Virus record (IMG/VR): IMGVR_UViG_3300042542_000630
Coordinates: 1 to 34,932 of that record
Strand: one strand, 5' to 3'
Length of the DNA: 34,932 nt
DNA from: a virus
Positions 1 through 34,932 of this stretch are shown here, piece after piece; positions within the stretch are counted from its first letter, which is position 1, and each line of letters begins with the position of its first letter. The notes beneath the pieces were generated by a model that saw nothing but the letters and a program-made list of their open reading frames with translations, was not told where the DNA came from and made no database searches. The position numbers and the translations under genes were made by a program.

Positions 1-35
1 CCGCCAGAGCCGCCATCGCCACTACCGCCGCCAGA
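1..35. repeat. Left copy of 35-bp terminal overlap
   Basis: These 35 bases are identical to positions 34898-34932 at the other end of the window. Joining the ends at this overlap gives a 34,897-bp circle and keeps the minus-strand glycine-rich frame open across the junction. The overlap most likely comes from assembly of a circular or circularly permuted genome. A true short direct terminal repeat cannot be excluded from sequence alone. Confidence 0.9.
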
Positions 36-1295
36 ACCAGAGCCGCCATCACCACCTCCAGTTCCTCCTCCGCCGCCGCCACCAGTTCCTCCGCCGCCAG
101 CGCCGATAGCCAACCCAGCTCCTGCGCCAAGGGCAAGACCTCCGCCAAGCAGGCCAGCTCCTCCACCTAAAGCTGCCCCACCTCCGGCTGTTGAAATAAT
201 AGCGCCTGTTTCGTCTACAACATTTCCAAATTCATCTGTTTTAAGGTTTTCGCCACCCTGATTAGTGACTTGGTTTGTTGATCCAGATGAAGCGCCGCCA
301 CCGCCAGTTAACGCAGCAGCGCCGCCAAGTGCAGTGGCTCCGGCAGCGGCAGGAAGAAGTGATGTCGAACCGCCACCAGCCGTGGCGATAATAGAGCCAG
401 TTTCGTCAATAACGTTACCAAATGCGTCTGTAACTAATCCACCCGTAACTCCGCCACCAAGGCCAGCACTGGACAATGCAGATTGCGCAGCAGCATCAAT
501 TGCAGCCAAATTGCTTGGCAACGATGAAAGAGCGCCACTAGCAAGAGAGCCAACACCTCCAGTTAAACCACTAGCAGCAGAGCCGTAAATTCCACCAAGT
601 GCGGATGATGCGCCAGATTGAGCGGCTTGATATGCGGCGTTAATAGCATTGTTTACGTTTGCCGAGATTGCGGCATCAGTTGCTCCAGCCGGAACGCCCT
701 GAAATAACTGCCCTCCGAGATATGAGCCAACGCCAGAGATCAGTGCGCCTTTTGCAATATCGCCAATACTACGCCCTTGTGCGGCCCCAGACGCGGCGGA
801 GCCTGCAGCAGCTCCCAGAGGGCCAGCTAAAACAGAACCGAGAATTGGTAAGCCAACGTCAGCCAAGATACCAAGACCGCTTACGTCAGGGCGATCCGTG
901 GAAACACTCTCAAATCCCTGTTTGGTAGGCCCTGCAACCTGAATGTCCCAGTTTGCCTTCTTGCCTGTAGAGGCTGATAGTGCATTAGCTGCGTCAATAG
1001 CGCCCTGTGCGCCTTCATAGCCCACGCCAGAATAGACAACTTGGCCTGTTGCGTTATCGACAACACGGACTGGCGTGTCTGGTGCGACAACGATATTATT
1101 CTGTCCACCATATGTTGCAGTGGTCCGGCCTTGATTAGACAATGGCGCAGTGAAATACCGATAATCAGGCGCGTTCTGGATGATGTCTCCATACACGCTC
1201 TGGATGTTAGGCACGAAGTCTTCACGCGGCGTGAGAAGTCCGCCAATGTTGCCGAGCGGTTCAATGTTCATAGGTGCGCGGATAGGTGAAGCCAT
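1..1295 (-). CDS. Gly-rich virion protein, N-terminal 431 codons (runs off the left edge)
   Basis: The ATG at 1295 overlaps the portal stop (TAATG). The frame stays open to base 1 and, through the 35-bp overlap, continues from 34897 down to a stop at 34417, giving 591 residues in total. The N-terminal ~150 residues have mixed composition (start MASPIRAPMNIEPLGN). Next comes an Ala/Gly/Ser-rich part with two copies of a motif TD-FGNV-DETG-II-TAGGG, coded near 375-432 and 184-240. A glycine-rich tract follows, with GGGGDGG-type runs. The position between portal and scaffold genes suggests a structural or head-associated protein. I do not recognise a named family. An alternative frame exists in this region but is a shadow, as the frame closure shows. 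Confidence 0.8.
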   Translation of the reverse strand, partial: MASPIRAPMNIEPLGNIGGLLTPREDFVPNIQSVYGDIIQNAPDYRYFTAPLSNQGRTTATYGGQNNIVVAPDTPVRVVDNATGQVVYSGVGYEGAQGAIDAANALSASTGKKANWDIQVAGPTKQGFESVSTDRPDVSGLGILADVGLPILGSVLAGPLGAAAGSAASGAAQGRSIGDIAKGALISGVGSYLGGQLFQGVPAGATDAAISANVNNAINAAYQAAQSGASSALGGIYGSAASGLTGGVGSLASGALSSLPSNLAAIDAAAQSALSSAGLGGGVTGGLVTDAFGNVIDETGSIIATAGGGSTSLLPAAAGATALGGAAALTGGGGASSGSTNQVTNQGGENLKTDEFGNVVDETGAIISTAGGGAALGGGAGLLGGGLALGAGAGLAIGAGGGGTGGGGGGGTGGGDGGSGSGGGSGDGGSG

Positions 1296-3580
1296 TACAT
1301 AATCCCCTGTTCTTGGGCGGCCATTTGAGCCATCTGCTCTTGGGCTAACTGGTCAACAAGCTGCTGTTCTTGTGCGGCTTGGGCTTGCTGCTGTGCGGCA
1401 ACCATAGCTTTCTGGACATTGCCTTGCTGGCGGAGAAGTTCGCGGTCACGCTGCATCAGAGCTTCGATATTAGCCGTGTTTACAGCCGTGCCATACTTAG
1501 CTTCGATCTCAGCAGCCTTAATCATGACTTCCGCGTCAATCTTATCGCGTTCGCGGTCATCCTTCAGCAGCATCTCTTCACGCTGAAGCTCAAGCTCTGC
1601 GGCCTTCTTCTGGATGTCAGCCTGAATGCTCTGCGCCTGAACCTGTGCCAAGATTTGCTCTGGGCTGGGCGGAGGCGGTGTCGGAGCGGGTGGCTGGAAG
1701 TTCTGCGGGTTCTCAAAGAACTGCGTAACATCCTTGAACCCTGCAACAGCCAGCATCTGCTCAAGCGTGTTGTAGTAGTTGTTCATCGACACCAGCGGGT
1801 TGTTCATTGGCCCAAGTTGCTGCAACAACATCTCCTGCTTCTGAGCGATGACGTTCAAGAAGGCCATCTTCTGCTGATCTGAGCCTGTTCCCAGCGCAAC
1901 ATTCACCACAACGTCCATGTTTGCGTCCCAGACACGCGGGTCAATGGGGACGAACTGATTACGCAGGCGAACGATACGGGGCTTGTCTTGGTTCTTCACC
2001 AACAGCTTCAGCGCCTTCTGCATCAGCGTCTTAAAGCCAGTTTCGGCAAAGATGCGGCAGATAAGCTCGATGTGCTGCTGAGAGGCCGTTACAGCGGCGT
2101 TTACAGCCGTTGCAGTGCCAGAAGCCAGTGCAGACGGGTCAAGGCCAGCAGATGCCTTCGTGATGCCTGTGCGGCTCTCCTTAACCTCATCCATGTATTG
2201 CAGCATGGGGAAGGCGGCCTGAGAGACATTCGGTGTAACGAACGGCTGCACAGCGCCTTGCGACTTCATGCGGATGATGCCGCCAACTTCGGTGTTCAGC
2301 ACATCTTCGATAGATGCCTGACCTTCAACCACGCCCATGCGCGGATAGATCGACTGAGCCAAGCTATCCAGCGTGTTGCGCATGATTGACGACTTGATGC
2401 GCTGAATGTCCATCACAACGTCAGCAACGGACATACCGAAGAACGTGTGCGGCTCTGGATCAGGGCAGAAGTCAAAGAACGGATGGTCGTCTACAGCTTC
2501 TTGGTGCAGCAGCTTGTAAGCGTTACCACCTACGCAGACCTTGCGAAGCTCGGCAATCCCGTCTCCGTCCATGTCAACGTAGAGATAGCCCTCAATGTAG
2601 AGAACCTTCTTGGCTGATACGTCAGTCCGGCCAGCGCCAAGGATGGTTGCCTGCGGGTTGCGGTCAAAAGTCTCTTGGTTGCCTTCGAAGTCATCCTGTG
2701 TCTCGTATCCAAGGTTTTCAACTTCGTCTTGCTCATAGCCCATAGCCACAAGCTCAGAGACAGTCATGTAACGACGATGGCCGATAAACTCGAAGTCATT
2801 GATGGACTTGGCGCGGCGATCAATCAGAAGCTCTTCAGGAGGCAGCGCAGCTACGTTAAGGCGGCCCTCCTTCTCCTTGCGGACGACTGTGGCGCTGTAG
2901 ACTGGCATCTGAACGACTGTAGCGATGCCCTCAGGTGTCAGCATCTCAGTCTCAGTGTATTCTACTTCAACCTCACGAAGCTCGACTTCTGGGTCGGACA
3001 TGAGAACCATGTAGGCGTTCTCGTCGATGCCCTCAATCTCGTATGTCTTTACTGTTTCCGTCTCATCCCACCAGATTTTGCCAAAGCCGTTCTTACGGAT
3101 GAGAGCATCCTTGAACATCGCATAAGCGTGGATGAAAAGGTTGTTGTCGCGTGTCAGGCAGTAGTTGACATAATCAGTAGCTTGCTCGGCAACCTGAATG
3201 TCTTCAGCGCGGTTCGGAGCGTATTCCACCACGTTAGACGAGCCAAAGAACACCCGCATAACGCTCGGCAGGATGGCTTGCACTGTATCGCGCACATCCA
3301 TCGACACGACCTGCGAGCGACCTTCCTCTTCGTTACCGAAAGGCTCGCCCTTGTAATACTGGCCAGCTTCAGCGCGCTCTGGGGAGATAACGTCATCAAT
3401 ATAGGCTTGCGCGTCATCAATCTCGCCAGCGACGATATTCTGAAGCTCTTCGTCAGACATAGCCTCTTCTTCAGGCATATCGACTTCGACTTCCATGCCG
3501 TCCTCCATCTCCATAGAGACTTCGGGCATAGCGTCTTCCATTTCAGCCATCGTTGGCTTTGCGTTCTTTCGATATGCCAT
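1295..3580 (-). CDS. Portal protein, SU10-like
   Basis: At 761 residues this has the size of podoviral portals, which form the dodecameric DNA channel at the capsid vertex. The start is a very acidic stretch (residues 10-60), followed by a portal core with VRDTVQAILPSVMRVFF near residue 85-105. The C-terminal ~110 residues are a Gln/Glu/Ala-rich coiled coil, as in P22- and SU10-type portals whose barrel helix extends inward. It sits downstream of terL and upstream of head genes, the usual position. Family assignment is from memory of SU10/P22-type sequences. Confidence 0.9.
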   Translation of the reverse strand: MAYRKNAKPTMAEMEDAMPEVSMEMEDGMEVEVDMPEEEAMSDEELQNIVAGEIDDAQAYIDDVISPERAEAGQYYKGEPFGNEEEGRSQVVSMDVRDTVQAILPSVMRVFFGSSNVVEYAPNRAEDIQVAEQATDYVNYCLTRDNNLFIHAYAMFKDALIRKNGFGKIWWDETETVKTYEIEGIDENAYMVLMSDPEVELREVEVEYTETEMLTPEGIATVVQMPVYSATVVRKEKEGRLNVAALPPEELLIDRRAKSINDFEFIGHRRYMTVSELVAMGYEQDEVENLGYETQDDFEGNQETFDRNPQATILGAGRTDVSAKKVLYIEGYLYVDMDGDGIAELRKVCVGGNAYKLLHQEAVDDHPFFDFCPDPEPHTFFGMSVADVVMDIQRIKSSIMRNTLDSLAQSIYPRMGVVEGQASIEDVLNTEVGGIIRMKSQGAVQPFVTPNVSQAAFPMLQYMDEVKESRTGITKASAGLDPSALASGTATAVNAAVTASQQHIELICRIFAETGFKTLMQKALKLLVKNQDKPRIVRLRNQFVPIDPRVWDANMDVVVNVALGTGSDQQKMAFLNVIAQKQEMLLQQLGPMNNPLVSMNNYYNTLEQMLAVAGFKDVTQFFENPQNFQPPAPTPPPPSPEQILAQVQAQSIQADIQKKAAELELQREEMLLKDDRERDKIDAEVMIKAAEIEAKYGTAVNTANIEALMQRDRELLRQQGNVQKAMVAAQQQAQAAQEQQLVDQLAQEQMAQMAAQEQGIM

Positions 3581-3589
3581 AGTTTCGCC

Positions 3590-3766
3590 TTACTTCTTTT
3601 TCGACTTGCCTGCTTCAGACAGGGCAATCGCAATGGCCTGCTTGCGTGACTTAGCCATAGGGGCCTTTGCGGGGCCTTTGGGGTTTACACCAGCGTGCAA
3701 TGTCCCACGCTTGTATTCGCCCATTACCTTGGCAATCTTCTTTGCAGCTGCACTGATCTTCTTCAT
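3590..3766 (-). CDS. Small basic protein, DUF6496-like
   Basis: This 58-residue lysine-rich protein (MKKISAAAKKIAKVMGEYKR...) has a C-terminal SRKQAIAIALSEAGKSKKK motif typical of DUF6496 phage proteins found near portal and terminase genes. Function is unknown. The strong positive charge suggests nucleic-acid contact. The gene ends 9 bp before the portal start. Confidence 0.75.
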   Translation of the reverse strand: MKKISAAAKKIAKVMGEYKRGTLHAGVNPKGPAKAPMAKSRKQAIAIALSEAGKSKKK

Positions 3767-3777
3767 ACCACAATCCT

Positions 3778-3930
3778 TTACCGCTTGGGCTTCTTAGCAG
3801 TTTTACGCGCTGCCTTAAATGCAGACGCAGTTGGAGCGCCCTTCGTGCCGGGTTTACGCATCGTCTCTCCCGAACCAGCTTTGATACGAGCGCGTTTCGC
3901 GTGGATATTCGCATAGAGACCGTTCTTCAT
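3778..3930 (-). CDS. Small basic protein of the packaging region (50 aa)
   Basis: The ORF MKNGLYANIHAKRARIKAGS... ends in KTAKKPKR. It begins with an ATG overlapping the stop of the upstream gene (3927) and ends 11 bp before the next. Proteins starting MKNGLYANIHAKR and containing GE-MRKPGTKGAPT are widespread in phages at this position. Role is unknown. It is too short for automatic gene calls with a 60-residue cutoff. Confidence 0.75.
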   Translation of the reverse strand: MKNGLYANIHAKRARIKAGSGETMRKPGTKGAPTASAFKAARKTAKKPKR

Positions 3931-4229
3931 TTCTTTGCCTTGTTCCGAGCGGAGATAGCTTTGGATTTGGCTTTCGCGTCTGCTTTAGATGACGCACCCC
4001 ACGCTTGCAGCGATAAGAGGAGGCGGGTAGGCTTTCCCTTCTCATCGCGCTCCGGCCCAGGCATATTGCCCATGCGTGCTAAGAATGATGCCCTCCGAGG
4101 ATTATCGCCAGACTTAACAGGTGCTTTCAGGTTCATCCCCTGCGCTTTTGCGGACGCACGACCTTTGGCGTTTAAGCCACCAGAAGGGGATTTACCCTCT
4201 TTGCGGGTCCATGCAGGAGACTTCATCAA
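3927..4229 (-). CDS. Basic protein, DUF6321-like
   Basis: This 100-residue protein carries SPSGGLNAKGRASAKA near residue 15-30, a motif I associate with DUF6321 phage proteins, and a Lys/Ala-rich C-terminus. The ATG overlaps the terL stop (ATGA), so it is probably translated by coupling. It is the first of three consecutive small, strongly basic proteins between terL and portal, perhaps DNA-binding packaging accessories. That role is an inference. Confidence 0.7.
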   Translation of the reverse strand: MMKSPAWTRKEGKSPSGGLNAKGRASAKAQGMNLKAPVKSGDNPRRASFLARMGNMPGPERDEKGKPTRLLLSLQAWGASSKADAKAKSKAISARNKAKK

Positions 4230-5503
4230 ACAATTCCACGGATATTGCGCTTTATAGGCGTATAACCCATTTGTTCGCGATGCGCTATGGCAAAGTATCT
4301 TGCAGCGTCTGCGTAGTGTGAAGTCCAGTCATGATACGGGTGTGACTGAAACTCTTGGCGTTTGTCGTCGTAAATACGGCGATACATCCTCAGCGCCTCA
4401 ATCCCCGTCTTGCAGTTGTCTTTGTCGAACCACGAGCGCAGCAGAAGTAGGCGCAACGCTTGAATGCCATCCATGATGTCCATGCGTGGCGCAATCTCGA
4501 TGTTACGCAGGCCAAGCTCCTGTAGAACCTCTAAGCGGCTCTTGCCTGTGCCAAGCTCACGGACGCGAACGTCATGCGGGAGATAGTGGTTCCCCCAGAC
4601 ATATGGCTTGTCCTGTAGCTGCTTTACATACCAGTCTAAGCCAACGCCTTCACCCTTGAGACAATCAATCCAGCGGGTTTCTCCGCCATGCGCCTGAACG
4701 AACCAGATGACGGTGCTGTCGGACATACCCAAGTCCCAAGCAGTGTGGACTGGTAGAGATGGGTCATAAGGAACAGATGTAATTCTAGCTTCTGCGTCTG
4801 CATCTGAAAACTCTTTGCCGTAGTATGCGCCACGAATGGCTGCGTCGAAGCTGCACTCGTATTCCTGATTAAACTCGTCTTCGCTCATCATGCGGCGAGC
4901 GTCATTAAGTTCCTTGTTGTCCAGAAGGCCAGTCTGCGAAGCCTTCAGCATCAGGCGTGACCAGTCTTCGTCGTCCTCTGCGTTCTGCCACAGGTCGTAG
5001 AAGACGTTCTTACCTTTGGGCGTTCCAATGAAGATGGCCCAGCCTTTGCGGTCTGACAGCGCAGGGCGAATAACTTGGGTCCAGACAGTCGGGTTCATGT
5101 CCCCAAACTCGTCCAGCACGCAGCCGTCGAGATAGATACCACGCAGTCGATCTGGATTGTCAGCGCCGTAGATGCGGATGCGAGCGTTGTTGTTCGGTAG
5201 CTCAATCCAAAGCTCTGAGGCGTTTACCTTGCGCTCGTCACCAAAGCATTCTGTGTATTCCAGCAGATACTGCCAAGCGATGTCTTTGGCCTGGTTAAGC
5301 TGTGGCGCGATGTAAGCGAAACGTGGGTTCGGCTTAATGCAGCACGCAGCTTCTTTGATTAGGTCGTTGACGCACGCAACTGTCTTCCCAGCGCGGCGAT
5401 GAGCTACGACAATACCCCACCGCGTCTCACGCAAGTGAAGTGGCATGAACTGCTTGCGCGGCTCATACGGGCTTTCGATTGTTTTTAGCTCGGTGTCTTC
5501 CAC
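4226..5503 (-). CDS. terL: Terminase large subunit
   Basis: At 425 residues this matches the packaging motor. Walker A is AHRRAGKT at residues 34-41. Walker B with the catalytic glutamate is CVLDEFGD around 128-135. The coupling motif region FIGTPKGKN lies at 158-166. The RNase-H-like nuclease domain shows AWDLGMSD (D257, D262), LPHD (D311) and a final aspartate in SHYADAARYF (D399). It makes ATP-driven DNA translocation and genome cutting. The start overlaps the end of the small-subunit gene by 19 bp. Confidence 0.97.
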   Translation of the reverse strand: MEDTELKTIESPYEPRKQFMPLHLRETRWGIVVAHRRAGKTVACVNDLIKEAACCIKPNPRFAYIAPQLNQAKDIAWQYLLEYTECFGDERKVNASELWIELPNNNARIRIYGADNPDRLRGIYLDGCVLDEFGDMNPTVWTQVIRPALSDRKGWAIFIGTPKGKNVFYDLWQNAEDDEDWSRLMLKASQTGLLDNKELNDARRMMSEDEFNQEYECSFDAAIRGAYYGKEFSDADAEARITSVPYDPSLPVHTAWDLGMSDSTVIWFVQAHGGETRWIDCLKGEGVGLDWYVKQLQDKPYVWGNHYLPHDVRVRELGTGKSRLEVLQELGLRNIEIAPRMDIMDGIQALRLLLLRSWFDKDNCKTGIEALRMYRRIYDDKRQEFQSHPYHDWTSHYADAARYFAIAHREQMGYTPIKRNIRGIV

Positions 5504-5784
5504 ACAAGCGCGCCCCTTACCGCGATATTGCCTTCAATCTCTGCGTTCACCTGTAGCGGGAGTAGCTTAGGATAGATAGTTCCCCAGAAAACACGCTCAT
5601 TGCCAGCGTTTTCCTTCGCCCACTCCACCAATCGGTCAGGGCCTCCAAGGCGATCTGCTGCTTCAGCAATTACAGCCTTCGCAAGACGAGTTGTTTTGTT
5701 CGGAACACCTTTTGGTCTACCGGGACCAGGTGTCACGCCCATAACAAACTTTTTGTTTTCCGTAGTTTCTTTAACGTCTTCCAT
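5485..5784 (-). CDS. terS: Probable terminase small subunit
   Basis: This 99-residue protein sits directly upstream of, and overlaps, terL. It contains GPGRPKGVPNKTT near residues 20-32, a basic DNA-contacting segment common in phage small terminase or DUF5681-like proteins, then a helical AKAVIAEAADRLGG region. Small terminases recognise the packaging site and load the large subunit. Assignment rests on position and this motif. Confidence 0.75.
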   Translation of the reverse strand: MEDVKETTENKKFVMGVTPGPGRPKGVPNKTTRLAKAVIAEAADRLGGPDRLVEWAKENAGNERVFWGTIYPKLLPLQVNAEIEGNIAVRGALVWKTPS

Positions 5785-5789
5785 ACCGC

Positions 5790-5963
5790 CTATTTCGTAT
5801 TAGCGCGGTAGTTTGTCAACACTGCGCCGCAATCACACCAGGAACGAATGTCGCCCCAGCGGGTTACAGCGCAGTTGACATGATGCTTAATTTCGCTTGA
5901 TCCTACCCATCGAACCTTTGAAGCGTCCGCGCTCGTCTCGGTCTGTGTAGAGTGTAATTTCAT
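5790..5963 (-). CDS. Small Cys-containing protein (57 aa)
   Basis: The ATG at 5963 has AGGAAC upstream and lies inside the 3' part of the membrane gene at 5887-6066, in another frame. The product has histidine and cysteine residues (KHHVNCAVTRWGD...WCDCG) that might bind a metal. It ends 5 bp before terS. No family is recognised. An in-frame upstream ATG at 6002 lacks a ribosome site. Confidence 0.5.
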   Translation of the reverse strand: MKLHSTQTETSADASKVRWVGSSEIKHHVNCAVTRWGDIRSWCDCGAVLTNYRANTK

Positions 5964-6066
5964 CCTGAAGTTCCTCAATCTTTTCACCAAGGTATATAGC
6001 ACAAACGATATACCCGATGATGAAACCTCCGGCTACGCAACCACCATAGATAGCTAGTTCAATCAT
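5887..6066 (-). CDS. Small single-pass membrane protein with coiled coil (59 aa)
   Basis: The translation MIELAIYGGCVAGGFIIGYI... has one hydrophobic segment (about residues 5-26), then a short coiled coil EKIEELQDEITLYTDRD and a basic end. AGGAGAAG lies just upstream of the ATG. It overlaps the preceding gene by 8 bp and the following one by 77 bp. Function unknown. Confidence 0.65.
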   Translation of the reverse strand: MIELAIYGGCVAGGFIIGYIVCAIYLGEKIEELQDEITLYTDRDERGRFKGSMGRIKRN

Positions 6067-6232
6067 CTTTCTTCTCCTTGATCTCTAGTCCACGCTTGGC
6101 GAGTTCAGCCCGCAGTTGCTCGTTCTCTGCGCTTAGGGCTTCGATGCGGTCTGCAACAATCGGAGCAAGCTCGACATCGCATAAATCACCAGTCCGCAGC
6201 CGCTCCACCAGCGCCTTGTCTTCGTTAGTCAT
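6059..6232 (-). CDS. Small coiled-coil protein (57 aa)
   Basis: MTNEDKALVERLRTGD... continues into a clear leucine heptad region IEALSAENEQLRAELAKRG at residues 30-48. It overlaps both neighbours by 8 bp, as expected in a tightly packed leftward unit. Similar short ead/Ea22-like coiled-coil proteins occur in many phages. The role is unknown. Confidence 0.65.
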   Translation of the reverse strand: MTNEDKALVERLRTGDLCDVELAPIVADRIEALSAENEQLRAELAKRGLEIKEKKDD

Positions 6233-6500
6233 TACCCGGCTCCGTCATGTATTCCAGAATACGCTTCATAGCCTTGTAGTCTTCGTCGACTTCGTGAGCG
6301 CCTTTATTGTCTCCGTAGTAAACGCCCTCAATCAGCTTCATGTTATCCTTGAGCCAAGATACAACGATCTGATCTGCAACATCCATATCAAGCTCCACCG
6401 TTAGCGTATCGATCATTTGCTTTCTCCTTAGCCACGAGACGACGATCTGGTCTGCCACTTCCATGTCTAGTTCGACGGTTAATGTCTCAATCATACTCAT
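6225..6500 (-). CDS. Small protein with tandemly duplicated 26-residue module (91 aa)
   Basis: The N-terminus contains two in-frame copies of a module MI(E/D)TLTVELDM(E/D)VADQ..., followed by a 39-residue acidic tail. Copy 1 spans about 6494-6417 and copy 2 about 6416-6339. In the first 22 residues only two positions differ, both Glu/Asp, while most codons differ silently, so the protein sequence has been under selection. AAGGAG sits just before the second ATG (6416), so a 63-residue form could also be made. No family recognised. Confidence 0.7.
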   Translation of the reverse strand: MSMIETLTVELDMEVADQIVVSWLRRKQMIDTLTVELDMDVADQIVVSWLKDNMKLIEGVYYGDNKGAHEVDEDYKAMKRILEYMTEPGND

Positions 6501-6657
6501 CGCTGTATAACTCCTTGTTTGTCAGCACCCATTTCATATCTAGCCGACGAGCCTCTCGGACTAATCCGATGTATCTCCTTCTGGCGCGGTCTAGTTGTTC
6601 TGGGAGCATCCTCTTTCGGTAGTCTACAAACTTGTCGTTCTTGGTCTTGGCATCCAT
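6487..6657 (-). CDS. Small basic protein (56 aa)
   Basis: The ATG at 6657 overlaps the stop of the upstream membrane gene (TAATG), which fixes the start. The product (MDAKTKNDKFVDYRKRM...) is rich in Arg/Lys with RARRRYIGLVREARRLD in the middle, likely an amphipathic helix. Function unknown. Confidence 0.6.
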   Translation of the reverse strand: MDAKTKNDKFVDYRKRMLPEQLDRARRRYIGLVREARRLDMKWVLTNKELYSDEYD

Positions 6658-6764
6658 TAGAGCCGTCCACCAAACTCCCAGCCAACTCGTGCGCAAAACG
6701 CTACAGCCGCTGACAAAACACCAATGGCGAGAACGGCCATCGCAATATCAAATACCTGTTGCAT
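6657..6764 (-). CDS. Tiny membrane protein (35 aa)
   Basis: MQQVFDIAMAVLAIGVLSAA... has one transmembrane helix (residues 6-25) and a short polar tail. AAGGGA lies upstream at suitable spacing, and the stop overlaps the next start (TAATG). Such mini membrane proteins in phages often act on host envelope functions, but nothing here shows which. Confidence 0.6.
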   Translation of the reverse strand: MQQVFDIAMAVLAIGVLSAAVAFCARVGWEFGGRL

Positions 6765-6781
6765 GATTTTTCCCTTCACGG

Positions 6782-6964
6782 TCACAGGCCACGAATGCTC
6801 AGTGGGCAGATTGAGTAACCAGCCGCGATGACAGCGCCGTTGCTGTAGCGGCAGAAGCGGTTTCCGTTAGATACCCACTGCTCTACCAGGTAGTATGTAA
6901 AGCCCTGCGCAATTGCTGGTGTGGCCGTAAGCGCGAGTGCTGCTGCGATAATAACCTTCTTCAT
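6782..6964 (-). CDS. Small secreted protein with signal peptide (60 aa)
   Basis: MKKVIIAAALALTATPAIAQ is a textbook signal peptide cleaved after AIA. The mature part (~41 residues) has two cysteines (FCRYSNG and YSICPLS) that could form a disulfide in the periplasm. AAGGGAG is 7 nt before the ATG at 6964, so the ATG at 6970 is less likely. Similar Tyr-rich FTYYLV-QWV proteins occur in phages and host chromosomes. The function is unknown. Confidence 0.75.
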   Translation of the reverse strand: MKKVIIAAALALTATPAIAQGFTYYLVEQWVSNGNRFCRYSNGAVIAAGYSICPLSIRGL

Positions 6965-6977
6965 GTTCATTCTCCCT

Positions 6978-7199
6978 TTAAATCCGTGATACCTTGATGT
7001 CGTAGGCCCAGCCTATTGCGTCTATCTGCTGGTCCTCTGTCATGGGACCGTATAGCTTCTGGCTGTCAAGTATCGCTTGACACTCTGCCTTGCTGCTCTG
7101 CTCCATCAGCTTTCGGTAGTAGGTGTCGCTCTCTGACTTGTCCGGCAGCTTTGCGATGCTGATCGGCTTGGTCATGCGGATCATGATGGCGTTTTTCAT
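6978..7199 (-). CDS. Hypothetical protein (73 aa)
   Basis: The ATG overlaps the previous stop (ATGA). The protein starts MKNAIMIRMTKPISIAK and is polar and helical with one cysteine. No domain is recognised. It is part of the run of tiny leftward accessory genes. Confidence 0.6.
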   Translation of the reverse strand: MKNAIMIRMTKPISIAKLPDKSESDTYYRKLMEQSSKAECQAILDSQKLYGPMTEDQQIDAIGWAYDIKVSRI

Positions 7200-7321
7200 C
7201 GCACAACCACCACTGGCTTGCAGCTTGCAACGAGAACCTTGTCACCCTTCTGCTTTGCGGTGCGCTCAATGACGATGGGCTTCAGTCCCTTGATGGCGAG
7301 ATAGTCGCGGTAGCTCTTCAC
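7196..7321 (-). CDS. Small basic protein, GTG start (41 aa)
   Basis: The GTG at 7321 overlaps the stop of the tiny membrane gene upstream (GTGA) and has AAGGAG nine bases before it. The product begins (M)KSYRDYLAIKGLKPIVIERT and ends CKPVVVVR. The longer in-frame extension to 7387 lacks a start with a ribosome site and overlaps the real upstream gene. Function unknown. Confidence 0.6.
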   Translation of the reverse strand: MKSYRDYLAIKGLKPIVIERTAKQKGDKVLVASCKPVVVVR

Positions 7322-7410
7322 AGCGCCAACTCCTTCGTCAGAGCGATAACTACGCAAGCGCCGATAAATGCGCTGCAAGCGAAACAAACGATAGCTTCCT
7401 TGAGTGTCAT
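7318..7410 (-). CDS. Tiny membrane protein (30 aa)
   Basis: MTLKEAIVCFACSAFIGACV... is almost entirely one hydrophobic helix with three cysteines. AAGGGAGAG lies upstream of the ATG at 7410. The stop overlaps the next GTG. Phage accessory mini-proteins of this form exist, but no family is recognised. Confidence 0.55.
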   Translation of the reverse strand: MTLKEAIVCFACSAFIGACVVIALTKELAL

Positions 7411-7422
7411 GTCTACTCTCCC

Positions 7423-7578
7423 TTACCAGCTCTGCTGCTTCATTGCGTTAACCAAGTCTTCCATCACATCTGCTGCGAACTGCCACTCCTTCTTTTCGTC
7501 GAAGGCGTAACGAATGTCGGCAATGTCATCCTCAATGAACTTGATAATCGCGTTCAGTGAAACTTGCTTGTCTTCCAT
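7423..7578 (-). CDS. Small acidic protein (51 aa)
   Basis: The start at 7578 has GAGGAG upstream. The product MEDKQVSLNAIIKFIEDDIA... is acidic and helical and ends MKQQSW. It is likely cytosolic with unknown role. Confidence 0.6.
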   Translation of the reverse strand: MEDKQVSLNAIIKFIEDDIADIRYAFDEKKEWQFAADVMEDLVNAMKQQSW

Positions 7579-7588
7579 GTCTAACTCC

Positions 7589-7726
7589 TCACTTCGCACT
7601 GCAATATGCTGCATAAATTTTACGCTGATATGCCTTCAGCGCCGTTAAACTACCTTCTCCGCGCTTGAATGTGGCGATTTTGTAATCAATTGAGAGAAGT
7701 TCGCGAAGCAATTGGTCTTTAGTCAT
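7589..7726 (-). CDS. Small basic protein (45 aa)
   Basis: MTKDQLLRELLSIDYKIATF... has AAGGAA upstream of the ATG at 7726 and ends 10 bp before the next start, so it fills an otherwise unexplained gap. Helical and basic. No family recognised. Confidence 0.55.
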   Translation of the reverse strand: MTKDQLLRELLSIDYKIATFKRGEGSLTALKAYQRKIYAAYCSAK

Positions 7727-7786
7727 GTCTAGTTCCTTCCGTGTCTATGAAGGCCACTTTAACGCCTAAAACGCATTGGTCAATAC

Positions 7787-7966
7787 CTATTTCTTATTTT
7801 TTTCGTCTTCTAGGCTCCTCTGCCATCTAACAATCTCCCATTCGTGTTCAAACTCCATGGGTTTCCAGCGCCATCTCTGGGGGTCTACTGCCCTGCGTAT
7901 CTCGCCGTTGCGGAAAATTATATCCACAAGCTCGAATGGTGGGCAGCGGCCATTATTCCTTGGCAT
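7787..7966 (-). CDS. Trp-rich small protein (59 aa)
   Basis: The ATG at 7966 overlaps the stop of the gene upstream (TAATG). The product contains four tryptophans in a basic then acidic context (RWRWKPMEFEHEWEIVRWQ). The downstream 60 bp to 7726 holds no gene. Function unknown. Confidence 0.6.
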   Translation of the reverse strand: MPRNNGRCPPFELVDIIFRNGEIRRAVDPQRWRWKPMEFEHEWEIVRWQRSLEDEKNKK

Positions 7967-8142
7967 TACTTGCCATACTCGATGTCTAGGAACTTAATCC
8001 CCCTGGCATCACGCAGAACACGAGCCTTTGCGAACGTGAAGCGTTGGTTGAACCATTCGACGTATTCGTCAATCTGCGTTGGGCAGCCAGTGAGGCCCAC
8101 AAGCTCTTGTTCCTGTAGATGTGATTTAACCCGATTATTCAT
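7966..8142 (-). CDS. Hypothetical protein (58 aa)
   Basis: The ATG at 8142 has GAGGGGAG upstream inside the end of the initiator gene and overlaps it by 8 bp. The product MNNRVKSHLQEQELVGLTGC... is mixed-charge with one cysteine and EWFNQRFTF. No domain recognised. Confidence 0.6.
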   Translation of the reverse strand: MNNRVKSHLQEQELVGLTGCPTQIDEYVEWFNQRFTFAKARVLRDARGIKFLDIEYGK

Positions 8143-8803
8143 ATGTGTAACTCCCCTCAATAATTCTCATGAAACTTGTAGGCTGGATTAGAAAGTCGAA
8201 GTCAGCCTGCCAGCCGCGCTCGTTATCTCCACGCAGAAATGATGAACGTTCAATGTTCTTAAACGCCAGCGACCAGGTTTCTACGTCTGGGCATTCCTTG
8301 ATGCGCTTGCGGAGCATATTTCTCCGCTTGTCGTTCATCACCTTAATCTTTGGCAATCCAGTGCGTGCTGCCAAATCATTCCAACACTCAATTATTTCTT
8401 CCTCAGTCACGGGCTGGTCATCGTCAGATGACTTACTAGAGGTGGTGGTTAATTGGTGTGTATATGATGTATTGGGTGAACGTGGTTCATGGGTGGGGTG
8501 AACGTCATTCAGGGGTGGGGTGAACATAGTTCGGGGGTGAACGTGGTTCACCTGTAGTGTAATCCAATACGTTCGGCTCTTATGAACACCATCTTCATGG
8601 CGGAGAAGCCCCATCTCTTCCATCGCACGCAAAGCCTTTTGAACCGCCCGTGTAGTCAGGCAGCATTTATCAGCAATGCGTTGAATTGAAGGCCAGCATA
8701 TTCCCTCATCGTTAGCCCAATCGGCAAGCGCGAGAAGAACAATTTTCTGAGTTGTGTTTATCCCTGGGTGTTCCCAGACGTTCGCCATTATCCGCACGCT
8801 CAT
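8135..8803 (-). CDS. Replication initiator, lambda O-like organisation (HTH plus C-terminal phage domain)
   Basis: The N-terminal ~75 residues form a winged helix (MSVRIMANVWEHPG..., LLALADWANDEGICWPSIQRIADKCCLTTRAVQKALRAMEEMGLL is the HTH). A Pro/His/Thr linker then spans the iteron DNA. The C-terminal ~90 residues carry the replisome-organiser signature WN-LA--TGLPKI and FLRGDNERGW-ADFDFL---SFMRIIEGSY. By analogy with phage O proteins it probably binds iterons in its own gene and recruits host helicase. The start at 8803 is chosen because related proteins begin at MS-R-MA and it overlaps the upstream stop (ATGA). A GTG at 8827 without a ribosome site is the alternative. Confidence 0.8.
   Translation of the reverse strand: MSVRIMANVWEHPGINTTQKIVLLALADWANDEGICWPSIQRIADKCCLTTRAVQKALRAMEEMGLLRHEDGVHKSRTYWITLQVNHVHPRTMFTPPLNDVHPTHEPRSPNTSYTHQLTTTSSKSSDDDQPVTEEEIIECWNDLAARTGLPKIKVMNDKRRNMLRKRIKECPDVETWSLAFKNIERSSFLRGDNERGWQADFDFLIQPTSFMRIIEGSYTYE
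8475..8552. repeat. Four iterons inside the initiator gene; candidate replication origin
   Basis: The plus strand has four copies of GGTGAACRTNRTTC starting at 8475, 8497, 8519 and 8536, with spacings of 22, 22 and 17 bp. The last copy is extended to a perfect inverted repeat, GGTGAAC-GTG-GTTCACC (8536-8552). The array lies in the linker-coding part of the O-like gene, as the lambda origin lies in gene O. The flank at 8440-8474 is rich in A and T runs (ttaattggtgtgtatatgat), a plausible unwinding site. Confidence 0.8.
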
Positions 8804-8850
8804 GGCATCATGCCTTGCGCTGGACACATTACGTTTGTAGAAAGGGTCAT
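8800..8850 (-). CDS. Possible 16-codon leader ORF coupled to the initiator gene
   Basis: An ATG at 8850 has AGGAGG nine bases upstream, the best ribosome site in this stretch. It opens a frame MTLSTNVMCPAQGMMP whose TGA overlaps the initiator ATG at 8803 (ATGA). It may be a coupling leader that sets initiator translation. Alternatively the strong ribosome site belongs to a longer initiator in another frame that lacks a start codon. Confidence 0.4.
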   Translation of the reverse strand: MTLSTNVMCPAQGMMP

Positions 8851-8886
8851 TAGACGATGCCTCCTGTTCAGGCTGAGTTTAGGGAC

Positions 8887-8911
8887 GGGGGAGAGCGGGA
8901 AACTCTCCTCC
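8887..8911 (-). promoter_or_regulatory. Hairpin in the initiator-gene leader
   Basis: The gap 8851-8933 contains an inverted repeat (GGAGGAGAG / CTCTCCCCC on the minus strand with one mismatch and a 7-base loop). No U-run follows, so it is not a standard terminator. It lies upstream of the leader ORF and could modulate expression of the initiator. Confidence 0.35.
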
Positions 8912-8933
8912 AACCCGTTCACAATACCACAAC

Positions 8934-9308
8934 TTAATTGGCTTTAAAAGCCTCCGGCTTAACTTTGGAACTGCGCCGAAAGCCAAGGTGATGCAGGACT
9001 GTTGTGCGGTCCATATTGATGGCTCGTGCTATTTTGTATTCATCCCACTTTAGGTCATGATACATCTTGCGCATCATCTCCCGCTTTGCAGCTACAATCT
9101 CTGGCTGGCGGCGACGAGAGAAGATGTCGTTCTCCGTAACGCCATACTTGGCGCACATCTCGTCAACCACAGCTTTAACCTTGGTTGTAACCAGCATTGG
9201 TGATGGCGGAGGCGGTGGTGCAACAGGCGCTACAACAATCTTCGCTTTAGGCTTTGGCTTGATGACATATGGCTCATCAGGCTTGCGGCAGTGTCTAATG
9301 GTAATCAT
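8934..9308 (-). CDS. DnaA domain IV-like DNA-binding protein
   Basis: This is 124 residues. A basic, proline-rich N-terminus (residues 10-38, PPPPP) is followed by a domain matching the C-terminal DNA-binding domain of DnaA: KAVVDEMCAKYGVTENDIFSRRR, IVAAKREMMRKMYHDLKWDEYKIARAI, and MDRTTVLHHLG at 99-109, matching the DnaA signature RDHTTVLHA. The AAA+ ATPase is absent. It lies next to the iteron-bearing initiator gene, so it may bind DnaA-box-like sites for phage replication or compete with host DnaA. The role is an inference. Confidence 0.75.
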   Translation of the reverse strand: MITIRHCRKPDEPYVIKPKPKAKIVVAPVAPPPPPSPMLVTTKVKAVVDEMCAKYGVTENDIFSRRRQPEIVAAKREMMRKMYHDLKWDEYKIARAINMDRTTVLHHLGFRRSSKVKPEAFKAN

Positions 9309-9336
9309 TGTCTAAGGTTCCCTTTTCCTATATTAT

Positions 9337-9738
9337 CTAATCACGCTGCGTAGGTGGCGTGGCCCCGTTGTAGCGTTTCTCCCTTCCGCTCCGGGGCCTT
9401 ATTTCTCGCAGCTCGTAGTTTGGAAACAGCGCACGGAATACCGCCTTACGGATCGGCCAATCACGGCCGTCTACTGCCCTGCCACCCTTTACGTCTTCGA
9501 CAATTTCCTGCCCATTTAAGACGTAGCCGAAGTCAGCTTTGTATCCGAGCCTGCGACCATTATCGTGCTTCACCTGTCGGCCATTGATAACGAACCAGAA
9601 CTGAGGCCAGACGATTAGGTCATCAATATACCCAACCGCCTGCATCTCATGTAGCTCATCACAACGCTTCGCTTCCGCCAGGCTGTCGTGCTTGTGGCCT
9701 TCCTTGCAGTAAGCCTTCTTAGCTTTCCACTTTTTCAC
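9337..9738 (-). CDS. DUF1064-like nuclease (PD-(D/E)XK type)
   Basis: About 133 residues. The pattern matches DUF1064 phage proteins: K-KAKKAY near the start, D-LAEAKR, then the putative active site YKADFGYVLNGQEIVEDVKG. D in ADF and E-DVKG are the metal-binding and catalytic residues. The family is thought to include Holliday-junction or branched-DNA nucleases. The GTG at 9738 has GGGGA upstream. A GTG at 9756 gives six more residues. Confidence 0.7.
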   Translation of the reverse strand: MKKWKAKKAYCKEGHKHDSLAEAKRCDELHEMQAVGYIDDLIVWPQFWFVINGRQVKHDNGRRLGYKADFGYVLNGQEIVEDVKGGRAVDGRDWPIRKAVFRALFPNYELREIRPRSGREKRYNGATPPTQRD

Positions 9739-9928
9739 TGAGCAGTCCCCGTTCACGAATTAAATCTTCTAGAGCCTGTTCTGCTTTTTCCAGAGTTGAA
9801 AGTCTAGGATAACGTGTCTTCCATTTGGTGAATGTCGTCTCAGCGATGCCAGCCCTACTAGCGATGTCACGGCGTGTGATGCCCCAGTAGGCAGCCATTC
9901 CCAACAATTCCCTTACTCGTGTGTGCAT
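9719..9928 (-). CDS. Cro/CI-like HTH regulator
   Basis: This 69-residue protein contains a helix-turn-helix (MAAYWGITRRDIASRAGIAETTFTKWK, residues 11-37). It is the first gene of the leftward unit, beside the divergent control region, so it probably regulates one or both promoters. AAGGAG is 6 bases upstream of the ATG at 9928. Confidence 0.75.
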   Translation of the reverse strand: MHTRVRELLGMAAYWGITRRDIASRAGIAETTFTKWKTRYPRLSTLEKAEQALEDLIRERGLLSEKVES

Positions 9929-10053
9929 TTGTAACTCCTTCTAACTAGCTCCACCTATGTCTTGAAAAATAATACGTCAACGCATTTTTTTAGTATTGCA
10001 TCATGTTTTGAAACGTGTATTGTGGCTGCGTTAGACACGAAGGGAGTTTAGAA
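9929..10053. promoter_or_regulatory. Divergent control region between leftward and rightward units
   Basis: This 125-bp gap lies between the only divergent gene pair. On the minus strand TTGACG (9975-9980) is followed after 17 bp by TAGGTG (9952-9957), a -35-like box with a poor -10. On the plus strand TTGAAA (10008-10013) and TTGCAT (9996-10001) are possible -35 boxes. A short inverted pair cgtgt/acacg at 10014-10018 and 10035-10039 might be an operator. The region is AT-richer than the genome. Exact promoters are not certain. Confidence 0.6.
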
Positions 10054-10233
10054 ATGTCCAACCACGAAACCATTTTAGCGATACTCGAAGCTGAGAGCGA
10101 TGCGCCGTATGGCAACGAATGCTCGTTCAAGCTCGGCTACCTCATCCTCATGCTCGTAGATATTGCGGACCATCATCCAGATGTGGCCGAGGAGCTACAG
10201 GACCGCCTCAAGCGCATCAAAGGGAGAAAGTAA
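10054..10233 (+). CDS. Hypothetical early protein (59 aa)
   Basis: This is the first gene of the rightward unit. The ATG at 10054 has AAGGGAG upstream, so the in-frame extension to 10015 is unlikely. The product MSNHETILAILEAESDAPYG... has a short hydrophobic stretch (YLILMLVDIA) and a basic end. No family recognised. Confidence 0.65.
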   Translation: MSNHETILAILEAESDAPYGNECSFKLGYLILMLVDIADHHPDVAEELQDRLKRIKGRK

Positions 10234-10234
10234 G

Positions 10235-10783
10235 ATGACTGTTTACGCTAAACTTAACGCTGCTCGTGCAGCATTCCATGCAAAGTCGCTGAAGAAGTCT
10301 GGCAAGAACAGCTTCGCAGGCTACTCATACTTTGAGCTTGGTGACTTCCTTATCCCTGCACTTCAGGTGTTCGAGACGTATGGCCTTTGCCCTATCGTAT
10401 CATTCACGCAGGAGATGGCGCAACTGGAACTGGTCGATGTCGATACTGGTGAGCGCATCACGTTCACTAGCCCAATGGCAGAAGCGAACCTCAAGGGAAC
10501 GCACCCAATCCAGAACCTTGGTGCAGTTGAGACATACCAGCGCCGCTACCTCTACATGGCTGCACTTGAGATTGTAGAACATGACGCAATTGATGCCTCT
10601 AAGCCATTGGAAGATAACGGAAAAATCTCACGCGACCAGCTTGAGAAGGTGCAAGATTTAATTGCCGAAACGCAGTCAGATGTTGTCGCCATCTGCAAGA
10701 AGCTGAAGGTCAATGGCCTTAACGAGATGAACCAAGAGCAGTTCAAATACGTTGTTGACGTTCTACAAAAGAAGAAGGGGTGA
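10235..10783 (+). CDS. erf: ERF-family single-strand annealing protein
   Basis: This 182-residue protein matches the ERF recombinase family: KSGKNSFAGYSYFELGDFLIPAL near residues 20-42 and GAVETYQRRYLYMAALEI near 100-117, followed by a helical tail. ERF proteins anneal complementary DNA strands after 5'-end resection. The next gene codes the partner exonuclease. The ATG at 10235 has AGGGAG upstream. Confidence 0.92.
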   Translation: MTVYAKLNAARAAFHAKSLKKSGKNSFAGYSYFELGDFLIPALQVFETYGLCPIVSFTQEMAQLELVDVDTGERITFTSPMAEANLKGTHPIQNLGAVETYQRRYLYMAALEIVEHDAIDASKPLEDNGKISRDQLEKVQDLIAETQSDVVAICKKLKVNGLNEMNQEQFKYVVDVLQKKKG

Positions 10784-10787
10784 GGAG

Positions 10788-11402
10788 ATGGAGCAGCGGA
10801 CAGAAGAGTGGCTGAAGGCTCGGTGTGGCTCCCTTGGGGCCAGCCAGCTTAACGAAGCACTCGCTACCACCAAGAACGGCTGGGGAGCATCACGAGAGAA
10901 CCTCAAGAACCGCATTATTGCAGAGCGTCTTACAGGCATCCCTGCTGAGACATTCCAGAATGCAGCTATGGCTTGGGGAACTGAGCAGGAAGAGAACGCT
11001 AGAAAGGCTTATGAAGCCGCTACAGGCGTATTTGTGGATGAGATGGGTATTTCCTACCATCCAGTGCTGAAACACACTCACGCAAGCCCTGACGGCCTCG
11101 TAGGCGACGATGGGCTGATTGAGATTAAGTGTCCCAATACGACAACCCACATTGAGACGCTGAAGGCCAAGAAGGCTCCCAGCAAGTATATCAACCAAAT
11201 GATGTGGCAGATGCGCTGCACGGACCGCCAGTGGTGCGACTTTGTGTCGTTTGATCCGCGCCTGCCGAGCCATCTTCAGTTGTTTGTAACTCGCGTCGAG
11301 CGGGATGAGGCAATCATCGCCGATTTGGAGACCAAGGTTGCTGAGTTTCTGACTGAAGTTGAGAAGGAAATTGAACGTCTTAACGAGGAGTTTGCGGCAT
11401 GA
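10788..11402 (+). CDS. YqaJ-type viral recombinase exonuclease
   Basis: 204 residues from ATG 10788 (TGAGGAG before it). PD-(D/E)XK active site: GTEQEENAR at 64-72, SPDGL with D102, and IEIKCP with E112 and K114. An N-terminal TEEWLKARCGSLGASQ matches YqaJ/lambda-exonuclease folds. It resects double-stranded ends so the adjacent ERF protein can anneal them. The pair is a complete phage recombination system. Confidence 0.92.
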   Translation: MEQRTEEWLKARCGSLGASQLNEALATTKNGWGASRENLKNRIIAERLTGIPAETFQNAAMAWGTEQEENARKAYEAATGVFVDEMGISYHPVLKHTHASPDGLVGDDGLIEIKCPNTTTHIETLKAKKAPSKYINQMMWQMRCTDRQWCDFVSFDPRLPSHLQLFVTRVERDEAIIADLETKVAEFLTEVEKEIERLNEEFAA

Positions 11403-11959
11403 AACGGGTTCTAGTCGCCTGCGAGTATAGCGCCACTGTGCGAGATGCTTTCCGGGCGCTGGGCCACGATGCATGGTCTTGCGACTTATTGCAGACAGAA
11501 GGTGATGCAAGTTGGCATTATCGGGGAAATGTTCTCTCGCTTCTAAAGCACGACTGGGATTTGATGATTGCCCATCCGCCATGCACGCATCTAGCAGTAA
11601 GCGGTGCGCGTTGGTTTAAGGATAAGGCGGTAGAGCAGGCTGAGGCACTTGAGTTTGTCCAGGCTCTGCTTGATGCACCAATCGAACGAATTGCGCTGGA
11701 GAACCCTGTTAGCATTATTTCCAGCCGTATTCGCAAGCCAGACCAGATTATCCAGCCTTGGCAGTTTGGTCACGGCGAGACAAAGGCAACGTGCTTGTGG
11801 CTGAAAAACTTACCTAAGCTCGTTCCTACAAATATCGTAGAAGGTAGAAGTGATCGTATCCACAAGATGCCGCCTAGCGAAAATCGGTGGAAAGAGCGTA
11901 GCAGAACTTATCAAGGGATAGCCGATGCAATGGCTAGTCAATGGGGAGAGTTAATATGA
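11399..11959 (+). CDS. Cytosine methyltransferase-like protein
   Basis: 186 residues, ATG overlapping the exonuclease stop (ATGA). Shows HPPCTHLAVSGARWF near residue 59-73 (the PPC of C5-methyltransferases) and ALENP near 98-102 (motif VI-like ENP), and FGHGETKATCLWLKNLP. The usual FxGxGG SAM motif I is not obvious at the N-terminus (KRVLVACEYSATVRDAF). This family is common in phages. Activity is plausible but unproven. It could protect phage DNA from restriction. Confidence 0.65.
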   Translation: MKRVLVACEYSATVRDAFRALGHDAWSCDLLQTEGDASWHYRGNVLSLLKHDWDLMIAHPPCTHLAVSGARWFKDKAVEQAEALEFVQALLDAPIERIALENPVSIISSRIRKPDQIIQPWQFGHGETKATCLWLKNLPKLVPTNIVEGRSDRIHKMPPSENRWKERSRTYQGIADAMASQWGELI

Positions 11960-12186
11960 CACAGAACGAACTGGTTCTTAGCTGGCTGAAGAAGTCACAT
12001 ATCGGTCCACTGGAAGCGATGAAGGAGCTTGGCATCATGCGCCTGGCTGCACGCATCAAAGACCTACGGGATGACGGACACAAGATTGATATGTCTTGGA
12101 ACTACGTCACAGACCGATACGGCGAAGAGCGTAGGGTTGCACGATATACGCTGAAGGAATTGGCAGATGCTCCCGCAACGCATTAA
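11956..12186 (+). CDS. Winged-helix DNA-binding protein (HTH_39-like)
   Basis: 76 residues starting at the ATG overlapping the previous stop (ATGA). The pattern VLSWLKKSHIGPLEAMKELGIMRLAARIKDLRDDGHKI is that of the small phage winged-helix family in which the last helix recognises DNA. Ends with RYGEERRVARYTL, a beta wing. Probably a transcriptional or replication accessory. Confidence 0.7.
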   Translation: MTQNELVLSWLKKSHIGPLEAMKELGIMRLAARIKDLRDDGHKIDMSWNYVTDRYGEERRVARYTLKELADAPATH

Positions 12187-12502
12187 AACCAAGTCCGACA
12201 AGGCAGATCGTGGCAAGCGTAGTCCAGCACATAGGGCTTGGGTTCGTGGGTTTGCCTGTTCGGCCTGTGGGTCAACGGAAGCCATCGAATGCGCTCACGT
12301 TCGTAACGGGACAGATGGTGGGATGGGCATCAAGCCATCCGACAAGTGGTGCATCTCGCTCTGCAAAAGCTGTCACTCACAACAGCACCAGCAGGGAGAG
12401 GAAACTTTCCAGAAGGCGCACGGGATAGACATGAAGAAGCTGGCAATGGAGTTTTTCCGCGCCAGCCCACATAGAAAGAAACTAGAAGATGATACCGAAT
12501 GA
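12167..12502 (+). CDS. DUF968-like HNH endonuclease
   Basis: 111 residues. A zinc-binding HNH pattern: CSACGSTEAIECAHVR near 31-46 and C-SLCKSCHSQQH near 63-75, with GGMGIKPSDKW between them, as in the DUF968/Rap-like recombination endonucleases. It starts 20 bp inside the upstream gene. Probably cuts branched or recombining DNA with the ERF/exonuclease system. Confidence 0.8.
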   Translation: MLPQRIKTKSDKADRGKRSPAHRAWVRGFACSACGSTEAIECAHVRNGTDGGMGIKPSDKWCISLCKSCHSQQHQQGEETFQKAHGIDMKKLAMEFFRASPHRKKLEDDTE

Positions 12503-12809
12503 CGTTCCAATCTCTGAACGCTTTCGTTTAGCCGCGCTTGAATGGGCAGAGCTAGATAATGCCGCCAGAATGCTAGAGGAAGGTAAGACGACCTACCTCG
12601 CACAGCAGAAGACAAAACTAGGTGATATGCCGGATAGCCACGCAGAGCGGACGGTGAAGTCATCAAAGGAATGGTCGGATTACATCAAGTCGATGGTCCG
12701 GGCAAAAACAGCAGCAAACAAGGCTCGCATCGAGATGGATTATCTCAAGATGCGTATGCAGGAATGGATTGCTGCCGAAGCAAATAGCCGAGTAGAAAGG
12801 AAGCTATAA
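12489..12809 (+). CDS. Helical hypothetical protein (106 aa)
   Basis: Overlaps the HNH gene by 14 bp and ends TAATG with the next gene. It is rich in Ala, Glu, Lys and Arg and looks like a long helical protein (MVRAKTAANKARIEMDYLKMRMQEW). Similar proteins occur next to SSB genes in alphaproteobacterial phages. Function unknown. Confidence 0.6.
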   Translation: MIPNDVPISERFRLAALEWAELDNAARMLEEGKTTYLAQQKTKLGDMPDSHAERTVKSSKEWSDYIKSMVRAKTAANKARIEMDYLKMRMQEWIAAEANSRVERKL

Positions 12810-13045
12810 TGAGTGACTTAGTAGCAGCAGATGAATTGCGCCTGTTGATTGAGCGCATTGAGCGTCTCGAAGAAGACAAGCGTGGCGTGATGGAAGACAT
12901 TAAGAACGTGTATTCCGAAGCCAAGAGCCGTGGGTTCGATCCGAAGATTATGCGGCAGATTATCAAGCTGCGTGCCATGGAGAGCCACGAGCGTCAGGAA
13001 TGGGAAGCCGTTCTTGATACCTACATTGCAGCGTTGGGGATGTAA
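12809..13045 (+). CDS. GapR-like DNA-binding protein (DUF2312)
   Basis: 78 residues with the DUF2312 pattern: LIERIERLEEDKRGVMEDIKNVYSEAKSRGFDPKIMRQIIKLR then an acidic C-terminus EWEAVLDTYIAALGM. GapR of Caulobacter binds overtwisted AT-rich DNA ahead of replication and transcription. The family is mainly alphaproteobacterial, so this gene is the best host clue in the window. Confidence 0.85.
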   Translation: MSDLVAADELRLLIERIERLEEDKRGVMEDIKNVYSEAKSRGFDPKIMRQIIKLRAMESHERQEWEAVLDTYIAALGM

Positions 13046-13046
13046 G

Positions 13047-13430
13047 ATGCAGAAAATCTTCTTTACAGGCGGCGTAGGCCGCGATGCAGAACTTAAGCAG
13101 ACCAAAGCAGGCGAAGACGTTCTAACGTTCCCTGTAGGCGTTTCTCAGGGCTATGGAGACAACAAGACCACTAACTGGTTCCGCTGCAATATGTGGGGCA
13201 AGCGCGCTCGTAATCTTCAGCAGTATCTGCTCAAGGGCGCTAAGGTCGCTGTGGCTGGTTCTTTGACTATCGGCGAATATGAGGGTAAAGCTCAGTTTAA
13301 CGTCACCGTAGACGAAGTTGAGTTTATGTCGCGTGCTGAGAATGCAGAGCGTAAACCAACGGCGCATGATAAGGCCAAGGCTAATGGATACCAGCCTGAC
13401 GACCTTGACGACGATTTTACGCCGTTTTGA
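13047..13430 (+). CDS. ssb: Single-stranded DNA-binding protein
   Basis: 127 residues from ATG 13047. An OB fold: MQKIFFTGGVGRDAELK, FPVGVSQGYGDNKTTNWFRCNMWGKRARNL, LLKGAKVAVAGSLTIGEYEGKAQFNVTVDEVEF. The C-terminus ends DDLDDDFTPF, the acidic tip that binds partner proteins. It covers single strands during recombination and replication. Confidence 0.93.
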   Translation: MQKIFFTGGVGRDAELKQTKAGEDVLTFPVGVSQGYGDNKTTNWFRCNMWGKRARNLQQYLLKGAKVAVAGSLTIGEYEGKAQFNVTVDEVEFMSRAENAERKPTAHDKAKANGYQPDDLDDDFTPF

Positions 13431-13654
13431 TGGCGGAGATTGATATGGCAGCCCTACAAGAAGCCCGTGAGAAAGTCGCAAAAACCTATTTAGAAGGTTC
13501 TGTTGTGTATCGCGGTATTCTGTCAGGGCAGTGGGATAGGGGAGAGTTGGTTCAATCCGCTCTCCGCGATCTCGTTAACGCGGGTGAGGACTATGCGCGG
13601 CTTCCAGAGGAATTGCCGCCAGATACACCCTTAAATACTATTGACGACGAATAG
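13430..13654 (+). CDS. Hypothetical acidic protein (74 aa)
   Basis: The ATG at 13430 overlaps the last base of the SSB stop. The product MAEIDMAALQEAREKVAKTY... is mostly helical with an acidic C-terminus PEELPPDTPLNTIDDE. It is the last gene of the rightward unit, 57 bp before the terminator. Function unknown. Confidence 0.65.
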   Translation: MAEIDMAALQEAREKVAKTYLEGSVVYRGILSGQWDRGELVQSALRDLVNAGEDYARLPEELPPDTPLNTIDDE

Positions 13655-13710
13655 GGATTGTGTAAATTCGCGAGGCTTGCCACACAAGCATCCTCTCGTT
13701 GTTGGGGAAA

Positions 13711-13751
13711 GGGTCGGACACCGTTGGGGGATTGTCCGGCCCTTTTCTTTT
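13711..13751 (+). terminator. Intrinsic terminator of the rightward unit
   Basis: The arms gggtcggaca (13711-13720) and tgtccggccc (13733-13742) pair over 10 bp with one G-T wobble and a 12-base loop. They are followed by TTTTCTTTT. It lies after the last rightward gene, as expected. Confidence 0.9.
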
Positions 13752-13808
13752 GTGATTTATTTTTGTCCCATCCCGACAACCAAACTGGCTTTACAGTATA
13801 TGTCAGTA

Positions 13809-13880
13809 GGATGTTGTTTCGGGGGTTCCAACATCCAACGTGCCGGGGCGGTGGTGTATCGGGATCTGCATCACTGCCCC
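13809..13880. other. Two strong hairpins beyond the last leftward gene
   Basis: Arm ggatgttg (13809-13816) pairs perfectly with caacatcc (13829-13836). A second 12-bp stem (13845-13856 with 13869-13880) has two G-T wobbles. Neither is followed by a T run in either direction. They lie right after the 39-residue gene's stop, so RNA end protection, Rho-dependent termination or pausing are possible. Confidence 0.5.
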
Positions 13881-13881
13881 A

Positions 13882-14001
13882 TTACCGCAAGTGTGACTTC
13901 GGCCCCAGCTTCTTACGATGACGTAGACCAGCGGGTTGATGGCGGCGCTTCTTACGCTGCTGCGGTGTCCAAGGTTGCTCTTTCTGTGCCTTCTTAGCCA
14001 T
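13882..14001 (-). CDS. Tiny basic protein (39 aa) after the transglycosylase gene
   Basis: The ATG overlaps the stop of the transglycosylase gene (ATGA). The product begins MAKKAQKEQPWTPQQRKKRR and ends KKLGPKSHLR, with about a third Lys/Arg. It is the last gene of the leftward unit. The basic sequence suggests nucleic-acid binding. No family recognised. Confidence 0.6.
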   Translation of the reverse strand: MAKKAQKEQPWTPQQRKKRRHQPAGLRHRKKLGPKSHLR

Positions 14002-14597
14002 CAGAATAATCCATCCAAGATACCGGGAGCCTTCTTAGTGCTTTTGCGTTTACGGCCACCAATGCCAATTTTTGCCAATAGGGAGGCGAAGTTGCTTTCG
14101 GTGTCAGCCTCTAGGTCCATAGGTTCAGGCGTATAAGGTTTAGGCTCGTCCAGCTTCATTGTGAGAGGCTTACCAGGCTCTGAGCGTGCTACCTTTGGAG
14201 CCACAACGTCCATGAGATTAGGAGCGCCCACAAGGTTCGTAAACTTGCGAACATAGTTCTGGGTTTCCTTAAACTTTGGAACACCCCCTGCTTCGCGGAC
14301 ATTGCGCGGACCAGCGTTATACGCAGCTACAGCAAGGATGGGATCGCCAAACTGCTTCAGCATCTTTGCGTAGTATTTAACGCCGCCTTCGATATTCTGG
14401 AACGGATCGTCGATGTTTACGCCAAGCTCTTTTGCAGTGTCAGGCATGAGTTGCATGGGACCACGAGCGCCAGCCTTAGAAACTGCCTTGTTTTTGCCTC
14501 CAGAACTTTCGATCTGGAAGATGGCGCGAGCATGAGAAACAGGCACGCCATACTTGGCAGCCATCTTGTCAACGTGAGACGCTAAATCTTTAGCCAT
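14001..14597 (-). CDS. Internal virion lytic transglycosylase (SLT domain)
   Basis: 198 residues with an SLT fold: catalytic E30 in QIESSGG, GARGPMQLMP near 44-52, and AVAAYNAGPRNV near 85-95. The C-terminal 80 residues are Pro/Lys-rich and end in a Gly/Lys region. Phages of this kind carry a transglycosylase in the capsid to cut peptidoglycan during DNA entry. Here it is a separate protein rather than part of a large gp16-like protein. Confidence 0.9.
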   Translation of the reverse strand: MAKDLASHVDKMAAKYGVPVSHARAIFQIESSGGKNKAVSKAGARGPMQLMPDTAKELGVNIDDPFQNIEGGVKYYAKMLKQFGDPILAVAAYNAGPRNVREAGGVPKFKETQNYVRKFTNLVGAPNLMDVVAPKVARSEPGKPLTMKLDEPKPYTPEPMDLEADTESNFASLLAKIGIGGRKRKSTKKAPGILDGLF

Positions 14598-16225
14598 TAT
14601 TGCCCTCTCTGGCGGGGAGTTGTCAGACCAGCTACAGCGGCTGGGCTGAGTAGCGCACGAGACGCAACACCAACAGCCTGAGATGCCTTGCTAGGCTGAC
14701 GGCCAAGGATGGCTGCAATAGCTTTACGGCCTTGTGGCGTATACGGTGCGGCAATCAATGCGATAGCAGATGCCTGCTGTGGCGTGATACCTTCATAACC
14801 CAATGCTTCTGCGATACCCTGCCCACCAGCAGCCAGACCGCCAGTAAGAGCAAGATTGCGTGCCAAGCGTGTTGCAGTTCCGCTGTCAGGTGTCCGTGAA
14901 GGAATGTTGCGTCCAGCACGGGCCAAATCAGCATAGGGCCCACGGCGCTCACCCTTACCAAACGCAGATACAGCGCGGTCAAGAGATGATGGCGTAATCT
15001 TGCCCTGTGCGCCAGATGCAGCCTTCTTCAAACGAGATTGATGCGCCCAACCAGAATTGATCTGACGCAATGCAACGGCCTGCGCTGGGTTCTGTTCAGC
15101 AAGCGCGTCCATCCACGCCTGACGAAGATTAGCAGTCCCAACACCAAGACGGCGCTCAAACGGATCAGCAGACTTCATAAAGGCTTCAGATGACTTCCCA
15201 AGGCGGCTCAATGCGTCCTGAAGGTTTTTGCCACGGATCATGCCGCTTTCATCAGCCAAATCAGTGATGCTGTCTTTAATGATTGCCAGCCAATCACGTT
15301 GCAAGCTCTTGCGGCTTGACGGAATACCGAGGTCATCAAATACCTGACGCGCCGTTTGCCCAAATTCCTTGGTCACGTTAAACTCAAGGTTCGGAACAAG
15401 CGTATTGTAAGCCTGCTGCAGCTTGCCTTTTACCCAGCCAACAGCCTCTTCACCTTCCAAATCCTTAGGAACAACGCGGCCAATGAATGATGCAGCGCGA
15501 TTAAGTGCTGACTTTTCAAATTCATCGCCAACTTGCTCACGGGCGTATTGAACAAGGTCGCCAATGCCAGGAAGGCTTGTTGCGGCCTCTTCAAGTTTTT
15601 GAACACCACGCCCAAGAAGGCTTTCACCCTCACCTACAATCATTCCGAGTGTCGGGGAAATTCCCTCTTCGCGCAACGTGCGGATGCCACGGCTTACAGT
15701 CGGTGCAATTGTTCCTGCTACAACATCAGCAACAGGCTTCAGGGCAGTGGAAATAGCTGCACCAGAAGCAACATCACCCAAGAAGCCGGGAATATCCTGT
15801 GCGCGAGACAGTGCGGCACTGGAAAGGCCACCACCAAGAGCAGCCTGCCCAAGTGTGGCTGGAGCGATTACAGCGCGTGTGGGAAGCATTGCAGCCGTGC
15901 CAGCGATGTTTCCAAGGATTTGTCCAGCGGTAGAAGTATTTGCGCGACGAGCAACGTCAGTTTCCATCAACGTCTGACGGGCAGTAGGAAGCCCCAGAGC
16001 GGCCCCAAGGCGATTGATACCACCTACACCAGGCAATTGCTCCAAGCGTGATGCAACAATGTCCAGAGGCTCCCGTGCGCCAAGATACAAGCCGCGAAGC
16101 AAACTCTCATCACGAGGCTGCGTCGAACCAATCTGCTGCTTTACAGCCGCATCAATCACATCATCTGAAGTCCCCTCAGGAAACTCCAGAATAGTGCCGT
16201 CAGGAAGCTCTGCCTTAATCGTCAT
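14597..16225 (-). CDS. Internal virion or DNA-ejection protein (542 aa)
   Basis: The N-terminus ELPDGTILEFPEGTSDDVIDAAVKQQIG is the small domain common at the start of phage ejection proteins. The rest is Ala/Gly/Leu-rich with amphipathic and weakly hydrophobic helices (AGTAAMLPTRAVIAPATLGQAALGGGLSSAAL, LALTGGLAAGGQGIAEALG). The position next to the transglycosylase and the size suggest a protein ejected into the host envelope. Clear homologue not named. Confidence 0.7.
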   Translation of the reverse strand: MTIKAELPDGTILEFPEGTSDDVIDAAVKQQIGSTQPRDESLLRGLYLGAREPLDIVASRLEQLPGVGGINRLGAALGLPTARQTLMETDVARRANTSTAGQILGNIAGTAAMLPTRAVIAPATLGQAALGGGLSSAALSRAQDIPGFLGDVASGAAISTALKPVADVVAGTIAPTVSRGIRTLREEGISPTLGMIVGEGESLLGRGVQKLEEAATSLPGIGDLVQYAREQVGDEFEKSALNRAASFIGRVVPKDLEGEEAVGWVKGKLQQAYNTLVPNLEFNVTKEFGQTARQVFDDLGIPSSRKSLQRDWLAIIKDSITDLADESGMIRGKNLQDALSRLGKSSEAFMKSADPFERRLGVGTANLRQAWMDALAEQNPAQAVALRQINSGWAHQSRLKKAASGAQGKITPSSLDRAVSAFGKGERRGPYADLARAGRNIPSRTPDSGTATRLARNLALTGGLAAGGQGIAEALGYEGITPQQASAIALIAAPYTPQGRKAIAAILGRQPSKASQAVGVASRALLSPAAVAGLTTPRQRGQ

Positions 16226-16911
16226 TACATACGGTTCCCAAATCGGTCGAACTTGATAACCCGTGGAGCCTTAGAACCACCCATCATTGCCTTTGCGCGG
16301 TCAATGTTCGGAGTAGGCTTCTTAACTTCAGCCAAGCGGCTGTTAACAAAGTCTAGGCGCTCAGAGATAAGTGAGCGAAGACCGCCCAGCTTTTCCTCAA
16401 TCACTTCGTCCTTGTCGTCAGCCATCGGCTTAAAGGCTTCCAGCTTCTGAGCAAATTCACGCATATCTTGCGCACCTTCACCAGGAACGCGGGTAATCTG
16501 GCTTGCCAAAGAGTAAAGCTGGCTTGCTGCCGTGTTAAAACGCCCGACATCCTTTGAAACGCTATCGCCAGGGAACGCGCCAGGGAAATACTCACGGACC
16601 ACGCGCCAAGGCTCTTTGCCCTTAAGTGAGCGATTATATATTTGCTCTGCACGTCCAAGTTGCTTTGCAACGCTGTTCAATTGTGTGCGAGCAGATGCCA
16701 AGTCCTGATAAATAGCAGGCGTTGGAATGTTCGCGGTTGCAGCAGCCGTTGCGGCTTCAGTTCCCGGCTTTAATCCAGCTTCAACGCGAGCCTTTGCCCC
16801 AGCTTCAGCGCCAGCAACAGCGCCACGAAAGCCGGGGGTTTCAGTCGGCTTTACAGGCTGCTGAAGAGCCTCTGGTGCAGACTTTACAATTGGTGCGTCA
16901 CGCCATCCCAT
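16225..16911 (-). CDS. Internal virion protein, helical (228 aa)
   Basis: Stop and starts chain with both neighbours. The N-terminus is Ala/Gly-rich (AVAGAEAGAKARVEAGLKPG), then a helical core (DLASARTQLNSVAKQLGRAEQIYN) and a coiled-coil tail ending KFDRFGNRM. Part of the ejection-protein cluster. No family named. Confidence 0.6.
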   Translation of the reverse strand: MGWRDAPIVKSAPEALQQPVKPTETPGFRGAVAGAEAGAKARVEAGLKPGTEAATAAATANIPTPAIYQDLASARTQLNSVAKQLGRAEQIYNRSLKGKEPWRVVREYFPGAFPGDSVSKDVGRFNTAASQLYSLASQITRVPGEGAQDMREFAQKLEAFKPMADDKDEVIEEKLGGLRSLISERLDFVNSRLAEVKKPTPNIDRAKAMMGGSKAPRVIKFDRFGNRM

Positions 16912-17465
16912 TATGGTTTACTCCGAATGTTGCCTTCAGGGTCTACGAATTGCGCACCAGATGGCAGTTTTTCATAATCAGCGTCACTTGCTACAGTCGG
17001 CAATCCTTGCAAACGAGCGGATGGATTGACAATAGCACCAGTAAACGGATCACGCGGACGGCCAAGCGGATCAAACGCCAATCGCGCTGGGGCTTGAGCC
17101 TTGTTTTGCTCAATGATTAACTTTGCGAAGTCATCAGCGGGCATTAACTGGATTGCACGAGCCAACTGAGGATTGGTCTGCTGCAACTCAGAAATGTATT
17201 GCTGACGGACAGCGTCAAGTTGCGCTTTACGCTCTGCCTGCTTTTTCAACTCTTCAATCTGAATGCGGCCCTGAACTTCCTGCAACTTCTGCTGCTGAAG
17301 GCCCTGAATAACTTGCTGCGGAGTTGTCGTCGATCCGCGAGATACTGACTTTAGCAACGCGCCCAAAGCCGAGAGCTTGTCGCCAGTATTTAGTTGCCCA
17401 GCGAGATTGCCCTGCATGATTTGTGCAAGGCGTTCTGCATCAGTCATGGTTGGGTTCATAGCCAT
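16911..17465 (-). CDS. Internal virion protein, helical (184 aa)
   Basis: Starts MAMNPTMTDAERLAQIMQGNLAGQL and continues with a Gln/Leu-rich coiled coil (QGLQQQKLQEVQGRIQIEELKKQAERKAQLDAVRQQY). The C-terminal part contains FDPLGRPRDPFTG and FVDPEGNIRSK. Likely a component of the internal virion core or ejectosome. Position-based assignment. Confidence 0.55.
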   Translation of the reverse strand: MAMNPTMTDAERLAQIMQGNLAGQLNTGDKLSALGALLKSVSRGSTTTPQQVIQGLQQQKLQEVQGRIQIEELKKQAERKAQLDAVRQQYISELQQTNPQLARAIQLMPADDFAKLIIEQNKAQAPARLAFDPLGRPRDPFTGAIVNPSARLQGLPTVASDADYEKLPSGAQFVDPEGNIRSKP

Positions 17466-17467
17466 AA

Positions 17468-18331
17468 TTAGAAAATCCCAAGTTTCTTGAGGCCGCCAAG
17501 GATGCCAACAACGTCACCAGCCGTGCCTAGGAAGCCCTGACCAGGTGTTGTAGTAGTTGTAGCAGAAGACGTTGTGGCCGGAACGCCAGCAATTCCAGAT
17601 TGCAAAATTCGCAGTTGCTCCATTGGATAACCACGCTGCGCAAGGAAATCCTGATAGGCCAGATCAAGGTTCTGCTGTGCCATCTGACGTTGCGCTTGTC
17701 CTGCACCAGCCAACATCTGCTGACGGGCCTGCTCTTGCGACAATGCTTGAGCGCCCAAGCCTGCCAATTGTGCAGCACCAGCCAATTGCTGTGTCGGAAG
17801 CTGAGAAGCCAAGCCAGCGGCCTGTCCGTAACCCTGCTGATACAGGTTAGCCAGCGCCTGCTGCGTGTTCAAATCCTGTTCTGCCGCCAACTGGGCTTCG
17901 TAAACGCCACGGCGCTCGTTACCGAATGCACGAGCCGAAGCAAGGCGGGCGCGGGTTTCTGCGTCACGCTCTGCACGAGACTGAGCCAATCGGCGCATTG
18001 TCGCATCTACAACGCTCTCCTGATACGGAGACATGAAGCCTTGCACGTTCTGCTGGAACTGGGCGGGAGAGTAGCCAGCAGCCATCTGGGCGGCCTGCGT
18101 GGCCTGTTCAAGCTGAGGAGCGCCTACACGGCCTAAAGCAGCCTGCTCTGCCATCTGGAAGGCTTGCTGCTCCTGCGGGCGAAACTGAGCAACTCGAGGC
18201 CCCTGATAAGCCTGATACGGGATGGAAGCCACATTCTGTGCGGCCATGAACCCACGGGTCATCAAGTCCTGAACAAATGGATTTAGCTGCTGCGTTGTCT
18301 GCTGTGTCGCAGTCTGACCGCCCTTAGACAT
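17468..18331 (-). CDS. Internal virion protein, Gln/Ala-rich (287 aa)
   Basis: Begins MSKGGQTATQQTTQQLNPFVQDLMTRGF and is very rich in Gln and Ala with long helices. Ends with a short Thr tract (TTSSATTTTTPG) and GILGGLKKLGIF, a C-terminal amphipathic segment. Gln/Ala-rich proteins at this position in podoviruses are ejected internal proteins. Confidence is moderate. Confidence 0.6.
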   Translation of the reverse strand: MSKGGQTATQQTTQQLNPFVQDLMTRGFMAAQNVASIPYQAYQGPRVAQFRPQEQQAFQMAEQAALGRVGAPQLEQATQAAQMAAGYSPAQFQQNVQGFMSPYQESVVDATMRRLAQSRAERDAETRARLASARAFGNERRGVYEAQLAAEQDLNTQQALANLYQQGYGQAAGLASQLPTQQLAGAAQLAGLGAQALSQEQARQQMLAGAGQAQRQMAQQNLDLAYQDFLAQRGYPMEQLRILQSGIAGVPATTSSATTTTTPGQGFLGTAGDVVGILGGLKKLGIF

Positions 18332-18333
18332 AC

Positions 18334-18702
18334 TTAAAGCTCCTTAGCGATGGTGGTGCATACTTCTTTCCACCCATCTCGCTCGAAAATCCTTACCCAA
18401 CCCCGTCTACCAGATATTGACATAGAATTACAGCCAATAGTTTTAGCATACGCTCTTACAGACTTCTCCATTTCGAGAAGCTCTTCTAAGTCTCCACCAG
18501 CAAGGAAGATGTGCATCACCTTGGTCTGGGGATATATCTGTATCTCAGTTATGATTGCCGACTTGTCACCGGGCCAGAACTGAAAGTCACCTCTAACTAC
18601 GCCATTCCAAATATCGTCTAGTGTATGCGTGCCTTTGGTGTATTCTAATGCGTCTTCGATATACTTACGGCGCGCATGGAACTGTTCGTAAACTGGTATC
18701 AT
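18334..18702 (-). CDS. GNAT-like small virion protein (internal virion gp13-like)
   Basis: 122 residues. ATG overlaps the upstream stop (ATGA). The pattern of IYPQTKVMHIFLAGGDLEELLEMEKSVRAYAKTIGCNSMSISGRRGWVRIFERDGWKE resembles the GNAT fold of the short protein encoded near T7-like internal virion genes. It may be an inactive acetyltransferase fold used in assembly. Confidence 0.55.
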   Translation of the reverse strand: MIPVYEQFHARRKYIEDALEYTKGTHTLDDIWNGVVRGDFQFWPGDKSAIITEIQIYPQTKVMHIFLAGGDLEELLEMEKSVRAYAKTIGCNSMSISGRRGWVRIFERDGWKEVCTTIAKEL

Positions 18703-19811
18703 TGCTGAACCTGAGTAACCGCCACATGGGCTGTCGGAGCGGATGGAGCAAAAGCTGTTGCCGCTACGTTAGTTGGTTGCAAGCCAGTGTCATCCACCGC
18801 CCAGAATAGTTCCACATAGTCACCAGCGGCCAGTGACACGAAGTCATTGATGGCCAAAACAGCATAACCACCGCTATCTTTAAGTGACCCTACAGCCGTG
18901 CTTGAACCAATGTTTGTCGTGCCGTTCTTCTTCAGCCACATCCACGCCGCTTTTCCGTTAGCGTTTGCAGACGAGAACTGGATGCGTGCGGCAAAGTTGT
19001 AGAGGCCGCTGTGGGCCACTGTCAGGCGTGTTGTAGGGCTTCCTGTGAGGGTAATCCCCTCGGTGATAACTGTCGTGTCCCACGCAAGCGCATATGCTGT
19101 ATTGGCGGCTGCCGGGGTGATTGTCGTGTTCTTAGTAAACTGGCCGTTGTAGTATTGCTGCTCAATGGCTGGGCGGACGAATATCTCACCATCCGTAGTT
19201 CCAACCTTGAGGACAGCAGCAACAGGAACCACGTTGTCAGGCGCTGTTGGCTTAACGTTAGTGAACGCGCCAGCGGTAGTCGGTGAGGCGTAGAGAATGT
19301 CTCCAACGCTAAACGCGCTCGTGTTAATACCGCGAACGTGTCCGAATGTGGTGCAGTAACCTACTTCGCCGCTGTCAGGCAGTTCGTGTGTAAGCACACC
19401 AAGTATATACAATGTGGGCGTGGAGCCGTTAGCTAGATACTTTGATACCGACAGGACGTTGTTCGCACCAACGCCAGAGAAGCCAACGACAGTGCCGTTC
19501 GCCATCGTAGAGCCAGTCATGTTCTCTACGCGGGCGTATACTTCTTGGCCGACTTGTTGGATAACGCCATATTCCATGCCGACATCGAGCGTTCCATCTT
19601 GGGAGTTCCAAGACATCGTGCCTTCAGCGGGCGTGTGGCTGTCAGTCGTAACGAACGAAGCGTCAGAGACAATCAGCTTTGCAGGCTGATAAATGCCTAC
19701 ATCCTGCCCTTTTTCGTAAAGGGTGTTGGAATAAAGCTCAATAAGGCGGTTGCGTTGCGCCTCATATGCAGGATTATACGCGCCAGGAGGCGGTGGTAGC
19801 TTCAGTGTCAC
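18699..19811 (-). CDS. Fibre or decoration protein with C-terminal C1q-like jelly roll
   Basis: 370 residues. The first ~200 residues are a virion-binding part with beta motifs (ARVENMTGSTMANGTVVGFSGVG). Residues ~225-365 fit a C1q/TNF-like jelly roll (AYALAWDTTVITEGITLTG..., TVAHSGLYNFAARIQFSS..., AGDYVELFWAVDD). Such domains at phage tips bind surface carbohydrates or proteins. Position downstream of the nozzle supports a tail role. Confidence 0.6.
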   Translation of the reverse strand: MTLKLPPPPGAYNPAYEAQRNRLIELYSNTLYEKGQDVGIYQPAKLIVSDASFVTTDSHTPAEGTMSWNSQDGTLDVGMEYGVIQQVGQEVYARVENMTGSTMANGTVVGFSGVGANNVLSVSKYLANGSTPTLYILGVLTHELPDSGEVGYCTTFGHVRGINTSAFSVGDILYASPTTAGAFTNVKPTAPDNVVPVAAVLKVGTTDGEIFVRPAIEQQYYNGQFTKNTTITPAAANTAYALAWDTTVITEGITLTGSPTTRLTVAHSGLYNFAARIQFSSANANGKAAWMWLKKNGTTNIGSSTAVGSLKDSGGYAVLAINDFVSLAAGDYVELFWAVDDTGLQPTNVAATAFAPSAPTAHVAVTQVQQ

Positions 19812-21292
19812 CTACGGCCCCCAGCCATAGCGTTAATCCGTTGCGTCCCTACGCGCCAATCTGAAGGTGTCGCGCCCGTTGTGATGCGCATCTTTACCTG
19901 ACGGCCATTGAACCGCAGTGATGTCGGCTGCGTGAGACTGTAAGGCCCATAGGATGTTTCATCGTCGTTTGGGTAATAGCGTGTTTTGAACGTAATGGTA
20001 ACACTGCCTTGGTTGCGCTCGTCAGGAATTAGCTCGTTGACATACATAACGTTGTCGCCGTTGCCGATCTGGACGGGGCCACTTTCCACATAAGGCGATG
20101 CACCAGAGTAATTCAGGCCAACTTCATGGTCGTAGATATAGCCATTTGTTCCGATCATAATCGGGTTGCGGAACACGCTGCGGTCCGTGCCAGCCGTGCG
20201 GGCAAGCGTGCCAATAGACCAATGGTTTTCGACGTAATCCCACGAGACGTAACTGTCGTTCTCGTTTGAATTTGCAGACGGATAGAACCACCATACCTCA
20301 TTGTATTGCGAGTTGTTAACCGCATAAACTTTAGAGATTTGGTTCGTGTTAATATTGTTGAAAACGTAGTCGTAAACTTCGCAGGGCAGCGGCTTTACAT
20401 AGCCATCATAAACGTGGAAGCCCTTCTGCCCCATCCAAACAGCCATATTATCAAGAACTGAGACAGCGTTAGCGGAAGCAACGCCGCACGCGCGACCAGC
20501 AATTTCTGCTGAATAGACGAAAGGCTGACCAACGTAGGTTAGAACGTGTGCATCAATGTCTGTCAGGATAAGGTTCTGACCACGGACACGTTTTGCGCAG
20601 ATAATCCGGCCTGATGTCTGGAGCGTAATGCTGCCAGCAAGGTTCGTAGAGGCTGGTGTCCAGATGGTATTATCTTCAAGGTCCGACCAAGCAACCTTGC
20701 GGCCATCGCCACCAGCGCCCAGAGCAAACAATGAGCGTTCAGCAGTTACCAGGCAACCAATGTTGTTAATCGGCGCGTTAGTGATCTGCTGGGCCTTCGT
20801 GGGCGTAGAATAGTCAAGTTGCCATTCGTAGAGCTTGCCATCAGATGTGGCGCATCCGACAAGATATTCACCCCAAGTGTCGAGTGACCACGTTGTCGCA
20901 GGAGTTACAGAACCAGTGTCAGGGCGAGGTGTGCCGTAATAGCCACCGCTATAAGTGCCAATGCCATAGCCAGCGCCCGTAGAAGCATCGTCAGAACCCG
21001 CTGTAAAACCAACAGGCGTAATGTCTACCAGAACATTTGATTGAGTAACAGCATACAGCTTGGATGACGTTCCAATCGCCATCAGGCGCACGTTGCCGTT
21101 GGTTTTCCATGTAAGAAGAGAGCGGGCCTTGCCTGTTAGCGCGGTAATGTCGCGCTGTTCCCAGCCCCCAATAGGCTCCATCGCACCTTCCGTCCAGCGG
21201 ACAAGGTTAGCGTCATACCACCGCCCTGCGGACTGTAGTTCAGTGCCGCTACGATACACTCCGGGCGGTATAGAGAGTGGAATAAGGGCCAT
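19808..21292 (-). CDS. Tail nozzle or hub-like beta-propeller protein (494 aa)
   Basis: Begins MALIPLSIPPGVYRSGTELQSAGRWYDANLVRW, the pattern of podoviral tail proteins of the P22 gp10/T7 gp12 type, with beta-rich repeats (LLTWKTNGNVRLMAIGTSSKLYAV, GEYLVGCATSDGKLYEWQ, LFALGAGGDGRKVAWSD). Ends with an outer barrel (FKTRYYPNDDE...). It probably closes the tail tube. The order relative to the adaptor and fibres supports this. Confidence 0.7.
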   Translation of the reverse strand: MALIPLSIPPGVYRSGTELQSAGRWYDANLVRWTEGAMEPIGGWEQRDITALTGKARSLLTWKTNGNVRLMAIGTSSKLYAVTQSNVLVDITPVGFTAGSDDASTGAGYGIGTYSGGYYGTPRPDTGSVTPATTWSLDTWGEYLVGCATSDGKLYEWQLDYSTPTKAQQITNAPINNIGCLVTAERSLFALGAGGDGRKVAWSDLEDNTIWTPASTNLAGSITLQTSGRIICAKRVRGQNLILTDIDAHVLTYVGQPFVYSAEIAGRACGVASANAVSVLDNMAVWMGQKGFHVYDGYVKPLPCEVYDYVFNNINTNQISKVYAVNNSQYNEVWWFYPSANSNENDSYVSWDYVENHWSIGTLARTAGTDRSVFRNPIMIGTNGYIYDHEVGLNYSGASPYVESGPVQIGNGDNVMYVNELIPDERNQGSVTITFKTRYYPNDDETSYGPYSLTQPTSLRFNGRQVKMRITTGATPSDWRVGTQRINAMAGGRR

Positions 21293-21294
21293 AG

Positions 21295-21627
21295 CTACTC
21301 ATCAAAATCGTCGGGAGAGAACGTAAACACAATCTCTATATCATCTTCTTCAGAGTTTTGCCATGCCTCTGCCATCAATGCAGCGTAAGCAATTGCGTCT
21401 TCGGAACTATCCTGATGCCAGCCTGGTGATTGATGCTGCCGCGCAAGTTTCAAGAGGAGCATAAACAGCCATCCCTCTTGTTCGCTTAATATATTCCCTG
21501 TCAGGACGTTGAAGGCAGCGACTGTTGATCTCATGCTGCGCTCACCTTCAGGTGTATCGTATTCCTGCGCCCTTTCGAGCATCAGGTCTGCGGCGCGTTC
21601 AAGAAACTCAATTGCCGAGATTGTCAT
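21295..21627 (-). CDS. DUF6378-like protein
   Basis: 110 residues from ATG 21627, which overlaps the end of the phosphoesterase gene. It contains LERAADLMLERAQEYDTPEGER, WLFMLLLKLARQH, and DSSEDAIAYAALMAE, the conserved helices of DUF6378. These resemble nucleotide-pool (MazG-like) helical folds, but function is unknown. The C-terminus is acidic. Confidence 0.65.
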   Translation of the reverse strand: MTISAIEFLERAADLMLERAQEYDTPEGERSMRSTVAAFNVLTGNILSEQEGWLFMLLLKLARQHQSPGWHQDSSEDAIAYAALMAEAWQNSEEDDIEIVFTFSPDDFDE

Positions 21628-22609
21628 CGCCACTTGCTCCGTCGAATACACATTGGCCTCGGAAATACGCTTTCCCATCCAGCACCTCGCATAGCTCTGG
21701 CGGCAGCAGTATCCCATCCTTGAAGGTTAGCACCGCAAAGCCAGATGTGTGCGGCGATGGGTTGTTTTCAGCGTAATCGAACTGCGGGCCATGCGGCTCT
21801 GCAAGAGTGCCTGTGTCAACGCCATAGCGACGACCATTGTAGTCAGCCCAAGGTGTAACAGCCAAGCGGTGAAGATGCCCTGTAACGATGCTCTTACCAG
21901 ACTTTAGCGTGTTGTTATATGCAGCATGGATGCCGTTGTGATAACGATGCTTAATCATCACGTTACCGTTAACCATCAGCGACCACGCAAAGTCCCAGCG
22001 GTCAAACTTAGTGTCTAATCGCGCCAAAACGCCTTCATATTCTGCCGCATTGGTAACAAGCATACGGTCAAACCGCATATCGTGGTTGCCAACGTTCCAG
22101 AATGTGCTGCAACCCTTTGGCAGTAACATTTCAATGTCAGCCATGTTCTCTTGGCAGACTTCAAGTTCTTCTTTGACGCTTGGCAGATCAGACCAGCCCA
22201 TAGGAGCATGGCGAGATACCCGTGCGCCGTCAAAGATGTCACCATTCGCCACAACAGCGCGGGGCTTTAGTTCTTTAATCAGAACGTGCAGCGCCTCGTG
22301 GGCTACAGTCCGCTCTTGGTAAGGCCACCAGTGGGCATCCGAGAAGACAATGATATTTCCTGTATCTACAGAAATGTCATTCTGGTTCTTGTAGGCGCGA
22401 CCAACGTCATCGCGGGACCACTTCCCATGCGTGCCAGAGTTTCCGCGAGGCCTGCTTTGCAGGAATACGCCATTTTCTGCTAGTTGCTCTCTACGTTTGT
22501 AGATTAGGCGCTCATCAAGCCCCGTTTGTTCAGCCATGCGGCGCGGGCTACCATTAGCCTTAGCCCAAGCCTGTATAAATTCAGCGTCTGAAAGAATAGG
22601 TGTAGGCAT
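21608..22609 (-). CDS. Metallophosphoesterase with N-terminal HTH
   Basis: 333 residues. Catalytic motifs: SDAHW with D91 and H93, NGDIFD with D124, GNHD at 174-177, GHLH at 244-247. Residues 8-48 form a helix-turn-helix (AEFIQAWAKANGSPRRMAEQTGLDERLIYKRR). Such phage enzymes act on phosphodiesters of unknown kind. It lies in the late unit between lysis and tail genes, which is unusual for a nucleotide enzyme. Confidence 0.85.
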   Translation of the reverse strand: MPTPILSDAEFIQAWAKANGSPRRMAEQTGLDERLIYKRREQLAENGVFLQSRPRGNSGTHGKWSRDDVGRAYKNQNDISVDTGNIIVFSDAHWWPYQERTVAHEALHVLIKELKPRAVVANGDIFDGARVSRHAPMGWSDLPSVKEELEVCQENMADIEMLLPKGCSTFWNVGNHDMRFDRMLVTNAAEYEGVLARLDTKFDRWDFAWSLMVNGNVMIKHRYHNGIHAAYNNTLKSGKSIVTGHLHRLAVTPWADYNGRRYGVDTGTLAEPHGPQFDYAENNPSPHTSGFAVLTFKDGILLPPELCEVLDGKAYFRGQCVFDGASGDDNLGN

Positions 22610-22618
22610 GAAGCCCCC

Positions 22619-22795
22619 TTACGACAAATACTGCGCAATCGCCCCCAACAAGCCAGCAGCAGCCGCAATAATAGCTGCAATCTTAGCCTTCTTCGCCGTT
22701 TGAGCAGAAGTTGCGTTAATTGGCAATGTTTTACCAATTACACCCGTATCACTCAGGCTTGCGGCAAGTGTCTTCAGCAAGTTCTTAATGTCCAT
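22619..22795 (-). CDS. Small membrane protein, possible holin (58 aa)
   Basis: MDIKNLLKTLAASLSDTGVI... ends in one hydrophobic helix (AAIIAAAAGLLGAIAQYL). It is directly next to the spanin genes in the lysis region, so a holin or antiholin role is plausible. A ribosome site AGGAGG lies upstream, inside the gap before 22805. Confidence 0.6.
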   Translation of the reverse strand: MDIKNLLKTLAASLSDTGVIGKTLPINATSAQTAKKAKIAAIIAAAAGLLGAIAQYLS

Positions 22796-22804
22796 AGTAA
22801 CCTC

Positions 22805-23125
22805 CTATTTAGCCTTCAGGGCTTCTTTCCACGCCTCTATGACAAGACGATGTTTAGTCTTGCAGTCACCAAACGCTTCGATAAGTCCCTTTTCCCACAG
22901 CGCACGCTCTGGGTCTAAAAATGGCTTAGGTGGCTCACTCAGGTTTTTGCACGGCGCTGACAGATTTGCCGGAGGAGCCGGGAGTGTCTGTATCACGGAT
23001 GCTTTCGATGAGCAGGCTGACAACGCCATCAGGAGGAGCGGGGCAATCAGCGGGAGGCGCTGGGATATCCCTGTATATTTCCTTGATGGTGTTTGTGCGC
23101 TCGACAGATGTAACTTCTGCGGCAT
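22805..23125 (-). CDS. o-spanin lipoprotein (Rz1-like), nested in the i-spanin gene
   Basis: 106 residues from ATG 23125, preceded by GAGGAAG. The signal segment LPLIAPLLLMALSAC ends in a lipobox with cysteine, and the mature part is Pro-rich (LPAPPANLSAPC). It overlaps the i-spanin gene in another frame for ~190 bp and extends beyond its stop. o-Spanin anchors to the outer membrane and joins the i-spanin to fuse membranes at lysis. Confidence 0.85.
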   Translation of the reverse strand: MPQKLHLSSAQTPSRKYTGISQRLPLIAPLLLMALSACSSKASVIQTLPAPPANLSAPCKNLSEPPKPFLDPERALWEKGLIEAFGDCKTKHRLVIEAWKEALKAK

Positions 23126-23312
23126 TGCGTGCTTCCTCATATTGGACCGACTTGCCGTCAATCACCTTCTGCATGACGACACGTTGCTTCTCAGCCTTTT
23201 CCAACGCCTTTGCGTATGCCGCGTCACACTGCCAATCTTTGACTTTGTAACCGCCAATAAAGCCGACCAGAATAAGGCCGCCCATGACGTAAGGCGTTGG
23301 AATGCCGAGCAT
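22935..23312 (-). CDS. i-spanin (Rz-like)
   Basis: 125 residues. One N-terminal transmembrane helix (YVMGGLILVGFIGGYKV), then a periplasmic coiled coil (YAKALEKAEKQRVVMQKVIDGKSVQYEEARNAAEV) and a C-terminal Pro/Ser-rich tail. The ATG at 23312 overlaps the endolysin stop (TAATG). An in-frame ATG at 23321 is possible. Pairs with the nested Rz1-like protein. Confidence 0.85.
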   Translation of the reverse strand: MLGIPTPYVMGGLILVGFIGGYKVKDWQCDAAYAKALEKAEKQRVVMQKVIDGKSVQYEEARNAAEVTSVERTNTIKEIYRDIPAPPADCPAPPDGVVSLLIESIRDTDTPGSSGKSVSAVQKPE

Positions 23313-23923
23313 TATAGCCAACTCGCGTATTTACGGGTCTTCATCTTGCGGTCATCCAAGCCATGCGTGCCACCATTGATACGCTTTGTCAGAGCGAGAA
23401 TAGCCGCATCGTTAATGCCCTGGTCGCAGACGCCCCACAGCTTGTTCTTGTCGAAGAACCACAGGGCGCTCTCAAAGCAAAGCTCACCAGCCACCAGATC
23501 AGGGTTATCCATCACATCAGGGCGGCCAATGTAGTTAGCAAATGCCTGATAGTTGGACTTGCCTGTCAGTTGGAGCGCACCGCGTCCTCGGAACTTCCAT
23601 CCGTCTCCGCTTCCCTCGTCCCCATTGCCCATGCGATTTGCATAGACACGATTGGCAATCTTTTGCGGTTGACGTTCGTAGGCTTTAGCCAGCGCATCAG
23701 TCGGGAAATACTTGCCGAAAATACCGCGCAGACCTTTTGCACCATAGTTCAGGTTCTCCGAGAACGCCTTGAAATTGCCACTCTCGTGAGCCGTCTGGGC
23801 AAAGAAGTGTGCAGCGCGGTTCTTGTTCAGCTTGTAATAGGCCGCAGCAGCCTTGAGCGTGCCAGGACCAAAAGCGCCATCAGCGGTTACGCCGATTTTC
23901 TGTTGAAGGTTTGCTAGGCTCAT
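23312..23923 (-). CDS. GH19-type endolysin
   Basis: 203 residues from the ATG overlapping the preceding stop (ATGA). N-terminal short binding-like segment (MSLANLQQKIGVTADGAFGPGTLKAAAAYY), then the GH19 chitinase-like muramidase domain: AHESGNFKAFSENLNY (E47, E56) and FRGRGALQLTG at 111-121. It degrades peptidoglycan at lysis. Next to spanins. Confidence 0.92.
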   Translation of the reverse strand: MSLANLQQKIGVTADGAFGPGTLKAAAAYYKLNKNRAAHFFAQTAHESGNFKAFSENLNYGAKGLRGIFGKYFPTDALAKAYERQPQKIANRVYANRMGNGDEGSGDGWKFRGRGALQLTGKSNYQAFANYIGRPDVMDNPDLVAGELCFESALWFFDKNKLWGVCDQGINDAAILALTKRINGGTHGLDDRKMKTRKYASWL

Positions 23924-24411
23924 CGTCCAGCACTCCGCCAATCAGGGAAGTCATTTTCGTCAACTACGCCATCGCCATTGGCATCATAGCGCAAGTCGTT
24001 ACGATACTTCTCCCACGGGGCCATATCATCGTCGTCATCGTCATCAGCCAAGTCCAGTTCTTCTTGAACAGGAGCGGCCATAGGCGCAGGCGGCGGTGCT
24101 ACAGGCTCTGGAGCGGGTTCAGGCTCCACAGGCGCAGGCTCTTCAGGCTTCGGGTCACGAGCATTCGCATTGAGGCTCAGACCGCCAAGCAAACCGACAA
24201 ACGCACCGATGATGGTCTGGAATGCCGGATTAATCATCTCCAGCACCGCAGTGCTATCAACAATATCGTTCGGCATGAACAGGCCAACAACCAGCGCCAA
24301 TACGACGACCAGAATGACCGTCGATAGCGTTACAACGGCAGTGCGGATGGTAAATTCTACCGTATCCTCAATGCCGTCTTGTTTACTTTCAAACTTATCC
24401 CAGAAACTCAT
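23920..24411 (-). CDS. Membrane protein with Pro-rich linker and C-terminal EF-hand
   Basis: 163 residues. Two hydrophobic segments (about 28-46 and 63-80) follow a short N-terminus. Then a Glu/Pro/Ala-rich linker (PEEPAPVEPEPAPEPVAPPP), an Asp tract (DDDDDDD) and a canonical EF-hand loop DANGDGVVDEND at 143-154, which fits Ca2+ binding at positions 1, 3, 5, 9 and 12. Directly upstream of the endolysin gene, so a holin role is possible, but the EF-hand is unusual. Function not known. Confidence 0.7.
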   Translation of the reverse strand: MSFWDKFESKQDGIEDTVEFTIRTAVVTLSTVILVVVLALVVGLFMPNDIVDSTAVLEMINPAFQTIIGAFVGLLGGLSLNANARDPKPEEPAPVEPEPAPEPVAPPPAPMAAPVQEELDLADDDDDDDMAPWEKYRNDLRYDANGDGVVDENDFPDWRSAGR

Positions 24412-24926
24412 TCGTCCCTCCCGGCAAGTGGATTGGCAAGGGTGCGCTGTATCTTGGCATCTAATTCAGTCTGGATTTCCTTGATGCGGCGCTGTTGCTC
24501 CAAATCCTGTGCGCGAAGCTCATTGATTATCGCACGTTGGGATTGAAGCGTCTCCCTCTCCGATACTTGCGTCCTTGCAGTTACAGCATCAACTGTCTGG
24601 CGGGCGCTCATTACGCTATTCCCAAGGCTCCCAGACAGCGCGGCGAGATTATCCGACAAATACTTCGTAGTTTCAAGGTTCATTCTAATCATACGCTCAT
24701 TGCTGTCCTGGCGTTCCTTCATTTTGTTGAAGTCATCGCCCATTGCAGCGTATGTCGCAGTCACTTCCTTCATCGTCAGAAACTGCTGATAAACCTCAAA
24801 TCCAGCCCACAAGCCGCCAACAATCGTGGATACGGCAGCGAAGATAATCGCAATCTTGCCGCTGCTTAGGCCGCCAATATTAAAGCTAAAGCCGCCTTCG
24901 TCGAAAGAGATTTTATCGTCACTCAT
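24408..24926 (-). CDS. Single-pass membrane protein with long coiled coil (172 aa)
   Basis: From ATG 24926. One transmembrane helix (KIAIIFAAVSTIVGGLWAGFEVY) after a short N-terminus, then a long coiled coil (MKERQDSNERMIRMNLETTKYLSDN..., RELRAQDLEQQRRIKEIQTELDAKI). Type resembles phage holin-like or membrane-anchored spacer proteins. It overlaps the secreted protein upstream by 8 bp. Role unknown. Confidence 0.6.
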   Translation of the reverse strand: MSDDKISFDEGGFSFNIGGLSSGKIAIIFAAVSTIVGGLWAGFEVYQQFLTMKEVTATYAAMGDDFNKMKERQDSNERMIRMNLETTKYLSDNLAALSGSLGNSVMSARQTVDAVTARTQVSERETLQSQRAIINELRAQDLEQQRRIKEIQTELDAKIQRTLANPLAGRDE

Positions 24927-26529
24927 ATTGTGCATCCACCATTTGCTGCCAACGGCCATCACTCCCCTGCATCATTCTGTATAATACCATATTTGCGTCA
25001 GGAATGCGACGACCACGATAGATGTCCCTTGGTTGATAGAATGGCAGATCAGGGATACGGGCCTGCGTGTAAGCAGAATAGCCAACGGGGATTACCGCAA
25101 GCTGTGTCATTGCCTCATTTTCGCCACTATTCACATCGCCAACGTCGATATTTTGCCCAGATGACATCTCAGCCTGCATATTGAGCAGTTCCATCTGCTG
25201 TGCCTGTCCTGATGGAGTAGATGTCTCGCTGCCAATCGTTGTGGTGATTACAGGCTGGAACGTAGGCCCTTCTGTTGGCTGTAAACTATAAGTTACACCA
25301 GCCGTCTCAGTTGTCGTTTGAGCGCCGTGTATCTGCTCATATTGGGCATCTGCCATTGCAACGAATGCGACATCCTGCGCGCTAACCTGAAGAACAGTCT
25401 CACGGGTAAACAGATCAGCCTCTTCAATGGCTTCACGCTGGAAGAATGCCACATTGCTGTCAGTGCGGCTCTCAGGGCTATTAGAAGCGATTACAGGGCC
25501 ATTTGAACCTGACGGCCCCTGCGTTGCCTGACGCGCCTCTTCAGCCTCCTGCGCCTCTTTAGCGACTGCCTCAAGGGCGCTAGACACTTCTGCAGCCGTT
25601 GGTCCTTCCACTTGCTCGGATACAACCTCAGATGATGCCGACAATGCCGCTAATTCGTCTGGACTTAGCCGCTCTTCCTCCGTTTCAGCCGCCTCATCTT
25701 CTTCAATGTCGTCCATAGCCACTTCTTCTGAAATAGGTTCTACCACTACTTCAGAAGCAACTTCAGTTTCTGCGATAACTTCTTCGACAACAGCATCTTC
25801 AGGCTCCGGCTCCACAATTTGCGCAGCCTGCTCTTCCACAACCTCTTCTTGCTGTTGCGTAATTACAACAGTTTCCGGCTCTGGCGTTGGTGCAACGACG
25901 ACTGGGCTAAAAACAGGCTCTGGTTCAGGCTGTGGAGCGGGTGCGCCAGCGACATATGACGTATTATCAAGCAGATTTACGTTTTGGCCGTAGAATATGG
26001 AGATGCTGTCCGACATTGCAGGACCAGTGAGGCCAGCCGTGACTAAATGCCACTGGTTGTTAACGTCTCCGTAGTTCCACTGCACCTTTCCGTCAGGGAA
26101 CAAAGCAATCTCAAGCGTGTTAGGTAAGCCAGAGCCGTATTCCTGCGTGTTATACCAGCCGAATACAGCCGAATTTGCGTCTGTGCGGTAATATGGGTTG
26201 CCGCCACTAATCAGGTCTGTCCAGAGGCCGTAAATCGTGTTTCGTGGAGCCTGCTCGATAGGCATTCCGTTGCAGCAGAGATGGCCTACGTTGTTAAACG
26301 AGACAAATCCGTTTGATGATACCCATGCTTGGGTGAATGTTTGGCCGTAATACTCAAACGGAAACGCCAATTGCACTAGCCGCGTGCTGTCATCACCCCC
26401 GTTTAGAGGTGTCATCGTCTGTGGTGAGCCGATGATTTGTGGCGGAATTGGGGCTGGGGTGTAGTCCTGTGCCGCAATCGGTGCTGAGATTAACGCCGCG
26501 AGGAGCGTTTGGGCTTGTTTTCTTCCCAT
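24919..26529 (-). CDS. Secreted protein with nidogen-like domain and acidic repeat region
   Basis: 536 residues. Signal peptide MGRKQAQTLLAALISAPIAAQ, then a nidogen-like domain (about 45-200; FPFEYYGQTFTQAWVSSNGFVSFNN ... FGWYNTQEYG ... VQWNYGDVN). A 120-residue Glu/Val-rich acidic stretch follows (VEEQAAQIVEPEPEDAVVEE), then a C-terminal part with TVLQVSAQDVAFVAMADAQYEQIHGAQ. It should be exported. Nidogen-like domains mediate adhesion. A role at the host surface or virion tip is a guess. Confidence 0.7.
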   Translation of the reverse strand: MGRKQAQTLLAALISAPIAAQDYTPAPIPPQIIGSPQTMTPLNGGDDSTRLVQLAFPFEYYGQTFTQAWVSSNGFVSFNNVGHLCCNGMPIEQAPRNTIYGLWTDLISGGNPYYRTDANSAVFGWYNTQEYGSGLPNTLEIALFPDGKVQWNYGDVNNQWHLVTAGLTGPAMSDSISIFYGQNVNLLDNTSYVAGAPAPQPEPEPVFSPVVVAPTPEPETVVITQQQEEVVEEQAAQIVEPEPEDAVVEEVIAETEVASEVVVEPISEEVAMDDIEEDEAAETEEERLSPDELAALSASSEVVSEQVEGPTAAEVSSALEAVAKEAQEAEEARQATQGPSGSNGPVIASNSPESRTDSNVAFFQREAIEEADLFTRETVLQVSAQDVAFVAMADAQYEQIHGAQTTTETAGVTYSLQPTEGPTFQPVITTTIGSETSTPSGQAQQMELLNMQAEMSSGQNIDVGDVNSGENEAMTQLAVIPVGYSAYTQARIPDLPFYQPRDIYRGRRIPDANMVLYRMMQGSDGRWQQMVDAQYE

Positions 26530-27509
26530 GCCGCTGAAGCCTCTTTGCCGATTTTCCCTTCATACGGGCAGGGTGTGCCAGCCATCTTCATTGCGTCGAA
26601 AACACGCTCGTCTTGGCATAGCAGAGACACAGCAGCCACCCGCATACCCATATCGTAGAGCGTCTTAGACAGCTTCAGGGCTTCGCAGTTCTTATCGCGG
26701 ATGGTCTTGCCACCAGAGATGCCGAGAATTTGCGTCTGAACAGCCCCAGAAACGCCTGTGGTGCAAAGGTCTTGGCTGTAGCTCATCATGCTTGGCGCAA
26801 TGGCTGACGGAGGCGGAGACTTGATGTTCTGGTCTACCACCTGGCGGTTCACGCTCTCGCTGTAGCTTTTGCTGTCAGAGACGTTGACGTTGTTGTTCTG
26901 GTTAACGTTCCGGCTGTCCGATGTGCTGACAGACGTATTCTGGTTCACATTCGTGCTAACCGAGCGGCTGTCAGACACGTTCGTGTTCACGTTGGTGTTG
27001 ACGTTCTCAGATGTGCTGGTCGAGATGTTCGTGTTCAGGTTCGTGTTGGTTGACGAGCTTGTCGCATTGCTCTCGCTGAAGTTGCGATTGGTATTGAGGT
27101 TCGTCGATGTTGACGCACTCTCATTTACGTTGCGGTTCGTGTTGACGTTTACGCTGTTAACCGTGCTGTTGTTGGTGCTGTTTACCGTCTGGTTAACCGT
27201 GCTGGTCGAAACGTCCGTGTTCTGATTGATATTGGTCGATGTGCTGGTTGACGTATTCTGGTTGATGTTCGTCAACGTGCCGGACTGAATGTTGTTGTTC
27301 GTGTTGACATTTGTAGACGTTGAAGTGCTGGTTGATGTCGAGACGTTGTTGTTGTTGTTTGTGTTCGTGCTAGTCGCCGTTGACGTAGACGTATTGACGT
27401 TGTTGTTCGTATTCGTTGCCGTCGATGTGGTGGTCGTGTCGTAGACGTAGTTAGTCGATTGCGCGAATGCTGCCACAGGAACAAAAGCAAGCAGCAGCAG
27501 TTTACGCAT
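26490..27509 (-). CDS. Secreted Asn/Thr/Ser-rich repeat protein
   Basis: 339 residues. Signal peptide MRKLLLLAFVPVAAFAQ. Residues ~20-225 are a long low-complexity region of N, T, S and V (NVNTSTSTATSTNTNNNNNV, and similar), with evident short-period repeats. The C-terminal ~100 residues are a compact domain with four cysteines (DLCTTG, KNCEALKL, LLCQDE, TPCPYEG). The ATG overlaps the previous stop (TAATG). The repeat may form a beta-solenoid or extended surface structure. Confidence 0.75.
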   Translation of the reverse strand: MRKLLLLAFVPVAAFAQSTNYVYDTTTTSTATNTNNNVNTSTSTATSTNTNNNNNVSTSTSTSTSTNVNTNNNIQSGTLTNINQNTSTSTSTNINQNTDVSTSTVNQTVNSTNNSTVNSVNVNTNRNVNESASTSTNLNTNRNFSESNATSSSTNTNLNTNISTSTSENVNTNVNTNVSDSRSVSTNVNQNTSVSTSDSRNVNQNNNVNVSDSKSYSESVNRQVVDQNIKSPPPSAIAPSMMSYSQDLCTTGVSGAVQTQILGISGGKTIRDKNCEALKLSKTLYDMGMRVAAVSLLCQDERVFDAMKMAGTPCPYEGKIGKEASAAWEENKPKRSSRR

Positions 27510-27715
27510 TAGCGATCCGCCTTGTTGTCCAACTTATCTTCGATGCGACGAAGGTGCATCATCACCTCATCAAACTTCTTGTCGATGGCCGCAAACTTAT
27601 CATCACCATATGACAGCTTCGTCTCAATGATGGCGATATTCTTGTTTAACTGAACCCATACGCCGATAACGCTTCCGAGTAGGGCCAGTGCGGTAACGAT
27701 GAGTTCAGGTGTCAT
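27509..27715 (-). CDS. Membrane-anchored coiled-coil protein, possible holin-like (68 aa)
   Basis: ATG at 27715 overlaps the previous stop (TAATG). MTPELIVTALALLGSVIGVW is a transmembrane helix, followed by an acidic/basic coiled coil (IAIIETKLSYGDDKFAAIDKKFDEVMMHLRRIEDKLD). Common phage membrane-protein type in the lysis or fibre region. Function unknown. Confidence 0.6.
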   Translation of the reverse strand: MTPELIVTALALLGSVIGVWVQLNKNIAIIETKLSYGDDKFAAIDKKFDEVMMHLRRIEDKLDNKADR

Positions 27716-28167
27716 TAGGCAGCCCATTCTTCAGCAGGAGCATCCGGCCATACCGGGTTCAGCAAATCAACTGCGCGCAGAGCAACGCGATATGCGGCAA
27801 AGCTTGCCTTGCAAGCGGCAGTCAAACCAACATCGCCAAGCTGCGTCCAATCGCACTGCGTAAGGCGGCGGTTGCGCTCTTCACGATTGTTTTGCTTCAT
27901 CACGCCTTCGCTAACAGCAATCTCTTCAGCCGTGGCAGGAGTGACAATCCAATTCCGCGTCCAAACGCCATCGACCAATACCGGGTCGCCTTCCGTTACG
28001 CGGCTCTTGTAATCAACGTCTGGATATTGCGCTTCTTGAACAGCCTCATATCCCTCCGGCGCGACAAACGGCGTGGGAAAACTGACGTTAGAGAAACGCA
28101 AACGAAGGTCACCTTCGTAAATAGGATATTCGGCGACTGCGCCGTTTTCAATGCGTGCGTATGTCAT
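27715..28167 (-). CDS. Tail fibre assembly chaperone-like protein
   Basis: 150 residues, overlapping the propeller gene stop (ATGA). The C-terminal motif ERNRRLTQCDWTQLGDVGL ... FAAYRVALRAVDLLNPVWPDAP is that of phage tail-fibre assembly chaperones (Phage_tail_APC type). These proteins bind the fibre tip during folding. The gene sits right after the candidate receptor-binding protein, as usual. Confidence 0.75.
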   Translation of the reverse strand: MTYARIENGAVAEYPIYEGDLRLRFSNVSFPTPFVAPEGYEAVQEAQYPDVDYKSRVTEGDPVLVDGVWTRNWIVTPATAEEIAVSEGVMKQNNREERNRRLTQCDWTQLGDVGLTAACKASFAAYRVALRAVDLLNPVWPDAPAEEWAA

Positions 28168-29459
28168 ATTTCAACCACCTGTGCTGCAAATCCTGATGTA
28201 AAATCACCCATGCTAGACGAGCCGCTATTGTATGACGGGTCCGCCCATGTGAAAGTTGGCGTAGTAGATGTATAGCTTGCGTTACTATTCGTAAGTGAGA
28301 TTGTCGCGTATGTAATAGTTACTCCGCCTACAACATACGAACCAGCCCCGTCACCAGTATCCGGCAATTTTCCGAATACAATGCGGCCAAATGATTGTGT
28401 TTTTGTAATAAAGTAAAACGAGCCAAGATTATCTACAGCTATATCAGCTCCGCCACCTTGGTTTCCAGTGACAATTACTGAGGATATACTGCGCTGCCAT
28501 TGGACATCACCAGAACTGTTGTATTTAACAATATTTGCTTGAGTAGTTGTTCCTCCAATAACGTATATATTGTTACTTGCATCAACACATACGTTTGTAG
28601 GGGCTCCAGCACTTGATAGATTTTTCTGCCACTGTAGCGTTCCAGACGAATTATATTTTGCGGTTATATAATCTCCCGTGCCATCTGGATTTCCGACTAC
28701 AATTACATTTTCTGCGCTATCAAGAGTAAGTGCCTTTGTAGCCAATATCCCACCAACACCCCAGCTAAATTGACGCTGCCATTGGAGAGTGCCGGATGTG
28801 TTGAATTTAGCCACAACCCAACCGCGCTGGTCAGACCACCTTACACTTGCATATACATTCCCTGCGCTTGTCACAGCGAGGCCCGCAACAAGCGCGCCGT
28901 CATTCATCGTGAACTGCCACTGGAGAGTTCCAGACGAATTAAATTTCACAATTCCCGGACGACCTGTGAATTTACCGGCAACATAAACATTACCGCTTCC
29001 ATCCACCGCAATTCTGTTTGGGCGCTCGTCGCCATTGTTGGGCGGATCAGTCGGTGGCTTTTGGTAGTATCGCTGCCATTGAAGAACGCCAGACGAATTG
29101 TATTTTGCAACAATCATCTGGTAAGAGTAATAAGGCTCCCATTGCCCCGCTTCTGGATTAAACCATTCTCCGGGAGAATATAGATTAAAGCCGCAAGTAT
29201 AGACGTTGCCGCTACTATCTATAGTCATGTCTTGGCAGTAAGCGTCCGCAATGGTCGAACTTAACCCTTTGCGCCACTGAACTGTCGGATTTGAATTATA
29301 CTTTATTGTATGGATTGACCACCCGACCGCCCACGAACCAATATAGACATTTTTTGAACTGTCTGCTTCTACCGCAACAGATTTATAGTTTGCGTCTGTA
29401 TTGACGGCCAGCCAGCCTAAGCCGCCGGAGCCAGCAGATAGCATTACGCGCTCAAGCAT
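28164..29459 (-). CDS. Beta-propeller tail protein (SBBP-like repeats), candidate receptor-binding
   Basis: 431 residues. Six repeats around a conserved hydrophobic QW signature (VQWRKG, LQWQRY, LQWQFT, LQWQRQ, LQWQKN, VQWQRS), each ~50 residues with SGNVYVAG-type beta strands, so a six-bladed propeller is likely. The last ~60 residues are a beta-rich end. No transmembrane helix is seen. It is followed by the fibre chaperone, which suggests a tail tip protein that binds the host surface. Confidence 0.7.
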   Translation of the reverse strand: MLERVMLSAGSGGLGWLAVNTDANYKSVAVEADSSKNVYIGSWAVGWSIHTIKYNSNPTVQWRKGLSSTIADAYCQDMTIDSSGNVYTCGFNLYSPGEWFNPEAGQWEPYYSYQMIVAKYNSSGVLQWQRYYQKPPTDPPNNGDERPNRIAVDGSGNVYVAGKFTGRPGIVKFNSSGTLQWQFTMNDGALVAGLAVTSAGNVYASVRWSDQRGWVVAKFNTSGTLQWQRQFSWGVGGILATKALTLDSAENVIVVGNPDGTGDYITAKYNSSGTLQWQKNLSSAGAPTNVCVDASNNIYVIGGTTTQANIVKYNSSGDVQWQRSISSVIVTGNQGGGADIAVDNLGSFYFITKTQSFGRIVFGKLPDTGDGAGSYVVGGVTITYATISLTNSNASYTSTTPTFTWADPSYNSGSSSMGDFTSGFAAQVVEI

Positions 29460-30196
29460 TATTTGCTATCCTTCATAAGCTGCACACCACGCCATGTTGT
29501 GCCGCCATCGTCGGTGATAAAGCCAAGAACGTCTACGCCGCTTGTGGTAAGTGTCGGCGCAGTGCCGCCCGGCCACTTGATACCGCTCATCCAAGTCTGA
29601 GTGCCAGTTCCACCGTTGGTGAGTTCAAGCAGGAACGTAAACGCGCCAGATGCCGGGACGTTGGTGACAGTCCAAGTCAAAGCGCCAGATGCCGTCTTAG
29701 TGAAATAGTTACCAGCCGAGCAATCAATGGCAGACGCAGCAACTGCAACAACAGAACTTTTGTAAGCGTCGATTGTTTTGTTCGTGATGGTCTGAGTGTC
29801 GGTTGTGCCGACAAGCGCCCCGCTCGGTGCGGTAAGCGATGTGGTCCATGCAGAACCAGTAGACACGGCAACACCAGCAGCGGGATAGCTTTGGGCTGGG
29901 ATAGCAACCCAACTATTATCGCCACGAAGATAGGTCGTGCTATTAGCTGTTCCTGTGGCGTTCAACTTGGACACCGAGAAGCCAGTAACAGTCGCGCTTG
30001 TTACGTTCAGCGTGCCAGCAACAGCAATCGTCTTACCAGCGCCTACGTTCAGACCAACGCTTGTCCCTGTGCCTGCCGCTGCAAACAGCGCGTCAATGCT
30101 ATCAAGGTCGGTATTAAGCTTGGTCCCCCAAGTATCAGCAGAAGCGCCGACTTCGGGTTTAGTAAGTCCAAGGTTAGTTGTGGTTGTATCAGCCAT
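29459..30196 (-). CDS. Tail fibre-like protein (245 aa)
   Basis: N-terminus [38 protein letters not shown] is a virion-anchoring motif found in many phage tail fibres, followed by Ala/Thr/Gly beta-helical repeats ([22 protein letters not shown]). The stop overlaps the propeller ATG (29459). Probably a connector between tail and tip. Confidence 0.75.
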
Positions 30197-30204
30197 CTTT
30201 TACC

Positions 30205-30780
30205 TCATGCCGCTTCCAGATATTCGGGGAAGCCTTTAACCGTCCAAGTCTCTGCTGTAACAGAAATTGGTGTCCATGTCTCTGCTGTTATTGGTTGCGG
30301 CTCCCATTTCTTAACAGCAGTCACTGCAACGCTAGAAACACCACTAATCGCAACACTTCCAACTCGGACAAATCCAGCATTAACTGTTACAGATGCAGCC
30401 GCGCTCGACGCAACAACACCACCAGCAGTGTAATTAGCTGAAACCGCAACAGAAGACGCTGAAGCAGACGTTACTTGCCCAATTACAGACGTTCCGCCAG
30501 CAGCCGTTACAGTAGATGCCGCAGAAACCGCCACAGAAGCGTCTACAACGCGAATTGCAGCAACCTGGGTAGTTGATACCGCATTTACTTCCAGAGAAGC
30601 GTCAGTGCGCTCTCCAGCCGTTATACTAACAGATGAGAATGCGTTGCTCTCAAGAGCCGCTTCTTTGACAACAACAGCAGCAGCCGATGCCGTGGATGAT
30701 GCACTTACAGATACCGCACCCTCAATAGGGTCGATACCGTAGGCTCCAATCCCGTATAGGCCGCTGCCGTATCCTGCCAT
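30205..30780 (-). CDS. Ala/Ser/Val-rich repeat protein (191 aa)
   Basis: Repetitive beta-type composition (SVSASSTASAAAVVVKEAALE, AVSAASTVTAAGG). The end contains a repeated TAETWT/PITAETW unit. It lies between two fibre genes. Possibly a structural spacer. No family recognised. Confidence 0.6.
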   Translation of the reverse strand: MAGYGSGLYGIGAYGIDPIEGAVSVSASSTASAAAVVVKEAALESNAFSSVSITAGERTDASLEVNAVSTTQVAAIRVVDASVAVSAASTVTAAGGTSVIGQVTSASASSVAVSANYTAGGVVASSAAASVTVNAGFVRVGSVAISGVSSVAVTAVKKWEPQPITAETWTPISVTAETWTVKGFPEYLEAA

Positions 30781-30783
30781 CTA

Positions 30784-31164
30784 TTAGTCTAGCGTAATGT
30801 CGAAGTCGCCAGCAGGGATGCGGAACACATCGCCGCTGTCAATCGTCTTAGATGTAGCCAGACCGCCATAGGCCAGCATATTGCCACCAGTCGACGCGTC
30901 AAACAGCGCAGCGTAGGTGATTGTCCCCCATGATGCAGAGGCAGTCGGAAACTCTACAGCAGCCGTGTTAGATGCAAGGTTAGCTGCAACCGTGAAAGCT
31001 GCCGTCTGACGAGCGTAAGAGCCGCCAGAGACTTCCGTGCCGCCGCCAGCTTCGCCAGGGTTAGACGTAAACAGGCCGACATACAGAGTTGCAGGCGCAG
31101 TGTAGGCCGTTGCACCAAAAACGTGCAGCAGAACCTTGTTTTCGAGATAGTTAGAGAACGACAT
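30784..31164 (-). CDS. Tail fibre-like protein, Gp80-type (126 aa)
   Basis: Begins MSFSNYLENKVLLHVFGATAYTAPATLYVGLFTSNPGEAGGGTEVSGGSYARQ, a pattern common in phage tail proteins often annotated as fibre protein. It ends with GDVFRIPAGDFDITLD. Likely part of the tail or decoration. The function is not shown directly. Confidence 0.7.
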   Translation of the reverse strand: MSFSNYLENKVLLHVFGATAYTAPATLYVGLFTSNPGEAGGGTEVSGGSYARQTAAFTVAANLASNTAAVEFPTASASWGTITYAALFDASTGGNMLAYGGLATSKTIDSGDVFRIPAGDFDITLD

Positions 31165-31174
31165 TTATAGCTCC

Positions 31175-31795
31175 TTAGCCAAAAGACCGAATACGCGGTG
31201 TTAATTTGCTGCTGCCCACTCTAGCACGTTCGTCAGCAACTTTCATGTCATTAACAAGCGTCTGATAAAGGCCAGCCCATACGCCAGTGCGTTCATCTTC
31301 CTTCAGATAAGGCGCTGATTGCACCAATGTAGCGTAAAGATATACGTCTGGAGCCTCTGTAAGCAGCCAATTGGTAGGTGCAGCGTCACTCAGGGCGGGA
31401 ATTTTGGCGTAATACGTCAATTCGCCGTCATAAGAGCCATCAGGAGACGGCAAAACCTGAAATTGCTGCCCAACCATCGTGTAAAACATGGGCTGGCCGG
31501 ACGTAATGTAGGTCTGGCTGTCTTCTGTAAGCTGTTCTGGCGTTACATAGACCAGCGGCGTGATGGGATTGGTGTTCAACTGGAAGCGAATGTTCTCCAG
31601 CCAATCGCTCGGAACAGCAAAATACGGCGTATCCAGAGTTGCATCAGCCCTTGTCACCATCTTGCGGTGGCGAATTTGGCGGTTCATCTGCGCCTCAGCG
31701 AGTGCGATGAAGTTAGGGATGGCAGAAGTAAGGTCGGAACGGTTCAACCAGTCCGCTACCGCTGTCTTCAACTCTGAATACGTTGTAATAGCCAT
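31175..31795 (-). CDS. Head-tail adaptor protein (SU10/T7-like)
   Basis: 206 residues. MAITTYSELKTAVADWLNRSDLTSAIPNFIALAEAQMNRQIRHRKM is typical of podoviral adaptor proteins that bind the portal and connect to the nozzle. The gene lies downstream of the capsid gene and small head protein, as expected. Confidence 0.8.
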   Translation of the reverse strand: MAITTYSELKTAVADWLNRSDLTSAIPNFIALAEAQMNRQIRHRKMVTRADATLDTPYFAVPSDWLENIRFQLNTNPITPLVYVTPEQLTEDSQTYITSGQPMFYTMVGQQFQVLPSPDGSYDGELTYYAKIPALSDAAPTNWLLTEAPDVYLYATLVQSAPYLKEDERTGVWAGLYQTLVNDMKVADERARVGSSKLTPRIRSFG

Positions 31796-32103
31796 TAAAT
31801 CGTTCCCGGCCTTGTGCGGAATGCTCTGTTGTCAGGGTCATTCAGCCATTTAGCGAGTGCCTTCTGGTCATGCAGGATACCTTGGCGCTCAAGCTCGTAA
31901 TACACTGAAATGGGAATAGAGCCAACCTTCGTCCACTCACCCCAGCGTTCGGGGGCTTCGTTAAATTCCGCTTTGTTGGCCTCAATGATAGCCGTTACAT
32001 CCTGTTCCTTCTGGATGATCGCCTCATCTTTGTCAGCGTCATAGTGGAACGAGGTTACGATGCCTGTTGTGGCGCTATCATCTTCGATAATTCGTTTAGT
32101 CAT
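31795..32103 (-). CDS. Small head-region protein (102 aa)
   Basis: ORF between capsid and adaptor, with its stop overlapping the adaptor ATG (TAATG). It is acidic with two tryptophans (WGEWTKV). Similar short proteins precede adaptor genes in other podoviruses. Function unknown. Confidence 0.65.
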   Translation of the reverse strand: MTKRIIEDDSATTGIVTSFHYDADKDEAIIQKEQDVTAIIEANKAEFNEAPERWGEWTKVGSIPISVYYELERQGILHDQKALAKWLNDPDNRAFRTRPGTI

Positions 32104-32121
32104 TGTCCCTCCAAAGAGTTA

Positions 32122-32145
32122 GGGGAGAGGCCGAAACCCCTCCCC
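32122..32145 (-). terminator. Hairpin downstream of the capsid gene (possible attenuator)
   Basis: On the minus strand GGGGAG... pairs with ...CTCCCC, with a further G-C pair inside (one mismatch), in the 51-bp gap between capsid stop and the next start. The following sequence (TAACTCTTT) has only a weak U run, so it may reduce rather than stop transcription and keep capsid mRNA abundant. Confidence 0.5.
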
Positions 32146-32154
32146 GTCCCCAAC

Positions 32155-33117
32155 TTACGAAGTCGTAAGGTCGGCAACGATGCCGTGTGCAGCCTGGTTC
32201 GAAACCTTCAGGCCGTATTCGACGAGCATCAGGCGCTTCTCAGCGTCACCCGTCTTCGCCAGTTCCATCTGCTGAATGGGACGCAGGATGGCGAGCGAAG
32301 CATACTCAGGATCAACCACGAAAGCGTCACGAGCGCGCTGGAAGCGGTTCGGAACGATGTTCACAGTGCCGAAGTCCGACACATAAACGTCAGCCGCGCC
32401 GATGATCTGAGCCTGCTGGCCTGCCGGAACGTCACGGAACTTCGTGGCGATGCCGGAGAATGCCGAAGCAGCCTGCTTGTTGAACGCGCCAACCATAAGC
32501 ATCTTCGGAGTGCCGCCAGAAGTCCAGACTTCAGCGATGACGTTCTTCAGCAGCGTTTCGGTGAAGGCGCGCTGAGTGCCGTCCGTGCGGGCAGCAGTCG
32601 GGGTCGAGCCAACAGTCGGGTCAGCACCACCCGTGCCGAAGTCGGTGTTCGAGGTCAACCAAGCGGGCAGACCAGCCGTGCGACGAGCAGTCGTGGTGTT
32701 ACCAGCAACAGCAGCCTGGTTAGCAAGCAGCGAGCTTTCCATGTCACGCTTCAGAGCAGCGCCCATCTTGGCAAGCTGATAGGTCAGTTCCGAACGACGA
32801 CCAGCCTTGTCAACGCTTTCGAGCGTGCCGGAGATGATGACATCCTTGCGGCTGATCTGCGTGTAGTTACCAACGCGAGCGGTCGGCGTAACAGCGGAGA
32901 ACGACGAGATGTCGTCACCTTCCAGAGCGGCGTTCGAAGAAGAAGCAGCGTCCAGAGCGTCCGTCTGCCATTCGAAGTAGGTGTTCTTCACGTTCTCACG
33001 GGAAACGTTCGAGATGAACGGAGTTTCTTCCGGCGAGATGTTGTAAATGACGTTCGACAGGTCTTCACGGATACCGATAGCCGAGTAACGGGTGAAGGTA
33101 TTAGTAACAATAGCCAT
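32155..33117 (-). CDS. Major capsid protein, SU10-like (DUF5309)
   Basis: 320 residues. The N-terminus MAIVTNTFTRYSAIGIREDLSNVIYNISPEETPF and the segment ENVKNTYFEWQTDALDA match SU10-type/DUF5309 capsid proteins, which have the HK97 fold. The gene lies directly after the scaffold gene. It forms the icosahedral or prolate shell. Confidence 0.92.
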   Translation of the reverse strand: MAIVTNTFTRYSAIGIREDLSNVIYNISPEETPFISNVSRENVKNTYFEWQTDALDAASSSNAALEGDDISSFSAVTPTARVGNYTQISRKDVIISGTLESVDKAGRRSELTYQLAKMGAALKRDMESSLLANQAAVAGNTTTARRTAGLPAWLTSNTDFGTGGADPTVGSTPTAARTDGTQRAFTETLLKNVIAEVWTSGGTPKMLMVGAFNKQAASAFSGIATKFRDVPAGQQAQIIGAADVYVSDFGTVNIVPNRFQRARDAFVVDPEYASLAILRPIQQMELAKTGDAEKRLMLVEYGLKVSNQAAHGIVADLTTS

Positions 33118-33132
33118 AACTAAGTCCTTAAG

Positions 33133-34158
33133 TTAAATGAGTTGTTCCAAAAGAGCAGCCGCATCTGTGATACGACCACTACGCACAAGGCGCTGAGAAG
33201 CCCTCTTTACCTCGGTTGAACGACCATTGACCTGTGAACCACTGCTGCCGGGCTTAATCGTCTTAGCGGCCTTTTTAGGGGCTACCTTGGACTGTTGGAC
33301 TTTAGTCCTGCCCTTGTCATACAGCATGGCTTTGCGGAGGAGTGCAACGTGACTTGCTTGGCGTAGACCTTCAACGTCTTGTTCGGTCAACCCCTGGGCT
33401 AATGCCCACTCACGAAGTTCCTTTGCCTCTCGAACCATCGTCTCCTGATTGCTCCACTCTGGGATAACATCAGGCAACTTGGCACGTTCAGCTTCCACAA
33501 AAGCCTGAATGGCTCGTGCTTGGTCTGCGGCTGCCTCCTGTGCGAGACGTTGCTGTTCAGCCTGAATGGCCTGCAAGCGATACGTTTGCTCTTCACGGGA
33601 TTTACGCCACTGCCGTTCTAACCGCGCTGCCTCAATGGGGTCTTCGTTATAAAGAGTGTCCCAATCAGGCTCCGCACTGGCTTGTTGCACTAACTGCTGC
33701 TGGAGCAACGGCAACAACTCAGCGTATTGAGCGCGTTCTTGACGGATGGTTTCGGCTTCCGACTGAAACGCTTTACGTTCTTCAGCGAGAGCTTGCGCCT
33801 TCCGTGTGTAATCTGAAGTCCGAGAATAGCCATTCCGAAGCTCTGCTAGGGTGACTTCCACTTCTTCACCGTCAACTTTTACCTTGACTGTGACATCATC
33901 AGGAAGTTCCTGCGAGGTAGCTTCTTCCTCGCCATCTTCTTCGTCCAGTTCGGCTTCTTCGTCATACTCGCCTTCGCCATCTTCCTCTTCTGAGGTTTCA
34001 GGTTCGTCTTCGTATTCCGCTTCCGCCTCACCCATTTCTGGGTCTAGCGCCTCAGCTTCGCCTTGGTTGTCCTCTTCAGGGCCTAGCAGTTTGCTGATGG
34101 CTAAGGTTGCTTCGTGGAGGCCGATCCCGAGATCGGGGTTGCCGACTTGTTCCGTCAT
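33133..34158 (-). CDS. Scaffold protein
   Basis: 341 residues with an acidic N-terminal region (Glu/Asp runs at 28-80), a central VTVKVKVDGEEVEVTLAELRNGYSRTSDYTRKA, and a long Gln/Glu-rich coiled coil. The C-terminus is basic (residues ~290-330), as in scaffolds that bind the capsid. Position immediately upstream of the capsid gene. Confidence 0.88.
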   Translation of the reverse strand: MTEQVGNPDLGIGLHEATLAISKLLGPEEDNQGEAEALDPEMGEAEAEYEDEPETSEEEDGEGEYDEEAELDEEDGEEEATSQELPDDVTVKVKVDGEEVEVTLAELRNGYSRTSDYTRKAQALAEERKAFQSEAETIRQERAQYAELLPLLQQQLVQQASAEPDWDTLYNEDPIEAARLERQWRKSREEQTYRLQAIQAEQQRLAQEAAADQARAIQAFVEAERAKLPDVIPEWSNQETMVREAKELREWALAQGLTEQDVEGLRQASHVALLRKAMLYDKGRTKVQQSKVAPKKAAKTIKPGSSGSQVNGRSTEVKRASQRLVRSGRITDAAALLEQLI

Positions 34159-34180
34159 ATATCACCTTTTTTCATAAATG

Positions 34181-34417
34181 TTAATTCCTTGAGGCAAGCA
34201 CTCCTGCATCAAGGGTTGCCTGTAGGCGTGCTTTCAAACGCTCTAGTCCTTTGAGCGTGTGAAACAGGTCCGAACGGTGCTGGTCGTCACCAATAGCGGT
34301 GGTGCGCCACTCGTTGTAAATGTCAGCCTCTACTTGTGCAAAAGCCTCCAGAAGAATGTGGTCTTCTAAGAGGCGCTTTGCGTGAGCCGCATCATCAATG
34401 ATTTTTTGAGTGTCCAT
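34181..34417 (-). CDS. Small helical head-region protein (78 aa)
   Basis: The ATG at 34417 overlaps the stop of the Gly-rich gene (TAATG). The product MDTQKIIDDAAHAKRLLEDHI... is all-helical, with DLFHTLKGLERLKARLQATLDAG near the end, a pattern common in podoviral head clusters. Function unknown. Confidence 0.65.
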   Translation of the reverse strand: MDTQKIIDDAAHAKRLLEDHILLEAFAQVEADIYNEWRTTAIGDDQHRSDLFHTLKGLERLKARLQATLDAGVLASRN

Positions 34418-34932
34418 TAGATTAGCGGATTATACTGCGGAGTAGGAGTTGTCGATGTTGGCGACATTGCAGCGCCCGTGCTTACCAATCGGTTATACTC
34501 AGGACGGAAGAATGTAGCCTCTGGGCCAAAGCCATAACGCTCATAATCTGTAATCGCTGGAGTGGCGCGGAAGTCCATGCCGCCACCTAAACCACCACCA
34601 AGACCACCAAACGGCGAAACATACGGCGTTGTAGGCACTGTGCCGCCACCGCCGCCTCCGCCAAAAAGGCTTCCAAGGCCTGTAAGGCCAAGTGTTCCAA
34701 GGGTTGCAAGCTGTGTCGCTGTCAAGCCTGTCCCAAGAAATCCAGCCCCTGCACCAGCACCTGCTCCAGCACCTGCTCCAGCACCTGCTCCAGCACCTCC
34801 GCCAGCGCCAGCGCCGCCTCCTGCGCCGCCTCCTGCACCGCCTCCGCCAGCACCTCCATCTCCGCCACCGCCACCAGCGCCACCATCTCCGCCGCCACCG
34901 CCAGAGCCGCCATCGCCACTACCGCCGCCAGA
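34417..34932 (-). CDS. Gly-rich virion protein, C-terminal part (continues from the left edge)
   Basis: This is the continuation of the 591-residue protein that begins at 1295. The segment codes a Gly/Ala tract of repeated AGAG units, then GFLGTGLTATQLATLG, another run of seven or eight glycines, and a non-repetitive tail ending PTPQYNPLI. The frame here agrees with the frame arriving from base 1 once the 35-bp overlap is removed (1,295 + 481 nt = 592 codons). The stop overlaps the next ATG (TAATG). A frame starting at the TTG at 34725 would be only the last third of this protein. Confidence 0.8.
   Translation of the reverse strand, partial: SGGGSGDGGSGGGGGDGGAGGGGGDGGAGGGGAGGGAGGGAGAGGGAGAGAGAGAGAGAGAGAGFLGTGLTATQLATLGTLGLTGLGSLFGGGGGGGTVPTTPYVSPFGGLGGGLGGGMDFRATPAITDYERYGFGPEATFFRPEYNRLVSTGAAMSPTSTTPTPQYNPLI
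34755..34798 (-). repeat. 12-bp tandem repeat (3.7 units) in the Gly/Ala tract
   Basis: The plus-strand unit cagcacctgctc repeats in tandem. On the minus strand it codes alternating Ala and Gly. The unit length keeps the frame, so the copy number can vary without breaking the protein, and it may also be mis-counted in assembly. Confidence 0.85.
34898..34932. repeat. Right copy of 35-bp terminal overlap
   Basis: This stretch is identical to positions 1-35. It lies inside the glycine-codon-rich part of the junction-spanning gene, a low-complexity region where short-read assemblers commonly break. Confidence 0.9.

Follow-up and report, generated by a model that had tools for sequence, protein, structure and literature searches.

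The stretch of DNA analysed here, referred to as the window, is a virus contig of 34,932 bases that belongs to a podovirus encoding a P22-type tail stabilisation protein, portal, capsid, and scaffold. On its minus strand, five genes (A to E) are located between the genes for a beta-propeller fibre and its assembly chaperone (27715-29459) on one side and the endolysin gene on the other (Table 1). A first-pass annotation, made from the window alone, had described five genes chained by overlaps between fibres and lysis genes, and this layout is confirmed, as all five (5/5) open reading frames are recovered at the same coordinates with overlapping ends. At the junction of C and D the overlap amounts to 8 nt, and at that of E with the endolysin gene to 4 nt (ATGA); the ATG start of D is backed by its relatives. 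Scans of the window for promoters and terminators gave results no better than those for shuffled sequence, and late expression is implied by the position at the lysis genes and by the overlaps on the same strand. Beyond the lysis genes, a metallophosphoesterase gene (21608-22609) is situated, which is also present in MW202879 (19938-20909) and in HTVC033P.

Table 1. Genes and protein features of the A-E region and the adjoining lysis genes in the window.
Feature	Position	Strand	Description
Gene A	27509..27715	-	1 TM helix and coiled coil; 68 aa from ATG 27715, 72 aa from ATG 27727; accessory
Gene B	26490..27509	-	339 aa; predicted to be exported, Asn/Thr/Ser-rich, C-terminal four-Cys domain; core
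B signal peptide (predicted)	27462..27509	-	MRKLLLLAFVPVAAFA|QS; from sequence and heuristic
B disordered Asn/Thr/Ser-rich region	26835..27452	-	70% N+T+S; pLDDT <50
B four-Cys C-terminal domain	26493..26816	-	C249, C275, C298, C314; pLDDT ~70-91
Gene C	24919..26529	-	536 aa; predicted to be exported; head, acidic linker, conserved tail
C signal peptide (predicted)	26470..26529	-	MGRKQAQTLLAALISAPIAA|QD; from sequence and heuristic
C beta-sandwich head	25942..26469	-	Exchangeable, weakly nidogen-like; pLDDT 85-95 over most
C acidic linker	25630..25941	-	31% D+E, 1% K+R
C conserved C-terminal tail	24922..25092	-	..Y....FY...DIY.....DAN..YRMM......M...QY
Gene D	24408..24926	-	172 aa; N-terminal TM helix, coiled coil, C-terminal NPL motif
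Gene E	23920..24411	-	163 aa; 2 TM helices, C-terminal EF-hand-like loop; probable holin
GH19-type endolysin	23312..23923	-	80-89% identical in module-carrying relatives
i-spanin (Rz-like)	22935..23312	-	phrog_1152, E 9.5e-4
o-spanin (Rz1-like lipoprotein)	22805..23161	-	LSAC lipobox; most of the frame lies inside the gene of the Rz-like spanin (22935-23321)

Proteins B and C are both predicted to be exported. When signal peptides are called by a simple home-made heuristic rather than by SignalP, N-termini of this type are found in 65 of 74 B relatives (88%) and in 55 of 65 C relatives (85%), compared with 38 of 459 other genes in the same loci (8%), and several of the misses among the B and C relatives look like wrong start calls. 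Residues 21-225 of B consist to 70% of Asn, Thr, and Ser and include about 200 disordered residues, whereas the C-terminal domain carries four Cys that are invariant in 44 relatives. In the AlphaFold model of this domain, a beta-hairpin is bracketed by C249 and C275 and is followed by helices with C298 and C314; judging from this pattern of Cys residues, the domain may form disulfides. B matches phrog_20531, a family of unknown function (E 9.5e-16, residues 169-327), which includes proteins of HTVC023P, HTVC033P, and HTVC202P with the same signal peptide, Asn/Thr/Ser-rich region, and four-Cys domain; this PHROG, however, is a single-protein family without an assigned function, whereas B is part of a three-gene unit formed with C and D. 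In a viral fold library, B relatives of unknown function are the sole matches. The gp25-like proteins of the N4-like Achromobacter phages JWAlpha and JWDelta, annotated as “similar to RSL1_ORF070,” resemble B in their signal peptide, an Asn/Ser/Gln/Gly-rich region, and the arrangement of Cys residues and hairpin, although similarity is weak (E 0.3-0.7) and no D is encoded nearby. Exported low-complexity proteins with a B-like Cys domain, again with no D nearby, are encoded in Achromobacter and Agrobacterium phages (L104:4422-5336, L106:3449-4381, and L105:4806-5366), and together with B they possibly form a wider superfamily.

According to AlphaFold and alignment, C consists of a confidently predicted beta-sandwich head (residues about 21-196), a disordered acidic middle, and a conserved stretch comprising the last ~60 residues; the head and the C-terminal domain of B are the only parts for which the structure models are confident. 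The first-pass descriptions of B, as a protein with a signal peptide, an Asn/Thr/Ser-rich region, and a four-Cys domain, and of C, as a protein with a signal peptide and an acidic stretch (Asp and Glu make up 31% of residues 197-300), agree with these results, the signal peptides being called by the heuristic. The label “nidogen-like” fares less well, as the C protein of the window has no Pfam match to NIDO (PF06119) and only 1 of 21 relatives shows one (E 0.0017). The L014-type and pelagiphage C heads are weakly similar to CBM_4_9 (PF02018; 2 of 13, best E 0.0089). Comparison with solved structures, by sequence and by fold, provides no meaningful match for B or C, and none for the C head. A C-like protein from a spring-water phage (L005:7236-8342) is labelled “transport protein tonB,” apparently owing to its charged, Pro-containing linker.

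In D, an N-terminal TM helix is predicted in 56 of 59 sequences, and an NPL (Asn-Pro-Leu) motif is located within the last residues, likewise in 56 of 59. Similarity to DUF2730 (PF10805) stays below the cut-off (one relative, 15.8 bits versus 24.9), and neither C nor D has a good match to any PHROG or curated family. The D proteins of roseophages CRP-810 (L007:8162-8584) and CRP-207 (L011:3292-3873) carry the public label “lysozyme” but are actually TM coiled-coil proteins without a match to a lysozyme domain; the labels “TonB,” “OmpA,” and “lysozyme” on related proteins are all unsupported. Small membrane proteins with a coiled coil, such as A, are common, and clear relatives of A are found only nearby (49-65% identical in L013, L016-L019, and L093), its PHROG matches being weak and of unknown function. 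In E, to which the first-pass annotation had ascribed an EF-hand, the loop DxNxDGxVDxxD is kept in 8 of 8 relatives, although the score against the Pfam EF-hand model is below the cut-off. The membrane domain of E occurs in two unrelated types (one in the window and L014-L016, another in L013 and L017-L019) followed by the same EF-hand-like C-terminal tail, which is another domain exchange beside that in C. With two TM helices and a gene overlapping that of the endolysin, E has the properties of a class II holin, although no family model supports the assignment, and within the lysis block it probably serves as the holin.

At least 589 virus contigs in IMG/VR code for the C-terminal domain of B; 80 of them were fetched for a comparison of gene chains and 78 gene-called. 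Among 84,980 prokaryote genomes the domain occurs in only 11 contigs, all from draft genomes and probably representing phage sequence, and a bacterial origin of the domain is rejected on this basis. Almost without exception, the gene chains around B contain B, C, and D in that order. In 75 loci, at least 3.3 kb of sequence follow B, and a profile of D detects this protein there in every one of them (75 of 75); since the training set of the profile had been chosen partly by position, the independent test consists of 19 loci outside that set, in which D is detected with E values from 1e-50 to 3e-7. In five control loci the profile has no match, two of them being relatives of the window without the module (L107 and L108) and three containing the distant B-like protein only (L104-L106). 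Also, the triad is complete in all 11 annotated phage records with a clear B, i.e., in the pelagiphages HTVC202P, HTVC115P, HTVC033P, HTVC023P, Baldr, and Mosig, the autographivirus MedDCM-OCT-S28-C10, the roseophages CRP-207 and CRP-810, in which the middle gene is unrelated, and two spring-water phages. As the carriers span several families, including podoviruses (among them those of SAR11) and a T4-like myovirus, the triad is not accounted for by a common ancestry of entire genomes. MW202879, the closest syntenic annotated relative of the window, lacks the module at the corresponding place. Co-occurrence in relatives, which had been expected for all five genes, is universal for B, C, and D and restricted to near relatives for A and E, which reduces the conserved unit from five genes to the three of B-C-D. 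In HTVC115P, a gene annotated as toxin-activating lysine-acyltransferase (L002:13243-13692) is situated shortly after the B-C-D region.

It is the head of C that varies within this constant arrangement. The C proteins of three relatives (L014, L016, and L093) are 73-75% identical to that of the window in their tails, whereas their heads are 27-30% identical, i.e., at chance level; in a further relative (L013), identities are 76% for the head and 69% for the tail. At the DNA level, similarity between the window and L014 covers 26461-27466, is lost over the head and the greater part of the acidic arm, and restarts at 25457 to continue into the endolysin gene. The replacement head of the L014 type belongs to the C set weakly matching CBM_4_9, and the head of the window to the set weakly matching nidogen domains. 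In CRP-207, CRP-810, and ct7L0027, even the whole gene between B and D codes for an unrelated protein, which also has a signal peptide. Swapping a single folded domain while the adjacent parts stay constant is a pattern of target-binding proteins. Because the head is exchanged among relatives while its neighbours are constant, it is read as a target-binding domain, and we consider it probable that it binds a specific target.

The surroundings of the module often contain lysis genes. A lysozyme-like gene is the commonest non-core neighbour (no more than 6 genes away from B in 33 of 78 gene-called loci), a GH19 endolysin gene is located near B in 8 further loci of the 78, and Rz-like spanin genes are found nearby in other, marine loci. 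Furthermore, the order A-B-C-D-E-endolysin, or most of it, recurs in contigs in which the endolysin is 80-89% identical whereas the adjoining neck gene is 27-31% identical, which indicates that the block moves between backbones. B-C-D might be a lysis accessory, an envelope-disruption complex that works alongside holin, endolysin, and spanins, for instance by severing contacts within the envelope or scattering what is left of the cell. For such a role, both the sharing of the module, together with E and the endolysin, by phages with adjoining structural genes only about 30% alike and a D anchored in the inner membrane with a periplasmic coiled coil would be suitable, and D is similar to the i-spanin Rz in its N-terminal TM helix, its coiled coil expected in the periplasm, and its location near lysis genes. 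However, the phage of the window already possesses a holin candidate, endolysin, Rz, and Rz1, and a component serving lysis would have no need of a head that binds targets and is exchanged. In addition, the module adjoins terL in HTVC202P, Baldr, and MedDCM-OCT-S28-C10 and is located near a primase gene in Mosig, so that it is not strictly a lysis cassette and can stand alone. A function as spanin or spanin replacement is ruled out, as a true Rz/Rz1 pair coexists with the module and B-C-D has no outer-membrane lipoprotein partner, a lipobox being present in Rz1 and absent from A, B, C, D, and E. A lysis accessory seems rather unlikely, yet among the purposes considered it is a close second to masking or remodelling of the envelope and precedes adhesion and virion decoration.

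Co-inheritance, the predicted export of B and C, the TM anchor of D, and the exchange of heads fit a host-surface or envelope complex, as had been suggested in the first-pass annotation for all five genes; the suggestion suits B-C-D, with its contiguity, predicted envelope location, and head exchange, and not a five-gene unit. Whereas the architecture of B-C-D is well supported, we infer its function from the sequences as follows. B and C would enter the periplasm via Sec-type signal peptides, and D would be anchored in the inner membrane with its coiled coil expected in the periplasm. One complex may then be built from the four-Cys B domain with its putative disulfides, the tail conserved in C, and the D coiled coil; in this complex, the B domain and D would be the fixed part and the head of C the variable part. 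The acidic arm of C would present the beta head to a target in the host envelope, probably a glycan or receptor. The effect around lysis would be a host envelope occupied or remodelled by the complex, so that the receptor would be masked and progeny would not be lost on the dying cell or its debris. That B-C-D forms an exported three-part envelope complex seems likely. To the whole reading, that of a late, self-contained exported envelope module with a target-binding head which masks or remodels the envelope of the dying host, we assign a probability of roughly 0.4, and masking or exclusion as its purpose is proposed tentatively. Against this reading, neither an outer-membrane anchor nor a lipobox is present in B and C, which makes exposure of the head at the cell surface hard to explain, and the C head is only weakly like known carbohydrate-binding or nidogen domains and matches no solved structure. 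The T5 Llp and T1 Cor proteins are superinfection-exclusion lipoproteins acting at the envelope (PMC9586334). T5 Llp provides the closest precedent for a masking of the envelope. Both proteins share with the proposed B-C-D complex that a phage-encoded exported protein acts at the envelope, possibly with receptor masking as a common purpose, but each of them is a single small lipoprotein, whereas B (339 aa) and C (536 aa) have no lipobox and belong to a three-gene unit; as B and C are not lipoproteins, an exclusion factor of the Llp/Cor type is ruled out. Known exclusion proteins are usually made early (PMC9586334), which also speaks against a late masking module. PADLOC models for known or candidate anti-phage defence match none of 6 proteins.

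The position beside fibre genes in the window, the disulfide-type Cys pattern of B, and a head exchangeable as in receptor-binding proteins would also be consistent with a decoration of the virion, in which case folding and disulfide formation of B and C would take place in the periplasm before both are added to the particles at lysis. Signal peptides, however, are unusual for virion proteins that are assembled in the cytoplasm. Also, gp25 of JWAlpha, a distant relative of B, is absent from the virion proteins listed in the part of its description covered here, for which major bands only were analysed (PMC3915230). In the main texts of the papers searched, no virion proteomics of module carriers was found. 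We regard virion decoration as the least probable of the purposes considered.

Alternatively, the exported proteins might act as a host-surface adhesin that makes infected cells or their remnants sticky, leading to aggregation, capture of siblings, or attachment to particles. The disordered Asn/Thr/Ser-rich region and the lectin-like head would suit such a function, and a precedent, the closest one for an exported multigene module that phage families share, exists in the type VIII secretion (curli) system of pelagiphages, for which such a role has been proposed (PMC9599517). Like B-C-D, pelagiphage curli moved between phage families and occurs in the same marine phages, but the proteins are different. 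The CsgG outer-membrane channel is detected in 0 of 25 records, with 4 control genomes positive, and curlin repeats are found in 0 of the 25 records and in none of 44 B proteins, so that a curli fibre or type VIII secretion system is ruled out. As the module has no gene for a secretion channel, and as B and C are without an outer-membrane anchor, adhesion appears improbable, if less so than virion decoration.

The papers searched contain no description of the three-gene unit, and B-C-D is a real, widespread, and apparently undescribed phage module. With a fair, though less than even, chance it represents a new kind of system. This would be an exported envelope machine of three parts, with a target-binding head that can be interchanged, which is passed between unrelated lineages of tailed phages and changes the infected cell's surface unlike any known exclusion, lysis, or curli system. 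The module is encountered in very different and very abundant phages of oceans and lakes, in at least 589 virus contigs, and phages of the HTVC023P and HTVC033P types rank with the most abundant pelagiphages (PMC12753301; PMC9038755). If the conserved exported complex exists as proposed, infected cells of SAR11 and other aquatic bacteria would carry a phage-made structure in their envelope before bursting, which would bear on superinfection, on the loss of viruses to debris, and on the release of organic matter. In these phages, for which few receptors are known, the exchangeable head of C would offer a direct handle on their specificity for the host envelope.
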